Source of the DNA: Bradyrhizobium sp. CB2312
Lineage (GTDB): Bacteria; Pseudomonadota; Alphaproteobacteria; Rhizobiales; Xanthobacteraceae
DNA length: 64,000 nt
Assembly: GCF_029714425.1 (NCBI RefSeq)
Contig: NZ_CP121668.1
Location: 3,183,501 to 3,247,500 of the forward strand
Direction: 5' to 3'
Shown here: in pieces, positions 1 to 64,000 of the stretch
How the letters are laid out: each line of letters starts with the position of its first letter
How positions within the stretch are numbered: the first letter of the stretch is position 1
The notes under the pieces: generated by a model
What the model saw: only the letters and a program-made list of their open reading frames with translations
Database searches by the model: none
Told to the model about the DNA's origin: nothing
Made by a program: the position numbers and the translations under genes

Positions 1-2
1 GC

Positions 3-236
3 CTCGCCACCCTGATCGATGCGATGTTTTCGGCGCCCTTGACGCATCGGCAGGCCGTCCGGGCGATCACCGACGGATTGGACGATTTTGTCATCTCCCC
101 GGACCTGGGTCTGATGTGGCACCTCAAGTACATCTATGGAGATGAGCCCGGTTCGCTGGATGTCGTGGACATGGAGATCGCCACGATGAACGGCACGCTG
201 GCGAGCAAGGACGTCTGGCTGCGTCTGTCCTCCTAG
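3..236 (+). CDS. Hypothetical protein, C-terminal part (5' end outside window)
   Basis: The reading frame is open from base 3 to a TAG stop at 234-236, and no ribosome binding site precedes the first ATG at 24, so the gene very probably begins upstream of the window. The visible 77 residues are acidic, have no signal peptide or membrane segment, and carry no motif I recognise. Function cannot be assigned. Confidence 0.5.
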   Translation, partial: LATLIDAMFSAPLTHRQAVRAITDGLDDFVISPDLGLMWHLKYIYGDEPGSLDVVDMEIATMNGTLASKDVWLRLSS

Positions 237-369
237 AGCAGAACTCGGCCCGGTCTTGAATTGATCTATGTCAACGCTGCCTCTCCTCCGGTGCTCACGT
301 CATACAGGGCGGCGCATGCGGCGGCTTTCGCCGCCCGTCAGTTCGCAAGCGCCCTTGGGGAGGACCGTC

Positions 370-639
370 ATGCGTCACAGCCATCACCGTTCGATCAAGT
401 CCGTGACCGTTGCAGGAATCGCAGCCAGCGCACTGCTGGGATTTGCGACCGTCACGCTCAGTCCGGCTCCTGCTCACGCGGTGGTCTATTGCCAGTACAT
501 CGACTATCCCCCGAGCTGCGTCGCCAGGGCCGGCGTCGTGCTCCGTCCGCGTCCGGTGGCACGCGCCGCGGTCCGGGCCGGCACGGCGAGCTCGACCAAC
601 TGGAACGGCGGCGTCAATCGCGTCGGCGTGCGGCGATAA
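370..639 (+). CDS. Small secreted hypothetical protein (89 aa)
   Basis: ATG 370 is chosen because a purine-rich GGGGAGGA lies just upstream; an in-frame ATG at 268 lacks one. Residues 1-36 form a signal peptide: a basic start (MRHSHHRS), a hydrophobic stretch rich in Ala, Leu and Val, and cleavage near APAHA. The mature part begins VVYCQYIDYPPSC with two cysteines about 10 residues apart, followed by an Arg/Ala/Val-rich tail. This type of tiny exported protein is frequent in Bradyrhizobium and has no known function. Confidence 0.65.
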   Translation: MRHSHHRSIKSVTVAGIAASALLGFATVTLSPAPAHAVVYCQYIDYPPSCVARAGVVLRPRPVARAAVRAGTASSTNWNGGVNRVGVRR

Positions 640-763
640 ATCAGCGCTGGCTTGCGGCGCAACGCCCTCAACGGGCCGGATTCACACGGGCCGCGTGATT
701 AACGGTTTCTTAGCGCTAATCATGCGGATGATCTGCGCGGGAATACCAAGGGAGACTGCTCCC

Positions 764-1171
764 ATGCTGAACGACGGTACCTACGCGGCGTGGTACAAGA
801 CGCCGCTCGAGCAGGGCACCGGCATCGTCCATGTCGCAGACGGCCAGATCTGGGGCCGCGACAGCCTGATGACGTATCATGGTTCCTGTCAGGTCGACGG
901 CGATCACTTCACCGCGACCGTGTCGACGAAGCGTCATACCGAAGGACGTGATACGGTCTTCGGCGTCTATGATGAACTCACGCCGAACATCGTAGGGACG
1001 TGCCCGGGCAAGATCGCGACGTACACGGCGACGGCGGGACAGGCGCCGGGAGTCGTCCTTGAGGGAACGCTGATCCTGACGGAACGGCCGGTGGCGGCAC
1101 CCGAACGAACGGCGCAGATCCCCGCGTTCAATCCCGACAAGCTTCCAAAATTGCCGAAGCGCTCCCGCTGA
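764..1171 (+). CDS. GrlR-family regulatory protein
   Basis: A 135-aa cytoplasmic protein starting at ATG 764 behind an AAGGGAGA ribosome binding site. The N-terminal pattern (NDGTYAAWYKTPLEQGTGIV, then DGQIWGRDS) matches the GrlR family, small beta-barrel proteins named after a negative regulator of type III secretion in enteropathogens. Rhizobial members exist without the matching activator and their role is unknown. No type III secretion gene or GrlA-like activator is seen nearby, so regulation of a secretion system should not be assumed. The C-terminal 25 residues are Pro/Lys-rich. Confidence 0.7.
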   Translation: MLNDGTYAAWYKTPLEQGTGIVHVADGQIWGRDSLMTYHGSCQVDGDHFTATVSTKRHTEGRDTVFGVYDELTPNIVGTCPGKIATYTATAGQAPGVVLEGTLILTERPVAAPERTAQIPAFNPDKLPKLPKRSR

Positions 1172-1327
1172 TCGGCAGCGTGCGCTGATCGGCACATCGG
1201 GCGCTTCGACGCGTCGCGCCCCTGGCCGCGCAATTCTGCATCCTCAAATTTCCGCTCCGGCGCTTCTCAAATTGCCCGCCAGGCGTCATTGTGACGCGGA
1301 CCAGCATCACCCTCGGAGCAGCATCAC

Positions 1328-2791
1328 ATGTCGGACAAAGTCTCACGTCGCCAGTTCGCAAAACTGGCGGGATTGTCCGCAGCCGGAATCGCGGGTCCCG
1401 TCGAGGTCGCCGAGGCCAAGCCGGAGCCGGCGCCGCGGGGCATGGATGGCTTTCCGCCAGGCTTTCTCTGGGGCACGGCGACTTCGTCCTATCAGGTCGA
1501 GGGCGCGGTCAATGAGGATGGGCGAGGGGCCTCGATCTGGGACAAGTTTGTCCGCATCCCCGGCAAGATCGAGGACGGCACCACCGGCGACCGCGCCAAT
1601 GAGCATTATCACCGCTACAAGGAAGACATCGCGCTGATCAAGGATCTCGGCTGCAAGGCCTATCGCTTTTCGATCGCCTGGCCGCGGATGTTTCCGGACG
1701 GTGACGGCAAGCCGAACCCGAAAGGGTTCGACTTCTACAATCGCCTCGTCGACGAGCTATTGAAGAACGGCATCGAGCCGTGGGCGACGCTCTATCACTG
1801 GGACCTGCCGCAATCGCTGCAGGACCGTTTTGGCGGCTGGCGCTCGACCGAGACCTGCAAGATCTTCGGCGATTATGCGGGCTATGTCGCCGAACGCTTG
1901 ACTGACCGCGTCAAGAACGTGTTCACGTTGAACGAGAGCGGCCGTTTCGTGCAGTTCGGTTACGGCCTCGGCATCGATGCGCCCGGCATGACGCTGCCGC
2001 AGGCCGAGGTCAACCAGATCAGGCACAACAGCGCGCTCGCGCACGGGCTCGCGGTGCAGGCGGTGCGTGCGCGCGGGCGCCGCGGCACCAGGGTGGGGCC
2101 GGCCGAGAACATCGACGTCTGCGTTCCCGCGATCGACACGCCCGAGCATGTCCGCGCCGCCGAGATCGCGCTGCGCGAGATGAATGCCGGCTATCTCAAC
2201 GTCATCATGACCGGGCAGTATACCGACGCCTTCCTGAAATATGCCGGCGCCAACGCGCCGAAATACACCGACGCCGAGCTGAAGATCATCTCCTCGCCGG
2301 TCGACTTCCTCGGCCTCAACATCTATGCGCCGCAGAACTACGTGGTGCCGTCCGACCAGGGTGCCGGCTTCATGCCGCTGCCGATCCCGAAGTCCTTTCC
2401 ACACATGAATTCGAACTGGCTCCGCGTCGCGCCGGAGACGATCTACTGGGTGCCGAGGCTCGCGGCAAAGATCTGGAAGACGGATGCGATCTACATCACC
2501 GAGAACGGCACCTCCAGCGAGGACGAGATCTCGCCCGACGGCAAGATCTACGACACCGACCGCATCATGTATCTGCGCAACTATCTCGCCCAGCTCCAGC
2601 GGGCGACGGCGGAGGGCGTGCCGGTGCGCGGCTATTTCCTCTGGAGCCTGATGGACAATTTCGAATGGGTGTTCGGGCTGAACAAGCGGTTCGGTCTCTA
2701 CCACGTCAATTTCGACACCCAGGTGCGCACGCCGAAGCTCAGCGCAAGCTTCTACCGCAACGTCATCGCGAAGAACGCGGCGGGGGTGTGA
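1328..2791 (+). CDS. Tat-exported GH1 family beta-glucosidase
   Basis: A 487-aa protein. Residues 1-33 hold a twin-arginine signal (SRRQFAKLAG), predicting export in folded form. The rest is a full-length glycoside hydrolase family 1 (beta/alpha)8 barrel, beginning FPPGFLWGTATSSYQVEGA. The acid/base glutamate is E203 in TLNES and the nucleophile E392 in ITENG; the C-terminal signature FLWSLMDNFEW is intact. The usual T-x-N-E-P motif has Ser in place of Pro, which is uncommon. The family hydrolyses beta-glucosides and related aryl or oligosaccharide substrates; the actual substrate is unknown. It stands alone, with a hairpin just downstream. Confidence 0.93.
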   Translation: MSDKVSRRQFAKLAGLSAAGIAGPVEVAEAKPEPAPRGMDGFPPGFLWGTATSSYQVEGAVNEDGRGASIWDKFVRIPGKIEDGTTGDRANEHYHRYKEDIALIKDLGCKAYRFSIAWPRMFPDGDGKPNPKGFDFYNRLVDELLKNGIEPWATLYHWDLPQSLQDRFGGWRSTETCKIFGDYAGYVAERLTDRVKNVFTLNESGRFVQFGYGLGIDAPGMTLPQAEVNQIRHNSALAHGLAVQAVRARGRRGTRVGPAENIDVCVPAIDTPEHVRAAEIALREMNAGYLNVIMTGQYTDAFLKYAGANAPKYTDAELKIISSPVDFLGLNIYAPQNYVVPSDQGAGFMPLPIPKSFPHMNSNWLRVAPETIYWVPRLAAKIWKTDAIYITENGTSSEDEISPDGKIYDTDRIMYLRNYLAQLQRATAEGVPVRGYFLWSLMDNFEWVFGLNKRFGLYHVNFDTQVRTPKLSASFYRNVIAKNAAGV

Positions 2792-3133
2792 TCTTTTCCA
2801 TCGCATAGCGTCGTCATGGCCGGGACAAGCCTGGCCACGACGTCCCTGAAGCTTTCGCGCCCGATTTTACGCGCAGCGGAAAATCCGGGTGGGACGCGCG
2901 CCCGTCTGCCGCGTTTGAGTCGCCCTGACGCAAGATTGCGCGACAATTGCCGTTTAGCCTGACGGACCAATCGCTTCACAGGCATCACCGCGTCTCACGC
3001 GGAACCGGTGCTTCTACTGTGCATGGGGTTGTTTTTCACTTTTTGCAGAGAGGCCGTCCGGCGCCGCAGATTGACTCAACTCGCCCCCTGATTCACAACG
3101 CCCCTCAACACGCAAAACAAGAGGACAACGCCC
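2792..3133. other. Intergenic region between the GH1 gene and the thiolase gene
   Basis: This 342-bp stretch holds the palindromic element at 2809-2842 directly after the GH1 stop. I see no convincing coding frame in the remainder. The last 40 bases contain AACAAGAGGACAAC, the ribosome binding site of the thiolase gene. Confidence 0.5.
2809..2842. repeat. Palindromic repeat / terminator-like hairpin
   Basis: CGTCGT(CAT)GGCC pairs with GGCCACGACG across a short ACAAG-containing loop, 17 bases after the GH1 stop codon. The core TCATGGCCGGGACAAGC resembles a dispersed palindrome that, from memory, is common in Bradyrhizobium and Rhodopseudomonas intergenic regions. It could serve as a transcription terminator or mRNA-stabilising hairpin; no T-run follows. 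Confidence 0.55.
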
Positions 3134-4366
3134 ATGACCGACGCACTGATCATCGATGCCTGCCGCACCCCGCGCGGCGTCGGCAAGGCCGGCAAGGGAG
3201 CGCTCTCCGGCATTCATCCGCAGCAGCTGGGTGCAACCGTGCTGCGCGCGCTCGCCGACCGCACCGGCATCAACACCGCCGACGTCGACGACATCGTCTG
3301 GGGCTGCAGCGCGCAGGTCGCGACGCAAAGCGGCGATCTCGGCCGCATGTCGGCGCTCGATGCCGGCTATGACGTGCGCGCCAGCGCCGTGACGTTGGAT
3401 CGCTTCTGCGGAAGCGGCATCACCAGCGTCAACATGGCGGCATCCTCGATCATGGCGGGCGCCGAAGACCTCGTCATCGCCGGCGGCTGCGAGATGATGT
3501 CGATGGAGGGACGCCGCGGCGGCGGTCCGATGATGATGGACAGCGGCAATCTGCGCCTGCGGGCGAAGCATCCGCAGTCGCACCAGGGCGTCTGCGCCGA
3601 CGCGATCGCGACGCTGGAAGGCATCACCCGGCAAGACGTCGACGCGCTCGGGCTCGAAAGCCAGAAGCGCGCCGCGCATGCGATCGCGAACGGCCACTTC
3701 AAGAAGAGCCTCGTGCCCGTCCATCGCGAGGACGGCAGCCTCGCGCTCGACCACGAAGAATATCCGCGGCCGCAGACCACGATGGAGGGTCTCAGCAGCC
3801 TGAAGCCGGCATTTCCTGCCGTCGCCGACTATGCGCTCGACGACAAGGGCACGACCTATCGCGGCCTGATCCTCCAAAAATATCCTGACCTCGACGTCGA
3901 CTTCGTGCATCACGCCGGCAACTCATCCGGCGTGGTCGACGGCGCCGCCGCGATCCTCCTGGCCTCGCCGTCTTACGCCAAGGCGCATGGCCTTAAAGCC
4001 CGCGCCCGCGTGGTGGCGATGGCCAACATGGGGGACTCGCCGACGTTGATGCTGAACGCGCCAGTGCCGGCGACGCGCAAGGTGCTGGCGAAGGCCGGGC
4101 TCACCATCGACGACATCGACCTGTTCGAGATCAACGAGGCGTTCGCGGTGGTTGCGGAAAAATACATCCGCGATCTCAAGCTCGACCGCGCCAAGGTCAA
4201 CGTCAATGGCGGCTCAATCGCGCTCGGCCATCCCATCGGCGCGACCGGCTCGATCCTGATCGGCACCGTGCTCGACGAACTCGAACGGCGCGACCTCAGG
4301 CGCGGTCTCGTGACCATGTGCGCCGCCGGCGGCATGGCGCCGGCCATCATCATCGAGCGCCTCTAA
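3134..4366 (+). CDS. Acetyl-CoA C-acyltransferase (thiolase)
   Basis: A 410-aa thiolase catalysing reversible CoA-dependent cleavage of 3-ketoacyl-CoA, the last step of beta-oxidation, or Claisen condensation. The three catalytic elements are present: nucleophilic C92 in RFCGSG, the NEAFAVV segment and GHPIGATG histidine near residue 360, and the C-terminal cysteine in MCAAGGMAPA. Length is normal. Glycine-rich and methionine-rich stretches around residues 120-135 (MEGRRGGGPMMM) are typical of the FadA/AcaB-like alphaproteobacterial subgroup. It appears monocistronic; no hydratase-dehydrogenase partner is adjacent, so the acyl chain specificity is open. Confidence 0.93.
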   Translation: MTDALIIDACRTPRGVGKAGKGALSGIHPQQLGATVLRALADRTGINTADVDDIVWGCSAQVATQSGDLGRMSALDAGYDVRASAVTLDRFCGSGITSVNMAASSIMAGAEDLVIAGGCEMMSMEGRRGGGPMMMDSGNLRLRAKHPQSHQGVCADAIATLEGITRQDVDALGLESQKRAAHAIANGHFKKSLVPVHREDGSLALDHEEYPRPQTTMEGLSSLKPAFPAVADYALDDKGTTYRGLILQKYPDLDVDFVHHAGNSSGVVDGAAAILLASPSYAKAHGLKARARVVAMANMGDSPTLMLNAPVPATRKVLAKAGLTIDDIDLFEINEAFAVVAEKYIRDLKLDRAKVNVNGGSIALGHPIGATGSILIGTVLDELERRDLRRGLVTMCAAGGMAPAIIIERL

Positions 4367-4700
4367 CCAGCCTCCGCTTCACCTCTCCCCTTAAAAACCG
4401 GGAGAAGAAGCGGCTGCAGTGCGATCCAACCCTTATTTTTCAGGGTGAATCGCACGCGGTCGTTCGGTCGTCGCTTGTCGAAAGCCGCGAATCAGCTTTA
4501 GCAAGGTTGCGTGCGGGCCTTTGAAACAAGGTAAAATCCGCTGCCAGAGGCTTCCTCCGCTCCGGAAGTAGCTAAAAAGCAGGGTTTTTTGCCACAGGGG
4601 GCCAAAAAAGCCCGTAAAATCGCGACAAAACTGTGCAGAAGGCTATAGGCCTTCGCCGGTTGGTCTAATATGCAACCGGCAACGAATCAGAGGAGACACG
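4367..4700. other. Intergenic region upstream of the HU-like gene
   Basis: A 334-bp noncoding stretch. It contains the hairpin at 4419-4455 and then an A/T-richer section (4560-4680) with A-runs and T-runs, as expected of a strong promoter region for a nucleoid protein. The HU gene has the ribosome binding site AGAGGAGACACG before ATG 4701. No short ORF here is supported. Confidence 0.5.
4419..4455. terminator. Long hairpin between thiolase and HU genes
   Basis: GTGCGATccaACCCT (4419-4433) pairs with AGGGTgaATCGCAC (4442-4455) across TATTTTTC. The stem has about 12 paired bases with a small internal mismatch, and it begins 53 bases after the thiolase stop. There is no T-tail, so it could be a terminator, a processing site or a small structured RNA element. 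Confidence 0.45.
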
Positions 4701-5003
4701 ATGCCGACCCAACTTTCCAAATCGCAGTTGATCGAAAAGATTGCGACCGCCACCGAGCTTTCCAAGCGCGACGTCAAGAACGTCATGGAGACGCTGACCG
4801 ACGTCGGCCACAAGGAGCTCAAGAAGAACGGCCTGTTCCTGGTGCCGGGCTTCGCCAAGTTCGTGGTCATCAAGAAGCCCGCGACCAAGGCGCGCAAGGG
4901 CACCAACCCGTTCACGGGTGAAGAGATGATGTTCAAGGCCAAGCCGGCCCGGAAGATCGTCCGCGCCCGCCCGGTCAAGGCTGCCAAGGACGCCGTGGCC
5001 TGA
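4701..5003 (+). CDS. HU family DNA-binding protein
   Basis: A 100-aa nucleoid-associated protein. The first 90 residues follow the HU/IHF fold: two N-terminal helices (SKSQLIEKIA...), then a beta-arm with NPFTGEEMMFKAKPARKIVR. The C-terminal ten residues add a short Lys/Ala tail, slightly longer than E. coli HU. In the arm the usual R-x-G-R-N-P-x-T-G is RKGTNPFTG. It would bind and bend DNA without strong sequence preference. It is monocistronic, with a strong ribosome binding site and a classical terminator downstream. Confidence 0.9.
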   Translation: MPTQLSKSQLIEKIATATELSKRDVKNVMETLTDVGHKELKKNGLFLVPGFAKFVVIKKPATKARKGTNPFTGEEMMFKAKPARKIVRARPVKAAKDAVA

Positions 5004-5009
5004 TAACGC

Positions 5010-5039
5010 AAAGGCCCCCTCGATGAGAGGGGGCCTTTT
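5010..5039 (+). terminator. Rho-independent terminator of the HU-like gene
   Basis: AAAGGCCCCCTC pairs with GAGGGGGCCTTTT across a short loop, 7 bases after the HU stop codon, and ends in TTTT. This is a textbook intrinsic terminator; its symmetry would also stop minus-strand transcription arriving from lon. Confidence 0.88.
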
Positions 5040-5070
5040 GGGGCAGTCGCAAGGGCCTGAGACGGAGGGC

Positions 5071-5226
5071 TCAACCCTTGCGGCGCTTCACCCGGACCGG
5101 GACCGGCGCAAACCGCGGCTCGGGTCCCGCGACCGCATCGCGCACCCGGTCGATGGCGCGATCGAGCAGCTGGCGCAGCCGCTGCGTCTTGCGCGATCTC
5201 CTTGCTTTCTCCAGCAGCTTCTTCAT
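5071..5226 (-). CDS. Small basic protein downstream of lon (51 aa)
   Basis: The frame MKKLLEKARRSRKTQRLRQLLDRAID... starts 4 bases after the lon stop codon and is followed within 40 bases by the HU terminator, which serves both strands. It is highly basic in its first half, with a Val/Pro-rich tail. Position at the end of the hsp20-lon transcript suggests co-expression in stress. I do not recognise the family; translation is probable but not certain. Confidence 0.5.
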   Translation of the reverse strand: MKKLLEKARRSRKTQRLRQLLDRAIDRVRDAVAGPEPRFAPVPVRVKRRKG

Positions 5227-5230
5227 CGCA

Positions 5231-7636
5231 TTACTCCGCCGCTTCGATCTTCGGATCGACCTTGGCTTCCGCCGGCTCGAGCGCTGCGGCGATGGCCTCG
5301 TCGACGCGCTCCAGCCAGATGAATTCGAGGTTGTCCCGCGCGCTCTTCGGGATGTCGTCATAGTCCCGCTTGTTGCGCGCCGGCAGCATCACCCGCTTCA
5401 GGCCGGCGGCGGCCGCGGCCACCACCTTCTCTTTGATGCCGCCGACGGGCAATACCAGACCGCGCAGCGAGATCTCGCCGGTCATCGCCGTGTCGCTGCG
5501 CACCGTACGGTTGGTAAGCAGCGACGTCAGCGCCGTGAACATCGCAACGCCCGCGCTCGGTCCGTCCTTCGGGGTGGCGCCCGCGGGGACGTGAACGTGG
5601 ATGTCGCTCTTCTCGAACAGCTGGGGATCGATGCCGAGCTGGCTGGCTCTGCTCTTCACCAGCGTCAGTGCCGCCTGCACGCTCTCGCGCATGACTTCGC
5701 CGAGCTGGCCGGTCAGGATCATGCCGCCGCGGCCGGGCACGCGCGAAGCCTCGATGAACAGGATGTCGCCGCCAACAGGCGTCCAGGCAAGGCCGGTGGC
5801 CACGCCCGGAATGCTGGTGCGCTGCGCGATCTCGCCTTCGAAGCGCGGCTGGCCAAGCACGGTGGCGATGTCCTTTGTCGTCACCATCACCTTGGCGGCC
5901 GTGCCTTCGGCGATTTGCACCGCGGCGTGGCGGAACACCTTGCCGATCTCGCGCTCGAGGTTACGCACGCCGGCCTCGCGGGTGTAGCCCTTGACCACCA
6001 GCTTCAGCGCCTCCGGCTCGATTTCGGCCTGCTCGGCCGAAAGGCCATTGGCCTCCAGCTGCCGCCGCACCAGATACCGCCGCGCGATCTCCAGCTTCTC
6101 GTCCTCGGTGTAGCCGGCGAGGCTGATCAGCTCCATGCGGTCCAAGAGCGGACCCGGAATCTGGTCCAGCATGTTGGCGGTCGCGATGAAGACCACGCGC
6201 GACAAGTCGAATGGCACGCCCAGGTAGTTGTCCCGGAACGTCCCGTTCTGCTCGGGGTCGAGCACTTCCAGCATGGCGGCGGAAGGGTCGCCCTGCACGC
6301 CGCGGCCCATCTTGTCGATCTCGTCCAGCATCATGACGCAGTTGCGAGCGCCCGCCTTCTTGATGCCCTGGATGATGTTGCCGGGCAGCGCGCCGATATA
6401 GGTGCGCCGGTGACCGCGGATCTCGGCCTCGTCATGCACGCCGCCGAGGCTGACGCGCACGAAGGGGCGATCCATCGCGCGGGCGATGGACTGGCCGAGC
6501 GAGGTCTTGCCGACGCCGGGCGGGCCGACGAAGCACAGGATCGGGGCCTTGCCCTGCGGCGCCAGCTTGCGCACCGCCAGATATTCGATGATCCGGCTCT
6601 TGATCTTCTCCAGGCCGAAGTGATCGGCATCCAGGATGCGCCGCGCCTCCTTGATGTCGATCGGCTTCTCCTCGGGCAAGGCCCAGGGCAGCTCGATCAG
6701 CCAATCGAGGTAAGTGCGGACCATGCCGGCTTCGCCGGCAGCCTCAGGCATGCGCTCGTAACGGCGCAGCTCCTTCTTGGCATGCGCTTCGGCTTCCGGC
6801 GGCATGTTGGCCTTGGCGATCGCAGCCGTCAGCTCGGTGACCTCGGCGGCCTTGCCGTCGCCTTCGCCCAGCTGGCGCTGGATGGTTGCCATCTGCTCGC
6901 GCAGGATCGCCTCGCGCTGCCGCTCGTCGAAGCTGGCGCGCGTCTTCTGGCCGATCTCGTTGGAGATGCGCAGCACCTCCAGCCGCTCGGCCAGGTGCCT
7001 CGACACCTTCTCGACGCGCAAGGCGAGGTCGATGGTCTCGAGCACCTCCTGCTTGTCCTGCGGCTTGATGTCCATGAACGAGGTTGCCAGATCCGCCAGC
7101 GCGCCGGGCGCGGTGGTGCTCTGGAACATCGCGACCAGCTCGGGCGGCGCCTGCGGCAGCAGCTCGACAGCCTCGATCGCCTGGCGCTGCAGGTTCAGCG
7201 CCCGTGCTTCGATCTCGGGCGAGCTCGTGGTCGGCTCGGGGATCTGCTGGATGCGCGCGGCCGGGAACGGCGTCCCCGGCAGGAAGTCGAGGATGCGCGC
7301 GCGCTGCACGCCCTGGCAGACGATGTGATGCGTGCCGTCGGGCGCGGTGATGTAGCGCACGATGTTGGCGATGGTCGCGACCCGGTAGAGGTCGTCCGGC
7401 CCGGGCTCCTCGATCTCGGGGCTGCGTTGCAGGACGATGCCGACCGGCCGCTGCTCGCGCAGCGCCTGCTGCGCGGCGGCGATGGACTTCGCCCGGCCGA
7501 TCGCGATAGGCGCGATGGCGCCCGGAAACAGCACCATCTCGCGCACGGGGATGATGATCAGTGCGTCTTCGGGGATCTTCACGTCGGGACCGTTTTGGGA
7601 ATTCGTCTGTTCGGTATTCATCTGTTCGGTGGCCAT
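5231..7636 (-). CDS. lon: ATP-dependent protease Lon (LonA-type)
   Basis: An 801-aa cytoplasmic AAA+ serine protease of normal LonA length. Order: LON substrate-binding N-domain (about 25-220), coiled coil, AAA+ module with Walker A GPPGVGKT and Walker B MMLDEIDK, and a C-terminal protease domain with the Ser-Lys dyad S694 (PKDGPSAG) and K735 (GGIKEK). The N-terminus (MATEQMNTEQTNSQNG) is unusual and polar. It follows hsp20 with an 8-base gap, so a small heat-shock holdase and a protease are co-transcribed. This may be a second, stress-specific Lon besides the housekeeping copy usually next to clpX; that cannot be tested in this window. Confidence 0.96.
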   Translation of the reverse strand: MATEQMNTEQTNSQNGPDVKIPEDALIIIPVREMVLFPGAIAPIAIGRAKSIAAAQQALREQRPVGIVLQRSPEIEEPGPDDLYRVATIANIVRYITAPDGTHHIVCQGVQRARILDFLPGTPFPAARIQQIPEPTTSSPEIEARALNLQRQAIEAVELLPQAPPELVAMFQSTTAPGALADLATSFMDIKPQDKQEVLETIDLALRVEKVSRHLAERLEVLRISNEIGQKTRASFDERQREAILREQMATIQRQLGEGDGKAAEVTELTAAIAKANMPPEAEAHAKKELRRYERMPEAAGEAGMVRTYLDWLIELPWALPEEKPIDIKEARRILDADHFGLEKIKSRIIEYLAVRKLAPQGKAPILCFVGPPGVGKTSLGQSIARAMDRPFVRVSLGGVHDEAEIRGHRRTYIGALPGNIIQGIKKAGARNCVMMLDEIDKMGRGVQGDPSAAMLEVLDPEQNGTFRDNYLGVPFDLSRVVFIATANMLDQIPGPLLDRMELISLAGYTEDEKLEIARRYLVRRQLEANGLSAEQAEIEPEALKLVVKGYTREAGVRNLEREIGKVFRHAAVQIAEGTAAKVMVTTKDIATVLGQPRFEGEIAQRTSIPGVATGLAWTPVGGDILFIEASRVPGRGGMILTGQLGEVMRESVQAALTLVKSRASQLGIDPQLFEKSDIHVHVPAGATPKDGPSAGVAMFTALTSLLTNRTVRSDTAMTGEISLRGLVLPVGGIKEKVVAAAAAGLKRVMLPARNKRDYDDIPKSARDNLEFIWLERVDEAIAAALEPAEAKVDPKIEAAE

Positions 7637-7644
7637 GATCGACC

Positions 7645-8028
7645 TCAGGATTTGGCGAGGCGCAGTGCGACGCAGCCGTCCATCACGAAGCGGCTGATGG
7701 CGTAGCGGCCAAGGGGCAATGCAATGCGGCGCTCAAAACGCCCCTGCGGCAGCTCGAGGCGGTGGATGCGGGCGTTGCGAAGCTCCGGCGGCAGCGTGCG
7801 CTGGCCTGAGATGACAAGCGCGCCGTCATGGATCACCGTCTCGACATTGTCCGGATTGACGCCGGGGAGCGCGACCAGGATCAAAAGCTCATGCTCGGTC
7901 TCGAGCACGTCGATCGGCGGCTCCCAGCAGGCCTCCTGCCGGCCGAACTGCTGGCGCAGCCGTTCGGCGCGGGTGAGCGAGTCCAAAGCTTCGGACAGCA
8001 TCCAGTCGAGGGAATTTTTGGGTTGCAT
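7645..8028 (-). CDS. Hsp20/alpha-crystallin small heat-shock protein
   Basis: A 127-aa protein starting MQPKNSLDWML. The alpha-crystallin domain spans about 38-120, with the expected EHELLILVALPGVNPDNVE and a later segment (RRIALPLG) near the conserved A-x-x-x-n-G-v-L position, though the usual GVL is replaced. It would bind unfolding proteins without ATP. It is the first gene before lon (8-base gap). I looked for a ROSE-type RNA thermometer in the leader and could not make a convincing one. Confidence 0.85.
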   Translation of the reverse strand: MQPKNSLDWMLSEALDSLTRAERLRQQFGRQEACWEPPIDVLETEHELLILVALPGVNPDNVETVIHDGALVISGQRTLPPELRNARIHRLELPQGRFERRIALPLGRYAISRFVMDGCVALRLAKS

Positions 8029-8159
8029 GGCAAAACTCGGGGGAAGGCGCTGCGATTGGAAAACCAGCATATGGGGATGGTTCCCCGGAATTCCAGCATC
8101 GCGCGCTTGGAGCATGCCTGGCCCCTCGAAGCGAGGAGGCCCTTGCCGCCGGACGCATC

Positions 8160-8186
8160 GACGCCGCGGAGATGTTCCGCGGCGTC
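8160..8186. terminator. Perfect 11-bp hairpin upstream of hsp20
   Basis: GACGCCGCGGA (8160-8170) pairs exactly with TCCGCGGCGTC (8176-8186) around a 5-base loop. It lies 30 bases beyond the stop of the DUF892 gene and about 130 bases before the hsp20 start, both on the minus strand. There is no T-tail. It may end the DUF892 transcript or protect processed mRNA. Confidence 0.55.
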
Positions 8187-8215
8187 AGAGGCAATAGTTG
8201 GGCGCAGGCCGCAGA

Positions 8216-8785
8216 TCAGGCGGCGGCGCGGTACTCTTCTTCCGCTTCGAGGTTGATCACCGAGGTGGCAAGCTCGGTCAGCGTGTGATCGGTCGCCTCT
8301 TCCTCGTCCAGCGTCTCCTGGAGCAGCCTCGCCGCGTCCGGCATGCCGAGCTCCTCGGCCCAGGTGCGCAGTGTGCCGTAACGGGAGATCTCGTAGTGCT
8401 CGACGGCCTGAGCCGCGGCGAGCAGGCCGGCGTCGAGGGCAGGGGCGTTCTTGAACTCCTTCATGATCTCGGCGCCCTCGTCGGTGATGCCGTTGATCGC
8501 CTCGCACGGCTTGCCGCGGGCGGGCTTACCCAGCATCTTGAAGACCTGGTCGAGACGTTTGACCTGACCCTGGGTCTCGCGCAGATGCTTGTTGAAGGCC
8601 GCCGCAAGGTCCTTCGAATGCGCGGCCTTGGCCATCTTCGGCAATGTCTTGATGATCTTGTTCTCGGCGAAATAGATGTCCTTCAGCGTCTCCAGGAACA
8701 GGTCGCTCAGCATCTTGGGCGCCTGACGCGGGCGGCGCGATGCGGTCTTCTGCTTGGTTGCACGTTTCTTTGCTCGTTTAGCCAT
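8216..8785 (-). CDS. YciE/YciF-type ferritin-like protein (DUF892)
   Basis: A 189-aa four-helix-bundle protein. After a very basic N-terminal 24 residues (MAKRAKKRATKQKTASRRPRQ) comes the DUF892 core with LFLETLKDIYFAENKI and a second carboxylate/histidine pair in AVEHYEISRYGTLRTWAEELG, the diiron-type ligands of the family. Members are induced by osmotic and general stress; the enzymatic activity is not settled. It lies upstream of hsp20 and lon on the same strand, which supports a stress role. The basic N-terminal extension might bind DNA or RNA, as in Dps-like proteins; that is inference. Confidence 0.88.
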   Translation of the reverse strand: MAKRAKKRATKQKTASRRPRQAPKMLSDLFLETLKDIYFAENKIIKTLPKMAKAAHSKDLAAAFNKHLRETQGQVKRLDQVFKMLGKPARGKPCEAINGITDEGAEIMKEFKNAPALDAGLLAAAQAVEHYEISRYGTLRTWAEELGMPDAARLLQETLDEEEATDHTLTELATSVINLEAEEEYRAAA

Positions 8786-8926
8786 AGATCCTCCTCATGA
8801 GGCGACACGGGAAGGCATGCCCTTCCTCAATCCTCACGCGATCAAGAGTCGTGATGAGCAAATGTTCCTCGCGAAGGCCTTCGCGAGCCGCTATGGCTTG
8901 CGCCTCGCCCATCCGGGACCCCTTCC

Positions 8927-9553
8927 ATGATCGACTTCGCCCTGTCCGCCTTCGTGACGCTGTTGCTGGTGGTCGATCCCGTTGGCCTCGCGCCGGCCTT
9001 CCTGGCTGCGACAGGGGGCATGCCCGACAAGGTCAAGCGCACGGCTGCGCTGCGCGCGCCGCTGATCGCGGCCTCGATACTCGTCGTGATCGCGCTGGCC
9101 GGAAACTGGCTGCTGCGCCAGCTCGGGATCGGCATCCCCGCCTTCCAGATCGCCGGCGGACTGCTGCTGTTCGGCGTGTCCTACCAGATGATCTTCGGCG
9201 ACCGGCCGCATCGCGAGGCCCGAGAGGCCGACAAGGCAACATCGGAACACGCGTCCGATGTCGCGGTGTTCCCGCTGGCCATCCCGATGATGGCCGGCCC
9301 CGGCGCGATCGCGACCACGCTGCTGCTTTCAGGCGATGCCGGCTACGGGGGCAAGCTCGCCATCATCATTACGATCGTTCTGGCGGTGTGCCTGCTCTGC
9401 ATGCTGTGCTTTGTCTCGGCTCACCTGATCGCCCGCACGCTGGGGCGTATCGGAAATGCCGTGCTCTCGCGCGTGCTCGGCATGCTGCTCGCGGCCTATT
9501 CGGTGCAGTTCGTGATCAACGGCATTGCGGCCGTTAAAGTGAGCTTTTCCTGA
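8927..9553 (+). CDS. MarC family integral membrane protein
   Basis: A 208-aa inner-membrane protein with six predicted hydrophobic segments. The start LSAFVTLLLVVDPVGLAPAFLA and the motif PLAIPMMAGPGAIATTLLL are signatures of the MarC family. Despite the name, MarC is not shown to confer multidrug resistance, and its function remains unknown. The gene stands alone between the DUF892 gene (divergent) and the aldolase gene. Confidence 0.9.
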   Translation: MIDFALSAFVTLLLVVDPVGLAPAFLAATGGMPDKVKRTAALRAPLIAASILVVIALAGNWLLRQLGIGIPAFQIAGGLLLFGVSYQMIFGDRPHREAREADKATSEHASDVAVFPLAIPMMAGPGAIATTLLLSGDAGYGGKLAIIITIVLAVCLLCMLCFVSAHLIARTLGRIGNAVLSRVLGMLLAAYSVQFVINGIAAVKVSFS

Positions 9554-9734
9554 GCCTGCGACAATCTGCTAATATGCTGATTTTACAATTGGTTTCTCGA
9601 TGTAACGGTACAGCCGGCAGGACCGTGCCTAATCCGGTCCGCTTTCTCTTGCACTGCCATATTGCTTTGACGTACTTCGGGTCTAACAAGCGCCCATCGC
9701 CAAGAAATCGAGAAGAAATCGAGAAGAAACTGAG

Positions 9735-10388
9735 ATGTCGATGACAGCGGACGAGCTCGCCAAGAGACAGGCCATCATCGACGCCTGCCGCCGCATGAAT
9801 GCGCTCGGCATCAACCAGGGCACATCGGGCAATATCAGCGTCCGGCATGCGGACGGGCTCCTGGTTACGCCGACCAGCGTGCCCTATGAGGCCATGACGC
9901 CCGACCAGATCGTGTTCATGAGGATGGACGGCGCGCATGCGCCCGATCAGAAGCCATCCAGCGAGTGGCGCTTCCACCGCGACATCTTGAAGTCGCGCGA
10001 GGAGGTCAACGCCGTCGTCCACGCCCATCCGACCTATTGCACCATCCTGGCGATCATGGGCATGGCGATCCCGCCCGTGCACTACATGATTGCGGCCGCC
10101 GGCGGCGACAGCATCCGCTGCGCGCCCTATGCCACGTTCGGAACGGCGGAGCTGTCCGAACATGCGGTGCGGGCGCTCGCGGGCCGGCTCGCCTGCCTGC
10201 TCGACCATCACGGCATGATCGCGATCGGCAAGACGCTGGACAAGGCGATGTGGCTCGCCGTCGAGGTCGAGACTCTGGCGCGGCAGTATCACGGCTGTCT
10301 CCAGATCGGACAACCACCGCTGCTGTCGAGCGAGGAGATCGAGCGGGTTCGCCAGCGCATGGCCGGCTACGGCCTGTCGGAAGGGTAG
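9735..10388 (+). CDS. Class II aldolase/adducin family protein (fuculose-phosphate aldolase-like)
   Basis: A 217-aa protein with the zinc-aldolase features of the FucA/AraD/MtnB superfamily: GNISVR for phosphate binding, the catalytic Glu in SSEWRFHRDI, and zinc-binding histidines in HAHPTYC and in DHHGMIAIG. The family cleaves sugar phosphates (L-fuculose-1-P, L-ribulose-5-P epimerisation, methylthioribulose-1-P dehydration). Which substrate applies here cannot be read from the sequence. The ClC channel gene follows closely; a functional link is not evident. Confidence 0.88.
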   Translation: MSMTADELAKRQAIIDACRRMNALGINQGTSGNISVRHADGLLVTPTSVPYEAMTPDQIVFMRMDGAHAPDQKPSSEWRFHRDILKSREEVNAVVHAHPTYCTILAIMGMAIPPVHYMIAAAGGDSIRCAPYATFGTAELSEHAVRALAGRLACLLDHHGMIAIGKTLDKAMWLAVEVETLARQYHGCLQIGQPPLLSSEEIERVRQRMAGYGLSEG

Positions 10389-10451
10389 GGCGGACAGACA
10401 GTGTTCGTGCGGCTCAGACATATCGTCGATCGCAAGGGGACGAACCGCACC

Positions 10452-12188
10452 ATGGTTCGGCTCCGGGCGCTCTTGCGCAGCAACGAGTTCTACCTGATCC
10501 CGCTGGCGCTGGTGATCGGCACGCTGGCCGGCGCCATCGTGACGCTGATGGCGGAGATCGCGCAGATCGCGCATGTCGTGATCTATGGCATTCCCGTCGA
10601 CGTCCGCCTGTCCGCCAATGCGCGGGTCAGTCCCTGGGCGGCGCTGCTCGCGCCGGCGCTCGGCGGATTGGCGCTCGGCATCATGGAATGGTCGCGCCGG
10701 CGCATGAAGATCTCGAACGCGGTCGACCCGATCGAAGCCAATGCCCTTCGCGGCGGCAATCTCTCGATGCGCGACAGCGTGGTGGTGTCGAGCCAGACGC
10801 TGATCTCCAACGGCTGCGGCGCCTCGGTCGGCCTCGAGGCCGGCTATACCCAGATCGGCTCGGGCATCGCCTCGCTGCTCGGCAAGTTCTTCAACCTGCG
10901 CCGCAACGATCTGCGCCTGATGGTCGGTTGCGGCGCCGCCGCGGCGATCGCAGCGGCATTCGGCGCGCCGATCACCGGCGCCTTCTACGCCTGCGAGCTG
11001 ATCGTCGGCGTCTATTCGGTCGGCAGCGCCGCGCCGATCCTGGCGGCCTCGCTCGCCGGCGCGCTGACCGCGCAATGGCTCGGCGGCGCGCCGTACTCCA
11101 TCGAAATCCCCAAGGTCAGCTCGGTCGGCATCGAGCAGTATCTGGCATTGATCGGGCTCGCCCTCGTCACCAGCGGCGTCGGCATCGCCGTGATGCGCTC
11201 CTCCTCGACGTTCGAGCGCCTGTTCAAATGGCTGCCGGTCTGGCTGCGCCCGGTGATCGGCGGCCTGATCGTCGGCTGCTTTGCGATCCTCACGCCGCAG
11301 GTGCTGGCGGCCGGCCACGGCGCCATGGTGCTCGATCTGTTTCACGACATGACCATCGGCCTGATCGCGCTGATCATCGGCGTGAAGGTGACGGCCTGCC
11401 TGATCTCGCTCGCGTCGGGCTTCCGCGGCGGCCTGTTCTTCGCCTCCCTGTTCGTCGGCAGCCTGATCGGAAAATTCTTCGCCGCGTTGCTGCTGCTGGT
11501 CAGTCCGAACTTCGTGATCGATCCGCTGGTCGCGATGCTGACGGGCATGGCGACGCTCGGGGTCGCCATCGTCGGCGGCCCCCTCACCATGTCGTTCCTC
11601 GTGCTCGAGATGACCCGCAATGTCGACGTCACCGCCGTGGTGTTGGCGGGCTGCATCGTCACCTCGATCTGCGTCCGCTTCATGTTTGGACATTCCTTCT
11701 CGACCTGGCGCCTGCATCTGCGCGGCGAGACCATCCGCAGTGCCAACGACGTCGGCTGGCTGCGCAACCTTACTGTAGAGCGGCTGATGCGCTCCGATGT
11801 CGGCAAGGTGCCGTCGACCACGACGATCGCAGCCGTCCGCCGCGAATTCGCGCTCGGCTCGCGGCCGGGTATCGTCATCGTCAACAATGCTGACGAATAT
11901 GTCGGCCTCGTGCTGTTGCCTGACCTGTTCTCCAGCGACCTCGACACTATCGCCGACGACATCCAGGTGATCGAGCTCGCTCGCCTGATCGACATCGTGC
12001 TGATCCCGGAAATGAACGTGAAGTCGGCGATGGCGGTGTTCGACGAGGCGGAAGCCGAGATGCTGGCGGTGGTCGATTCCACCGATAGCCGTAAGGTGGT
12101 TGGTTTCCTCACCGAGACCTTCACCCGCCGCCGCTATGTCGAGGAGATCGACAAGGCTACGCGCGGCGTGCTGGGGGCGCTGTCGTAA
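10452..12188 (+). CDS. ClC-family chloride channel/transporter with C-terminal CBS-like region
   Basis: About 578 aa from ATG 10452 (preceded by AAGGGGACG); a GTG at 10401 could extend it by 17 residues. Ten or more hydrophobic segments fill residues 20-420, with a C-terminal cytoplasmic region of about 160 residues resembling a CBS pair. The canonical GREGP loop reads GLEAGYTQIG: the gating glutamate is kept but the Arg and Pro are lost. The filter segment GxFxP reads RGGLFFASLF. It is thus a divergent ClC whose selectivity (Cl-, F- or another anion) and channel versus H+ antiport mode are uncertain. Confidence 0.88.
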   Translation: MVRLRALLRSNEFYLIPLALVIGTLAGAIVTLMAEIAQIAHVVIYGIPVDVRLSANARVSPWAALLAPALGGLALGIMEWSRRRMKISNAVDPIEANALRGGNLSMRDSVVVSSQTLISNGCGASVGLEAGYTQIGSGIASLLGKFFNLRRNDLRLMVGCGAAAAIAAAFGAPITGAFYACELIVGVYSVGSAAPILAASLAGALTAQWLGGAPYSIEIPKVSSVGIEQYLALIGLALVTSGVGIAVMRSSSTFERLFKWLPVWLRPVIGGLIVGCFAILTPQVLAAGHGAMVLDLFHDMTIGLIALIIGVKVTACLISLASGFRGGLFFASLFVGSLIGKFFAALLLLVSPNFVIDPLVAMLTGMATLGVAIVGGPLTMSFLVLEMTRNVDVTAVVLAGCIVTSICVRFMFGHSFSTWRLHLRGETIRSANDVGWLRNLTVERLMRSDVGKVPSTTTIAAVRREFALGSRPGIVIVNNADEYVGLVLLPDLFSSDLDTIADDIQVIELARLIDIVLIPEMNVKSAMAVFDEAEAEMLAVVDSTDSRKVVGFLTETFTRRRYVEEIDKATRGVLGALS

Positions 12189-12361
12189 GGGTCTGCGGCC
12201 TCTGGGTCGAGAGAGGTATTGGAGGAGGGCCATGGCACCCGCAGTCGCCTCTGAATTTCCTTGAAGACGTCTTGCTTTGGACAAACCGCGTCAGCGATGA
12301 TCGGGGCAAGCAAATGCGACGGACGCCTTCGGGCGACATTGGGCTGGGAAGGGGAGCGCCA

Positions 12362-13222
12362 ATGAACTCCGTAACGACACCGATCGAGCCGCCTTATGAG
12401 CTGTCCGCGCGCATGGACGCACAGCTCACGCATACCTTCGCGAAAATCAAGAGCGTGGATGACGAGATCGCGCGCGCCAACGAGCAGCTTGCCCGGCTGG
12501 AGCGCGATGCCGTGCGCACTCGCCCGCGGCGTGGCAGGCCAGCGCTGCGCGGCCTCGCCGGTCTCGGGCTGGCTGCAGGGATCGGCATCGCAGCCTTCGT
12601 CTCGCAATCATCCCACGGTGATACGGTCAGGCAGATGATCGCAGGTTGGGCGCCGTTGCACGCTGCGACGTCGTCGCAGTTGCAAGCAGGGCCGGTGCGC
12701 GAAGCCGAGACGAGCCCGATTGCTCAATTGGCCGAGGCATCGCCGCAACCGGCATCTGCCGCCGAAACCATACCGGAGGTCGTCGCGCCAACCGGCAGCA
12801 CGCTCCCGCCGGAGTTGACCGAATTGCTGCAGAAGCTCGCGAGCGATCTCGCAAACGTGCAGCAAGGCATCGATCAGCTCAATGCGAGCCAAGCGCAACT
12901 GAAAGCAAATCAGGAGCAAATGTCGCTCGACAATCTCAAGCTTGCTGATGAGTTGAAAGCAGGCCAGGAACAAATGGCGCGGCTCGTCGCCAAGATCCCT
13001 GAAGACAGGGCATCTGAAAGCAAGGCGTCGGATAACAAGAGGCCCGAGATCGCCGGGAAAACGACCGACCGGTCGAACGCGGGGCAGAAGACGAGCGCAG
13101 CACCAGTGCCTGCGCCACGTCCGGCTGCGGCTCATACGCCCAAGCCGGCGCCGGCAACGTCGTCGCCGCATGCCGCGGTGCGACGGGCGCCCCCGGTCCA
13201 GCTGCAATCGGCGCGACAATAG
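12362..13222 (+). CDS. Hypothetical membrane-anchored coiled-coil protein
   Basis: A 286-aa protein; ATG 12362 has the ribosome binding site GGAAGGGGAGC. Residues 15-55 are helical and charged, a single membrane segment lies around 62-80 (LAGLGLAAGIGIAAFV), and the periplasmic part contains a Gln/Asn/Leu-rich coiled coil (about 150-215, with near-repeats QLKANQEQM and ELKAGQEQM) and a Pro/Ala-rich tail. The type is common in Bradyrhizobium, but no function is known. The coiled coil suggests oligomerisation or an envelope scaffold. Confidence 0.7.
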   Translation: MNSVTTPIEPPYELSARMDAQLTHTFAKIKSVDDEIARANEQLARLERDAVRTRPRRGRPALRGLAGLGLAAGIGIAAFVSQSSHGDTVRQMIAGWAPLHAATSSQLQAGPVREAETSPIAQLAEASPQPASAAETIPEVVAPTGSTLPPELTELLQKLASDLANVQQGIDQLNASQAQLKANQEQMSLDNLKLADELKAGQEQMARLVAKIPEDRASESKASDNKRPEIAGKTTDRSNAGQKTSAAPVPAPRPAAAHTPKPAPATSSPHAAVRRAPPVQLQSARQ

Positions 13223-13474
13223 TCGCGATCGATACGGGCCCGTAGTCGCGGCCACATTCACGGCAACGATCGCCCCACATCGATGGTGCCGACGCCGCCG
13301 AGAACTCCGCCGGCATCGCGCCGAGTAAGACGACGGTCATGCCGCTTTCGAATTCGCCGAGCCGCACCAGCGCGACGCGGACCACGCCGATGATCGTATG
13401 GCGCCCATCGATCCAAGGTGTCGAGTCATCATGGAAGCGGGACGGCGTGCTTCATGCGCGCCGCCCGCGTCCGG

Positions 13475-13732
13475 CTATCGGCCTGGTTGAGATGGCGCTG
13501 CCACGAGGCAGGCTACGATCCGGCGGACCAGTGGCAGCACCATCAGCAACGTAGGAAAGGCGACCAGCCATGATAGCGCCCAGGCGCCCGGCCAGGTCGC
13601 CAGGAACGCCGGCGTTGCGCCGAGGCTCCGCAGCGTCGAAATGACTGACACCACGGCCGTCATGAGGACGGACAGCACGAATGGCATCACGATCGGCGCA
13701 TAGCGCGCCGGTAGTTTGCGAACCGCAATCAT
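13475..13732 (-). CDS. DUF2798 family small membrane protein
   Basis: An 85-aa protein with two hydrophobic segments. The pattern RKLPARYAPIVMPFVLSVLMTAVVS, then a turn and WALSWLVAFPTLLMVLPLVRRIV, matches DUF2798, a family of two-helix inner-membrane proteins of unknown function. It stands alone. Confidence 0.8.
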   Translation of the reverse strand: MIAVRKLPARYAPIVMPFVLSVLMTAVVSVISTLRSLGATPAFLATWPGAWALSWLVAFPTLLMVLPLVRRIVACLVAAPSQPGR

Positions 13733-14019
13733 CTGATTTCTCTTGGGGAAAAAGACGCGTCAGTCACGTTGAACCCATTAAAATGGCATCGATCCCGACG
13801 GCGTCGGTTGATGCGTTGGTTCACGTAAACGCTTACGGCGACCGCAAAACGGCGCGGCTGTTCATTATCCGCTCAGGTTGAGTGGTGCAAGCTGGATCAG
13901 GTGGTTCGGTTTACAATCGGTCAAAGCGTGGCAGATTGCCGCGATCCTGAAACCATTTCAGTGGTTTGCGGGTTAGGTCACGTTTGAATTTTTTTTGGCG
14001 AGAACAGAGGACGCTCAAG

Positions 14020-14412
14020 ATGAGCAATCGACCCGTCAGTTCCAGGTTTGGGCGCACCGCTGCGCTGGCCGCGTTCGCAAGCCTCGCCCTGGCTGTGGCT
14101 TCGGTATCGCCGTCGGTTGCGGCGTCCCCTGTCGCGGCCAAGACCTTGCGCACCACCGCCGCGGCAGGTCCGGCCTCGTCCAATGCCACCGATTTCAGTG
14201 CAGCCCGACGCCATCGTTATTATCGACGCGGGCCGAGCGCCGCAGGTCTCGCCTTCATGGGCGTGGCGGCAGGTCTGATCGGAGGCGCGATCGCCGAGAG
14301 CCGGCGCCAGGAGTACTACGACAACTATTACTATGGCCCGCGTCCTTACTACGGCGGCCCGGGCTATTATGGCGGCGGTCCTTATTACGGCCCGCGCTAC
14401 TATCCCTATTAG
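14020..14412 (+). CDS. Secreted Gly/Tyr-rich protein
   Basis: A 130-aa protein. A signal peptide spans residues 1-35 (SVSPSVAAS near the cleavage site). A second hydrophobic glycine-rich segment (AAGLAFMGVAAGLIGGAIAE) around 75-95 may insert in a membrane. The C-terminal 35 residues are almost entirely Tyr, Gly and Pro (YYGPRPYYGGPGYYGGG). Similar Tyr/Gly tails occur in many rhizobial envelope proteins of unknown role. ATG 14020 follows ACAGAGGACGC; an intrinsic terminator follows. Confidence 0.8.
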   Translation: MSNRPVSSRFGRTAALAAFASLALAVASVSPSVAASPVAAKTLRTTAAAGPASSNATDFSAARRHRYYRRGPSAAGLAFMGVAAGLIGGAIAESRRQEYYDNYYYGPRPYYGGPGYYGGGPYYGPRYYPY

Positions 14413-14426
14413 GTGACCGGTTTCGC

Positions 14427-14459
14427 AAAAAGGGCCGGTGCCTTGCACCGCCCTTTTTT
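14427..14459 (+). terminator. Intrinsic terminator of the Gly/Tyr-rich protein gene
   Basis: AAAAAGGGC(C)GGTG pairs with CACCGCCCTTTTT across CCTTG, followed by further Ts, 14 bases after the stop codon. The stem carries a single bulged C. Confidence 0.85.
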
Positions 14460-14672
14460 GTTGCTTCCGGCATCCCGGGATGCCGCGGTTGATGATGCTG
14501 TGTCGCTCGTCCGTCAAGCGGCGCAGCCAAAAATATTTAGATTTGCCGAAATTCGGATTTGTCGTATATGTTGCCCATCCCGGCTCATCCTTGAGGGGCG
14601 ATCATGCGGTCGTCAGGGATGACGGATCCGGCGCCGACGATGTTCGAGCTGGCGCTCTACACTTCCGGCAAA

Positions 14673-14891
14673 TCACCGTCCCGCTGGTGCCGACATCGCG
14701 CCGTTGGCGTAGCGCGACCAGTCGGGTTCGGTCGGCTGCGAGGGCCACATCGCCGCGTTGGAGTTACGCACCGACTGGGTGATGGGGGCGGGATGCGCCT
14801 TGCGGACGTGGTGGCGGTCACTTGCCGCTGCGGTCTGGATGGTGGCCGCGGCAATCAAGGTGGCGCCGAAAATGGCGAAAGATTTTTGCAT
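14673..14891 (-). CDS. Small secreted hypothetical protein (72 aa)
   Basis: ATG at 14891 is preceded on the minus strand by CGGGAGAAA. The product MQKSFAIFGATLIAAATIQTAAAS is a clear signal peptide, followed by a His-rich segment (DRHHVRKAHPAP) and a conserved-looking tail WPSQPTEPDWSRYANG. This resembles a family of short exported proteins abundant in Bradyrhizobium, without known function. Confidence 0.65.
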   Translation of the reverse strand: MQKSFAIFGATLIAAATIQTAAASDRHHVRKAHPAPITQSVRNSNAAMWPSQPTEPDWSRYANGAMSAPAGR

Positions 14892-15114
14892 GTCGTTTCT
14901 CCCGTGACGACGCTCCGGCAGTGGTGTCTTGTGTGTTCGTCGTCGCCGCTGACATGGCGATGCGCCTTTCCGAATATCAGCGGCGCCGCCTTCACGTTGG
15001 AGCGAGCAAATTTTTTGGTCCCGGCTAAATATTCGGCAATCGCGCCCGTGACGCGGTGGACTTGCCCGCCGCAATCCGGTTCAATGGGTCGAATTCGGTT
15101 TCCAGGCGACAACG

Positions 15115-15393
15115 ATGTCGAGATATCTGCTGGTCCTGTTGTTGATGGCCTCGCCGGCGGCCGCGCAGGTCAAATTGACCCCGACGGCCACGGCTGCGCA
15201 TCCGGACCCCTGCGCTCCGATCGGGCGCACCGCGGACCGCAAGCTGGTCTACTCCATGAAATGCGAGAACCTTCCGGCACCGCCCGCGCCACCGCCGCAG
15301 GCGGAACTGAAGGAGGCGCCGCCGCCTGTCACTGAGGCGGAGCCGGAGGCGCGGCGGAGCGGCATTTTCGGCTGGTCCTACGACCGCCGGTGA
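15115..15393 (+). CDS. Small secreted proline-rich protein (92 aa)
   Basis: Begins MSRYLLVLLLMASPAAAQ, a signal peptide with cleavage after AAAQ or AAA. The mature part has two cysteines (DPCAPIG and MKCENLP), then a Pro/Glu/Ala stretch and the end GIFGWSYDRR. The ribosome binding site is weak (CAGGCGAC). No known family is recognised. It sits before the purine island but is not obviously part of it. Confidence 0.6.
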   Translation: MSRYLLVLLLMASPAAAQVKLTPTATAAHPDPCAPIGRTADRKLVYSMKCENLPAPPAPPPQAELKEAPPPVTEAEPEARRSGIFGWSYDRR

Positions 15394-15481
15394 CGGCGCC
15401 CGCCACTTGCGCGAAGGCCCATGGAATGCTCTTTGCTTGGAAGTTCCCGTGGGGCCATCGCCCCCGACCCAGAGAGATGAG

Positions 15482-15895
15482 ATGAGCAAACTCGTTATCC
15501 GCGCCGGCGACTTCACCTTCGATGCCCGCTTCGAGGAGCAATTGGCGCCCAAGACCGTCGCCGCATTCCGCAAGGCGCTGCCGTTCGAAAGCCACATCAT
15601 CCATGTGCGCTGGAGCGGCGAGGGCGTGTGGATGCCGCTCGGCGATCTCGATTTCGGTGTCGGCTACGAGAACCACACCAGCTATCCGGCGCCTGGCCAG
15701 ATCATCCTCTATCCCGGCGGCATCAGCGAGACCGAGATCCTGCTCGCCTATGGCGGCGTGCATTTCGCCAGCAAGATGGGCCAGCTCGCCGGCAACCATT
15801 TCATCACGCTGATCTCGGGCCTCGAGAATCTCGCGACCCTCGGCAAGAGCGTGCTGTGGAAGGGCGCGCTGCCGATCCGCTTCGAGGAAGTCTGA
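15482..15895 (+). CDS. DUF3830 family protein (cyclophilin-like fold) in the purine operon
   Basis: A 137-aa cytoplasmic protein; ATG 15482 follows AGAGAGATG. The composition and motifs (HIIHVRWSGEGVWMPLGD, then ENHTSYPAPGQIILYPGG) fit DUF3830, a small beta-barrel family related in fold to cyclophilin and often found beside amide and purine catabolism genes. The catalytic role is unknown. Its stop codon abuts the GTG start of puuE, so the two are translationally coupled, which makes an accessory role in allantoin metabolism likely. Confidence 0.75.
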   Translation: MSKLVIRAGDFTFDARFEEQLAPKTVAAFRKALPFESHIIHVRWSGEGVWMPLGDLDFGVGYENHTSYPAPGQIILYPGGISETEILLAYGGVHFASKMGQLAGNHFITLISGLENLATLGKSVLWKGALPIRFEEV

Positions 15896-16831
15896 GTGAC
15901 TGACGCCCGCTACCCGCGCGATCTCCGCGGTTACGGCCGCAACCCGCCGCACCCGCAATGGCCTGGCGATGCGCGGGTCGCGGTGCAGTTCGTCGTCAAT
16001 TTCGAGGAAGGCGGCGAGAACAACATTTTGCACGGCGACCGCGCATCGGAAGCGTTCCTGTCCGACGTGCTCGGCGCGCAGCCCTGGCCAGGCCAGCGCC
16101 ACGCCAACATCGAATCGATGTTCGAGTACGGCTCGCGCGCCGGCTTCTGGCGGCTGTGGCGGATGTTCAATGAGCGAAAGTGGCCGACCACCGTGTTCGG
16201 CGTCGCCACCGCGCTGAAGCGCAATCCCGAGATTGTTGCGGCGATGAAGGAGTCCGGCTGGGACATCGCCAGCCACAGCCTGAAATGGATCGAGCACAAG
16301 GACATGACCGAGGCGCAGGAGCGCGCCGAGATCGCCGAGTCCATTCGCGTCCACACCGAGGCGACCGGCTCGCGGCCGCTCGGCTGGTACACCGGCCGCT
16401 CCTCGATCAACACCAACCGCCTGCTGGTGGAGGAAGGTGGCTTCCTCTATCTCTGCGACTCCTATGCGGACGACCTGCCCTACTGGGTCAAGGGCGGAGG
16501 CGGCAAGCAGCTCATCATTCCCTATACGCTAGATGCCAACGACATGCGGTTCATCAACCCGCAAGGTTTTGCCGAAGGCGAGCAATTCTTCACCTATTTG
16601 AGGGACGCTTTCGACGTACTCTACGCCGAAGGCGGGATTGCACCAAAAATGATGTCGGTGGGGCTCCACTGCCGTCTCGCCGGCCGGCCCGGCCGCGCCG
16701 CGGGGCTGATCCGCTTCCTGGATTACATCGGCAAGCATGAGCGCGTCTGGGTGCCGACCCGGCTCCAGATCGCGCAGCACTGGCACGACAAGCACGCGCA
16801 TCTCGCGGCCGACGCGTTCGAGATCGGGTGA
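15896..16831 (+). CDS. puuE: Allantoinase PuuE (polysaccharide-deacetylase fold)
   Basis: A 311-aa enzyme hydrolysing allantoin to allantoate. Start is GTG 15896, immediately after the DUF3830 stop. The N-terminus YPRDLRGYGRNPPHPQWPGDARVA is characteristic of PuuE, a metal-independent allantoinase with the NodB-like barrel that differs from the amidohydrolase-type AllB. Further features are the FEEGGENNILHGD region and SHSLKWIEH. The next gene (UraD-UraH) makes its substrate, and the spacing is 7 bases, so they form one operon. Confidence 0.93.
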   Translation: MTDARYPRDLRGYGRNPPHPQWPGDARVAVQFVVNFEEGGENNILHGDRASEAFLSDVLGAQPWPGQRHANIESMFEYGSRAGFWRLWRMFNERKWPTTVFGVATALKRNPEIVAAMKESGWDIASHSLKWIEHKDMTEAQERAEIAESIRVHTEATGSRPLGWYTGRSSINTNRLLVEEGGFLYLCDSYADDLPYWVKGGGGKQLIIPYTLDANDMRFINPQGFAEGEQFFTYLRDAFDVLYAEGGIAPKMMSVGLHCRLAGRPGRAAGLIRFLDYIGKHERVWVPTRLQIAQHWHDKHAHLAADAFEIG

Positions 16832-16838
16832 GAGGACG

Positions 16839-17726
16839 ATGCCGCAGATCTCGCTCGCCGATCTCAATGCTGCAAGCAAAGCCGATTTCGTCGCCGCGCT
16901 CGCCAACGTCGTCGAGTATTCGCCGTGGATTGCGGAGAAGCTTGCCGAGCAGCGGCCTTTCACCGGCATCAACCAGTTGCACACGGCGCTGATGGCGGCG
17001 ATCCAGAGCGCCGAGCCTGACGCGCAGCTCGCGCTGATCCGCGCGCATCCCGATCTCGCCAACAAGACCCAGCGCGCCGCGGGCCTGACGGCGGAATCGA
17101 CCGACGAGCAGAACAGCGCCGGCCTCGACCGGTTGTCGGACGCCGAATACGCGGCGTTCGAGCGCGTCAACAGCGCCTATCGCGACAAATTTGGCTTCCC
17201 CTACATCGTCTGCGTGCGCCGTCACACCAAGGATTCCGTGCTGCGCGATTTCGAGACGCGGCTGCTCAATATCGCCAAGACCGAGACGCGGCGTGCAATC
17301 GAGGAGATCGGCCGTATCTCGGCGCTGCGGCTCGATCAGCTCGTCGCTGCCGACGACAAGCTGAAGGTGCACGGCCGGCTCTCGACCCATGTGCTGGACA
17401 ACCACGCCGGCAAGCCCGCGCCTGGAATTCCGGTCGAACTGGTCGAGCTAGCGAACCTCGGTGAGAGCCGCGTGATCGCGCGCACCGTAACCAATGCAGA
17501 CGGCCGCACGGACCAGCCGCTGATCGGCGGCCGGCCGCTGCCGATCGGCCGCTACGAGCTCCGGTTCAGCGTCGCCAAATATTACGCCGCGCGTAACGTG
17601 CCGCTCACCGATCCGCCGTTCATCGACGAGATCCCGCTGCGCTTTGCGATCAGCGAGCCGGAAGGCTACTACCACGTGCCGTTGCTGGTCACGCCGTGGA
17701 GCTACTCGACCTATCGCGGCAGTTAG
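16839..17726 (+). CDS. Bifunctional OHCU decarboxylase / 5-hydroxyisourate hydrolase (UraD-UraH fusion)
   Basis: A 295-aa fusion. Residues 1-165 are the OHCU decarboxylase (UraD) with catalytic H70 in IRAHPDLANK; residues 182-295 are the transthyretin-like 5-hydroxyisourate hydrolase with HGRLSTHVLDNHAGKPAPG and the family-defining C-terminal YRGS. Together they convert 5-hydroxyisourate to OHCU and then to S-allantoin. The same domain order occurs in plant allantoin synthase. Only a short linker (about 170-181) joins them. The gene ends overlapping the convergent permease gene by 4 bases. Confidence 0.93.
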   Translation: MPQISLADLNAASKADFVAALANVVEYSPWIAEKLAEQRPFTGINQLHTALMAAIQSAEPDAQLALIRAHPDLANKTQRAAGLTAESTDEQNSAGLDRLSDAEYAAFERVNSAYRDKFGFPYIVCVRRHTKDSVLRDFETRLLNIAKTETRRAIEEIGRISALRLDQLVAADDKLKVHGRLSTHVLDNHAGKPAPGIPVELVELANLGESRVIARTVTNADGRTDQPLIGGRPLPIGRYELRFSVAKYYAARNVPLTDPPFIDEIPLRFAISEPEGYYHVPLLVTPWSYSTYRGS

Positions 17727-19120
17727 ACATGCTGAGCGGATGAGGCGACCGTCGCGGCATCGGCCTCCGCCTGAGCGCCGCCGCTCAGGCCGTTGAGGAA
17801 GGCATTGAGCAGAACCGAAACGACGGCGCAGAGCAGGATGCCGGACTCCAGCAGCGGCTGGAGATCGTGCGGCAGATTCCGGAAGAAGCCGGGGGCGACG
17901 AGCGGGATCATGCCGAAGCCGATCGAGATTGCGACGATGAAGAGATTGTAGCGGTTGGTGCGGAAGTCGACCGAGGTGAGGATGCGCGCACCCGTCGCCG
18001 CCACCATGCCGAACATCACGAGTCCCGCGCCGCCGAGCACCACCAGCGGCACGGCCTCGACCAGTGTGGCGAGCTTCGGCAGCAGCCCGAGCACGAGCAT
18101 GATGCAGCCGCCCGTGATCGTCACCCAGCGCGAGCGCACGCCGGTGACCGAGACCAGGCCGACATTCTGCGAGAACGAAGTGTAGGGAAAGGTGTTGAAG
18201 ATGCCGCCGAGCAGCGTACCGACGCCGTCAGCGCGCAAACCACGACTGAGGGACTCGCGATCGATCGTTTTGCCGGTGATGTCGCCGAGCGCGAGGAACA
18301 TGCCGAGTGACTCGATCATCACCACGATCATGACGACGCACATGGTGACGACAGGCACCAGATGGAATTGCGGCATGCCGAAGCGAAAGGGGATCACCAT
18401 CGCGCCCCAGGATGCGGCGGCGACCTTGTCGAAATGCATCACGCCCAAAATGCTCGCGAGCACGGCACCGGCGATGATGCCGAGCAGCACCGAGACGTTG
18501 GCGAGGAAGCCGGAGCCCCATTTGATCAGGGCGAGGATGAAGAGCAGCACGAACAGCGAGATGCCGAGGCCCTGCAGTTGCCCATAGGCCGGATTGGGAA
18601 AGCTGCCGGCGACGCCGTCGACCACCCTGGTCAGCGTCGGCAGGCCGCCGCCGGCCCAGTTGATGCCGACCCGCATCAGGGAGATGCCGATGATGAGAAT
18701 GATGGTGCCGGTGACGACGGGCGGAAACAGCGGCAGCAGCCGGCTGACGAACGGGGCGACGGTGATGCCGAACAGGCCGGCCGCGATGACGGAGCCATAG
18801 ATGCCGAGCAGGCCGATATCGGGCGCCGCCGCCATCGACAGCATGGGCCCGACGGAAGCGAAGGTCACGCCCATCATCACGGGCAGGCGAATGCCGACGC
18901 CGGGGAAGCCGAGGCATTGCACCAGCGTCGCGAGCCCGCAGGCGAACAGATCGGCGCTGATGAGGAAGGCCACGTCCTCCGGCGGCAGCTTCAGCGCGCG
19001 TCCGATGATCAAGGGCACCGCGACCGCGCCGGCATACATCACCAGCACATGCTGGAGCCCGAGTGCGAGGAGACGAGAGACCGGCAGAACCTCGTCGACG
19101 GGATGCCGTTCGCTGGTCAT
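17723..19120 (-). CDS. NCS2/NAT family purine permease (urate/xanthine type)
   Basis: A 465-aa inner-membrane symporter with about 12-14 hydrophobic segments. Family features: LQHVLVMYAGAVAVPLIIG at the start, the ESLGMFLALGDITGK segment carrying the substrate-binding Glu of TM8, and NTFPYTSFSQNVGLVSVTGVRSR. These place it in the nucleobase:cation symporter-2 family. Context, downstream of the xanthine dehydrogenase genes on the same strand (22-base gap), points to urate or xanthine uptake. The C-terminal tail is Ala-rich. Confidence 0.92.
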   Translation of the reverse strand: MTSERHPVDEVLPVSRLLALGLQHVLVMYAGAVAVPLIIGRALKLPPEDVAFLISADLFACGLATLVQCLGFPGVGIRLPVMMGVTFASVGPMLSMAAAPDIGLLGIYGSVIAAGLFGITVAPFVSRLLPLFPPVVTGTIILIIGISLMRVGINWAGGGLPTLTRVVDGVAGSFPNPAYGQLQGLGISLFVLLFILALIKWGSGFLANVSVLLGIIAGAVLASILGVMHFDKVAAASWGAMVIPFRFGMPQFHLVPVVTMCVVMIVVMIESLGMFLALGDITGKTIDRESLSRGLRADGVGTLLGGIFNTFPYTSFSQNVGLVSVTGVRSRWVTITGGCIMLVLGLLPKLATLVEAVPLVVLGGAGLVMFGMVAATGARILTSVDFRTNRYNLFIVAISIGFGMIPLVAPGFFRNLPHDLQPLLESGILLCAVVSVLLNAFLNGLSGGAQAEADAATVASSAQHV

Positions 19121-19142
19121 GCATCATTCCCCTGAAATATGC

Positions 19143-21866
19143 CTATCCAAACTTCTCGAGCAGCGCCGGAAACAGCCGGTCCGGCTTGAACGGCGGCGCG
19201 GTGAAGCGGATGCCGGTGGCATCGGCGATGGCGTTGCCGAGCGCGGCCGCGACGGGATTATAGGGACTCTCGCTCATCGACTTCGCACCGAGGGGCCCGA
19301 TGGTGTCGGATGTGTCGGCGAAGAAGACCTCCGTGCGCGGCACGTCGGCAAAGGACGGCAGGTGATAGTCGCGGAATTTCGGGTTGGTGACGCGCCCCTC
19401 GGCGTCGATCACCATCTCCTCGTAGAGCGCGGCGCCAAGCGCCTGCGCCACGCCGCCTTCGACCTGACCGCGGCACTGCATGGGATTGGCGACGACGCCC
19501 GCGTCCGCAGCCTGCACGCTGCGCAGAATCCTGAGCTCGCCAGTGCCCTTGTTCACGGCGACGCGAAAGCCCTGCACGTTGAAGCCGACCGAGCGCGGCG
19601 TGCCGCCGGAATTGCCGGTAGCGGCGAACGGCTGGCCGCGTTCGCGCGCGAGCGTCGCAAGCTCCGTGAAGGGCATGCGCCGCACGCCGCTGACGACCGC
19701 CTCGTCGTCGAGCGTGCAGCTCGCGATGTCGCAGAGCCACGCGTCGGCGGCTGCGGCTTTCAGCTCTGTCGCAAGCTGCGAGGCGGCGGCGTGCGTGGCC
19801 TTGCCCGCGACGAAGGTGCCGGCACTGCCATAGGCGCCGGTGTCGTGGCCGCCATGGGCGGTGTCGGACTGGCGCAGGCGGATGCGGTCGACGGTGGTCG
19901 CAAGGATCGTCGCGGCGATCTGGCGGTGCACGGTGCTGGTGCCGTTGCCGAACTCGGCGGTGCCGACGGTGAGGTCGAAGCCGCCATCGTTGTTGAGCGC
20001 GATCATGGCATCGGCGATGTGGCCGGCCGGCGGGACCGTGTCGATCATGGTCAGCGCGACGCCGTCGCCGATCAGCCATTCCGGGGATAGCTCCGGCTGC
20101 GAACCATTGGGCTGCATCGCGCGCTCGACGAGGTCGATGCACTGGTCAAGCCCGTAGGAGCCATAGAGCACGTCGTGGAATTCGGACGGCGGGGGCGACA
20201 GCATGGGATCGCCCGGCTTGACGACGTTGCGCCGGCGCATGTCGTAGGAGCTTATGCCGAGCTGCCTGGCCAATTCGTCGATCGCGGCTTCGATGGCGAT
20301 CTGCGTCTGCGGCAGGCCATAGCCGCGAAACGCGCCCGCCGGCACCGTGTTGGTGTAGATGGCGTAGCCGTCGACCCGCTTGTTCGGGCAATTGTAGACG
20401 GCGATCGACTCGGACAGCGAGTGGAACATCACGGGGCCGGCGTGATTGCCGTAAGCGCCGGTGTTGGAGAGCACCTCGAGCTGAAGCGCGGTCAGCCGGC
20501 CGTCGGCATCGGCGCCGGCCTTGATGTGGACCCGCATCGGGTGCCGCGTCGAGGTCGCGATGAACTGCTCCTCGCGCGTCAACTCCAGCTTCACCGGACG
20601 TCCCGTCCTGAGCGCAGCAAGCGCCAGAATGTCCTCGACGAACATCTCCTGCTTGCCGCCAAACCCGCCGCCGACGCGCTCGCAGAACACGCGGACCTTG
20701 TCCATGGGAAGCTGGAAGATGTCGGACAGCGCGCGGCGGGTCAAGAACGGCACCTGCGTCGAGGTGCGGACATTGAGCACGCCCGCGGCATCGAGCCAGG
20801 CGAGGCCGCCATGTGTCTCCAGCGCGGCATGCTGCACGCGGTGACTGTGGAAGGTGGCCTCATAGGTGGCGGCGGAGGTGGCGAGTGCTGCGGCGACGTC
20901 GCCGAATTCGCCATGCGTCTCCGCCGCAAGATTGCGCTGGGGATTGGCGATGCGGTTCGCGGTGGTGCGGTCAGGATGAAGGACGGGCGCGCCCGGCGCC
21001 ATCGCCTGCTCGGGATCGATCAGCGCCGGCAGGATGTCGTAATCGACCTTGATCCGGCGGCACGCCTCCTCGGCGGCGGCCTCGCTCTCGGCCACGACCG
21101 CAGCAACCCTCTGGCCGATGAAGCGGACGACGTCATCGAGGATGCGGGTGTCCTCGGGATCCATCCAGTCCTTCTCATGCCGAGCGGTCGAGATCAGGAC
21201 CGACGGCGCATCCTCGTGCGTCAGCACCGCGTGCACGCCGGTGACGCGCAGTGCCTCCGACGTGTCGATCGCGACGATCCTGGCATGCGCATGCGGCGAG
21301 CGCAGCAGCTTGATATGCAGCAGGCCCGCGATGGCAGTGTCGAACGTGTAGCACGCCTTGCCGCGCACGACGTCCGGGCCGGCGGGCGCCGGAAGGCTGC
21401 GGCCGAACGCAGCGCCGGCCTCGACGCTGTCCTCGACATTGGTCTTGCCGAGCAGCGCGTCCTCGATGGACCGATAGCCGGTGCAGCGGCAGATATTGCC
21501 CTTGAGCGCCGATCCAAGATCGGTGCGCTGCGCCTGGTTCAGCGAGGCGCAGGTCAGGATCATGCCGGCGGTGCAGAAGCCGCATTGAAAGCCCTGCGCG
21601 TCGAGGAAGGCCTGCTGCATCGGATGCGCGCCATGATCGCCGCCGAGACCTTCAATCGTGGTGACGGCACGCCCTTCGGCGCGGAACGCAGGGATCAGGC
21701 AGCTATGCACGGGCTCGCCGTCGAGCAGCACGGTGCAGGCGCCGCAATCGCCGGCATCGCAGCCCTTTTTCACGCCGAAATGCCCGAGCTCGCGCAGGAA
21801 CGTCCGCAGGCACTGGCCCGCGCGCGGCTCATCCGAAAAGACCTTGCCGTTGATCTCGAAACTCAT
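19143..21866 (-). CDS. Xanthine dehydrogenase-type oxidoreductase: 2Fe-2S domain fused to molybdopterin subunit
   Basis: A 907-aa fusion. Residues 1-80 are a plant-type [2Fe-2S] domain (C36, C41, C44, C56), 81-150 the second [2Fe-2S] domain (C95, C98, C126, C128), and 160-907 the molybdenum-cofactor domains, with RVGGGFGGKQ and AFRGYGLPQ. The usual GVGE active-site loop reads SMSES, keeping the catalytic Glu. FAD is supplied by the next gene upstream, which overlaps by ATGA. Canonical XdhA fuses FeS to FAD, so this arrangement is unusual. Hypoxanthine/xanthine is the likely substrate from context; a related purine or N-heterocycle is possible. Confidence 0.9.
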   Translation of the reverse strand: MSFEINGKVFSDEPRAGQCLRTFLRELGHFGVKKGCDAGDCGACTVLLDGEPVHSCLIPAFRAEGRAVTTIEGLGGDHGAHPMQQAFLDAQGFQCGFCTAGMILTCASLNQAQRTDLGSALKGNICRCTGYRSIEDALLGKTNVEDSVEAGAAFGRSLPAPAGPDVVRGKACYTFDTAIAGLLHIKLLRSPHAHARIVAIDTSEALRVTGVHAVLTHEDAPSVLISTARHEKDWMDPEDTRILDDVVRFIGQRVAAVVAESEAAAEEACRRIKVDYDILPALIDPEQAMAPGAPVLHPDRTTANRIANPQRNLAAETHGEFGDVAAALATSAATYEATFHSHRVQHAALETHGGLAWLDAAGVLNVRTSTQVPFLTRRALSDIFQLPMDKVRVFCERVGGGFGGKQEMFVEDILALAALRTGRPVKLELTREEQFIATSTRHPMRVHIKAGADADGRLTALQLEVLSNTGAYGNHAGPVMFHSLSESIAVYNCPNKRVDGYAIYTNTVPAGAFRGYGLPQTQIAIEAAIDELARQLGISSYDMRRRNVVKPGDPMLSPPPSEFHDVLYGSYGLDQCIDLVERAMQPNGSQPELSPEWLIGDGVALTMIDTVPPAGHIADAMIALNNDGGFDLTVGTAEFGNGTSTVHRQIAATILATTVDRIRLRQSDTAHGGHDTGAYGSAGTFVAGKATHAAASQLATELKAAAADAWLCDIASCTLDDEAVVSGVRRMPFTELATLARERGQPFAATGNSGGTPRSVGFNVQGFRVAVNKGTGELRILRSVQAADAGVVANPMQCRGQVEGGVAQALGAALYEEMVIDAEGRVTNPKFRDYHLPSFADVPRTEVFFADTSDTIGPLGAKSMSESPYNPVAAALGNAIADATGIRFTAPPFKPDRLFPALLEKFG

Positions 21867-22690
21867 GACGGCGTTGCCCCCAAGAGTTCGGCGCGTATCT
21901 CCTCGGCAAGCCGTAGCGTCATGTGCTTGCGCCAGAGCGGCTTGCCGTGGATGTCGGTGTGGTACAAATCATCCGTGATCTGCTGGGCGATCACCTCGCG
22001 AAGCGCGCTGGCGGCCGGGGCCTTGGAGAAGGATAGCTGGATCGGTCGCACCGTCGATGCCGTGACCGTCAGCGTCAGCGTGCCGTCGGCATCGAGGCTG
22101 CCGATCAGAAGCGCCGCCGAACGGCCGACCGGCGCCAGCGATATTTGACGAAACGCGGTGCGGCGCCTCAGCGCGGCGAGCGGGATGTTGATCTGCCGTA
22201 TGAGGTCACCTGGCGTCAGCCGATTACGCTGGTTGCCAAGGACAAAATCGACCACAGCGATCTTCTGCTCGCCGCCGCCGGCCTTCCAGATGGTGCAGAC
22301 GCCGTCGAGCGCCGAGGTGAGCGAGATCATCGGTCCGGCCGGCAGCGACATGCAGAGATTGCCGCCGACCGTTGCCGTCTTCCAGATCTTGAACGAAGCA
22401 AGGAAGGCGCGGCAGCACTGGCCGATCAGCGGCGCCGCTAGCCAGTCCGGTGGGCAGGCGAAACCATCGAGCTGCGCCACGGTGCAGGTGGCCGCAATGG
22501 AGAGATGGCTGTCTGTGATCGTCAGCGCCGGCCATTTCAGGTCAGTGAGGTCGATCAGCCGCCGCAGGTGGATTTGCGGCTCCGAGAACAGCCAGGTGCC
22601 GCCCGCGAGCCAGGCATCGCCTGCCGTCCAGGCGGGCAACTGCGCGCGCGTTTGCGGATGGGCGACCGTCGTGATGGTATTCAAATCCAT
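21863..22690 (-). CDS. FAD-binding subunit of the molybdenum hydroxylase
   Basis: A 275-aa CO-dehydrogenase-type flavoprotein subunit. It contains AGGTWLF near the N-terminus and ASFKIWKTATVGGNLCMSLPAG, which matches the R-N-x-A-T-x-G-G-N FAD loop with Lys/Trp changes. It is the first gene of the minus-strand operon: FAD subunit, FeS-Mo subunit (4-base ATGA overlap), permease. It carries electrons from the FeS clusters to NAD+ or another acceptor. Confidence 0.87.
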   Translation of the reverse strand: MDLNTITTVAHPQTRAQLPAWTAGDAWLAGGTWLFSEPQIHLRRLIDLTDLKWPALTITDSHLSIAATCTVAQLDGFACPPDWLAAPLIGQCCRAFLASFKIWKTATVGGNLCMSLPAGPMISLTSALDGVCTIWKAGGGEQKIAVVDFVLGNQRNRLTPGDLIRQINIPLAALRRRTAFRQISLAPVGRSAALLIGSLDADGTLTLTVTASTVRPIQLSFSKAPAASALREVIAQQITDDLYHTDIHGKPLWRKHMTLRLAEEIRAELLGATPS

Positions 22691-22729
22691 GGCTGTGCCA
22701 GCGCTTTCGCCCGATGAATCGTGGGATGA

Positions 22730-22741
22730 GTCTTGCAAGAC
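22730..22741. promoter_or_regulatory. 12-bp perfect palindrome in the divergent purine promoter region
   Basis: GTCTTGCAAGAC lies between the divergent molybdenum-hydroxylase operon (start 22690, minus) and the guanine/8-oxoguanine deaminase gene (start 22839, plus). It is a candidate operator for a regulator controlling both directions. I did not find another exact copy in the other intergenic regions of the island, so the assignment rests on position and symmetry only. Confidence 0.4.
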
Positions 22742-22838
22742 CGGAGCCAAGTCGCAACAAACAAGTCGCGGCAGAACGGCGTTTGGGCACTTGGCCGCAT
22801 TGGGTGCCCGTCGCGCGAATGTGAGGAGAGGTGAGATC

Positions 22839-24188
22839 ATGAGCGACGCAAAGCCGATCTGGGTCAGGGATCCCCTCGCTATCCTCGCCGACGGCGCCGA
22901 GCGCGGGATCGTGGTGAGGGATGGCCGGATCGTCGAGCTCGTCCCCACCGGCGGCGCGCCGGCGACGGCCGACGTCGTGGTGTTCGAGGCGGGCGAGCAT
23001 GTCGTGCTGCCGGGGTTGATCAACACGCATCATCATTTCTATCAGACGCTGACGCGGGCGCTGCCGGCGGCGATGGACCGAGAGCTGTTTCCCTGGCTCA
23101 AGGCGCTCTATCCGGTGTGGGCGAAGCTCACGCCGGAGCGGCTCGAGCTCGGCGTCACCGTGGCGATGTCCGAATTGCTGCTGTCCGGCTGCACCACGAC
23201 GACAGATCATCACTATGTGTTTCCGGCCGGCCTGGAAGACGCCGTCGATATTGAAGTCGGCGTCGCGACGCGGCTCGGGATGCGCGTGTTGCTGACGCGC
23301 GGCTCGATGAACCTGTCGCAGCGCGACGGCGGCCTGCCGCCTGATAGCGTCGTGCAGGACGAGGATACGATCCTGGCCGACAGCGCCCGCGTGGTCGCAA
23401 AACATCATCAGCGCGGCGCGGATGCGATGGTGCAGATTGCGCTGGCGCCATGTTCGCCGTTCTCGGTGACGACGTCGCTGATGCGCGCGACCGCCGATCT
23501 CGCGGACAAGCTCGACGTGCGCTTGCACACCCACCTCGCCGAGACCGAGGACGAGAACAAGTTCTGCCAGCAGATGTATGGCTGCCGTCCGCTCGACTAC
23601 CTCGAGCAATGCGGCTGGCTCAATGCGCGCACATGGCTCGCCCATGGTATCTTTTTCAATGACGCGGAGATGAAGCGGCTCGGCAAGGCCAGGACGACCA
23701 TCAGTCACTGCGCGTGCAGCAACCAGATTCTGGCCTCCGGCTGCTGTCCCGTGTGCGACATGGAGGAAGCCGGTGTCCAGATCGGACTCGGTGTCGACGG
23801 TTCGGCCTCGAACGACGGATCGAATCTGATGCAGGAGGTGCGCGCGGCGTTCCTGCTGCAACGCGCCCGCTATGGCGTGAGCAAGGTCAGCCACAAGGAT
23901 GCGCTGCGCTGGGCCACAAGGGGCTCGGCGGCCTGCGTCGGCCGGCCGGAACTCGGAGAGATCGCTGTCGGCAAGGCCGCGGATCTGGCGCTGTTCAAGC
24001 TCGACGAATTACGCTTCTCGGGCCACGGCGATCCCTTGGCCGCGCTGGTGCTGTGCGGAGCGCATCGCGCCGACCGGGTCATGGTGGCGGGACAATGGGC
24101 GGTGGTCGACGGGGCGATCCCGGGCCTTGATGTCGCCGATCTCATCCGCCGCCACAGTTCGGCGGCGCGGGCCATGCAGGCGGGATGA
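22839..24188 (+). CDS. 8-oxoguanine / guanine-type deaminase (amidohydrolase superfamily)
   Basis: A 449-aa zinc amidohydrolase. The metal site begins NTHHHFYQTLTRA (residues 62-74), followed by TTDHHYVFP, HTHLAETEDE and the aspartate in GLGVDGSASND. The long NTHHHFYQTLTRALP stretch and cysteine-rich HCACSNQILASGCCPVCDM match the 8-oxoguanine deaminase (TrzA/AtzB-like) branch better than classical guanine deaminase. The product would be urate from 8-oxoguanine or xanthine from guanine. Start ATG 22839 follows GAGGAGAGG. Transcribed divergently from the Xdh operon. Confidence 0.88.
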   Translation: MSDAKPIWVRDPLAILADGAERGIVVRDGRIVELVPTGGAPATADVVVFEAGEHVVLPGLINTHHHFYQTLTRALPAAMDRELFPWLKALYPVWAKLTPERLELGVTVAMSELLLSGCTTTTDHHYVFPAGLEDAVDIEVGVATRLGMRVLLTRGSMNLSQRDGGLPPDSVVQDEDTILADSARVVAKHHQRGADAMVQIALAPCSPFSVTTSLMRATADLADKLDVRLHTHLAETEDENKFCQQMYGCRPLDYLEQCGWLNARTWLAHGIFFNDAEMKRLGKARTTISHCACSNQILASGCCPVCDMEEAGVQIGLGVDGSASNDGSNLMQEVRAAFLLQRARYGVSKVSHKDALRWATRGSAACVGRPELGEIAVGKAADLALFKLDELRFSGHGDPLAALVLCGAHRADRVMVAGQWAVVDGAIPGLDVADLIRRHSSAARAMQAG

Positions 24189-24204
24189 TCGAGGCAGAAT
24201 AGAT

Positions 24205-24249
24205 GGAGGGGGCGACCACAAGTGCCGGGTGCTTCTGGCCACCCCCTCC
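24205..24249. terminator. Bidirectional terminator-like hairpin between convergent genes
   Basis: GGAGGGGG (24205-24212) pairs with CCCCCTCC (24242-24249) around an inner AAGTGC...GCTT pairing. A second short hairpin (CTCCTCCGGGAGGAG) follows at about 24254-24268. Both lie between the convergent deaminase and BMP genes. Confidence 0.5.
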
Positions 24250-24297
24250 GAACCTCCTCCGGGAGGAGCAGGTGATTTAGTCAATGCAAGAAGCGTG

Positions 24298-25377
24298 CTA
24301 CTTGCCCGGCAGCTTGTCGTCGATGCCCTTCACGTAGAAATTCATGCCGAGGATCTGGCCGTCGTCGAGGTGATCGCCGCCTTTGCACTCGATCGGCTTG
24401 CCGTCCTGCCCAACGACCGGGCACTTGAACGGGTGCAGCTTGCCCGCGGTGATCGCGGTCTGGGCATCCTCGGCCATTTTCTTCACGTCGTCAGGCATGT
24501 TGGTGTAAGGCGCCATCGCGAACATGTGGCTGTCGAGGCCGCCCCAGCTGTCCTCGGACTTCCAGGTTCCGGCGAGCTCGGCCTTGACACGCTCGATGTA
24601 GTAGGGGCCCCAGGTATCCAGGATCGAGGTCAGCTGGGTCTTGGGACCGAACTTGATCATCTCGGAATCCTGCCCGAAGGCGAGCTTGCCGCGTTCGCTG
24701 GCAATCTGCATCGCCGCTGGCGAATCCGTGTGCTGCATGATCACGTCGGCGCCCTGATCGATCAGCGCCTTGGCGGCATCGGCCTCCTTGCCCGGATCGA
24801 ACCAGGTGTTGGCCCAGATGACCTTGACCTTGATGTTCGGGTTGATGGTCTGCGCCGCCAGGATCGTCGCATTGATGCCGGAGACGACCTCCGGAATCGG
24901 GAACGAGCCGATATAGCCGAGCACGTCCGACTTCGACATCTTGGCCGCGATCAGGCCCTGGATGTAGCGGCCCTGATACCATTTGGCCGAGTAGGTCGAC
25001 ATGTTCGGGTTGCGCTTGTAGCCGGTGGCGTGCTCGAAATGCACGTTCGGATATTTCTTGGCGACCTTCAGCGTCGGGTCCATGTAGCCGAACGACGTCG
25101 TGAAGATCAGCTTGTTGCCGGCGCGGACGAGCTGCTCGATGGCGCGCTCGGCGTCGGGGCCTTCGGGCACGTTCTCCAGATAGGTGGTCTCGATCTTGTC
25201 GCCGAGCTCCTTCACCAGCGCCTGGCGTGCCAGCTCGTGCTGGTAGGTCCAGCCTAAGTCACCGATCGGACCCAGATAGATGAAGCCGACTTTCAGCTTG
25301 TCGGCGGCGGAGGCCGCGCTGACGCTTCCGGCAAGCAACAGTCCGGCAGCCAGCGCAAGAAGTGATTTCCTCATCAT
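24298..25377 (-). CDS. BMP family ABC transporter substrate-binding protein (system A)
   Basis: A 359-aa periplasmic protein with a Sec signal (LLALAAGLLLAGSVSAASA). The mature part begins DKLKVGFIYLGPIGDLGWTYQHE, the hallmark of the BMP/Med/PnrA family, which binds nucleosides, bases or related compounds. Other landmarks are TTSFGYMDPT, YSAKWYQGRYIQG and QHTDSPAAMQ. It heads the gene order BMP, permease, permease, ATPase in genome coordinates, although transcription runs from ATPase to BMP. Surroundings suggest purines or ureides as ligands. Confidence 0.92.
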   Translation of the reverse strand: MMRKSLLALAAGLLLAGSVSAASAADKLKVGFIYLGPIGDLGWTYQHELARQALVKELGDKIETTYLENVPEGPDAERAIEQLVRAGNKLIFTTSFGYMDPTLKVAKKYPNVHFEHATGYKRNPNMSTYSAKWYQGRYIQGLIAAKMSKSDVLGYIGSFPIPEVVSGINATILAAQTINPNIKVKVIWANTWFDPGKEADAAKALIDQGADVIMQHTDSPAAMQIASERGKLAFGQDSEMIKFGPKTQLTSILDTWGPYYIERVKAELAGTWKSEDSWGGLDSHMFAMAPYTNMPDDVKKMAEDAQTAITAGKLHPFKCPVVGQDGKPIECKGGDHLDDGQILGMNFYVKGIDDKLPGK

Positions 25378-25450
25378 CGATCTCCAAACATCAGGGGAAA
25401 GCCACGATCCGCAAGGTGCGCGCCCCATCGCGCACCTCGCGGAAAAAACA

Positions 25451-26368
25451 TCAGCGGTCAGGCACGAACACTGTGCCGAGGGCGGCCGGCGCGGTCGAGC
25501 CGCCGGTGCGCGCGCGGGACAACAGAACCAGGACGATGACGGTTGCAAGGTATGGCAGCGCCGACATGAACTGCGAGGGAATGCCGACGCCCCAGCCCTG
25601 CGCATGCAGTTGCAGGATCGTCACCGCGCCGAACAGATAAGCGCCGATGACGAGCCGGCCGGGCCGCCAGGACGAGAACACGACCAGCGCCAGCGCGATC
25701 CAGCCGCGGCCCGCGGTCATGCCGGGAATGAAGAACGGCGTGTAGGCGAGCGGCAGATAGGCGCCGGCAAGACCTGCGCAGGCGCCGCCGAACATCACGG
25801 CGAAGGTGCGAATGCGCAGCACCGGATAGCCGAGCGCATGTGCCGAGACGTGATTGTCGCCACAGGCGCGCAGGATCAATCCCGCCCGCGTGCGATACAG
25901 GAACCACCAGACGCCGATGATGAGCGCGATGGAGAAATAGACGAAGGCGTCCTCGCCGAACAGCACGCGGCCGATGAGCGGAATGTCGCTGAGGCCGGGA
26001 AGATGCAGATGCGCGGCCGGCGTGATGCGCTCGCCGACGAAGCCGGCGCCGATCAGGCCGGAGAGTCCGATGCCGAGGATGGTCAATGCCAGTCCCGTCG
26101 CGACCTGGTTGACCGCGAGTCCGAGCGCCATCAGCGCGAAGATCAGCGACATCAGCGTGCCCGCAACGATGCCGAACAGTGCGCCGACCAGAATCGACCC
26201 GGTCAGCCAAGCGCCGGCAAAGCCGCAGGCCGCGCCGACGATCATCATGCCCTCGACGCCGAGATTGAGCACGCCGGAGCGCTCGGTCACGAGCTCGCCG
26301 GTCGCCGCGATCAGCAGCGGCGTCGATGCGGCGAGCACCGAGAGGATGATGGCTTCAACCAGCTCCAC
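25451..26368 (-). CDS. ABC transporter permease, system A (YufQ/NupQ-like)
   Basis: About 305 aa from GTG 26368 (VELVEAIILSVLAASTPL), overlapping the upstream permease gene by 14 bases. It has 8-9 hydrophobic segments and the conserved cytoplasmic loop TRAGLILRACGDNHVSAHALGYPV, where E/D-n-p-x-A-A-x-x-x-G is the coupling motif of this branched-chain/simple-sugar permease family, here with His-Val-Ser-Ala. SERSGVLNLGVEGMMIVGA is the standard N-terminal motif. Forms the inner-membrane channel with the next gene's product. Confidence 0.9.
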   Translation of the reverse strand: MELVEAIILSVLAASTPLLIAATGELVTERSGVLNLGVEGMMIVGAACGFAGAWLTGSILVGALFGIVAGTLMSLIFALMALGLAVNQVATGLALTILGIGLSGLIGAGFVGERITPAAHLHLPGLSDIPLIGRVLFGEDAFVYFSIALIIGVWWFLYRTRAGLILRACGDNHVSAHALGYPVLRIRTFAVMFGGACAGLAGAYLPLAYTPFFIPGMTAGRGWIALALVVFSSWRPGRLVIGAYLFGAVTILQLHAQGWGVGIPSQFMSALPYLATVIVLVLLSRARTGGSTAPAALGTVFVPDR

Positions 26369-27446
26369 GGGCCACCTGTCGGTTCGGGAAGACCAGCTTG
26401 AAGCGGTAGAGGATGAGGGAATCGCAGGCGAGCACGTAGAACAGCAAAATGCCCTGGAAAACCTTGGTGACATCCAACGGGATCTTCATCGCGATCTGTG
26501 CCTGCTCGCCGCCGATAAAGGTCAGCGCGAGGAAAAGGCCTGCAATTAATATTCCAAGCGGGTTCAGCCGGCCGAGGAAGGCGACGATGATCGCGGTAAA
26601 GCCGTAGCCGGGCGAGATGCCGGGCTGGAGATGCCCGACGGGACCGGCGACCTCGATGATGCCGGCAAGCCCCGCCAGCGCGCCCGAGACCGCGAAGGTC
26701 AGGATGACCAGCTGGTTGGCGTTGAACCCGCCGAACCGGGCAGCGCGGGGCGCGGCACCCACGACGCGAATTTCGAAACCCTTGATGGTGCGCCCGAGCA
26801 GGATCGCGGCAGCCGCGACGACGAGCAGGGCGATGATCGAGCCGAGGTGCAGGCGGCCGCCTTCAATCAGCAGCGGAACGGTCGCGACCGGATCGAACTC
26901 GGCGGTGGTCGGGAAATTGAAGCCGTGCGGATCGCGCCAGGGGCCGCGCACGAGATAGTCGAGGAGGAGATCGGCGACATAGACCAGCATCAGGCTGGTC
27001 AGGATCTCACTGGCGCCGAACTTGACCTTGCAGATCGCCGGGATCAGCGCATAGAGCGCGCCTGCGCCGGCTGCGAGCACGAGCATGGCCGGCAATACCC
27101 AGGCTCCCGCGTCGGTGCCCTGTGTCTTCACGGCGATCCAGCTTCCGGCGACGGCACCGATCAGGAATTGACCTTCGGCGCCGATGTTCCAGGCATTGGC
27201 GAGATAGCAGAGCGACAGCCCGATTGCGATCATCACCAGCGGCGTCGCCTTCACGGCGATCTCCTGAAGCGAATAGCCGTCGGTGAGCGGAGCGATGAAA
27301 TAGGCGTGCAGGGCGAGCAGCGGATTCTTGCCGAGGATCGCAAACAGGATGACCATGGTTGCGATCGTCAGCCCGATCGCGATCAACGGCGAGACCAGCG
27401 CGATCGTGTTGGACCGCTCGGAGCGCTTCTCAAGCACCAGCTGCAT
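26355..27446 (-). CDS. ABC transporter permease, system A (YufP/NupP-like)
   Basis: A 363-aa protein from ATG 27446, overlapping the ATPase gene by 17 bases and the next permease gene by 14. It has ten or so hydrophobic segments, NAWNIGAEGQFLIGAVAG near residue 95, and the coupling-loop segment FEIRVVGAAPRAARFGGFN. Translational overlap throughout the operon implies fixed stoichiometry of the two permeases. Confidence 0.92.
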   Translation of the reverse strand: MQLVLEKRSERSNTIALVSPLIAIGLTIATMVILFAILGKNPLLALHAYFIAPLTDGYSLQEIAVKATPLVMIAIGLSLCYLANAWNIGAEGQFLIGAVAGSWIAVKTQGTDAGAWVLPAMLVLAAGAGALYALIPAICKVKFGASEILTSLMLVYVADLLLDYLVRGPWRDPHGFNFPTTAEFDPVATVPLLIEGGRLHLGSIIALLVVAAAAILLGRTIKGFEIRVVGAAPRAARFGGFNANQLVILTFAVSGALAGLAGIIEVAGPVGHLQPGISPGYGFTAIIVAFLGRLNPLGILIAGLFLALTFIGGEQAQIAMKIPLDVTKVFQGILLFYVLACDSLILYRFKLVFPNRQVARGAG

Positions 27447-29019
27447 GCGCGGCCTCCTTCGGCTCGAGGCTGCTGCCGCCCATGAGAAGGCCGAGCTTTT
27501 CGCGGGTTGCTTCGCTGGTGGCAAGCGGCGCGGAGAGCCGGCCATGGAACATCACGGCGATGCGGTCGGCGATCTCCGCGAGCTCGTCGAGATCCTGGCT
27601 GGTCACGAGCACGGCGGCGCCTGCGGTCGCGAGATCAAGCAGCGCCTGGCGGATCACGGCGGCCGCGCCGGCGTCGACGCCCCAGGTCGGCTGGCTCACC
27701 ACCAGCACCGCCGGGTTGCGCAGGATCTCGCGTCCGACGATGAACTTTTGCAGATTGCCGCCGGAGAGGCTCGCGGCCTCGGGATCGCGCTTGGCCTTGC
27801 GGACGTCAAACGTCTCCGTCGCGCGATCGACGGTGTTCAGCGTGGCCGCGGTGTCGATGAAGCCGTGATGGACCATGCCACTGGCGGCATGCCCGGTGAG
27901 CAGCGCGTTCTCCGACAGTTTCATGCGTGGCGCGGTGCCGTGGCCGAGCCGCTCCTCGGGCACGAAGGCGGCGCCGAGCTTGCGCCGCTGCGTGATCGAG
28001 AGGTGGCCGGCGGCGATGCCTTCGATCACCACCGTCCCGGGGTCCTTCGACAGGCGTTCACCGGACAGCGCGGCGAACAGCTCGTCCTGGCCGTTTCCGG
28101 CGACGCCGGCGATGCCGAGGATCTCGCCGCCCTTCAGCTCGAACGAGATGTGCTCGAGCCGCACACCGTGCGCCTCGCCTGGGGCGAGCGAGAGATCGTT
28201 GATGACGAGCCGCGGCACGGTGGTCTTCCGGCCCGCGGGCGCCTTCACCTGCTTGATCTCGCCGCCGACCATCATGCGCGCGAGCGAGGCGGCGGTCTCG
28301 AGCCTGGGATTGCAGGTCTCGACCTTCCTGCCGCCGCGCAGGATCGTGGCGGTGTCGCAGAGCCGCTTCACCTCCTCGAGCTTGTGGCTGATGTAGAGGA
28401 TGGCGCGGCCTTCCGCCTTGAGCCGCTCCAGTACGATGAAGAGCTGGTCAGCCTCCTGCGGTGTCAGCACCGCGGTAGGCTCGTCCAGGATCAGGAATTG
28501 CGGGTCCTGCATCAGCGCTCGGACGATCTCGATGCGCTGGCGTTCGCCGACCGACAATTGCCAGACCTCGCGTTTGGGATCGAGCGGCAGGCCGTAGGTC
28601 TTCGACACCTCCTCCAATCGCGCCGACATGTCCTTGAAGAATTCCCTGCCGTCGAGGCCGAGCGCGACGTTCTCGGCGACCGTGAGATTGTCGAACAGCG
28701 AGAAGTGCTGGAACACCATGCCGATGCCGCGGCTGCGGGCTTCCGAAGGGCCGGACAGCACGAGTCGTTCGCCCCGCCAGCGAATCTCGCCGGCGCTGGG
28801 CTGGATCAATCCGTAGATCGCCTTGACCAGCGTCGATTTGCCGGCACCGTTCTCGCCCAGCAGGGCATGGATCTGCTTCGGCCAGATCTCGATGTCGATG
28901 GAATCGTTGGCGAGGAAATCGCCATAGCGCTTGGTGAGCCCGATCGTCTGGAGCAGAGGGGGCTCGCCGGAATGCGGGCTGGTAGGCGTCGGATCCAACA
29001 TTCGCTGATGGGCTTGCAT
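27430..29019 (-). CDS. ABC transporter ATP-binding protein, system A (double nucleotide-binding domain)
   Basis: A 529-aa protein with two fused ATPase domains, as in nucleoside (YufO/NupO) and simple-sugar importers. The first has a complete Walker A (GENGAGKST), signature LSVGERQR and Walker B LILDEPTA. The second has the family's degenerate Walker A (VAGNGQDEL), signature LSGGNLQKF and a Walker B lacking the catalytic Glu (VVSQPTWGVD). It is the first gene of the system A operon, with 550 bases of upstream DNA shared with the Tsx-like gene. Confidence 0.93.
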   Translation of the reverse strand: MQAHQRMLDPTPTSPHSGEPPLLQTIGLTKRYGDFLANDSIDIEIWPKQIHALLGENGAGKSTLVKAIYGLIQPSAGEIRWRGERLVLSGPSEARSRGIGMVFQHFSLFDNLTVAENVALGLDGREFFKDMSARLEEVSKTYGLPLDPKREVWQLSVGERQRIEIVRALMQDPQFLILDEPTAVLTPQEADQLFIVLERLKAEGRAILYISHKLEEVKRLCDTATILRGGRKVETCNPRLETAASLARMMVGGEIKQVKAPAGRKTTVPRLVINDLSLAPGEAHGVRLEHISFELKGGEILGIAGVAGNGQDELFAALSGERLSKDPGTVVIEGIAAGHLSITQRRKLGAAFVPEERLGHGTAPRMKLSENALLTGHAASGMVHHGFIDTAATLNTVDRATETFDVRKAKRDPEAASLSGGNLQKFIVGREILRNPAVLVVSQPTWGVDAGAAAVIRQALLDLATAGAAVLVTSQDLDELAEIADRIAVMFHGRLSAPLATSEATREKLGLLMGGSSLEPKEAAHAAGA

Positions 29020-29571
29020 GGGATGGAGTGCCTCAATTGTGGGCTAGTTTGTGGCGCTGCGTAAGATGCGAAAAAGCGTCATCCCTTGCTCAACGCTTCG
29101 GCAGGCGGTTCGGCCTCGCGAGTCGCCAGCCTCGCCAGGCCCCATCATCTCCGATCGACCTCAAGACGGTTGACGCCCGCAGGCAGCCTGTTGCAAATTT
29201 GTGACGGTCTACGCCAAATCGGAACCCGCTGTGCAGGGGTGAGGTGAAGTTGCGCAAATTCGCGCCAGCACGCGTATGCAATTCTCGGCCGGCTCGACAC
29301 CGGTCGTGCGCGATCGTATTCCAATTTTCAGAAATTCGCTAAAGCCTAACAATATCAGGCAGGAATGTGTGGCGCGGGTCGGACGTCGCGCTGCTGCCCG
29401 CAATCAGCGGCGAAGCACAACAAGCGCCAAAGCTCGTAGGAAATTGCTGTCCGCTGCCGAAACAAGCGGCATGCGCTGAAAAAAGTTGAGGCTTCTCACT
29501 CCGAAAGATCGGCGCAAGTGTCGCACCCAAGGGCGTTGATTTTTACGTGTCCAAACTTGGGGGTATTCAGG
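29020..29571. other. Divergent intergenic region between ABC system A and the Tsx-like channel
   Basis: This 552-bp region separates two divergent genes that probably act on the same substrates. I see no credible gene in it. The stretch 29455-29570 is A/T-richer and ends with GGGGGTATTCAGG before the channel start. It presumably carries promoters for both directions. No repeated operator was recognised. Confidence 0.45.
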
Positions 29572-30681
29572 ATGTCGTTTCGTTCTAGGGCAATTGCAGC
29601 AACGGCGCTGTCACTTGCTATGCTGGCCACCGGTGGCCGGGCTCTCGCGGCGGATCTGCCGGTCAAGGCGGCCAAGAAGGCGGCCGACCTGCCGTTCTTC
29701 CTGGTGATCGACGACCGAGTCACCTTCTCCTACATCTTCAATGCCTCGCAGCCTGGCGCGTTCACCAACACCAACGGTGTGATCAACGCCAAGACCACCA
29801 AGCAGGTCTACTCCTTCACCCACTTCGACCTCTGGGCTTACGGCACCAACTTTTTCACCATCTCGATGTTCAAGTCGGACCACAACGATCCGGCCGGTCC
29901 CTGCACGCAAACCGGGGGCATCGTTTCGCCGGCGGCGGGCTTCGCGTTCACACCGGCGAGCTGCGCCGGCGCGACCGAGATCTACGGCCTGTTCCGTTCC
30001 ACTTTCGGCTGGAACGAGCTCTTCAACACCAAGGCATTCACGCAAGGCCCGCTGCATAACATCTCGTTCGAGGTTGGCATGGATGCCAACACGGAGAACC
30101 GGTATTTCGGCGCTGCCAAGCGCGACGTCGTCGGCGGTCTGCAGTTCGCCTTCGACCTGCCTTACAAGGGCTACTTCAACGTCGCGCCGCTGGTTTACTG
30201 GGAGTTCTCCAACCACAACTCCTTCTCGCAATGCGGGGCCGGCTTCTCCGCTCCGTGTCTGACCGACGGCAACACCTCGTTCAAGCCGACCTGGGCGATC
30301 GAAACCAACTACTACATGGACCTCGGCTTCCTGCCGCCGAACATGCAGTATTTCTCGATCAGCGGCCGTGCCGCGTGGTACGGCAAGAAGGGAACGGACA
30401 CCGAGCCGCTTCCGGCCAGCGTCGCCAACAACGTCTATCCGACCAAGGTTGAGTTCAACTCGGAGCCGATCCGTCTGACAATGGATGCCTCGAAGGCAAT
30501 CTGGGGCGACAAGTACTCGCACTTCGTCGATGTCTGGGTGGCCTATCGTTACTGGCAGAACAAGTTCGGCCTCGATCACAATAATGCCTTTGCTTGCACC
30601 ACCTTCGTCGGTGGCACGAAGGTGAGCACCGGCTCCTGCACCGAGTCCTCGCTCTACTCCGGTATCACCGTGAAGTTCTGA
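29572..30681 (+). CDS. Tsx/OmpK-like outer-membrane channel protein
   Basis: A 369-aa protein with signal peptide (MSFRSRAIAATALSLAMLAT...ALAADLP) and a mature part rich in alternating aromatic/polar beta-strands ending in ...ITVKF, the terminal Phe of outer-membrane barrels. Segments such as SFTHFDLWAYGTNFFTISMF and HFVDVWVAYRYWQNKFG resemble the nucleoside-specific channel Tsx and OmpK. Position beside a nucleoside/purine ABC importer supports the role. A direct homology search is needed to separate it from other barrels. Followed by a strong terminator. Confidence 0.65.
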   Translation: MSFRSRAIAATALSLAMLATGGRALAADLPVKAAKKAADLPFFLVIDDRVTFSYIFNASQPGAFTNTNGVINAKTTKQVYSFTHFDLWAYGTNFFTISMFKSDHNDPAGPCTQTGGIVSPAAGFAFTPASCAGATEIYGLFRSTFGWNELFNTKAFTQGPLHNISFEVGMDANTENRYFGAAKRDVVGGLQFAFDLPYKGYFNVAPLVYWEFSNHNSFSQCGAGFSAPCLTDGNTSFKPTWAIETNYYMDLGFLPPNMQYFSISGRAAWYGKKGTDTEPLPASVANNVYPTKVEFNSEPIRLTMDASKAIWGDKYSHFVDVWVAYRYWQNKFGLDHNNAFACTTFVGGTKVSTGSCTESSLYSGITVKF

Positions 30682-30699
30682 TCGAGGGATTTCGAGATC

Positions 30700-30733
30700 G
30701 AATGACGCCGCGTAGAGATGCGCGGCGTCATTC
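30700..30733 (+). terminator. 13-bp perfect hairpin after the Tsx-like gene
   Basis: GAATGACGCCGCG (30700-30712) pairs exactly with CGCGGCGTCATTC (30721-30733) across TAGAGATG, 18 bases after the stop codon. The following GTGTTTG is only weakly T-rich. Confidence 0.7.
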
Positions 30734-30755
30734 GTGTTTGCGAAAAGAACCGCTG

Positions 30756-30850
30756 CCGTAGGGTAGGCAAAGCGAAGCGTGCCCACCACTTCTGCTTCCA
30801 TGCGTGCTGATGGGGGGCACGGCGCAAGGGCGCCTTTGCCCACCCTACGG
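30756..30850. repeat. Dispersed inverted-repeat element (95 bp)
   Basis: CCGTAGGGTAGGCAAAG (30756-30772) and CTTTGCCCACCCTACGG (30834-30850) are inverted copies with a single mismatch. Inside are further short inverted parts (GCGTGCCCACC and GGGGGCACG). Elements built on GTAGGGTGGGCAAAG...GCCCACC recur, as I recall, in Bradyrhizobium intergenic regions. It is noncoding and lies between convergent genes. Confidence 0.7.
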
Positions 30851-30868
30851 TACCGATTGCTGGAATAG

Positions 30869-31354
30869 CTACTTTGTCCAGACGCCGTGGTGCAGCGCTG
30901 CGGCTTCATCCTCGAGCAGCGGGCCGACGACCTCGGTTGCCCGCTGACCACTGGTAAAGACCTCGCGGCAGGGCAGGTCGAGCGTGGGGTTCTCCGGATG
31001 GTTGCCGGTTATGCCGCGCAGACGGTGCTCGCTGAGGCCGTAGACGAGGCGGCCGATGCCGGCCCAGTAGATCGCGCCGGCACACATCGCGCAGGGCTCG
31101 GCGGAGGAATACAGCGTTGCCGTCGCCAGCACATCGCGGCTGATCGTGCGGCAGGCTTGCGTGGCCGCCAGACGCTCGGCATGCGCGGTGCCGTCGTGAT
31201 CCGGCATGTAGCCGTTCTCGGCTTCGATCAGGACCTTGCCGTCGGCATCGGCGACCACGCAGCCGAAGGGGTGATTGCCATGGGTGAGCGACCGGCGGGC
31301 GACCGCGAAGGACAGGCGTAAAAACTGTTCGTCGCGTTCGGCTGCGCCGCTCAT
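30869..31354 (-). CDS. Nucleoside/guanine-type deaminase (cytidine-deaminase fold)
   Basis: A 161-aa zinc hydrolase with the two signature motifs HAERLAA (zinc His and catalytic Glu) and PCAMCAGAIYWAGI (two zinc cysteines). The Asn in NHPFGCVV and the C-terminal half fit the guanine deaminase/TadA-like nucleoside deaminase branch. It is the last gene of the system B ABC operon, 13 bases after the ATPase gene, so it probably acts on the imported purine or base. Confidence 0.88.
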   Translation of the reverse strand: MSGAAERDEQFLRLSFAVARRSLTHGNHPFGCVVADADGKVLIEAENGYMPDHDGTAHAERLAATQACRTISRDVLATATLYSSAEPCAMCAGAIYWAGIGRLVYGLSEHRLRGITGNHPENPTLDLPCREVFTSGQRATEVVGPLLEDEAAALHHGVWTK

Positions 31355-31367
31355 CGCTGTCCCGTGC

Positions 31368-32900
31368 TCAATGCCCCGCCATGTGCCGGCCGACCACCGT
31401 AAGATCGGCCTCGCTGATCTGTGCTTCATACACGAATTCGCCGTGGAACATCACCACCAGCCGGTCGGAGAGTTCGAGCAGTTCGTCGAGATCCTCGCTG
31501 ACCAGCAGCACCGCCGCGCCACGGTTGCGCGCGGCCATGATCTCGGCATGGATCTGCGCCACGGCTGCGAAGTCGAGGCCGAAGCAGGGATTGGCCGCGA
31601 TCAGCACCTCGACGTCGCCCGCAAGCTCGCGGGCGAGCACGGCGCGCTGGACGTTGCCGCCTGATAGCGCCGAAATCGGCGTCTCCGGTGTGCGGGTCTT
31701 GATCTTGTACTGGCCGATCTTTTTCGTCGCATCATCGCGGAAGGCGCCGCGGTTGAGCCACCAGCCGCCGCTGGCAAAGGGTGCGCGGTCGAACTCGCGG
31801 AAGGCGATGTTGTCGGCGACGCTCATGCCGCCGACGCAGGCGTTCTTGAGCGGTTCCTCGGGCAGCAGCGACATCTTGTGGCGCCGCATCTCCTCGCGGC
31901 TGGCGTGGTATGGATCGCCCGCGACGCGGACCTCGCCGCTCTCGGCTTCGCGCTGGCCGGCCAGCACCTCGACCAGCTGCCGTTGGCCGTTGCCGGAGAC
32001 CCCGGCGATGCCGACGATCTCGCCGGCGCGGACGGTGAGGGAGACGTCATGCACGGCCATGGCGCCGGCATCGTCCAGCGCGCGGAGCTTGTCCAGCTCA
32101 AGGCGCGCCTTGCCGGCTTCGCCGGTACGCGGCGGCTGCACGGTCAGCTCCTCGGCGCCAATCATCGTGCGCGCCATTGCGTCGGGCGTCAGCTCTGAAA
32201 CCTTGCCGGCGCCGGCCAGCTTGCCACGGCGCAGGATCGTAACCTCGTCGGCGAAGGCCATGACCTCGCGGAACTTGTGCGTGATCATCAGGATGGTCAG
32301 CTCGCCCTTGACGACCATGTCGCGAAGCATGCCGAGCACCTCGTCGGCCTCGGCCGGCGTCAGCACCGAGGTCGGCTCGTCCAGGATCAGGAAGCGGCGC
32401 TTCAGATAGAGCTGCTTGAGGATCTCGCACTTCTGCCGCTCGCCGGCGGAGATGTCGGAAACCTTCGCGCCGAGCGGGACCTTGAAGGGCATCCGGGCAA
32501 GGAACGCCTCGAGCTCTTTCATCTCCTTCGGCCAGTTCACCACGGCGGGCACATCATCGCGGGCCAGCACGAGATTTTCCGCGACCGTCATGGCCGGTAC
32601 CAGCGTAAAATGCTGGTAGACCATGCCGAGGCCGAGCGCATGGGCGTCCTTCGGGTTGGCGATCGCCTGCTCGCGGCCGCCAACGAGGATGTCGCCTTCG
32701 GTGGCGTGGTAATAGCCCATGATGCATTTGACGAGCGTGGACTTGCCCGCGCCGTTCTCACCGAGCAGGGCGTGGAACGAGCCCGGCCGCACCTTCAGCT
32801 CGACATTGTCCAGCGCCAGGAAGTCGCCGAAGCGCATGGTCATGGCGATGGCGTCGACGCCGAAGGCGCCCGCCGGAGGTGGCGTTTCGCCGATGATCAC
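31368..32900 (-). CDS. ABC transporter ATP-binding protein, system B (double nucleotide-binding domain)
   Basis: A 510-aa protein from GTG 32900, which overlaps the TGA of the preceding cysteine hydrolase gene (GTGA). The first domain is intact ([25 protein letters not shown]). The second is family-typically degenerate: [18 protein letters not shown] and [11 protein letters not shown] without the Walker B Glu. It energises the system B purine-type importer with the permeases at 33592-35630 and the binding protein at 35627-36739. Confidence 0.92.
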
Positions 32901-33580
32901 GAAATCGCTCCGATGAAGGCGTCGGAGGTCGAAACCGCGCCGAACACGCCGCCCTGCATCTTGATCATCTTCAGGGCGTGATCGTGGTTGCTCTTGTCGG
33001 TCGCGCCGCAGCAATCGTGCAGCAGCACGCATTCGAAGCCGCGGTCGTTGGCCTCGCGCATGGTGGTGTGGACGCAGACGTCGGTGGTGATGCCTGTGAG
33101 CACGATGTTCTCGATGCCGCGGACGCGCAGGATCAATTCGAGGTCGGTGGCGCAGAACGAGCCCTTGCCGGGCTTGTCGATGATGGGCTCGCCTAGCAGG
33201 GGACTCAGCTCTTCGATGATGTCCCAGCCGGGCTCACCGCGCACCAGGATGCGGCCGCAGGGGCCGGGATCGCCGATGCCGGCGCCGATCTGGCGCGAGC
33301 GCCAGCGCTTGTTGGCGGGCAGGTCGGAGAGGTCGGGTCGGTGGCCTTCGCGGGTATGGATGATGTGGAAGCCTTGGGCGCGCATGACGCTGAGCAGCCT
33401 CTTGATCGGCTCGATCGGCGCCCGCGTCAGCGAGAGGTCGTAGCCCATCTTGTCGACGTAGCCGCCGACGCCGCAGAAATCGGTCTGCATGTCGATGATG
33501 ATGAGCGCGGTGTTTTGGGGGCGGAGATCGCCGTTGTAGGGCCAGGCATAGGGCTCGGACTTGATGTAGCGCTCGGGCAT
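32897..33580 (-). CDS. Isochorismatase-like cysteine hydrolase within the system B operon
   Basis: A 227-aa protein with the full cysteine-hydrolase triad: D30 (IIIDMQTDF), K136 (DKPGKGSF) and C169 ([12 protein letters not shown]). The cis-peptide motif G-I-T-T-D precedes the Cys. The superfamily includes ureidoacrylate, biuret, N-carbamoylsarcosine and nicotinamide amidohydrolases; position inside a purine/ureide importer operon favours a carbamoyl or ureido substrate, but this is inference. AGGAAG precedes ATG 33580, and the gene is coupled to the ATPase gene by a GTGA overlap. Confidence 0.85.
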
Positions 33581-33591
33581 GATTTCGCTTC

Positions 33592-34518
33592 CTAGCGAGT
33601 GATCGACAATTCGGCCGGGGCTCCGGTCAGCGTGCGTTTCGGCGAGCAGGTGATGATCATGATCGCCAGCGTCAAAATGTAAGGCGCGGCGTTGAAGAGG
33701 TGATAGCCGGAGGTGACGCCGACCGATTGCAGCGCCGGTCCCAGCGCCGCGGCGCCGCCGAAAGCGAGCGAGGCCCACAAGCAGAGCAGGGGGTCCCAGC
33801 GGGCGAAGATGACGAGTGCGACCGCGGTGATGCCCTGGCCCGAGGACAGGCCCTCGTTCCAACTACCGGGATAGAACAGCGACAGGAACGAGCCGCCGAT
33901 GCCGGCGAGGAAGCCGCCGACCATGGTTGCGCGCAGGCGGATCAAGAGCACGGAATGGCCCATCGCACGCGCGGCATCCGAGCTTTCACCTGCGGTGCGG
34001 ATGAGAAGGCCCCAGCGCGTGGTGCGGAAGGCCCAATAGAGGATTGGCGCCAGCGCGACGCCGATCAGGAACAGCACGTTGACCTGCAGCGCGGCGCGCA
34101 CCTGCGGGATGTCACTCCACCAGCCGAAATCGATCGCGGGCAGGCGCGGCGCGGTCGGCTCGATCAGTGGCTTGCCGAGATAGAACGCAAGGCCGGTGCC
34201 GAACAGCATCAAGGCGATGCCGACCGCGACGTCATTGACGCGGGGCAGCGAGCAGATGCCGGCGTGAAGCGCGCCGAGAAGTGCGCCGGTGATGCCGGCA
34301 GCGAGCACCCCTAGCCACGGCGATCCCGTGAGATAGGAGATGCCATAAGCGCTCATCGCGCCCATCACCAGTGTGCCTTCGAGGCCGAGATTGATGCGGC
34401 CGGATCGTTCGGTGATGCATTCCCCCAGGCTCACGAACAGGAAGGGCGTCGAGACGCGAATGGCGCCGCCAAGCACGGCGAGCGGCACGGTCCACAGTCC
34501 GATCGATCCGTCTGCCAT
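33592..34518 (-). CDS. ABC transporter permease, system B (YufQ-like)
   Basis: A 308-aa protein with 8-9 hydrophobic segments, the opening [20 protein letters not shown] and the coupling loop [21 protein letters not shown]. Its ATG overlaps the preceding permease stop by one base (TGATG). Same family as the system A permease at 25451-26368. Confidence 0.92.
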
Positions 34519-35630
34519 CAGGATTTGCCTTTCAGGAATCCGATGCGGCCGTAGAGCGCATCACTGGCGAGCACGAAGACGAAGATGATGCCCTGGAGCA
34601 CCAGAACGGATGCGTCGGGCAAGCCGAGCCGGCGCTGCAGCAGGCCGCCGCTGGCGCTGATGCCGCCGAGAAGGATTGCGACGGGAATGATCGCGAGCGG
34701 ATTTTGCCGCGCGAGGAAGGCAACGAGAATGCCGGTGAAGCCATAACCCGCTGCAAGGTTGGCATTGGTGCGCCCCTGCACGGCCGCGACCTCGACCATG
34801 CCGGCAAGGCCGGCGGCGCCGCCGGCGAGGAAGCAGATGGTCAGGATCAGCTTGCTGACGCCGAGACCGACGATTTTTGCGGCGCGGATGTTGCCGCCGG
34901 CAACGCGCGCCGCGAAGCCGAACACGGTGTGATAGATCAGGATATAGGCGCCGATCGCGGCGATCAGGCCGAACAGGAGACCCCAATGTACGTCGGTGCC
35001 GGGAATGCTGCCGATCATGTTGGCGGCGCCGATCTCGCGGGTGGACGGCTTGTTGAGGCTGGCGGGATCGCGCATCACGCTTTCGACGAGATGGTTGAGG
35101 ATCGCGAGCGCGATGTAGACCAGCAGCAGGCTCGATATGGTTTCGTTGACCCCGCGATACTGTCGCAGTGCACCTGACAGCGTGATCCACAGACCACCGC
35201 CGACTACGCCTGCGATGACCATGGCGATCTGCACGACGAGCGGCGGCATGCCCTGGAGCGCGAGCGCGGCGCTCGTCGCCGACAGCGCGCCGATCAGAAG
35301 CGCGCCTTCGCCGCCGATGATGACCATGCCGAGCTGCGCGGGCAGTGCGGTGCAGAGTGCGGTGAGGATCAGGGGCGCTGCGCGCGTCAGCGTGTTCTGC
35401 CAGGAGAACCAGGTGCCGAATGCGCCGTAGTACATGTAGAAATAGAGATCGAGCGGGTTCTTGCCGAACATCGCCACGAAGATGCCGAACACCACGAGTG
35501 CGCCGGCCAGCGCCGCGCCCGGGATCAGGACGTATTCGATGCTCGCGCCGTAGCGCTGGAGAAAGCCGGGATCGGCGGCCGGGGCGATTGCCCCGACCGC
35601 TTCTGCAGAATCCGCGGCTTCCGTGGTCAC
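34518..35630 (-). CDS. ABC transporter permease, system B (YufP-like)
   Basis: A 370-aa protein with an N-terminal cytoplasmic stretch of about 35 residues (acidic, Ala-rich) and about ten hydrophobic segments. The loop FAARVAGGNIRAAKIVGLGVSK is the coupling helix region. Start ATG 35630 overlaps the stop of the binding-protein gene (ATGA). Confidence 0.92.
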   Translation of the reverse strand: MTTEAADSAEAVGAIAPAADPGFLQRYGASIEYVLIPGAALAGALVVFGIFVAMFGKNPLDLYFYMYYGAFGTWFSWQNTLTRAAPLILTALCTALPAQLGMVIIGGEGALLIGALSATSAALALQGMPPLVVQIAMVIAGVVGGGLWITLSGALRQYRGVNETISSLLLVYIALAILNHLVESVMRDPASLNKPSTREIGAANMIGSIPGTDVHWGLLFGLIAAIGAYILIYHTVFGFAARVAGGNIRAAKIVGLGVSKLILTICFLAGGAAGLAGMVEVAAVQGRTNANLAAGYGFTGILVAFLARQNPLAIIPVAILLGGISASGGLLQRRLGLPDASVLVLQGIIFVFVLASDALYGRIGFLKGKS

Positions 35631-36739
35631 GAAGTCGCTCCGATCACGCCTTCGACCAGATAGTCCATCTTCTCCAGTTCAGGATCCTTCTGGCCGCGAT
35701 CGGTGCCGGCCGGGATGACCGTCTTGCCCTTGTTGTCGACGAGGCCGCCCTTGAAGATGGCAAAGCCGTCGGCAGACAGGAATTTTGCCTTGGCTTCGTC
35801 GGCCGCTTTGCGCGCCTCGGCGGACACCGCTTCGCCATAGGGCGAGACCTTCACGATCTCTTCCTTCAGGCCCCCGCGGTAGAAATTCGGGATACCTTCG
35901 CCGGAGGCGATCATCTTGACGAACTTCGGATAAAGCGCCTCCCAGTTCCACTCGGCGCCGGTGAGATAGGCCTTGGGTGCCAGCGCCGACTGGTTGGTGT
36001 GATAACCGCAGACGGAGGCGCCGCGGCGTGCGGCGTTCTCGACCATGGTCTTGGGTCCATCGACGTGGCAGGTGAGCACGTCCACGCCCTGGTCGATCAG
36101 GCTGTTGGTGGCTTCGGCCTCCTTGACCGGCATCGACCAGTCGCCGGTGAAGATCACCTGCGTCGTCGCCTTCGGATTGACGGACTTGGCGCCGAGCGCA
36201 AAGGCGTTGATGTTGCGCAGCACTTGCGGGATCGGTTTGGCCGCGACGAAGCCGAGCTTGCCGCTCTTCGATGTCAGGCCGGCGACGATGCCCGAGATGT
36301 ACTGGGCCTCGTCGATGTAGCCGAAATAGCTGCCGGCGTTCTTCGGGTCCTTGTCGCTCCACAGGCCGCCGCAGTGCTCGAAGCGCAGCTTCGGGTACTT
36401 GGCGGCCATCTTGAGCATGTGCGGATTGTAGTAACCGAACGAGGTCGGGAAGAGCAGGGTCGCGCCGTCGAGATTGATCATGGACTCGATCGTCTTCTCA
36501 ACCGCGTCGGTCTCCGGCACCTTCTCTTCCTCGATGACCTTGAGGCCCGGAATTTTCTTCAGCGCCGCGGCGCCCTGCGCGTGCGCCTGGTTGTAGCCGT
36601 AGTCGTCGCGTGAGCCGACATAGATGAAGCCGATGGTGGTCTCGGCCGCGAAGGCCGGACGGAGGCCCGCTGCAGCGCCGAGGGTGAGGGCCGCGCCGCC
36701 CTGCAACACATGACGTCGTGAAATCCTGCCAGAATCCAT
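35627..36739 (-). CDS. BMP family ABC transporter substrate-binding protein (system B), Tat-exported
   Basis: A 370-aa periplasmic protein whose leader contains SRRHVLQGGAALTLGAAAGL, a twin-arginine signal, in contrast to the Sec signal of the system A homologue. The mature start ETTIGFIYVGSRDDYGYNQAHAQ marks the BMP family. It is the first gene of the operon BMP, permease, permease, cysteine hydrolase, ATPase, deaminase, all overlapping or within 13 bases. Ligand unknown; purines, nucleosides or allantoin-like ureides are the reasonable candidates. Confidence 0.93.
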   Translation of the reverse strand: MDSGRISRRHVLQGGAALTLGAAAGLRPAFAAETTIGFIYVGSRDDYGYNQAHAQGAAALKKIPGLKVIEEEKVPETDAVEKTIESMINLDGATLLFPTSFGYYNPHMLKMAAKYPKLRFEHCGGLWSDKDPKNAGSYFGYIDEAQYISGIVAGLTSKSGKLGFVAAKPIPQVLRNINAFALGAKSVNPKATTQVIFTGDWSMPVKEAEATNSLIDQGVDVLTCHVDGPKTMVENAARRGASVCGYHTNQSALAPKAYLTGAEWNWEALYPKFVKMIASGEGIPNFYRGGLKEEIVKVSPYGEAVSAEARKAADEAKAKFLSADGFAIFKGGLVDNKGKTVIPAGTDRGQKDPELEKMDYLVEGVIGATS

Positions 36740-37110
36740 TGCTCGCTCCCCTTGGCGGCTGCCCCGCCTTCAATCTCGCGGCTGCGCCGGACTGGCGGAG
36801 CCCAGGGAGAGTGTCGCAAGCTTCATGCCAGAGCTTAGGAAGTAGGCAATCTGCAATAAGGCTTTGATCAGTATAATTATCTGTCCGATGTAAATTCTGA
36901 CGAGGAAATTGGCAGATTAATTTGTGAGCAGCCAAGCCTCATTGTATGCAATAGAGTTAAGCAGCATTAACCCGCTCACGATGTGTGGATGTGAGCCGGA
37001 CCGTCTGCCGGTCGGCCGCATTCATGCTAACCACGGCGTCGGCCGAGCGATCTTCGCTGGCACCGAACTTGTATCGTTTGTTGTCACGATCGCCGCGTGC
37101 GGTCTTCAGG
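36740..37110. other. Divergent A/T-rich regulatory region between ABC system B and AllC
   Basis: This 371-bp region is clearly A/T-richer around 36840-36960 than its surroundings. It contains a TATAAT at 36872-36877 and three related sequences: AATCTGC (36849-36855 approx), TTATCTGTCC (36877-36886 approx) and, inverted, GGCAGATTAA (36911-36920 approx). These may be half-sites for a regulator of both operons. No gene is seen. Confidence 0.45.
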
Positions 37111-38403
37111 ATGGAAAGCTCGACCGAGATGGGTGCTGCTACCGCTGTTCAAGACGCATCGCTCGGAAATGAGATCGTCCGCCGCATCAACGAGCTCGCC
37201 GCGATCTCGGAAGACGCCGACAAGCTCACCCGCATCTATCTCAGCAAGGAGCTGCGCAAGGCCGCGGATCTCATTCTGAGCTGGATGCGCGACGCCGGCA
37301 TGAGCGCGCATCTCGATGCGATCGGCAATGTCTGCGGCCGCTACGAAGGCGCGCGGCCGGGCGCGCCCTGCCTGATGCTCGGCTCGCACTATGACACCGT
37401 ACGCGATGCCGGCAAATGGGACGGCCCTCTCGGCGTCATCACGGCGATCGCCTGCGTCGCCGACCTCAACCGTCGTGGCAAGCGGCTGCCGTTTGCGATC
37501 GAGGTGGTTGGATTTGCCGATGAAGAAGGGGTGCGCTTTGCCTCGACGCTGCTCGGCAGCCGTGCGGTGGCCGGCACTTTTGACGAGAGCGTTTTGAACA
37601 CACGCGACCGCGATGGCATCTCGATGCGCGATGCGCTGGTTCAGTTCGGGCTCGATCCGGAGCACATCGGCAAGGCGGCGCGGACGCGGCGCGAGCTGCT
37701 CGCCTATCTCGAATTGCACATCGAGCAGGGGCCGGTGCTGGAAGCGCAGAACCTGCCCGTCGGTGTGGTCACGGCAATCGCAGGCGCGACACGGCTTGCG
37801 GCGCAGCTGACCGGCATGGCAGGCCACGCCGGTACGGTGCCGATGGCGCTGCGTCGCGACGCACTCACGGGCGCGGCCGAATGTATCGGCGCGATCGAAG
37901 AGTTCTGCCGAACCGACGAGAGCGGGCTGGTCGGCACCGTCGGCTACATGCAGGCGCGGCCCGGCGCCACCAACGTCATTCCGGGTGAGGTGTCCTTCAC
38001 CATCGACATGCGTGCGCCGACCGACATGCATCGCAAGCGCGCGGTGGCCGATGTCGTCAGGCAGATCGAGGCGATCGCAAAGCGCCGGCAATTGACGCTT
38101 CAGCTCGACGTCACGCACGAGAACCGCACCGCGCCTTGCGCGCCATGGCTGAAGGACCAGATCGCGCGGGCGATCGCCACGGAAGGCTTTGCCGTGTTCG
38201 AGCTGCCGAGCGGGGCCGGGCACGACGGCATGGCGATGATCGACATCGCCGACGTCGGCATGATCTTCGTCCGCTGTCGTGGCGGCATCAGCCATCATCC
38301 GGACGAGCATGTCGAGCTTGCCGACGCCGATGCCGGCGCGCGGGTGCTGCTCAGGGTGATCGAGCATTTCAGGCCGCGCCACGATCACGCCGGCGAGAGC
38401 TGA
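37111..38403 (+). CDS. allC: AllC-type Zn-dependent amidohydrolase (allantoate amidohydrolase / N-carbamoylase family)
   Basis: About 430 aa from ATG 37111; ATG 37129 is an alternative. M20-family dimetal peptidase fold with metal ligands in GSHYDTVRDAGKWDGPLGV, FADEEGVRF, ELHIEQGPVLE and SHHPDEHV. The lid domain carries GHAGTVPMALRRDAL. The family includes allantoate amidohydrolase, ureidoglycolate amidohydrolase and beta-ureidopropionase. Allantoate is favoured because PuuE, the producer of allantoate, lies in the same island. Reaction: allantoate to ureidoglycine, CO2 and ammonia. Confidence 0.87.
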   Translation: MESSTEMGAATAVQDASLGNEIVRRINELAAISEDADKLTRIYLSKELRKAADLILSWMRDAGMSAHLDAIGNVCGRYEGARPGAPCLMLGSHYDTVRDAGKWDGPLGVITAIACVADLNRRGKRLPFAIEVVGFADEEGVRFASTLLGSRAVAGTFDESVLNTRDRDGISMRDALVQFGLDPEHIGKAARTRRELLAYLELHIEQGPVLEAQNLPVGVVTAIAGATRLAAQLTGMAGHAGTVPMALRRDALTGAAECIGAIEEFCRTDESGLVGTVGYMQARPGATNVIPGEVSFTIDMRAPTDMHRKRAVADVVRQIEAIAKRRQLTLQLDVTHENRTAPCAPWLKDQIARAIATEGFAVFELPSGAGHDGMAMIDIADVGMIFVRCRGGISHHPDEHVELADADAGARVLLRVIEHFRPRHDHAGES

Positions 38404-38505
38404 CCGTCATGAAGCCGCAAGTCACCGGGTAGAGACACGAATCAGACATGTGTAAAATGGGTGACCGCCGTCACCGGGATCTCGAGACATCACCGACCTG
38501 CACAG

Positions 38506-39879
38506 ATGAACAGCGATATTTCCTTTCCATCACATCGGGAGAACCGGTTTTACCAGGGCATGGCTGCGACCTTCGTCGCCAATGCCCTTCAGGCGGTCAA
38601 TTTTCTCGGTGATCGATTCCTGAGACAATCGCCCCATTCGTTGTCGGCCATCGAGGACCTCTACCGGCACTCGATGGACAGCGCCTTTTCGGTGACTGAG
38701 GCCTTTCTCGTCACCGGCGCGCCGCACGCATCGGCCTATTACCCGCGCGACTTCGCCTGGTTCTATCCTGATGTCCTCGATCCCGAGACCATCATGGATG
38801 CGCAGGACGCGGTGCGCCGGGCGCGCCTGCTCGAAAAGAGCGTTCGTCTGCTGCTCGAAGCGGTTCGCGCCGACGTCGTTACGACGACCATCGTTCCGGC
38901 GGGACGCGGCCGCTACCTCGGCGTGAACTACTTCTCGCGCCCCTCGGATACGCTGCTTGGTGTTCTCGCCGGTCTCCGGCAGATGATCTCCGCGGAGGAG
39001 AGGGCATCGTCCTATCTTGCGATGTCGCAATGCGCCCATGCCGGCCGCTTGCTGTTGGCCGAATACGGTAGCGATTTGAAGCGCGCAATCCTGAAGCTTG
39101 CGAGCGAGCTCGAACCGTTCGACGCCGACGGCACCAGATATTTGCTCTGCGACGCCAGCGGGCCGCGCTCTGCGGCAACCGACACACGCGCCGAGCGACG
39201 GCGTTTCGTCAACAATGCCTGCGTTTACACGACATTCGTGTGGGGCGCGCAGCTCGGCATCCTCGAGGAGAACGAGCTGAAGCGGGTGCTCGGGCGCGAT
39301 CTCGCAGAGTACAAGAGCGGCCTGCTGCATCTGTTCGGCAAGGACGGTTATATCAGGCATTCCCTCGACAGCCCGGCGGGCACGCCGGTGTCTCAGGTCG
39401 CGCTGGATTTCGTCAGCGTGCATCGCGGCTTCTGGAATATGAACGATGCGAGCGAGCGCGCGCTGTTCGCGGCGACGACGGATCTGATCGTCGCCGAGCC
39501 GCGGTTTCGCATCCCCAGCACGTTTCACTTCCTGGTGTCGGCGGATAATCCGCGCAACAAGATGATCCACAAGATCGCGGCGCCCGCCTACCAGGGACGC
39601 TCGTCCTGGCCGACGTTCAACGTCGAGTTCGCCGATCGCATGCTGGACTTCGATGAATTCTCAGGGAGCGACACCTACCGCGCCTGCGCGCAAGGGATAT
39701 TGAAGGACATTCGCACTGCGACCGAGGTCCACGGCGGCTATCAGGAGCTGATCTCGGAGCAGGGTCTGAAGTACCGCACCTGGGCCTACAAGGGCGCGGT
39801 GGCGCATTCCTGGTTTCCGCGCTTCCTGTCGGTCTGGAGGAGGGCGTATGGAACGCCGCTCCTCCAGTGGAATGACTGA
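38506..39879 (+). CDS. Uncharacterised protein, possible (alpha/alpha)6-barrel glycosidase-like
   Basis: About 457 aa from ATG 38506; a GTG at 38461 would add 15 residues. No signal peptide or membrane segment. Motifs such as YYPRDFAWFYPDVLD near residue 75 and VHRGFWNMND near 320, with alternating helices and aromatic clusters, recall six-hairpin glycosidases (trehalase, glucoamylase, GH63-like), where an R-D-x-x-W motif is common. There is no firm family match from sight. It sits between AllC and DctA without overlap; its role in the island, if any, is unknown. Confidence 0.7.
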   Translation: MNSDISFPSHRENRFYQGMAATFVANALQAVNFLGDRFLRQSPHSLSAIEDLYRHSMDSAFSVTEAFLVTGAPHASAYYPRDFAWFYPDVLDPETIMDAQDAVRRARLLEKSVRLLLEAVRADVVTTTIVPAGRGRYLGVNYFSRPSDTLLGVLAGLRQMISAEERASSYLAMSQCAHAGRLLLAEYGSDLKRAILKLASELEPFDADGTRYLLCDASGPRSAATDTRAERRRFVNNACVYTTFVWGAQLGILEENELKRVLGRDLAEYKSGLLHLFGKDGYIRHSLDSPAGTPVSQVALDFVSVHRGFWNMNDASERALFAATTDLIVAEPRFRIPSTFHFLVSADNPRNKMIHKIAAPAYQGRSSWPTFNVEFADRMLDFDEFSGSDTYRACAQGILKDIRTATEVHGGYQELISEQGLKYRTWAYKGAVAHSWFPRFLSVWRRAYGTPLLQWND

Positions 39880-39891
39880 GCCTCAAGGGCG

Positions 39892-41211
39892 CTATCCCGC
39901 GGTTACGTCCACAAGCTCGCCGCCCTCGAGCACCTTCGCTGCCTTGGCGCGGTCGAGGTCGCCTTCCCAGGCGGCCACGACGACCGTCGCCACGCAATTG
40001 CCGACGAGGTTGCCGAGCGCGCGGGCCATGCCGATGAACCAGTCGACCGACAGCACCAGCACGAGGCCGATCGCAGGAATGCTCGGCACCGCGTTCAGCG
40101 TCGCGGCAAGGATCACGATGGCCGAACCAGGCACGCCGTGAGCGCCTTTCGAGGTGATCAGGGAAACGCCGAGCACCAGGAGAAGATCGCCGAACGACAG
40201 CGGTGTGTTGGTCGCCTGCGCGATGAAGACGACTGCGAGCGTCAGGTAGATCGAGAAGGCGTCGAGGTTGAAGGAATAGCCGGTCGGGATGACGAGACCG
40301 ACGACGGAATCCTTCACGCCCATGCGCTCCAGCTTCTTCATGATCTGCGGCAGCACCGCGTCGGATGAGGCGGTCGCGAGCACGATGGTGAGTTCTTCGC
40401 GCAGGTAGGCCAGGAACTTGAGAATGTTGAGTCCCGCGAGCGCCATGACGCCGCCGAGCACGCCGAGCACGAAGATGCCGACCGAGACGTAGAACAGCAT
40501 CACCAGGGAGACGAGCTGCTTGAGCGAGCCGACGCCGTATTTGCCGACCGTGTAGGCGACCGCGCCGAGCACGCCAAGCGGGGCGACGCGGACGATCAGG
40601 CCCATCACGCGGAACAGCACGGTGGAAGCCGCATCGATGATGGAGGTGACGAGCGCGCCCTTCTCGCCGCCGACCAGTGCGAGGCCGACGCCGAACAGCA
40701 CGGCGAAGAACAGGACCTGGAGCACGTCGTTGCGCGACAGCGCATCGAAGGAGGTGGTCGGGATCACGTTCATCAAGAAGGCGCCGATGCCGCCGCCGGA
40801 CAGCTTGTGCGCGTTGTCGGCATAGGTGTTGAGCGCCTTGGCGTCGAGCGTCGAGGGATCGATGTTCATGCCGTGGCCGGGGCCGAAGATGTAAGCGAGC
40901 AGCAGCCCGACCACGAGGGCGACGGTCGTCATGACCTCGAAATAGACCAGCGCCTTGACGCCGACCCGGCCGACCTTCTTGAGGTCGCCGGCACCAGCGA
41001 TGCCGTGCACGACAACGCAGAACACGATCGGTGCCACGATCATCGAGATCAGCTTCAGGAAGGCGTCGCTGAGGATCTTGAGGCTGACGGCGAAGTCCGG
41101 GGCGGCCATCCCCAGGATGACGCCGAGCACCAGCGCGGCCAGGACCTGGACGAACAGCGAGGTGTAGAGCGGCTTCGGTTCGGCGGTGGGTGCCGCGGTG
41201 ATGGTCGACAT
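39892..41211 (-). CDS. dctA: C4-dicarboxylate/H+ (Na+) symporter DctA
   Basis: A 439-aa inner-membrane transporter of the DAACS family. ATG 41211 follows GGGGGAG. It has the family motifs PTTSFDALSRNDVLQVLFFAVLFG, the reentrant serine-rich VLATASSDAVLPQ, and the substrate-binding NLDAFSIYLTLAVVFIAQATN. It imports succinate, fumarate and malate, the main carbon source of nodule bacteroids. It has no dctBD regulator next to it here. It lies tail-to-tail with the uncharacterised glycosidase-like gene. Confidence 0.95.
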   Translation of the reverse strand: MSTITAAPTAEPKPLYTSLFVQVLAALVLGVILGMAAPDFAVSLKILSDAFLKLISMIVAPIVFCVVVHGIAGAGDLKKVGRVGVKALVYFEVMTTVALVVGLLLAYIFGPGHGMNIDPSTLDAKALNTYADNAHKLSGGGIGAFLMNVIPTTSFDALSRNDVLQVLFFAVLFGVGLALVGGEKGALVTSIIDAASTVLFRVMGLIVRVAPLGVLGAVAYTVGKYGVGSLKQLVSLVMLFYVSVGIFVLGVLGGVMALAGLNILKFLAYLREELTIVLATASSDAVLPQIMKKLERMGVKDSVVGLVIPTGYSFNLDAFSIYLTLAVVFIAQATNTPLSFGDLLLVLGVSLITSKGAHGVPGSAIVILAATLNAVPSIPAIGLVLVLSVDWFIGMARALGNLVGNCVATVVVAAWEGDLDRAKAAKVLEGGELVDVTAG

Positions 41212-41299
41212 GTTGAAACTCCCCCGGTTTGACGCGTCTTGGACGTCAAAAAGGAGCAACAACCGTGCCAGAATGTCGCGGGTCGCCAGTGAAGGCGGT

Positions 41300-42313
41300 C
41301 TATTCTGCCGCTTTCGCCGTTTTGCCGAACATCCGCGCCGGTGCCGGGAAACCGCAGGAGGTGCCGTCGGTGATCTTGACCTGGTCTTCCCACGGCAGGC
41401 GGAATGTGCCGGCGACCATGTCCTGCATGAAGGTGTAGGGGCAGTCCATCGCGCCGCCCTTCACCGCGACGTAGCCGCGGTGCCAGAGCTGGTAGATGTT
41501 GTTCTCCACACCCCAATTGATGCGGGCCTCGCGCACGAGATCGGGCCGCACCTCGGCGGTGATGATCTCGTCGGCGCGGCCGGTGGTGCCGTGCGCCAGC
41601 ACGGTGCCGTCGAAATTGACGATCATGCCTTCGCCCATGGAATCGAACGAGCCGTCGGAGCCGCACATGCAGACGTTCGCCGTAACCATGAGGTTCTGGA
41701 ACGAATTGGCCTGGTTGGTGAAGCGCCAGGCCTCGCGGATCGGCGCGGTGTAGCCGGCGGTGCGGATCATGATCTCCGCGCCCTTGTAGGCGCATTCCCG
41801 CGCCATCTCCGGGAACATGCCGTCGTGGCAGATGATAAGCGCAATCTTCGCGCCTCTTGGCCCCTCGATGACGGGAATGCCGATATCCCCGGGCTCCCAC
41901 GGCTCGACCGGAATCCAGGGATGAAGTTTTCGGTAGTAGAGCTTGATCTCGCCGTGGTCGTCGATGATCAGACCCGAATTATAGGGATTACCGTGTGGAT
42001 TGAACTCCATGATGGAGAAGCAGCCCCAGATCTGGTTGTCGAGGCAGGCCTGCCTGAAGGCCGCAACCTCGGGGCCGTCGAGACGGCACATGATCTCGGG
42101 ATTGGTATCCATCGAGAGGCCGTGCAGCGAATATTCGGGGAACACCACCAGATCCATGGTGGAGAGATTGCGGCGCGCTTTGCCGACCATCCAGACGATG
42201 CGCTCGGTCTGCTTGGCCAGATCGGCCCTGGTCACGACGGTTGGCAGCTGCAACTGCACCAGCCCGATGACCACGCCCTCAGGCGATTTGTTCAGCCCGC
42301 CCAGTCCGTTCAT
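41300..42313 (-). CDS. amiF: Formamidase (nitrilase superfamily)
   Basis: A 337-aa enzyme hydrolysing formamide to formate and ammonia. ATG 42313 (MNGLGGLNKSPEG) has GAGGGAGC upstream and matches the family's N-terminus. The nitrilase triad is E60 (FPEYSLHG), K129 (YRKLHPW) and C162 (IICHDGMFPE), close to positions reported for Helicobacter AmiF. SDGSFDSMGEGMIVNFDG is further family sequence. It supports a nitrogen-scavenging theme beside the purine island. Confidence 0.94.
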   Translation of the reverse strand: MNGLGGLNKSPEGVVIGLVQLQLPTVVTRADLAKQTERIVWMVGKARRNLSTMDLVVFPEYSLHGLSMDTNPEIMCRLDGPEVAAFRQACLDNQIWGCFSIMEFNPHGNPYNSGLIIDDHGEIKLYYRKLHPWIPVEPWEPGDIGIPVIEGPRGAKIALIICHDGMFPEMARECAYKGAEIMIRTAGYTAPIREAWRFTNQANSFQNLMVTANVCMCGSDGSFDSMGEGMIVNFDGTVLAHGTTGRADEIITAEVRPDLVREARINWGVENNIYQLWHRGYVAVKGGAMDCPYTFMQDMVAGTFRLPWEDQVKITDGTSCGFPAPARMFGKTAKAAE

Positions 42314-42459
42314 GGTCAGCTCCCTCATCGGCTTCGTCGCCGCCTTCGCACGACGTCGTTGCGCGCGATCCCGTGACGGAAAGCAAATCCGATTTTGGCA
42401 GGGAGCAAAAGATTATATTTCAGGCGTTCGCGCAGTTCCGCTGCACACAGGCAGCCGCT

Positions 42460-42678
42460 TCACGCGACGAGATCCAGCAGCCGGCACGATCCGCGCACAA
42501 GCACCTTGCGTCCTGTAGGCGTCATCGCAGGCACGCCGCCATCGACGACAACGAGGCCGAGCTCGACCAGGCTTCCGACGACATACGCCTTGGAGAGGCG
42601 ACCGTTCGACACCGGGTTGCGAAGCGCCTTCAGCGCTTCCCACTGGTCGGGTGAAAGATCGAAGTCGAAATCGTTCAT
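42460..42678 (-). CDS. Conserved-looking small hypothetical protein (72 aa)
   Basis: Starts MNDFDFDLSPDQWEALKALRNP with TTGAGGC upstream. The whole protein reads like a winged-helix fragment: helix, LSKAYVVGSLVELGLVVVDGGVPAMTPTGRKVLVRG (recognition helix and wing). It could be a small DNA-binding protein. Stands alone; function unknown. Confidence 0.65.
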   Translation of the reverse strand: MNDFDFDLSPDQWEALKALRNPVSNGRLSKAYVVGSLVELGLVVVDGGVPAMTPTGRKVLVRGSCRLLDLVA

Positions 42679-43030
42679 GTTGCCTCAAGCGACAGTACCG
42701 TTCGCGCGCCCCTGTTAGCGGCGCTGCATGAAGACCGTGCGACGACAATGAGTCGGGAATTCGGTAAAGTGTTTAGAACTTCTCTTCACGAATTGCGGCA
42801 CTTCGTTGCGCCACAAAAGTTAAGATCGCGCGGGTGCACATATCGTCCTTCAACGGGATCACATATTGATGATCCGGGCTTGATGTTGCGCCGCAAGCTA
42901 CCGCGCTGCACGGGAAATGCTGCTGTCCCATTCTGCGTCGCAATATGCACAAAAATTACGAGACGACGGGTTCGAGACTCTGTTAGCTTGATTCGTAGGG
43001 AATGGCTTCACACGGCAGGAGGTGGAGTGC
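42679..43030. other. Intergenic region with no recognisable gene
   Basis: In 352 bases between a minus-strand and a plus-strand small gene I see no supported ORF, RNA gene or strong hairpin. Base composition is more A/T-rich than the surroundings (42740-42990), consistent with promoters for both flanking genes. The last bases carry AGGAGG for the gene at 43031. Confidence 0.4.
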
Positions 43031-43213
43031 ATGAACAGGCTGGTGGCAATTCGCAGTCAAGAATCCCTGTGCCGGGAACGTGTCGCGCTCGATTCGGAGC
43101 GTCGGATTTTCTGGCTCGCGCAAGCCCAGGAATGGGAGCAGCGCGCGCTCGACGAAATCGCCTATCACTTCCGAGAGTGCAATGCCTCTCACGCGGAGCT
43201 TGCGCGAGGCTGA
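43031..43213 (+). CDS. Small hypothetical protein (60 aa)
   Basis: ATG 43031 is preceded by a perfect AGGAGG with 8-base spacing, the best Shine-Dalgarno in the area. The product is helical and rich in Arg and Glu (ERVALDSERRIFWLAQAQEWEQRALDEIAYHF), with a pattern suggesting an amphipathic helix. No family is recognised. It ends 21 bases before the convergent VWA gene stop. Confidence 0.55.
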   Translation: MNRLVAIRSQESLCRERVALDSERRIFWLAQAQEWEQRALDEIAYHFRECNASHAELARG

Positions 43214-43234
43214 TTTGTGCCGCGCCTTCGCGGC

Positions 43235-44623
43235 TTACTGATAAGTCGCCACGATATCGGACACCGCGCGCTCGAGCTGCTGCGCGGTGGCGCATTGACG
43301 CACGACCGTGCAAAAGGTCGCGTAACGCGGCATCTCTGAATCGCCAAAGCCCCAGGCGAGCCTTCCTTCCGGATTGAGCCAGACCAGCCGCTTCGAGCGT
43401 TCGGAGATGCGGCGCAGGATGTCGGCGCGCGGATCGAGATTGTTGCTGCGGGCGTCGCCCAGCACGATCACCGTGGTCTGCGGTGTCAGCGTGCTCATGA
43501 AATCGTGCTCGAAGTCGAGCAGCGAAGATCCGTAGTCGGACGAGCCGAAGCCGACCTTGGACATGATCTCGGCCATCGCCTCTTCCGGCGATTTCTTTTC
43601 CAGGATCTCGCTGACCTCGATCAAGTGCGAGGAGAAAGCGAAGGAGCGGACGTCGTCCACGACCTCGTGCAGCGAATGGATCAGCAGCAGGAAGAAGTCG
43701 GAGACCTGCGCGACCGAGCCGGAAACGTCGCAGAGCGCAACGATCTTCGGTCGGTCGCGATGCTTGCGCTTCCATGCGGTGAGGAACGGCACGCCGCCCC
43801 AGGCGGCGTTGCGGCGGAGCGTGCGGCGGACGTCGAGATGGCCGCGGCGCTGGCGCTTGCGCGGCTTCGAATAGCGCTCGCGCAGGCGGCGCGCGATCTG
43901 GCGAATAAGTGCGCGCATCTCCGCGACCTGGCGCCGCTCGATGCGGGCGAGCGGCGCGTTGCGCAGGATCTCGTTGCGGAGGTTTTCGGCCTCCTCGCGG
44001 GCATAGAGTGCAAGGCCTTGCGAAACCGTGTCGCGCACCGCCTCGCGCAAGCCGTCGAGCGCGGCACGAAGACGCTCGGCCAGCGACGGATTCGTCGCAG
44101 TCAGCCCGTCGAGATCGTCGCGCAGGCGCTGGAGGCCCATGGCGTCGAGGATACGGCTGGAGAAGATGCCGCGCTGGGTGGAGTAGCGGATATCGGACAG
44201 CGAGGCTGCACCGGAAGCGCTGGCGATGGCAGCTTCGATCGCGTTGCGGTCCTGCGACAGCAGCATCTGCGCGAGCGGACCTAATCCTTGCGGAGGCTGT
44301 CCTTCGCCGGACTCGCCAGCCGAGCTGGACGAGGGCGACTGATCCGAATCCTGTGAGGCGTTGTCGTTGTCGTCGGCCTCAGGCTGATCCTGCCGCGGCT
44401 CCGGCTGGCTGAAGAACAGATCAAAGCAATCGCCGAGCGCCAGCTTCTCGTCCTGCGATTTGGCAAGCGTCAGCAGCAGCGCGTCGCGCAGGATCGCGCG
44501 GTCGGAAAAGCCGACCTGCGACACCGCGCGCATCGCATCGATGCTTTCGGCAGGCGAGACGTGGACGCCGACGCCTCGTGCCGCTCGAAAGAAACGATGC
44601 AGGTTCTCGCGCATCGGCGTCAA
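43235..44623 (-). CDS. VWA domain-containing CoxE-like protein
   Basis: A 462-aa cytoplasmic protein. An acidic low-complexity region (about 70-115, rich in D, Q, S and E) separates an N-terminal helical domain from a C-terminal von Willebrand A domain with an intact MIDAS motif DVSGS and an Asp-rich VIVLGDARSNN. The start overlaps the MoxR ATPase stop by ATGA (44620-44623). MoxR/CoxE-type pairs act as metal-insertion or assembly chaperones, for example for CO dehydrogenase; the client here is unknown. A molybdenum hydroxylase exists 20 kb away, but no link is shown. Confidence 0.88.
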   Translation of the reverse strand: MTPMRENLHRFFRAARGVGVHVSPAESIDAMRAVSQVGFSDRAILRDALLLTLAKSQDEKLALGDCFDLFFSQPEPRQDQPEADDNDNASQDSDQSPSSSSAGESGEGQPPQGLGPLAQMLLSQDRNAIEAAIASASGAASLSDIRYSTQRGIFSSRILDAMGLQRLRDDLDGLTATNPSLAERLRAALDGLREAVRDTVSQGLALYAREEAENLRNEILRNAPLARIERRQVAEMRALIRQIARRLRERYSKPRKRQRRGHLDVRRTLRRNAAWGGVPFLTAWKRKHRDRPKIVALCDVSGSVAQVSDFFLLLIHSLHEVVDDVRSFAFSSHLIEVSEILEKKSPEEAMAEIMSKVGFGSSDYGSSLLDFEHDFMSTLTPQTTVIVLGDARSNNLDPRADILRRISERSKRLVWLNPEGRLAWGFGDSEMPRYATFCTVVRQCATAQQLERAVSDIVATYQ

Positions 44624-45567
44624 CCGAAGACGTTGGACCGGGCCGCCTTGGCAATGAAGGTCGTCACCTGCGGCGATGCGGCCTCGATGTCGGCCTCATA
44701 CTTCAGGAGCACGTTGAGCGTATCCTTGACGATATCGGTGTCGAGCTCGGTCGCCTGAAGCAGCACCAGCACGCGCGCCCAGTCGATGGTCTCGCTGACA
44801 GAGGGCAGCTTCTTCAGATCGAGCGAGCGGATCTCGTGGATGAAGCCGACCATCTGCCGGCGCAGCGCCTGCGAGATGCCGGGCACGCGGCTTTCGACGA
44901 TGCGTTCCTCGAGCCGCTGCTCGGGGAAGCCGATATGCAGATGCAGGCAGCGCCGCTTCAGCGCGTCGCCGAGATCGCGCTCGCTGTTGGAGGTGAGGAT
45001 CACCGTCGGCGGCGTGATCGCCGAGACGGTGCCGAGCTCGGGGATCGTGACCTGGAAGTCGGAGAGGATCTCCAGCAGCAGCGACTCGAACTCGGCGTCC
45101 GACTTGTCGATCTCGTCGATCAGCAGCACGCAGCCGCCCGGCTGCTCCAGCGCCTGGAGCAGGGGGCGCGGCTCGACGAACTCCTTGGAGAAGAACACGT
45201 CGCCGAAATCGTGGAGCTGGTCGAGCGCGGCATGCAACGTTTGCGCGCCGCCGAGCACTTCGCCGAGCTTGTCCTTGAGGATCTGCGTGTAGAGCAGCTG
45301 CTTGGCGTATTTCCACTCGTAGAGCGCCTTGGCCTCGTCGAGGCCTTCGTAGCATTGCAGGCGGATCATCTTCATGCCCCGCCAGGCGGCAATCGCCTTG
45401 GCAAGCTCGGTCTTGCCGACACCCGCGGGGCCCTCGACCAGGATCGGCTTCTCGATCTGTTGCGACAAATAGACGGCGGTCGCGATCTGCCGGCTCGCGA
45501 TATAGCCCTGCGCGGCGAGGCCGCTCTCCACTGCCTCGATCGACGTCGAGGCCTTCTGATCAGCCAC
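44620..45567 (-). CDS. MoxR-family AAA+ ATPase
   Basis: A 315-aa AAA+ protein: Walker A GPAGVGKT (46-53), Walker B VLLIDEIDKSD, sensor 1 TSNSERDL and Arg finger LKRRCLHLHIGFP. It is of the CoxD-like MoxR subgroup and pairs with the following VWA protein. Starts MADQKASTS with no signal. Probably remodels or matures a partner enzyme. Confidence 0.9.
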   Translation of the reverse strand: MADQKASTSIEAVESGLAAQGYIASRQIATAVYLSQQIEKPILVEGPAGVGKTELAKAIAAWRGMKMIRLQCYEGLDEAKALYEWKYAKQLLYTQILKDKLGEVLGGAQTLHAALDQLHDFGDVFFSKEFVEPRPLLQALEQPGGCVLLIDEIDKSDAEFESLLLEILSDFQVTIPELGTVSAITPPTVILTSNSERDLGDALKRRCLHLHIGFPEQRLEERIVESRVPGISQALRRQMVGFIHEIRSLDLKKLPSVSETIDWARVLVLLQATELDTDIVKDTLNVLLKYEADIEAASPQVTTFIAKAARSNVFG

Positions 45568-45707
45568 GAAATGGCGCTCCCAAACGTCCTATTTGACGCT
45601 TGTTCTGCCTGCGTTCCCGGCAAAGAACAAGCCTCGTTTGGGAGACATCAGACCCGCGTGAACGGCGTTTTTTCCGCGAAACGCAAATACTTGCGCCGTT
45701 CGCGCGA

Positions 45708-45908
45708 TCAGTGCCGCAGCAGCTCCGGCTTGCGGATGGTTTGTCTGACCTCGGCGCCGCAATCGGCGCATTCATAGACGAAGTCGATCTTGGCAAGGCT
45801 CCAATGCGGCTCGACCTCGCGGACATACATTGGCAGGAACCCCATGCACGTCGGGCAAATCACAGGCGCGATTTCGATATCCTGATGATGCTGTACATAA
45901 GCTGGCAT
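45708..45908 (-). CDS. Small zinc-ribbon protein (66 aa)
   Basis: ATG 45908 follows AAGGAGAG. The protein MPAYVQHHQDIEIAPVICPTCMGFLP carries one CxxC (CPTC) and, later, a second one (CADC in FVYECADCGAEV), forming a single zinc ribbon. The last residues are RKPELLRH. Likely a small regulator or RNA/DNA-binding protein. Function unknown. Confidence 0.65.
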   Translation of the reverse strand: MPAYVQHHQDIEIAPVICPTCMGFLPMYVREVEPHWSLAKIDFVYECADCGAEVRQTIRKPELLRH

Positions 45909-46132
45909 CTCGGCTCTCCTTCGCAGGCGACCCATCAAACCCCGCGCGAAGGCTACTGCCGGTTGCCTGAAGGCCGTCATCAACTCTTTCGAACAGAGGC
46001 GGAACGGCCGGCGTTTGTGGTTCGCTGTGACATTCTTGTTACGGCTCTGTACTGTAACGGGCGGACTAAATGCCTATTTCACAGGCCGATCCGGTGTTCG
46101 GACTTCACCTCAACGATAAGGGAGCAACGCCC

Positions 46133-47107
46133 ATGACGCATACCATTCGCTTTCATAAGACCGGCGGTCCGGAAGTCCTGGTCTGGGAGGAGGTCAGCGT
46201 CGGCAAGCCCGGACCGGGCGAAGCGCGCATCCGCCACACCGCGGTCGGTCTCAACTTCGTCGACATATACAACCGTTCGGGTCTTTATCCCGCGCAATTG
46301 CCGAGCGGGCTCGGCAGCGAGGCGGCCGGCGTGGTCGAGGAAGTCGGACCCGGTGTCACCGATTTGAAGCCGGGTGATCGTATCGCCTATGGCGCCTCGC
46401 CGCTCGGCGCCTATTCCGAAGCCCGGCTGATCCCGGCCGACCGCTTGTTGAAGCTGCCTGACGGCGTCGACGACAAGACCGCGGCGGCAATGATGCTGAA
46501 GGGGCTGACGACGCAATATCTGATCCGGCAGACCTATCGGGTGAAGGCGGGCGACACAATCCTGCTCCATGCCGCCGCCGGCGGCGTCGGGCTGATCCTG
46601 AGCCAATGGGCCAAGCATCTCGGCGCGACCGTGATCGGCACCGTTAGCAATGACGAGAAGGCGAAGCTCGCCAAGGCGCATGGCTGTGACCATGTGATCA
46701 TCTATACGCGCGAGGATTTCGTGAAGCGCGTCGACGAGATCACCGGCGGCAAGAAGGTGCCGGTGGTGTACGATTCCGTAGGCAAGGACACATTCCTGAA
46801 GTCGCTGGACTGTCTCGCGCCACTTGGCGTCGTCGCGCTGTTCGGTCAGTCTTCCGGCGCGGTCGAGCCGCTCAATCTCGGTCTGCTGGCCCAGAAGGGC
46901 TCGCTCTACGTCACCCGGCCGACGCTGTTCACCTACGCCGCCAAACGCGAGAACCTCGTGGCGATGGCGAACGAGCTGTTCGACGTCGTGAAGTCCGGCG
47001 CGGTCAAGATCGAGGTGCACCAGACCTATCCGTTGAAGGACGCGGCCAAGGCGCACGCCGATCTCGCCGCGCGCAAGACGACGGGATCGACCGTGCTGAC
47101 GGTGTGA
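46133..47107 (+). CDS. NADPH:quinone oxidoreductase (zinc-independent MDR family)
   Basis: A 324-aa cytosolic protein with the standard quinone-reductase layout: N-terminal GroES-like part, nucleotide-binding AAAGGVGLILSQWAKHLGATVIGTVS, and no zinc-ligand cysteines. Short length and the motif NFVDIYNRSGLYP identify the QOR type. It reduces quinones or related enones with NADPH. ATG 46133 follows AAGGGAGC. Confidence 0.92.
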   Translation: MTHTIRFHKTGGPEVLVWEEVSVGKPGPGEARIRHTAVGLNFVDIYNRSGLYPAQLPSGLGSEAAGVVEEVGPGVTDLKPGDRIAYGASPLGAYSEARLIPADRLLKLPDGVDDKTAAAMMLKGLTTQYLIRQTYRVKAGDTILLHAAAGGVGLILSQWAKHLGATVIGTVSNDEKAKLAKAHGCDHVIIYTREDFVKRVDEITGGKKVPVVYDSVGKDTFLKSLDCLAPLGVVALFGQSSGAVEPLNLGLLAQKGSLYVTRPTLFTYAAKRENLVAMANELFDVVKSGAVKIEVHQTYPLKDAAKAHADLAARKTTGSTVLTV

Positions 47108-47150
47108 TCGATCTTCCGTTAGGCGCTGGCGCAGGCTCGCTATCCTTGCG

Positions 47151-47426
47151 TCACGTCCGCTCGTGCTTGCGCAGGTCGCGGGCGTGATCGAGCCGGATCG
47201 CCTGGAGATCGATATCTTCGGGCGCGATCTGGGGGAGGGCGGCCTCGGTCAGAATGGCCTCGGTGACGTCCTCGACCGAGTTCTCCGCGATCTCGTGAAT
47301 GAACGAGATGTTCTGGTATTCACCCGAGACGACGCGCGAGATGACCTCGCGCCGCGTGATTTCGGGGTCGACGATCGCCTCGCGGCCGCGTCGTCCGTAG
47401 TCGATCATCACGACGAAATACTGCAT
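47151..47426 (-). CDS. 91-aa conserved-looking protein controlled by the TTCCG operator
   Basis: Starts MQYFVVMIDYGRRGREAIVDPEITRREV; the rest is helical and acidic with EDVTEAILTEAAL. No membrane segment, no recognised family. Its promoter holds two operator copies in the -35/-10 spacer and just upstream, shared in sequence with the repressor gene and the GcrA-like gene, which strongly suggests regulation by the adjacent S24 repressor. AGGATC precedes the ATG. Confidence 0.7.
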   Translation of the reverse strand: MQYFVVMIDYGRRGREAIVDPEITRREVISRVVSGEYQNISFIHEIAENSVEDVTEAILTEAALPQIAPEDIDLQAIRLDHARDLRKHERT

Positions 47427-47464
47427 GAAACGATCCTGCCGCGCCCCTCCGTCGGAAGCGCGGC

Positions 47465-47520
47465 AGAGTATTTCCGAAAAACGGAATTAAGTCAAGTGCG
47501 ATTTCCAAAAATCGGAAATC
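47465..47520 (-). promoter_or_regulatory. Promoter with two operators upstream of the 91-aa gene
   Basis: On the minus strand TTGACT (47495-47490) and TACTCT (47470-47465) form a sigma70-type pair. The perfect inverted repeat TTCCG-N5-CGGAA occupies 47472-47486, inside the spacer. A second one, GATTTCC-N7-GGAAATC (47500-47520), adjoins the -35 box; both share the core TTCC-N7-GGAA and their centres are 31 bases apart. Confidence 0.7.
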
Positions 47521-47532
47521 GCTCGATCGCCC

Positions 47533-48141
47533 CTACTTGCCTTTCTTGCGGGGACGGGCCGATTTGGCGCGCAGCCGCTCGAGCTGGCCCTTGGGCATGG
47601 AGAGGCAGATTTCCCCGACCCAGTCGAGCTTCACGCCGACGATCGGCTTGGCATTGAAGCTGGTGAGATTGACGACGGAAGGGGATTTGCCCCGCTCGAT
47701 GGTCTTCAAATAGCGCTCCCCGGTCTTCAGCCGGACCACGGCCTCTTCGCCGTAGAAGCTCGACAACGGATGACGCTGATCCTTGTAGACCACGATCACA
47801 TCACCGCTCTCGTATTTTGGCAGCATCGAATCGCCCACTATCTCGAATGCGATCGTCTCTTCCATGATGGGGAAGGGCAGCGCGATGTCGCCGAGCCCGT
47901 CGGGCGGAACCTGTTCGTAGTCCGGCTCGATCACCGCGCCGGCCCCGACGCGTCCCATGATCGGCGCGAGGTTGAGCTCGAGATATTCCATGATCGGAAT
48001 GATTTCGGAGGCCTTCACCAGGCGCTCGCCGCCGAGGATCTCCGACACCGCGCCGGGCCGCACGCCCATCGCCGCCGCCAGGCCGCCCTTGCTCTTGCCC
48101 GTCTTTTCCAGGCCCCGCTCGATCATCGCAACGTCCAACAT
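47533..48141 (-). CDS. XRE-family repressor with S24 (LexA/CI-type) autoprotease domain
   Basis: A 202-aa transcription factor. Residues 1-55 form a helix-turn-helix (GGLAAAMGVRPGAVSEIL). The C-terminal peptidase S24 domain has catalytic S105 in IVGDSML and a catalytic Lys at K146 (YLKTIER); the Ala-Gly cleavage site may be A67-G68 (RVGAGAV). The C-tail is Lys/Arg-rich. Such proteins are inactivated by RecA-stimulated self-cleavage, if the dyad is functional. Its own promoter and those of the 91-aa gene and the GcrA-like gene share one operator sequence. Confidence 0.9.
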   Translation of the reverse strand: MLDVAMIERGLEKTGKSKGGLAAAMGVRPGAVSEILGGERLVKASEIIPIMEYLELNLAPIMGRVGAGAVIEPDYEQVPPDGLGDIALPFPIMEETIAFEIVGDSMLPKYESGDVIVVYKDQRHPLSSFYGEEAVVRLKTGERYLKTIERGKSPSVVNLTSFNAKPIVGVKLDWVGEICLSMPKGQLERLRAKSARPRKKGK

Positions 48142-48173
48142 GGTGATTCCCTCGATTGCCCATCGACTGTCCT

Positions 48174-48203
48174 CTTGTAGTCCGGAATTCGGAATAAATG
48201 CAA
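48174..48203 (-). promoter_or_regulatory. Promoter of the S24 repressor gene with operator copy
   Basis: On the minus strand TTGCAT (48203-48198), three bases, then TTCCG-AATTC-CGGAC (48194-48180) and TACAAG (48179-48174). The operator occupies the spacer in the same position as in the 91-aa gene promoter, implying negative autoregulation. Confidence 0.65.
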
Positions 48204-48225
48204 TTATGAATATCAGAATTATTGC

Positions 48226-48254
48226 TTGACTCTCGCTTCGGAATACCGGAATGT
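48226..48254 (+). promoter_or_regulatory. Promoter of the GcrA-like gene with operator copy
   Basis: TTGACT (48226-48231) is followed after five bases by TTCGG-AATAC-CGGAA (48237-48251), a one-mismatch copy of the operator. A -10 box is not clear (GAATGT is the best at the right distance). The site again overlaps the spacer. Confidence 0.55.
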
Positions 48255-48306
48255 GCGTCTCGCCTCCGGTCGTGCGACCGGAGAAGGCGCATCACAGGAC
48301 AGCAGC

Positions 48307-48840
48307 ATGGAACCGGGTCATTGGCCGTCGGAACACTCCGACGCGCTTCGCGACTATTTTCTCAAAGGACTATCCTATGCGGAGATCGGGAGAGAGATTA
48401 ACGCAAGGTTTGGAACGGCTTACACGCGCAATGCCGTGGCGGGCCGGGTCAAGCGGCTCGGACTTGTCGGGGTTGCACGGGTGACCAGCCCGCCGATCGC
48501 GCCGTCCTTGCCAGGCGAGACCTGTCTGCTTTCGGCACATCGCCCGGCATTGCCGAACCTGATGCTGCCGCCGAAATCCGCGATGAAGCCCGCCGCACAG
48601 GTGAAGCTGCGCTGCGTCGGCGTCCAGCCGCGGCTGATCTCGTTCGCCGAACTCGCAGCCGGCGATTGCCGCTATCCCTATGGCGGCGACAGGGACGGGG
48701 AGGAGATCACCTTCTGCGGACATCCGCGCCAGCCAGGCTCCAGCTATTGCACGCCGCATGCGCGCCTGACGCGCCGGTCCGGAGTTGCGCCCGCCCGTGC
48801 AGCCGGTCCCGTCGTGCTGAGGCTGGTTTTCGCCGCCTGA
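48307..48840 (+). CDS. GcrA family cell-cycle regulator-like protein
   Basis: A 177-aa protein from ATG 48307 (AGGACAGC upstream). The N-terminal third matches the GcrA DNA-binding helix-turn-helix (LKGLSYAEIGREI...TRNAVAGRVKRLGL), and the C-terminus has the Cys/His-rich GDCRYPYG...FCGHPRQPGSSYCTPHARL. GcrA activates sigma70 promoters carrying methylated GANTC in alphaproteobacteria. The short linker and the context beside an S24 repressor suggest this is a paralogue, perhaps phage-derived, not the housekeeping GcrA. Confidence 0.85.
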   Translation: MEPGHWPSEHSDALRDYFLKGLSYAEIGREINARFGTAYTRNAVAGRVKRLGLVGVARVTSPPIAPSLPGETCLLSAHRPALPNLMLPPKSAMKPAAQVKLRCVGVQPRLISFAELAAGDCRYPYGGDRDGEEITFCGHPRQPGSSYCTPHARLTRRSGVAPARAAGPVVLRLVFAA

Positions 48841-48890
48841 GGCGGCGGTCACCCGCCTGTCCAATCGTCTATCCTGCAAGGAGTATCCGA

Positions 48891-49466
48891 GTGGCACGTG
48901 CCCGACGCAACAAATCCTACAAATTGACCGGGATCTATGACCGGCGCTCGCGCGAGATGCCGTTCAATGCCGACGTGGCCGAGGTCGAGGTCGACAATCC
49001 ATTGGCGCTCGATCCCGGCGAGAAGATCATGGCCATCCGCTCGGTCCGCAGCGATCCGCTCGGCCGGTTGCATTCGCACCATCAGATCGACGAGGCGCAA
49101 TACCGTGGCGGACGCGCCTTTCAGAACGATTGGGAGAGGGCGGAGCGGGGGCCGCAGGCGGTGGATACGACGCGCGAATATGTCGATGGCACAAGCACGC
49201 GTGAGCCCCTCACCGAGAGCCAGCGCCAGGCGGTGCTGCGGCTGAACCGGGTCGAGCGCGAGCTCGGCACCGACGGCGCGGGGCTGGTGCACGACGTGCT
49301 GGTGCAGGGCCTGACCATGGACCAGATCGGAGAGCGTCGCGCTGTCCGTACGCAGCGCTGGAACGACTATTTTGCACGCCGCTTTCGCGAATGCCTGGAC
49401 CGGCTGGCGCTGATCTATGGCTTTGCGACGGAAGCGGGAACGAAGCGTGCAGACCGCCGCAAATGA
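48891..49466 (+). CDS. DUF6456-like protein
   Basis: A 191-aa protein from GTG 48891 with AAGGAG upstream. It has a charged N-terminal region, a segment DPLGRLHSHHQIDEAQYRGGRAF, and a C-terminal helical domain (LNRVERELGTDGAGLVHDVLVQGLTMDQIGE...RWNDYFARRFRECLDRLALIYG) that I recognise as similar to DUF6456, often paired with DNA-binding regulators in Rhizobiales. It looks like a small DNA-binding or sigma-4-type protein. It is 50 bases downstream of the GcrA-like gene, in the same transcript. Confidence 0.65.
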   Translation: MARARRNKSYKLTGIYDRRSREMPFNADVAEVEVDNPLALDPGEKIMAIRSVRSDPLGRLHSHHQIDEAQYRGGRAFQNDWERAERGPQAVDTTREYVDGTSTREPLTESQRQAVLRLNRVERELGTDGAGLVHDVLVQGLTMDQIGERRAVRTQRWNDYFARRFRECLDRLALIYGFATEAGTKRADRRK

Positions 49467-49473
49467 TGACGGC

Positions 49474-49500
49474 ACGCCTGCGGCCTTCGGCCGTAGGCGT
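49474..49500. terminator. 12-bp hairpin between convergent genes
   Basis: ACGCCTgCGGCC (49474-49485) pairs with GGCCGtAGGCGT (49489-49500) around TTC, with one internal mismatch. It lies 8 bases after the DUF6456-like stop and 14 bases before the end of the convergent gene, and could terminate both. Confidence 0.6.
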
Positions 49501-49513
49501 ACCGGTCCGCCAC

Positions 49514-49870
49514 TTACGGGTGCGGCACGATCTGGTAAGGTGTCGTATAGGGCTCGACGCGGAGCGAGGCGTTGGCCAGAAGCCCGATCTTGGCGGTCGG
49601 CGCCTGCTGCAATTCGCCGCTCGGGCCGCGATGCACGTTGTATTGCCAGACGGTGAGGTCGCCCTTTTGCGCCAGCGCGTGCGCAACCGCGCTCGCGTCA
49701 TTGCCGCCGAGCGCCTGCAGCTCCTCCGCCGACAATCCGATGACGATTTCGTCCTTGATAGTGACGATCTTGAACAGATTCATCCTGGTCTCCTGCGCCC
49801 ATGCGCCTTGTATCGAGAGGGTGAAAAGCGCGACCGCGGCGCCCTTGATGAGATCGCAGCGAGAAAGCAT
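49514..49870 (-). CDS. Periplasmic hypothetical protein (118 aa)
   Basis: ATG 49870 follows AAAGGACG. A signal peptide (LIKGAAVALFTLSIQGAWAQ) precedes a mature part with the segment VTIKDEIVIGLSAEELQALGGNDASAVAHALAQKG and the YNVHRGPSGELQ region. The end TTPYQIVPHP is distinct. No known family is recognised; the composition suggests a small soluble periplasmic protein. Confidence 0.65.
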   Translation of the reverse strand: MLSRCDLIKGAAVALFTLSIQGAWAQETRMNLFKIVTIKDEIVIGLSAEELQALGGNDASAVAHALAQKGDLTVWQYNVHRGPSGELQQAPTAKIGLLANASLRVEPYTTPYQIVPHP

Positions 49871-50066
49871 GCCGTCGTCCTTTGGTGCTGAGGCGCGCCC
49901 TAAACGATTGAGTCCGTCGGCCATGGCGCCCGTGATCTGCGTGGCCGTTTCGCAACCGCTTTGTCGCTCGATCTTGAATGGCGGTTCACGGGCGGAAACA
50001 TGTCCGTTGCGATGAACCTCGATGCCAGAAGACGAGTCCAAGCCCGAGAGCTTGAGGGACCGTCAG

Positions 50067-50531
50067 ATGAAAATCACCGCCATCGTTTGCTTCCTGGCGC
50101 CGCTGGGCATGGCACTCCCGGCTGCGGCCGCCGATCCCTTCTACGTGGGTAGCTGGACGTTCACGACCGCGACGGTCGCGCCATGGGCCGATCCACACCG
50201 CAAGCCCGACGATACCGAGCGGACGCGGCTGATGGGCAAGGCAGTGGTCTTCAAGGCGAGAGAGATATCGGGGCCACGTCCCTTTGCCTGTGCGAAGCCG
50301 CAGTACAAGGTGACGGATTACGCTCCCGACATGATCTTCCAGGGAGCATTCGACGAGATGCAGCACGCCGACAAGAAAGCCGATCCCAAGGCGCTCGCCG
50401 CCTCGCTCGGCTTCGCCGGCGCACGGATCAGGACGCTGGAGACCGGCTGCGAGATCGACGTTCATTTCGTCGACGATACAACCGCCGAGGTCGGACTCAA
50501 CAATTACGTGTATACTCTGAAGAAACTTTAA
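50067..50531 (+). CDS. Secreted hypothetical protein (154 aa)
   Basis: Starts MKITAIVCFLAPLGMALPAAA, a signal peptide, at ATG 50067 (GAGGGAC upstream). The mature domain DPFYVGSWTFTTATVAPWADP... ending VDDTTAEVGLNNYVYTLKKL has alternating hydrophobic strands and two Cys (FACAKP and ETGCEID), reminiscent of lipocalin-like or META-type small beta proteins. No definite family. Confidence 0.65.
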   Translation: MKITAIVCFLAPLGMALPAAAADPFYVGSWTFTTATVAPWADPHRKPDDTERTRLMGKAVVFKAREISGPRPFACAKPQYKVTDYAPDMIFQGAFDEMQHADKKADPKALAASLGFAGARIRTLETGCEIDVHFVDDTTAEVGLNNYVYTLKKL

Positions 50532-50918
50532 TCTGACCTCGCCAATCGCCGTTCACATCGGACACACCGTGAAACGCTGTGCCGATTGACAGCGGTTGAG
50601 GCCGTGTGCGTGATTGATGCTGCTTCTTGACGCAGGTGGGTGACGACCGCAGATATTCCTGTTATCCGGAATTGCCGTGGTCAGATGCGGACGAAGCATC
50701 GCTAGGCCGATGGTTGGGCTTGCCGGAAGGGTTGTTCCTTGGCATAACTGCAACCTGCTCGGTTGGGCCCGTCCGTTCGGACACGTCGTTCAGCGTGTTA
50801 CCCTGCCGGGGCCACCCGGACGCGAACTGATCGTCACCGTGACGTCCGGTCACGGCGTTCGGTTCTGGAGTTGGGCTTCTATCGGAACACGAATGCCGAT
50901 GCTTGTCATAGGTGCGAG
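50532..50918. other. Intergenic region without supported gene
   Basis: This 387-bp stretch carries open frames on both strands, but none has a ribosome binding site plus coding-like composition. It may include a decayed gene. No hairpin with a T-tail or strong repeat is seen. Confidence 0.35.
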
Positions 50919-51104
50919 ATGAAAAACCTCAATTTCGCGGCTGAACTGCACCTCAAGCTCGGCGCCCCTGCAAGTGGCACTGTCGAAAGCCTGCGCCTGC
51001 TCCGGGCGTTTTTGAAGCTCGCGCCTCGACAGCGCTTCGAGGTCATCAAGCTCGTCGAAGACCTCGCCACCGAAGAAACCCTCCCCGAACACCCCCTGTC
51101 CTGA
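50919..51104 (+). CDS. Small helical hypothetical protein (61 aa)
   Basis: Starts MKNLNFAAELHLKLGAP at 50919 with weak GGTGCGAG upstream. The sequence SLRLLRAFLKLAPRQRFEVIKLVEDLATEE is helix-rich and amphipathic with basic and acidic faces, then a short tail. Possibly a small regulatory or stress protein; no family recognised. Confidence 0.5.
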   Translation: MKNLNFAAELHLKLGAPASGTVESLRLLRAFLKLAPRQRFEVIKLVEDLATEETLPEHPLS

Positions 51105-51247
51105 GCCCTGGCTGCGCCGGCCTTACGCCTGTTCCTTCGTTTCCTCCAGGAGCCGGACCGCGGGGCGACGTTTGTCCCGGGGGCTGGCCGCTGGCAGCCG
51201 ATCGGGCAAGTGTGGTAATCAGTTAAGAAAAAGGGAGGAGTGCGACC

Positions 51248-51589
51248 ATGATCGAACCGAAGCTCGAAGTTCCGGCCGAACTGCGCGACCTGGCCGAGAA
51301 GACGATTGACCAGGCCGAAAAGGCCTTCGGCATGTTTTTCGAAGCCGCTACCAAGTCAATGACCACGGTTCCCGGAGCGGGCACCGAGGTCTCCAAGCAA
51401 GCGCTCGCTTTCACCGAGCAGAACATGAAGTCGGCGTTCGAGCATGCACGCAAGCTCGTCCATGCCACCGACCTTCAGGAAGCGATGCGAATCCAGTCCG
51501 ATTTCCTGCGCAGCCAGTTCACCAGCGCCGGAGATCACATGCGCCAGATGACCGGCAGCTTCATGCAACCGGGCAAGGGCAAATCCTGA
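51248..51589 (+). CDS. Phasin family protein
   Basis: A 113-aa amphipathic helical protein. The central part EKAFGMFFEAATKSM...TEVSKQALAFTEQNMKSAFEHARKLVHATDLQEAMRIQSDFLRSQF matches the phasin repeat (coating of polyhydroxyalkanoate granules). ATG 51248 follows AGGGAGGAG. It is unlinked to other PHA genes in this window. A hairpin follows downstream. Confidence 0.9.
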   Translation: MIEPKLEVPAELRDLAEKTIDQAEKAFGMFFEAATKSMTTVPGAGTEVSKQALAFTEQNMKSAFEHARKLVHATDLQEAMRIQSDFLRSQFTSAGDHMRQMTGSFMQPGKGKS

Positions 51590-51718
51590 TTCTCTGCTCG
51601 TGCAGGGCGTGCCCACAAATTGGTCTTGCCTGACGCGGCGATCCGCATTTCGATGCTGGTGCAGGTCCATGATGGGCCACCGAATGGATCCATTCGCCGT
51701 CCGTCATCCTTTCTGCTG

Positions 51719-51744
51719 ATCCCTGTCGGTCCTCCGGCAGGGAT
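51719..51744. terminator. Hairpin between phasin and cytochrome c genes
   Basis: ATCCCTGtCGG (51719-51729) pairs with CCGgCAGGGAT (51734-51744) around TCCT with one mismatch. It is 130 bases after the phasin stop and 41 bases beyond the end of the convergent cytochrome gene, so it may terminate either. A short TTTG follows. Confidence 0.5.
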
Positions 51745-51784
51745 TTGCAGTTCGTGGGATGTGTCGCGCTTGCGCAGTGTGCCG

Positions 51785-52117
51785 CTAGCGCAGTGATCCG
51801 ATATAGGCCGCGATGTCGCCGGCCTCGGTCCTGCTCAAGGGGAAGTTCGGCATCTTTGGATGCGGGTCAAGGAGGAAGAAGGCGAGCCTCTCTGGACTGA
51901 AGTCCGGCCTGCGCGCAACCGACGCAAAAGAGGGGACGTCGGCGCTCGCCTGGGCCTGCCCGTTCCCGACGAGGTGGCAGCTCGCACACCAGCGTTTGGC
52001 GAGGTCGGCGCCGTGACCGGCGTCGGCGGCGAGGGCAGAGGACGCACCGAGGCTCGAGGCCACGACAACCATCAGACAGCTTCGTCTCAAATGCTCGCGC
52101 ACCCAGTACCCCCCCAT
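51785..52117 (-). CDS. Small c-type cytochrome
   Basis: A 110-aa periplasmic protein. The leader (MGGYWVREHLRRSCLMVVVASSLGASSALAA) is a Sec signal, followed by the haem site CASCH (KRWCASCHLVG), a distal Met likely in KMPNFPLS, and a final helix EAGDIAAYIGSL. Class I cytochrome c; electron partner unknown. An ATG at 52075 is an alternative start but would leave a short leader. Confidence 0.85.
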   Translation of the reverse strand: MGGYWVREHLRRSCLMVVVASSLGASSALAADAGHGADLAKRWCASCHLVGNGQAQASADVPSFASVARRPDFSPERLAFFLLDPHPKMPNFPLSRTEAGDIAAYIGSLR

Positions 52118-52377
52118 GCATGGCTTGCGGCCGTGCTCAGCCGCAGCACGATCCCGGAAATTGCGACAGATCGATGCGGGCGATGATCGATCGCAGCACC
52201 TTGCGGGCGGAACGATAGAGATGCCGCGCGAATGCCGGCGTCCGTGTCGCGGGCAGACCCAAGCTTTTCTTATCAAGGCTTTCGATGGCGTGCGACACGT
52301 GCCTCTCCGGGGATGGTGAAGCCCTTCCTAGCGCTGCCGGCCGGGGTCAGCCTTGATCTGCCGCAAAGGATTTCCGG

Positions 52378-53208
52378 CTAGTAATCGCCGGGGTTCATGA
52401 TCATCGGGCTTCTCGTGTCGGCCGGGGCCAGCGCGCTGCTGGCGCTGTCGCGCAGGAAGCGGTCGAGCGTTGCCTGGATCTTCTCCTTGACCGCGTCGGG
52501 GCCGCGATCGCTCATCTCGGTGTGCTGTGCGCCGGTATGGACGATGTCGATGCCGCGCGCCTTCGCCTCTTCCGGCGTCGGCAGCACGCCGGGATCGGTC
52601 TGGAAGTGCGGATCCTTGGAGCGGAACGACAGAATCTTCAAATTGTCGCTGACCACGAAAGGCACCCGCAAATTGTCGAGCGTGATCACCTTCGACACCA
52701 GCTCCGGATGCTGATGGGCGACATACATGGAGACGTCGCCGCCGTTGGAATGCCCGACGAGGGTGATGTGGTCGTAATCGACGTTCTCCTGCCGCCGCTT
52801 CAGCTCGCCCAGCGTGAAGAGGATGTTGGTCTCGCAGCGGATATAGACTTCGCGCCGGCCGACATATTGCTGGCCGACATGGGTCATCAGCGGCGGATCG
52901 CTCGGCAGGTCCTGCTGGATGCTGGCAACGAGGTAGCCGCGCGCGGCGAGCACGTTGGCAAGGAAGGAATACTCGGTGGCCTTGACGGTGTTGCCGTTGC
53001 TGATGATGGCAAGCGGGAGCTTCCAGAGGCCGAGATTGGCCTTGTTCTCGTAATCGCGCCGCACGGCGATCTCGACCGAGATCGGCCGCTGGCGGGTGGC
53101 GTCGAACAAGGACAAAGTCTCATGGCGGATCGCGAACCGGCTGACCACGAAATACTGGCCGACGCCGAGGACGCAAAGGAGTGCCAGGATTGCAAACACC
53201 CTTTTCAT
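52378..53208 (-). CDS. Alpha/beta hydrolase with N-terminal membrane anchor or signal
   Basis: A 276-aa protein beginning MKRVFAILALLCVLGVGQYFVVSRF, an N-terminal signal or anchor. The core has the nucleophile elbow VGHSNGG, an oxyanion region AIISNGNTVKATEY, and the catalytic His probably in HTGAQHTEMSD. This resembles exported dienelactone-hydrolase or esterase-type proteins. Substrate is unknown. Confidence 0.8.
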   Translation of the reverse strand: MKRVFAILALLCVLGVGQYFVVSRFAIRHETLSLFDATRQRPISVEIAVRRDYENKANLGLWKLPLAIISNGNTVKATEYSFLANVLAARGYLVASIQQDLPSDPPLMTHVGQQYVGRREVYIRCETNILFTLGELKRRQENVDYDHITLVGHSNGGDVSMYVAHQHPELVSKVITLDNLRVPFVVSDNLKILSFRSKDPHFQTDPGVLPTPEEAKARGIDIVHTGAQHTEMSDRGPDAVKEKIQATLDRFLRDSASSALAPADTRSPMIMNPGDY

Positions 53209-53359
53209 GGTCCCGTCTCAAATCACTTTCGGCTGAAACGTGGTCATTGGGAACTCCCGGATCGAGCGATCGTGAGCAGGTTACGGGATTAAATTTAGGC
53301 AAGTCTGTGAGAAGCGCCGCAAAAAGGCCGCATCAAGGCAAGCGCTCGAGGCCGCGCGG

Positions 53360-55156
53360 CTAGAGGCAGCTGCCCTTGCCGCGCTCGGGGCAGAGCCGGA
53401 ACGCGCTCGACAGGGTGAACAGGAAGCGCGGGCTCCGGCGCTCGTTGTCCGGCGCCCGGTAGCTCAGGGGGACGGCCACGCCGAGATCGGCCAGGAAATC
53501 GTCCGGCAGGAAAAACCGCACGCCGGCCCCGGCCGATGTCAGCGAGAGGCCGTCGCTCAGGCCGTAGCCGTCGTTCCAGACCGCGCCGACGTCGCCAAAG
53601 GCGTAGAGTTGGTAGCCGCTCCAGTAGCGGAAGTTCAGCTTCTGGTCGAAGCGCACTTCGAGCGAGCCGGCAAGACCGTTGTCGCCGCTGATCTCGGCCG
53701 CGCCATAGCCTCGGCCGAAGGCCGCGCCGCCGAGATAGAATTGCTGCGAGGTGAACAGCGGCCGCGATGCGGTCTGGCTTGCCGCCGAGAGCTTGAGCGA
53801 CCAGGCGTCGTTCAGCGTCTGGTATCGCGTGAACCAGAAGTTCAGCACGGAGAAGTTCGAGGACGCGCCGTCACGCGACAGCAGATCGTCGTCGAAATGC
53901 GAGGCGCCGAAGATGTCGAGGCCCTGGCGGTAGGTCATCGTCGCGAAATTGGTGCCGCCGAAGCGATCCTGCAGCCGGTAGTCGGCGGTCAGGCTCGCGG
54001 TCCTGATGTGATCGTTGTACCAGGGGCCATAGAGATCATGCTCGGAGACGTTGCTGAAGGTGGTCGCCGCTGTCAGCGTCAGCGCGGAGGATTGCGACTG
54101 CAACGGCACGATGCCGGCACGCAGCTCGAACGCTTCGGTCGTGGTGATGTCGCGGTCGAGGCGGCGGGCGTCGCCCGGCCGCACCGCGCTGTACAGGACC
54201 GACGCGCCGAGACGCACGCCGTCCACGCCGACAGGCGCATCATAGGAGAGGCGCGCAAAGCCGAGTTCACGTGGATCGTTGGCAATGGTCGACAGGTTGA
54301 TCGCCAGCGTGTCGCCGGGCGTGAGATAGGAGTTGAACGCGCCGGTCGCGTAGGTCTGCCAGGGGCCGACTGAGGACGAGCCGAGATTGTCCAGACCGAA
54401 CGACGTGAAAACGTGCCAGGTCTTGAGATAGACCGTGAGACGGAAGCGGCCGGTCGTACCGCCAATCTCCTCGAGCGCGGTATCGGTGATCCGGACGCCC
54501 GGCCTGCCATTGATGAGGAAGAGCTGGCGTTCGAGGGTCGCGAGGCGCGATGGCTGTTCGGCCAGAACCGGAGCGAGCATCGGCCTCACGCCGAACTGCT
54601 CGGCGCCGTCGCCTTTCAACTCGGCGTCCACGATGGCGCCTTCGATTACCCGAACGCTGACACGACCGTCGGCGATGTCCTGCGGCGGCACGATCGCGCG
54701 GCTTAAGTGGAAGCCGGCGGCGCGGTAGAGATCGCTGATCGCGCCTGCGATCGCGGCGAGGTCGGCCTGCGAGATATTCTTGCCGAGATAGGGTTGATAG
54801 ATCGCAGCGATGCGATCGCCGGAAATGGCATGGGCGCCGCTGACGTTGACGCCGCGCAGGACGAATTGCGGCCTGGTGTCGCCGCCGGTGTTGGGCTGGC
54901 CGACCGTCGGCAATCTGACTGCAGGACGCCTCAGCGACTCCTGCTCGGATTGGTTTTCAAAGTATTTCTCCGGCTGTCGCGGATCGAAGCCCGGCTGGTT
55001 CGCCTGCTGCGCGAAAGCCTGCGGAACGCCCGTGAGAATTGGTGCTGCGAGCGCCAACGCGGTGAGGGCATGCCGCCTTGCAACTTGTGCGTCTAACCGC
55101 TCTCCGTAGTTCAACGGAGAAATTCTCATGAGGCGGTAAAGGTTCGCTAGCTGCAT
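53360..55156 (-). CDS. TpsB-family outer-membrane transporter (ShlB/FhaC/HecB-like)
   Basis: A 598-aa protein; ATG 55129 (MRISPLNYG) is an alternative start. The leader (TALALAAPILTGVPQAFAQQ) precedes a Pro/Gln-rich linker, a POTRA_2 domain (about 96-170, FVLRGVNVSGAHAI...LYRAAGFHLSRAIVPPQDI) and a 16-strand barrel containing a conserved QQFYLGGAAFGRGYG segment, which resembles the L6 motif. The family secretes large TpsA beta-helical proteins. No TpsA exopeptide gene is in the window; the divergent neighbour is a FecR-domain protein. Confidence 0.88.
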   Translation of the reverse strand: MQLANLYRLMRISPLNYGERLDAQVARRHALTALALAAPILTGVPQAFAQQANQPGFDPRQPEKYFENQSEQESLRRPAVRLPTVGQPNTGGDTRPQFVLRGVNVSGAHAISGDRIAAIYQPYLGKNISQADLAAIAGAISDLYRAAGFHLSRAIVPPQDIADGRVSVRVIEGAIVDAELKGDGAEQFGVRPMLAPVLAEQPSRLATLERQLFLINGRPGVRITDTALEEIGGTTGRFRLTVYLKTWHVFTSFGLDNLGSSSVGPWQTYATGAFNSYLTPGDTLAINLSTIANDPRELGFARLSYDAPVGVDGVRLGASVLYSAVRPGDARRLDRDITTTEAFELRAGIVPLQSQSSALTLTAATTFSNVSEHDLYGPWYNDHIRTASLTADYRLQDRFGGTNFATMTYRQGLDIFGASHFDDDLLSRDGASSNFSVLNFWFTRYQTLNDAWSLKLSAASQTASRPLFTSQQFYLGGAAFGRGYGAAEISGDNGLAGSLEVRFDQKLNFRYWSGYQLYAFGDVGAVWNDGYGLSDGLSLTSAGAGVRFFLPDDFLADLGVAVPLSYRAPDNERRSPRFLFTLSSAFRLCPERGKGSCL

Positions 55157-55285
55157 GATTTTTCATAGGTTTTTATGGTCAATGAATCGTTAATGGCACC
55201 TGCCGACCGGATGCTTCCCGCTAATTCTATGTTGAGTGATTTCGGATACCTCGGGGTCCTCCTGTAACGGGGACTGAGGATCATC

Positions 55286-56536
55286 ATGCTCGGCGGAGTT
55301 GGAATGCGGTGCGCCTTCGTGGCTGCGCTGATCCTGGGAATGGCTTCTGCTGCGCACGCCGCGGACGACGGTGTCTGGTCGGTCAGCAAGTCCTCGGGCG
55401 AGGTCTGGCTCGCCACTGATGGTGCGCAGCCCGTGTCGCTGAATCAGGACGGCACGCTCAAGCCTGGCGACACAATTCGCACCGGCCGCAACGGACGCGT
55501 GCTGCTCATGCGCGGTGAAGAAACCATTCTGATCTCTCCGAACTCGGTGGTCGGCTTGCCGGCCGAGAAGAAGGAGGGGCTTTCGACCACGATCATCCAG
55601 CAGGCAGGCTCGATCCTGCTCGAGGTCGAGAAGCGTAACGTCAAGCATTTCGAGGTCGAGACGCCCTATCTCGCCGCGGTCGTCAAGGGAACGCAGTTCA
55701 GCGTCACCGTCGGAGCGGGCAGCACCAAAGTCGGCGTGCGGCGCGGCCAGGTCGAAGTGTCGGACTTCAAGACGGGACAGATCGCCCAAGTCATGCCGGG
55801 ACAATCGGCAACCGCCTTCGAGCACGGCAAGCCCGGCCTCAGTCTGGGCGGTGCCGGGACCTTCAATCCGATCGAGCAGGGCAAGCCGCGCGCCTCGACG
55901 ATCGAGCGCGTCCCCGTGCCGAAGTCGGGCCTGTCGGCGCCGCGCAATGCGGCCAACGGCCATGCGATCCATGCGCTTGGTCCGATCGACAAGGGGACGA
56001 AGGCAGCCGGCGCGCCGAAGCAATCGCATCAGGCGAGCGGAGCTCACGCGCCCAAAGCCGGCGTAGTGCGCATCTCGAGTTCGCTCGGCGAAGTCAAGCT
56101 GAACGTCCACAAGGTCACCAACGGGCTTGCTCACGGCGCGACTGCTCCGGGACAGGTGCGCAACGCGAACGCCAGCACCAATACCGCGACGGTCTGGAGC
56201 GATAGCAAGACGAGCACGATGACAACGGCCGCGAACAGCTCGACCGCGACGGCCGCTAGCACGAGCAGCAGTGCAGCTGCGGCCAGTGCCACGTCTTCGT
56301 CGACAAGTGCGACGACGACTGTTGCGACCAGCGCCGGGTCGACCAGCGATGCGTCAGGCAAGAATGGCAACAACGGCAATGGAATTGGCGGCAACAACGG
56401 TAACGGGAATAGCGGCAACAACGGAAACGGTAACGGCAACAGTGGTGCCACCGGGAACGGCAAGGGCAACAACGGTAACGGCAACGGGAATGGCGGCGGT
56501 AACGGCAGTAACGGCCACGGCAACGGCCGACACTGA
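55286..56536 (+). CDS. Secreted FecR-domain protein with Ser/Thr-rich and Gly-Asn-rich tail
   Basis: A 416-aa protein with a Sec signal (FVAALILGMASAAHAA). Residues 30-160 are a FecR domain (LKPGDTIRTGRNGRVLL...VVKGTQFSVTVG...GQVEVSDFKTGQ). The middle is Lys/Pro/Ala-rich, 290-355 a Ser/Thr/Ala low-complexity region, and 356-416 consists almost purely of Gly and Asn. It is not next to an iron-regulated sigma factor, so it is not a FecR anti-sigma of the usual kind. The divergent TpsB gene 130 bases away and the CHASE2 gene downstream suggest one exported surface system. Confidence 0.85.
   Translation: MLGGVGMRCAFVAALILGMASAAHAADDGVWSVSKSSGEVWLATDGAQPVSLNQDGTLKPGDTIRTGRNGRVLLMRGEETILISPNSVVGLPAEKKEGLSTTIIQQAGSILLEVEKRNVKHFEVETPYLAAVVKGTQFSVTVGAGSTKVGVRRGQVEVSDFKTGQIAQVMPGQSATAFEHGKPGLSLGGAGTFNPIEQGKPRASTIERVPVPKSGLSAPRNAANGHAIHALGPIDKGTKAAGAPKQSHQASGAHAPKAGVVRISSSLGEVKLNVHKVTNGLAHGATAPGQVRNANASTNTATVWSDSKTSTMTTAANSSTATAASTSSSAAAASATSSSTSATTTVATSAGSTSDASGKNGNNGNGIGGNNGNGNSGNNGNGNGNSGATGNGKGNNGNGNGNGGGNGSNGHGNGRH
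56360..56531 (+). repeat. Coding simple-sequence region: AACGGC/GGCAAC units
   Basis: Units such as GGCAACAACGG, GGTAACGG and AACGGGAAT recur 15-20 times, encoding the Gly-Asn tail of the FecR-domain protein. Imperfect repetition could permit length variation by slippage or recombination. Confidence 0.75.
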
Positions 56537-56585
56537 CGCGAATTCCAAGGGGTGAGGGGGCGCACGCGCTGAAGCGGGTGTGTAG

Positions 56586-59339
56586 GTGGATCGGGTGAAA
56601 CGTTATCGGCCGCATATTCTGGTCGTGATCGCGCTTGCGGTCGTGCTGTCCACGGGATGGCATGGCGCGCTTCGCAATGCGCTCACCGATCTGCGTTTCG
56701 CCTGGCAATCGCGTCCGGCGACCGGCAACGTCGTCGTGGTGGCTATCGACGCGCTCTCGATCGACCAGATCGGAGTCTGGCCGTGGCCGCGGCGGCTCCA
56801 TGCCGAGCTATTGCACAGGCTCGAGGCGGCGGGCGCGCAGGACGTCGCCTTCGACGTCGATTTCAGCACGCCGTCGGATCCGGCCTCGGACGCGGCCTTC
56901 CTCACGGCGCTTCGCGAGGTCGGCGGTTCGACGATCCTGCCGTCCTTCAAGCAGCCGTCGCCGAATGGCGGCACGGCTCACATCAATCGCCCTCTGAAGC
57001 TGTTCAGCAACCAGTCGTGGCCGGCCGTCGTCAATGTCGCGATTGAATCCGACGGGCTCGTCCGCCGTTATCCGGTTGGCGAGAAGCTCGGCGAATCCCA
57101 GATGCCGTCGATGGCCGTCGTGCTGGCCGGGCAGGACGCCAATCGGCGGCCGCCCTTCCTGATCGATTTCAGCATTCGTGCGTCCTCCATCCCCACCGTC
57201 TCCTATTCCGACGTGCTGCGCGGCGACGCAGCCACTCTGGGCAAGTTGAGAGACAAGAAGATCATCGTCGGCGCCACGGCGCTCGAGCTGGGCGACCGGT
57301 TCAGCGTTCCGAACGGCAAGATCATCTCGGGGCCCGCCCTCCAGGCGCTCGCGGCGGAATCCATCCTCCAGAACCGCATGCTGCGCTGGACCTCCGATGT
57401 CGGCATGTTCATTGGCCTGGGCCTGATCTGTTTGCTGATGATGTATTCGTGGCGCCGCTTCGCTCCCGGTGTCCGCGTCGCGGTCCTCGTTGCTGCGGGG
57501 GTTGGCCTCGAGCTGGCCGCTGCCTTCGTACAGGTAAAATGGCCGCTCATCATCGACACCTCGCTGTTTCATATCGCGATCATCGCCTATCTGACGGCGA
57601 TCGCGCTCGACGAGATCGATTTCCGCAGCCTCTTGGGGCGCATCGCCGAAAGCCGCTTTCATCGTATCGCAATGTCGCTCGGCGACGGTCTGGTCTGCAC
57701 CGACGAGGATCACCGGATCACGGTGTGGAATCCCGGCGCCAGCGCGATCTTCGGCTACATGCCGACCGAAATGATCGGGCAGCCGTTCGAGACGCTCTGT
57801 GCGGTGCCCGCGGGTGCTGGCGCAAAGGCTTTCGCCATGCGTGATGCTGCGCGCCAGGCGCTGCTGGTGCCCGGTGGCGCCGTCGTCGTCGAGTTCGTGG
57901 GCCGGCGCAAGAACGGCGAGACGTTCCCCGTCGAAGCCAGCTTCTCGGGCTGGCAGGGAACGGACGGTTTCCAGTACGGAGCCATCCTGCGCGACATCTC
58001 GGTCCGCAAGCGCGAAGCCGAACGTGTCAGGTATCTCGCCGAACACGACGCGCTGACGGGACTTGCCAACCGGAACATGCTGCATGCCGGGCTGGTCGGC
58101 TCGATTGCGGATGCGCAGCGGCGCTCCTGCGGGGTCGCGCTGCTGGTGATCGGGCTCGACGGCTTCCAGCGCATCAACGACATGCTGGGTCATTCCGCCG
58201 GCGACCTCGTGCTGCAGGCGGTCGCTGATCGCCTGAAGGAGCAGGCCGGAGATGGCTCGGTCGTTGCCCGGCTCAGCGGCGATGAATTCGCCATCGTGCG
58301 CGAAAGCGCAGATGTTGGCGAGCCGATTGCGGAGTTCGTCGAGCGCATCGCCCGCGCGTTCGAGGCGCCGCTCACAACGGGCACGCGTCAGCATCGCGTG
58401 CGGATCAGCGTCGGCGTCGCCGTCTATCCGGAAGGCGGGCACAACGCCGACGATCTCCTCAGCAACGGCCATCTCGCACTCAGCAAGGCCAAGCTGACGC
58501 GGCGCGGCAGCCATGTGATCTTCGAGAATGCGATCAGGCAGGAGCTTGAGAACAGGCTGACGCTGGAGAGTGAACTGGCGCTCGCCGCGGATCGCGGCGA
58601 ATTCGAGCTGTTCTACCAGCCCCAGGTTCGGCTGGTCGACGGCGGCCTGGTCGGGGCCGAAGCGCTCATCCGCTGGCGGCACCCCGTGCGCGGCTACGTG
58701 TCGCCTGGCGAGTTCATGCCGGTGGTCAACACCTCGGCGCTGTCCGAGCGGATCGCGACCTGGGTGATGGAGACTGCCGCTCGTCAGGCGCGCGCCTGGG
58801 AATTGTCCGGCAACAACGTGCGCGTCGCGATCAACCTGTCGCCATCGCAGCTCCACTCCGGCGATCTCGCGCATTCGGTTGCGGCCCTGCTCGAAACGAC
58901 GGGGCTCACGCCGTGGCTGCTCGAGCTCGAGGTCACCGAAGACATCCTGCTCCATGACGAGACCCGCGTGCTCGACATGTTCAAGCGGATCCAGCAGCTC
59001 GGCGTGCGCATCCTGTTCGACGATTTCGGCACCGGCTATGCAAGCCTGAGCTATCTGAAGAAATTCCCGCTGGACGGCCTCAAGATCGACCGGTCGTTCG
59101 TGCTCGACCTGCTCGCCGATTCCGACGACGCTGCGATCGTCGGATCGACGATTGGCCTCAGCAAGCAGCTCGGTCTGACGGTCATGGCCGAAGGCATCGA
59201 GAACCGCGCCACGGCCGACTTCCTGGTCAGCATGGGATGCAAGGAAGGGCAGGGCTACTTTTTCGGCCGTCCGATGCCTGTGGCGGCGTTCGAGACACAA
59301 TTTTTCAGGGCCGCACTCGCAGTCGTCACCGCGGCCTGA
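56586..59339 (+). CDS. CHASE2-PAS-GGDEF-EAL membrane signalling protein
   Basis: A 917-aa protein from GTG 56586, downstream of the FecR gene by 50 bases. Order: N-terminal TM, periplasmic CHASE2 (about 30-270, with FDVDFSTPSDPASDAAF), three TM helices (about 275-345), PAS (about 355-475), GGDEF (about 485-640, motif SGDEF, no visible RxxD inhibitory site), EAL (about 650-905, all catalytic residues: EALIRW, NLSPSQ, ELEVTED, DDFGTGY, KIDRSF, EGIE, EGQGYFFGRP). Predicted c-di-GMP phosphodiesterase; cyclase activity doubtful. Confidence 0.92.
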   Translation: MDRVKRYRPHILVVIALAVVLSTGWHGALRNALTDLRFAWQSRPATGNVVVVAIDALSIDQIGVWPWPRRLHAELLHRLEAAGAQDVAFDVDFSTPSDPASDAAFLTALREVGGSTILPSFKQPSPNGGTAHINRPLKLFSNQSWPAVVNVAIESDGLVRRYPVGEKLGESQMPSMAVVLAGQDANRRPPFLIDFSIRASSIPTVSYSDVLRGDAATLGKLRDKKIIVGATALELGDRFSVPNGKIISGPALQALAAESILQNRMLRWTSDVGMFIGLGLICLLMMYSWRRFAPGVRVAVLVAAGVGLELAAAFVQVKWPLIIDTSLFHIAIIAYLTAIALDEIDFRSLLGRIAESRFHRIAMSLGDGLVCTDEDHRITVWNPGASAIFGYMPTEMIGQPFETLCAVPAGAGAKAFAMRDAARQALLVPGGAVVVEFVGRRKNGETFPVEASFSGWQGTDGFQYGAILRDISVRKREAERVRYLAEHDALTGLANRNMLHAGLVGSIADAQRRSCGVALLVIGLDGFQRINDMLGHSAGDLVLQAVADRLKEQAGDGSVVARLSGDEFAIVRESADVGEPIAEFVERIARAFEAPLTTGTRQHRVRISVGVAVYPEGGHNADDLLSNGHLALSKAKLTRRGSHVIFENAIRQELENRLTLESELALAADRGEFELFYQPQVRLVDGGLVGAEALIRWRHPVRGYVSPGEFMPVVNTSALSERIATWVMETAARQARAWELSGNNVRVAINLSPSQLHSGDLAHSVAALLETTGLTPWLLELEVTEDILLHDETRVLDMFKRIQQLGVRILFDDFGTGYASLSYLKKFPLDGLKIDRSFVLDLLADSDDAAIVGSTIGLSKQLGLTVMAEGIENRATADFLVSMGCKEGQGYFFGRPMPVAAFETQFFRAALAVVTAA

Positions 59340-59357
59340 ATTGCTTGATCTCGGCCG

Positions 59358-59618
59358 CTAGCGCCGGCGGGCGACCGCCACACCAAACAGGAAGGCGACG
59401 AACAGACTGGCCAAGGGCGCTTCGCGCGTGATCGCCGCGACAGTCGCGAGTGGTCGTCCGGGCTTTCGCGCCTCATCGATTGCATAGGTGAGACGGTCGA
59501 CCGCTGCGCGCAAGCCTCCCGCGACCTCGCCGATGGTTTGGGAGACGTCGGTGGCGGCGTCGATGGCGCGTTCGGCCATGCCGGGCTGAGGATTGGGCTG
59601 CGGTATTTCCGTGCTCAA
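59358..59618 (-). CDS. Small membrane-anchored hypothetical protein (86 aa)
   Basis: Start TTG 59618 is preferred: GGAGG with 8-base spacing lies before it, while the upstream GTG at 59660 lacks a site. The protein is an amphipathic helix (AERAIDAATDVSQTIGEVAGGLRAAVDRLTYAIDEARK) followed by a hydrophobic C-terminal segment (LASLFVAFLFGVAVARRR), resembling DUF883/ElaB-type ribosome-associated membrane proteins in layout; family not established. Confidence 0.65.
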   Translation of the reverse strand: MSTEIPQPNPQPGMAERAIDAATDVSQTIGEVAGGLRAAVDRLTYAIDEARKPGRPLATVAAITREAPLASLFVAFLFGVAVARRR

Positions 59619-59658
59619 GCGCGCGACCTCCGAACCTGACGGAAAGATTGAGACCGGC

Positions 59659-59748
59659 ACCTTTGGCTATCCTCGCGTGCGCTTGTTTTGGAACAGCGGG
59701 CCCGAAGACCTTTGGCTATCCGCGACAGGCGCCGTTTTGAACGGCGGG
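59659..59748. repeat. Imperfect tandem repeat (2 x about 42 bp, period 49)
   Basis: ACCTTTGGCTATCC...GTTTTGGAACAGCGGG (59659-59700) and ACCTTTGGCTATCC...GTTTTGAACGGCGGG (59708-59748) are near-identical at both ends. It lies in the 265-bp intergenic region between the TTG-started gene and arginase. Two short duplicated sites at 49-base spacing could be regulatory or a duplication relic. Confidence 0.65.
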
Positions 59749-59883
59749 TGCCGGCCTTGCAGTGGAAATGCGCCGCACGGGAATTAGTTCCAGCCGGACG
59801 CATCTCGTTGCGAAATCCCCGGGAAACGACGGCTGCGAATCTCTGTTAGGCTGGTGCAGCCTTGCTGAACTCGGGAGATTGCC

Positions 59884-60858
59884 GTGACCGACCGGACCAT
59901 GGATCGAGCCCGGCGCATCGCCTTGCTCGGCGCGCCCATCGACATGGGGGCCTCGCAGCGCGGTACCTTGATGGGCCCTGCAGCGTTGCGCACAGCCGGT
60001 CTTGCCACACTGCTCGAAAGTCTCGACTTCGAAGTCGTCGATTATGGCGATCTCTCCGTCGCCGAGGTCCCGGACCTCGCCGACAGGCCGCCTGAGAAGG
60101 CAAATCACTACCGCGAGATCCAGCGCTGGACGCGCGTGCTGAGCCGCAGAGGCCACGAGATCGCGCAAACTGGTGCGCTCCCGATCTTTCTCGGCGGGGA
60201 TCACACATTGTCGATGGGCTCGGTCAATGCGATGGCGCGTCACTGGCAGGAGCGCGGGCGCGAGCTGTTCGTGCTCTGGCTCGATGCCCATGCCGACTAC
60301 AACACGCCGGAGACGACGATCACGGCCAACATGCACGGCATGTCGGCCGCCTTCCTGTGCGGCGAGCCGGGCCTTGACGGCCTCCTGGGCGACGATCCGC
60401 GCGCCTCGATCGATCCTGATAGACTGGATCTGTTCGGCGCGCGCTCGATCGACAAGCTCGAAAAGGAATTGATGCGCGCGCGACGGATCAGGGTCGTCGA
60501 CATGCGGCAGATCGACGAGTTCGGTGTCGCAGTGCTGATCCGACGCGTCATCGAACGGGTCAAGGCGAGCAATGGCGTGCTGCATGTCAGTTTTGACGTC
60601 GATTTCCTCGATCCTTGCGTGGCGCCAGGCGTCGGCACCACCGTACCGGGCGGTGCGACCTATCGCGAAGCGCATCTGATCATGGAGCTGCTGCACGATT
60701 CCGGCGTGGTCGGATCGGTCGACATCGTCGAGCTCAATCCATTCCTCGACGAGCGCGGCCGGACCGCGCGCACCGCGGTCGAGCTGATCGGCAGTCTGTT
60801 CGGCCAGCAGATCACCGATCGGCCGACGCCGAGCAATGCGATCGCCCCGGGGGAGTGA
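59884..60858 (+). CDS. rocF: Arginase
   Basis: A 324-aa manganese enzyme hydrolysing L-arginine to ornithine and urea. Metal ligands are all present: H107 (GGDHTLS), D134, H136 and D138 (LDAHADYN), D238 and D240 (SFDVDFLDP). The catalytic His is likely in NMHGM. Start GTG 59884 follows CTCGGGAG. It is the arginase rather than agmatinase type judged by GGDHT and length. It appears monocistronic. Confidence 0.94.
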   Translation: MTDRTMDRARRIALLGAPIDMGASQRGTLMGPAALRTAGLATLLESLDFEVVDYGDLSVAEVPDLADRPPEKANHYREIQRWTRVLSRRGHEIAQTGALPIFLGGDHTLSMGSVNAMARHWQERGRELFVLWLDAHADYNTPETTITANMHGMSAAFLCGEPGLDGLLGDDPRASIDPDRLDLFGARSIDKLEKELMRARRIRVVDMRQIDEFGVAVLIRRVIERVKASNGVLHVSFDVDFLDPCVAPGVGTTVPGGATYREAHLIMELLHDSGVVGSVDIVELNPFLDERGRTARTAVELIGSLFGQQITDRPTPSNAIAPGE

Positions 60859-61022
60859 ATCAAGCTGCTCGCGTTTGTGCACTGCAAGGAAAGGAACTGC
60901 TCCTGCGGCCGCGAGATTTAGATCAGCCCCGATCGAAATCGCCGGCTTTTGAAACAGCTGCGAATTGCAAATACCGCAGTCGGATTGTTTGATGCGGGCT
61001 CAGCGCCAGCCGAGGGCCCGCA

Positions 61023-62294
61023 ATGAGCAGTACGACGCATCCTGACGACAATCCCGTGACGACCACGCGCCGCCGTCTCTTGACTGCCGGCTCGGCAGCC
61101 ATTGGAGGCGCCGTTCTCGGCGCGGGCCCTGCTGTTGCCGCGGAGACGGACAATCTCCCGCCCAACGTTCCTGAGTGGATGAAGGCGCCGGGCGACCCCA
61201 TGGGAAGCCAGCCTTACGGCGCGCCCTCGCCGTTCGAGAAGGGCGTGGTCAAAAACATCTCGAAGACTCTCAAGCAGTACATCTCTGCGTCCAGTCGTAC
61301 GCCCTTGCAGGAGCTCGATGGCATCATCACGCCGAACGGGCTGTTCTACGAGCGGCATCACGGCGGCGTCCCCACCATCGATCCGGCGCAGCACCGGCTG
61401 ATGCTGCACGGGCTCGTCGAACGGCCGCTGATCTTCACAATGGACGATCTCAGGCGATTTCCATCGGAGTCGCGCATCCACTTCCTCGAATGCTCCGGCA
61501 ATCCCGGCTACAGCAAGCCCTACGGCAAGACGGCATCGGACCTCGTGGGTCTGGTGAGCTGCGCCGAGTGGACCGGCGTCAGCCTGAAGCTGGTGCTTCA
61601 GGAGGCCGGGCTGAAGCCGGAGGCCAAGTGGGTGATCGCCGAAGGCGCCGACGCGGCAGCGCTGACACGTAGCATCCCGATCGAGAAGTGCCTCGAGGAT
61701 GCCATGCTGGTCTACAGCCAGAACGGCGAGCGGCTGCGCCCACAGCAGGGCTATCCGCTGCGCCTGCTCCTGCCGGGCTTCGAAGGCAACATGAGCGTGA
61801 AGTGGCTGCGGCGCCTGCATGTGACGGCAGAGCCCGTCTATTCGCGCGAAGAGACGTCGAAATACACCGATCTCTTGCCGGACGGCACCGCGCGCGAGTT
61901 CTCCTTCTACATGGAGGCGAAGTCGATCATCACGCGTCCATCGGGCGGCGAGCGTCTGAGCGCGCCGGGCTTCCACGAGATCACCGGCATCGCCTGGAGC
62001 GGACATGGCAAGATCGCGCGTGTCGACGTGTCAGTAGACGACGGCAAGAGCTGGCAGGAAGCGCGCTTGCAGGAGCCGGTGCTGACGCGTGCCCTGACGC
62101 GCTTCCGTCTGCCGTGGCAGTGGGACGGCAAGCCCGCCGTGATCCAGAGCCGCGCGATCGACGAGACCGGCTATGTGCAGCCGACGCTGGCCGAACTGCT
62201 CGCGGTGCGCGGCGAGAATTTTTTCTACCACAACAATGCGATCTGGCCCTGGCGCATCGCTCAAGACGGCGAGGTGGCCAATGCGCTGGCTTGA
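61023..62294 (+). CDS. soxC: Sulfite dehydrogenase molybdopterin subunit, SoxC-like
   Basis: A 423-aa periplasmic enzyme with a Tat leader (TTTRRRLLTAG). The molybdenum ligand is C157 in FLECSGN. The C-terminal sulfite-oxidase dimerisation domain follows (about 290-420). Strong similarity to SoxC, catalytic part of Sox(CD)2, which oxidises protein-bound sulfane; without soxXYZAB nearby it may act as free sulfite dehydrogenase. The gene overlaps the cytochrome gene by 14 bases. Confidence 0.9.
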   Translation: MSSTTHPDDNPVTTTRRRLLTAGSAAIGGAVLGAGPAVAAETDNLPPNVPEWMKAPGDPMGSQPYGAPSPFEKGVVKNISKTLKQYISASSRTPLQELDGIITPNGLFYERHHGGVPTIDPAQHRLMLHGLVERPLIFTMDDLRRFPSESRIHFLECSGNPGYSKPYGKTASDLVGLVSCAEWTGVSLKLVLQEAGLKPEAKWVIAEGADAAALTRSIPIEKCLEDAMLVYSQNGERLRPQQGYPLRLLLPGFEGNMSVKWLRRLHVTAEPVYSREETSKYTDLLPDGTAREFSFYMEAKSIITRPSGGERLSAPGFHEITGIAWSGHGKIARVDVSVDDGKSWQEARLQEPVLTRALTRFRLPWQWDGKPAVIQSRAIDETGYVQPTLAELLAVRGENFFYHNNAIWPWRIAQDGEVANALA

Positions 62295-62823
62295 CACTTG
62301 CGGCGTCGTCTCTGCGATCCCCGCCGGCATCTGGGTGAATGCGGCGCAAGCACAAAGCCCCTTCGGTATTGGTCGGCCGGCAACGGCCGCCGAGGTCGCA
62401 GGCTGGAATATCGACGTCGGCCGCGATGGCAGCAATTTGCCGAAGGGAAGCGGCTCGGTCGCGCATGGGCGTGAGGTGTACGCTCAGCAATGTGCCTCGT
62501 GTCACGGCGACAAAGGCGAAGGCGGTCTCGGTGACCGGCTCGCCGGCGGACAGGGCACGATCGGAACGGCAAAGCCGGTCCGAACCGTTGGCAGCTACTG
62601 GCCCTATGCGCCGACACTGTTCGACTACATCCGCCGCGCGATGCCGCAGAATGCGCCGCAATCGCTGGGCGACGACGACGTCTATGCGGTGTCGGCCTAT
62701 GTCCTGAACCTGAACGGGCTTGTTGGGGCGGATGCGATCCTCGACGCTAAATCGCTCGCGGCCATCAGAATGCCGAACCGCGACAAATTCGTCGGCGATG
62801 CGCGCCCGGATGTGAAGAAGTGA
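62281..62823 (+). CDS. soxD: c-type cytochrome partner, SoxD-like
   Basis: A 180-aa periplasmic cytochrome with a leader (MRWLDTCGVVSAIPAGIWVNAAQA). It carries the haem motif CASCH (71-75) and a distal Met probably in AIRMPNRD or RRAMPQNAP. The start overlaps the end of soxC by 14 bases, so the subunits are coupled. It passes electrons from the molybdenum site to the respiratory chain. Confidence 0.88.
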   Translation: MRWLDTCGVVSAIPAGIWVNAAQAQSPFGIGRPATAAEVAGWNIDVGRDGSNLPKGSGSVAHGREVYAQQCASCHGDKGEGGLGDRLAGGQGTIGTAKPVRTVGSYWPYAPTLFDYIRRAMPQNAPQSLGDDDVYAVSAYVLNLNGLVGADAILDAKSLAAIRMPNRDKFVGDARPDVKK

Positions 62824-62924
62824 AGCCGTGGGACCGATCAAGTTCCGCGCAGAAACGGGGAACTGCCCAAAGTATGCGGGAACTCGCGGGACCAATTTGA
62901 ATTAACCTGCGAGAGGAAACAGCG

Positions 62925-63221
62925 TTGGATTTTTCGATGACGACGGATCGTTTCGCGAACTCCATGTCCTCGGCGCTTCGCCATCCCGGCGTGATTGCGC
63001 TGATCGTGGCCGGCTTGACGATCGCTGCAATGTTGATCGTCGACCACGGTCCTTGGAATCGCGCCAAGACCCAGCCGGCCCATGTCGCGATGTATGCAAC
63101 CACCGGCGAGGCTGCGCGTGCTGCAGGTGCCGCAGTGCTTCCGACCGAGCCGAAGTCGCCGCTCGAACCGGCGCGGCCGGGGCCGAAGACATCCCCGACC
63201 GTCAATCCCGTGACGCCGTAG
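62925..63221 (+). CDS. Small membrane protein with proline-rich tail (98 aa)
   Basis: Start TTG 62925 is favoured by GAGAGG at 62911-62916 with 8-base spacing; ATG 62937 would be 20 bases from it. One TM segment (PGVIALIVAGLTIAAMLIVD) at about 21-40 is followed by a periplasmic Pro/Ala-rich tail. No family is recognised. Confidence 0.6.
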   Translation: MDFSMTTDRFANSMSSALRHPGVIALIVAGLTIAAMLIVDHGPWNRAKTQPAHVAMYATTGEAARAAGAAVLPTEPKSPLEPARPGPKTSPTVNPVTP

Positions 63222-63375
63222 CCCGGTCGCAAGCCTCGCTCCAGCCACAACTGCCAGCCTAACGGCGGATCGCCGTGACCTCGAAGGACGCGGCGGCCGC
63301 AACGATCAGCACGTCGCACAAGGGGTGGAGTAGCGCGGCGGGCGAGGGCGCTTTTGTCTTTGGGGGACGACAGCA

Positions 63376-63477
63376 ATGCTTTCGATTGATCAGTTCCTGC
63401 GGTTCATCGCCGTGCCGGCCGTGTTCGCGGCCTTCATCATCGCCTCGCAGATCTCGGCGGCGTTGTCGCCGCTCTAA
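63376..63477 (+). CDS. Small hydrophobic peptide (33 aa)
   Basis: ATG 63376 follows TGGGGGACGAC. It encodes MLSIDQFLRFIAVPAVFAAF followed by IIASQISAALSPL: one membrane-spanning helix with a short N-terminal polar part. The stop TAA at 63475-63477 adjoins the convergent NRAMP stop. Single-helix small membrane proteins of this size are often regulatory; translation is plausible but untested. Confidence 0.45.
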   Translation: MLSIDQFLRFIAVPAVFAAFIIASQISAALSPL

Positions 63478-63999
63478 TCAGCCGATCAGGGACGAGCCGA
63501 GCAGGGCGAGGACGGCCAGCGCCATCAGCGCTGTGCCGAGCCAGCCCAGCGCGATCAGCCACGACCGCGCCCTGAAACGGCCCATGATCGCGCGGCTCGA
63601 GACGATCAGCATCATCATCGCCATGATCGGCACCGCGACGACGCCGTTGAGCACGGCGCTCCACACCAGCATGTGGATCGAGTCGATCCCGGTGAAGCCG
63701 AGCCCGAAGCCGATCGCGGTCGCGGCGGCGATGATGGTGTAGAACCCGGCCGCCTCGTCCGGCTTTGCCTCCAGCGTGGCGCGCCAGCCGAATATCTCCG
63801 CAACGCCGTAAGCCGCCGAGCCCGCCAGCACCGGAATCGCGAGCAGGCCGGTGCCGATGATGCCGGTTGCGAACAGGGCGAAGGTGAAATCGCCGGCGAG
63901 CGGCCGCAGCGCTTCGGCTGCCTGCGTCGCCGAGCTGATGTTGGTGACGCCGTTGGCGTGCAGGACCGACGCCGTGGTCAGGATGATGAAGAAGGCGAT
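63478..63999 (-). CDS. NRAMP-type divalent metal transporter, C-terminal part (5' end outside window)
   Basis: Partial: the frame continues beyond the window edge. Visible are about 174 residues, including the segment TASVLHANGVTNISSATQ and GDFTFALFATGIIGTGLLAIPVLAGSAAYG, typical of NRAMP-related metal transporters, followed by three or four hydrophobic helices and the terminus LALLGSSLIG. Likely Mn2+/Fe2+ or Mg2+ import; the substrate-binding DPGN/MPH motifs lie outside the window, so the exact subgroup is unconfirmed. Confidence 0.75.
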   Translation of the reverse strand: MAFFIILTTASVLHANGVTNISSATQAAEALRPLAGDFTFALFATGIIGTGLLAIPVLAGSAAYGVAEIFGWRATLEAKPDEAAGFYTIIAAATAIGFGLGFTGIDSIHMLVWSAVLNGVVAVPIMAMMMLIVSSRAIMGRFRARSWLIALGWLGTALMALAVLALLGSSLIG

Positions 64000-64000
64000 G

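Follow-up and report, generated by a model that had tools for sequence, protein, structure and literature searches.

A lambda-like repressor switch with conserved operator arrays in Bradyrhizobium, probably retained from an ancient temperate phage

We analysed a 64-kb stretch of the genome of Bradyrhizobium sp. CB2312 (hereafter the window), in which operator arrays at outward promoters lie on both sides of an S24-type repressor gene, with two operators in one array and three in the other (Table 1). The layout is repeated among relatives, with operators on both sides of the repressor in 70 of 70 loci. We consider it probable, at roughly three chances in four, that this module once served an ancient temperate phage as its lysogeny switch and was domesticated across Bradyrhizobium after the virion genes decayed. 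The module is most likely core to the genus.

Table 1. Features of the switch module and of a terminase locus (window coordinates unless a locus is named).
Feature	Position	Strand	Remarks
p91 (91-aa gene)	47151..47426	-	some phages have homologues in their leftward early region
p91 promoter	47467..47495	-	TTGACT (47495-47490), 17-bp spacer, AATACT (47472-47467); 9/12 consensus letters
operator TTCCGAAAAACGGAA	47472-47486		0 mismatches to TTCCG-N5-CGGAA; fills the p91 promoter spacer
operator TTCCAAAAATCGGAA	47503-47517		1 mismatch to TTCCG-N5-CGGAA; upstream of the p91 -35
S24-type repressor, 202 aa	47533..48141	-	HTH, then Peptidase_S24 domain
putative repressor promoter	48174..48203	-	TTGCAT (48203-48198), 18-bp spacer, TACAAG (48179-48174); by inspection
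operator GTCCGGAATTCGGAA	48180-48194		1 mismatch to TTCCG-N5-CGGAA; within the putative repressor promoter
operator TTATGAATATCAGAA	48204-48218		middle gcrA-side site; 1 mismatch to the refined consensus
-35-like TTGACT of the gcrA-like operon	48226..48231	+	part of a block (GCTTGAC) conserved across the 70 aligned loci
operator TTCGGAATACCGGAA	48237-48251		1 mismatch to TTCCG-N5-CGGAA; behind the gcrA-like -35-like TTGACT
GcrA-like gene, first rightward gene (cro position)	48307..48840	+	Pfam GcrA 2.1e-46
DUF6456-like gene	48891..49466	+	GTG start; candidate Q21-like antiterminator
terminase large-subunit gene	L282:14808-16094		

A sequence-only reading of the window had proposed that one operator family is common to three promoters around the repressor. 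Direct reading and a scan found all the sites it named where it had placed them, and these sites, with their conservation in relatives, bear out the shared family. A fifth, more degenerate site (TTATGAATATCAGAA) had been missed, so that three 15-bp operators lie between the repressor and the gcrA-like gene and two before p91. The second p91-side site (TTCCAAAAATCGGAA) is the core of a longer inverted repeat with arms spanning 47498-47522, and it lies 31 bp from TTCCGAAAAACGGAA, the commonest p91-side spacing among relatives. At up to one mismatch, TTCCG-N5-CGGAA occurs at six places in the window, four of which are the sites named by that reading and fall inside 780 bases. When the two intergenic stretches were simulated 20,000 times under a Markov model, one site arose in 636 runs, two in 14, and three or more in none.

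The three -35 elements were also found as claimed, at distances of 3 (p91), 3 (repressor) and 5 (gcrA-like operon) bases from their sites. The proposal of three promoters held well for p91, which has a good sigma-70 match, and less well for the other two, which have weak or unclear -10 elements and were absent from the promoter scan. The putative repressor promoter has a weak consensus and a -35 block conserved in the alignment, and no good -10 was found behind the TTGACT of the gcrA-like operon.

We compared 70 loci, comprising the window's own and 69 from relatives (30 were the best matches and 40 were picked across the range). The sequence-only reading had made its case depend on the operator being kept in relatives that retain the genes, and it was kept in 70 of 70 loci: each has at least two gcrA-side sites and at least one p91-side site at up to two mismatches. 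Three gcrA-side sites were present in 57 loci and two p91-side sites in 53. The mean number of sites per locus was 4.57, against 0.03 (maximum 1) in 1,400 shuffles, with the gcrA-side count covering the first 200 bases and the shuffles taking 130 bases on that side. Operator spacing was likewise conserved: gcrA-side sites most often lie 33 and 24-25 bp apart, p91-side sites 31 bp. When the intergenic region between the repressor and the gcrA-like gene was aligned, the frequency of the most common letter averaged 0.88 within the three sites, compared with 0.65 in the surrounding columns (Mann-Whitney p 7e-7), and the operators were conserved although the GcrA-like proteins of the distant loci (L042-L080) are only 45-61% identical to that of the window. 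A refined consensus, TTCYGAWWWTCRGAA, was derived from the 70 loci.

A genome-wide operator search, which had been suggested as a check, recovered three of the module's own sites and yielded no recurring neighbours elsewhere. At up to one mismatch, the refined consensus occurs at 10 places in the 9.78-Mb genome, against 3 for a reversed-pattern control; three of the 10 are the module's own, and no neighbour gene recurs at the other seven, for all of which neighbours were listed. The first pattern, searched exactly, occurs at 21 places against 15 in its control and alone therefore has little power (neighbours were listed for 3 of the other 20 places). A wider regulon for the operator is not supported.

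The best PHROG match of the repressor is a phage transcriptional repressor family (2.7e-13), and no solved-structure relative was found by sequence. Residues A67-G68 (GRVGAG), S105 (GDSM) and K146 (YLK), which we take to be the counterparts of the cleavage site and catalytic dyad of LexA and lambda CI, are invariant in all 70 loci; because the repressor keeps them, self-cleavage is plausible. A close homologue (72-100% identical) is present in 112 of 117 genomes of the genus, and the five genomes lacking one are draft assemblies with 67-95% completeness. Outside the genus, an even draw of 296 genomes from the family gave no comparable match, the best reaching 54% identity over part of the protein, and Bradyrhizobium was named in 79 of 80 record titles examined. 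One record titled Frankia sp. RB7 (JAUEPE010000040.1) encodes a Bradyrhizobium repressor at 95% identity and is probably mislabelled or contaminated. The window's genome also encodes a second S24-domain regulator (G000:C1:752320-752616; locus L002, ORF 1414-2088, minus strand), which has GDAL at the position of the catalytic Ser and a VATL motif, and in which the Lys is seemingly absent when aligned by eye.

Homologues of the other three module genes occur in the early regions of phages. A scan of IMG/VR yielded 74 viral contigs with a DUF6456-like gene; in raw counts, many contigs or fetched stretches being incomplete, 33 of them encode a homologous terminase large subunit, 13 a GcrA-like protein and 9 a DUF1376 protein. 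Eight have a homologue of p91 at E 1e-3 or better, some of these matches being weak, and in every case it lies opposite in strand to the DUF6456-like gene; in two contigs (L238 and L256), inspection by eye suggests RecT- and ERF-like genes beyond p91 on the same strand. One contig (L236) has p91(-), GcrA(+), DUF1376(+), DUF6456-like(+) and terminase(+) in the order of the module; no repressor was identified in it. In two Bradyrhizobium loci (L052 and L054, Pfam-tested for L052) a DUF1376 gene likewise stands between the GcrA-like and DUF6456-like genes, and the B. elkanii prophage ppBeUSDA76-2 has, just after a DUF1376 gene, a DUF6456-like gene that is 49% identical and is followed by two small genes and the terminase large subunit. 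An S24 homologue was found in only two of the 74 contigs (L196 and L249), which slightly reduces our confidence in a domesticated lambda-type switch. GapR, which like GcrA is a type of protein familiar from the host cell cycle, is represented by a domain-bearing gene in 33 of the 74 contigs (L194-L267) and in ppBeUSDA76-2. GcrA-domain proteins may be common in phages; phage-like regions of other Hyphomicrobiales (L101, L104 and L105, Mu-like by reading) also seemingly carry GcrA-like genes. A further IMG/VR contig of 4.5 kb (L268) has a repressor 78% identical to that of the module, p91, GcrA, DUF1376 and five sites at up to two mismatches, and is probably a chromosomal Bradyrhizobium-type fragment misfiled as viral.

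For p91, no match was found in Pfam, PHROG or NCBIfam. The DUF6456-like protein scores 21.3 bits against PF20057 (E 3e-4; gathering score 26.3), which is the best match in the genome, none exceeding the cut-off; among its aligned relatives, 62 of 64 match PF20057 at E 0.01 or better (best 2.3e-9). The best solved-structure matches to a model of the protein, at ranks 1-5, are all phage 21 antiterminator Q, a suggestive score that makes the protein a candidate Q21-like antiterminator.

Virion genes did not adjoin the switch in any of the loci whose gene neighbourhoods were listed. Weak family matches led, in one genome (G092), to a terminase-like gene at a distance of 36 kb from the switch (Terminase_3, 2.5e-22), and homologues of the terminase were found in 46 of the 80 genomes searched (of 117). 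In 37 of the 80 it lies on the switch contig within 100 kb, at 7.4-75.8 kb, and all 37 copies are on the right side and the + strand in window orientation; a further three are far off on the same contig and 11 are on other contigs. Only six of the 37 near-switch copies match over their full length, the other 31 matching just the first 32-299 of 428 residues, and the portal genes near two terminases are fragments of 209 and 128 aa of a 593-position family. The genes between switch and terminase read as host genes, and no terminase match was found in the window's own genome. Switch and terminase likely derive from one phage.

Computed from pairs with dS between 0.1 and 1.2 in two clades, dN/dS showed purifying selection on all four switch genes, strongest on the repressor (medians 0.02 in clade 1 and 0.11 in clade 2), with medians of 0.13 and 0.14 for p91, 0.13 and 0.15 for the DUF6456-like gene and 0.27 and 0.37 for the GcrA-like gene. 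The strong constraint on the repressor, together with a layout like that of a phage immunity region, would suit superinfection immunity, in which the repressor blocks incoming phages with the same operators and the other genes are passengers. However, the selection acting on those other genes as well (medians 0.13-0.37), and the presence of an operator site at up to one mismatch in only two of the 74 phage contigs (906 kb), each with a single site, make this reading unlikely.

That the module controls a gene transfer agent, or a cluster for phage-like particles, at an unlinked site, in the manner of Caulobacter RogA and GafYZ, appears quite unlikely. GafA homologues are annotated as DUF6456 proteins (PMC9638019), and according to PMC9632790, Caulobacter RogA is an S24-like repressor that binds a gafYZ promoter region with GGAA-N4-TTCC repeats. 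The same source describes RogA as lacking the catalytic residues, which the present repressor keeps. Moreover, an RcGTA-type gene transfer agent was rejected for the window's genome, where GTA_TIM gave 0 matches while the Caulobacter control scored; given this missing marker and the catalytic residues, the module most likely falls outside the RogA/GafYZ system. A universal particle cluster was likewise rejected by the three models searched over 20 genomes, since HK97 capsid (7/20), portal (5/20) and Terminase_6N (10/20) were none of them common to all.

The sequence-only reading had instead favoured a host stress or cell-cycle switch, in which the repressor senses DNA damage and frees a GcrA cell-cycle regulator. 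While the self-cleavage residues are invariant and a GcrA-domain gene stands in the operon, the description of that gene as a cell-cycle-type regulator was not supported. Against NCBIfam sig70cofacGcrA (cut-off 280) it scores 51 bits, less than two other genes of the genome, which score 161 and 95 bits when only the matched stretch is counted; as all three are below the cut-off, the scores rank the candidates and do not exclude any. The gene set and order of the module are phage-like, three of its genes having the early-region homologues described above. The alphaproteobacterial LexA box is GTTC-N7-GTTC, and no exact copy occurs in the module promoters, the exact matches in the window being only those at 974, 31842, 45602 and 45991. 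A host stress or cell-cycle switch is very unlikely. Of the four GTTC-N7-GTTC matches, the one at 45602-45616 lies about 35 bases upstream of an AAA-ATPase-like ORF (44620-45567, minus strand) and is possibly due to chance, the motif occurring that often in 64 kb. That the module is a relic in slow decay, without any function today, is scarcely credible: the nearby terminase and portal pieces are decaying and switch genes are on rare occasions damaged (a repressor match split in G077 and G078; p91 aligning from residue 35 only in L015), but the module is kept in 112 of 117 genomes, with selected genes and conserved operator spacing.

As the operating principle of the domesticated switch, we infer that the S24-type repressor binds the five copies of the 15-bp palindrome, two at the leftward p91 promoter and three between the divergent promoters of the repressor and the gcrA-like/DUF6456-like operon. 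Seated in the promoter spacers, it would hold down all three transcripts, its own included. Its inactivation, most likely by self-cleavage at A67-G68 via S105 and K146, would lead to a joint rise of the three transcripts and set free a GcrA-like partner of sigma-70 together with a Q21-like antiterminator, both predicted to act in trans on a target elsewhere. Published RNA-seq of a nasT deletion mutant of B. diazoefficiens USDA 110 (PMC6759348, Table 3) lists as raised, by 2.1- to 3.3-fold, bll6133 (+2.13), bll6134 (+3.33), blr6135 (+3.24, 'Putative repressor LexA') and blr6136 (+2.96). Bll6133 is a homologue of the DUF6456-like protein (P0183, 89%), and we assigned the other three to module genes by order and strand. 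Shared, autoregulated operators predict that three transcripts, including that of the repressor, rise together, and such a rise is what this table reports. Neither recA nor other SOS genes appear in Table 3 of PMC6759348, and something other than DNA damage may have been the trigger there; a text search of the article found LexA only in that table row. The same table lists as raised the uncharacterised bll4091, blr4022, blr4764 and blr4566-4568, which could be candidate targets of the switch. A fuller version, in which a lambda-type circuit now core to the genus responds to stress by activating, through antitermination, unlinked genes of the host or of resident prophages, with DUF6456 in the Q21 fold, is possible but doubtful.

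If functional, the module would provide Bradyrhizobium, a genus of soybean symbionts, with a second switch of the S24-repressor type, made of phage parts and present genus-wide. It would then make clear predictions: the repressor should bind at five sites and be cleaved at one, four genes should be induced together, and the antiterminator should have targets that can be mapped. It also places phage genes under selection (the switch) and phage genes in decay (terminase and portal) in one chromosomal region. If the antitermination reading is true, DUF6456, the family of GafA and GafZ of gene transfer agents, would share the Q21 antiterminator fold, and the structural match offers a lead on how DUF6456 proteins work, including controllers of gene transfer agents such as GafZ.

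Several known systems resemble the module in part. Prophage ppBeUSDA76-2 (OP596614.1) shares the DUF6456-like gene and the DUF1376 gene seen in some module loci, and its pair stands shortly before the terminase; unlike the module, it is recorded as a complete phage genome with an integrase. No GcrA is annotated in 37,142 of its 41,843 bases, and it was not among the matches listed when a phage collection was searched by tblastn with the module repressor. In Pseudomonas, AlpR and PrtR-PrtN are built on S24-type self-cleaving repressors, and the systems control lysis or pyocin genes. Like AlpR-AlpA and PrtR-PrtN, the module sets an S24-type repressor of the self-cleaving type over a candidate phage-derived antiterminator or activator; unlike them, it keeps an OL/OR-like layout, and no effector was found for it. 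AlpA is described as an antiterminator in PMC11150451.

The Caulobacter RogA-GafY-GafZ system, as described in PMC9632790 and PMC11150451, likewise has an S24-like repressor over an operon ending in a GafA-type (DUF6456-related) gene, with inverted repeats of the GGAA/TTCC type. It differs in that the first gene of the module is GcrA-like, the genome has no RcGTA-type GTA_TIM gene, and RogA lacks the catalytic residues (PMC9632790), a trait in which it is the paralogue at 752320 that resembles RogA. The parallel with lambda concerns the layout. In the lambda immunity region (OL-cI-OR, cro, Q), the repressor gene lies between two operator sets with outward promoters. No Cro-like second repressor stands at the start of the module's rightward operon, where a GcrA-like gene takes the place of Cro, and a Q21-like/DUF6456 gene takes that of lambda Q; further, the module has two plus three operators and no virion genes attached. 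As in lambda, a repressor of the self-cleaving type sits between two operator sets at outward promoters, and a candidate late antiterminator closes the rightward operon; p91 lies leftward, and the GcrA-like (with DUF1376 in some relatives) and DUF6456-like genes lie rightward.
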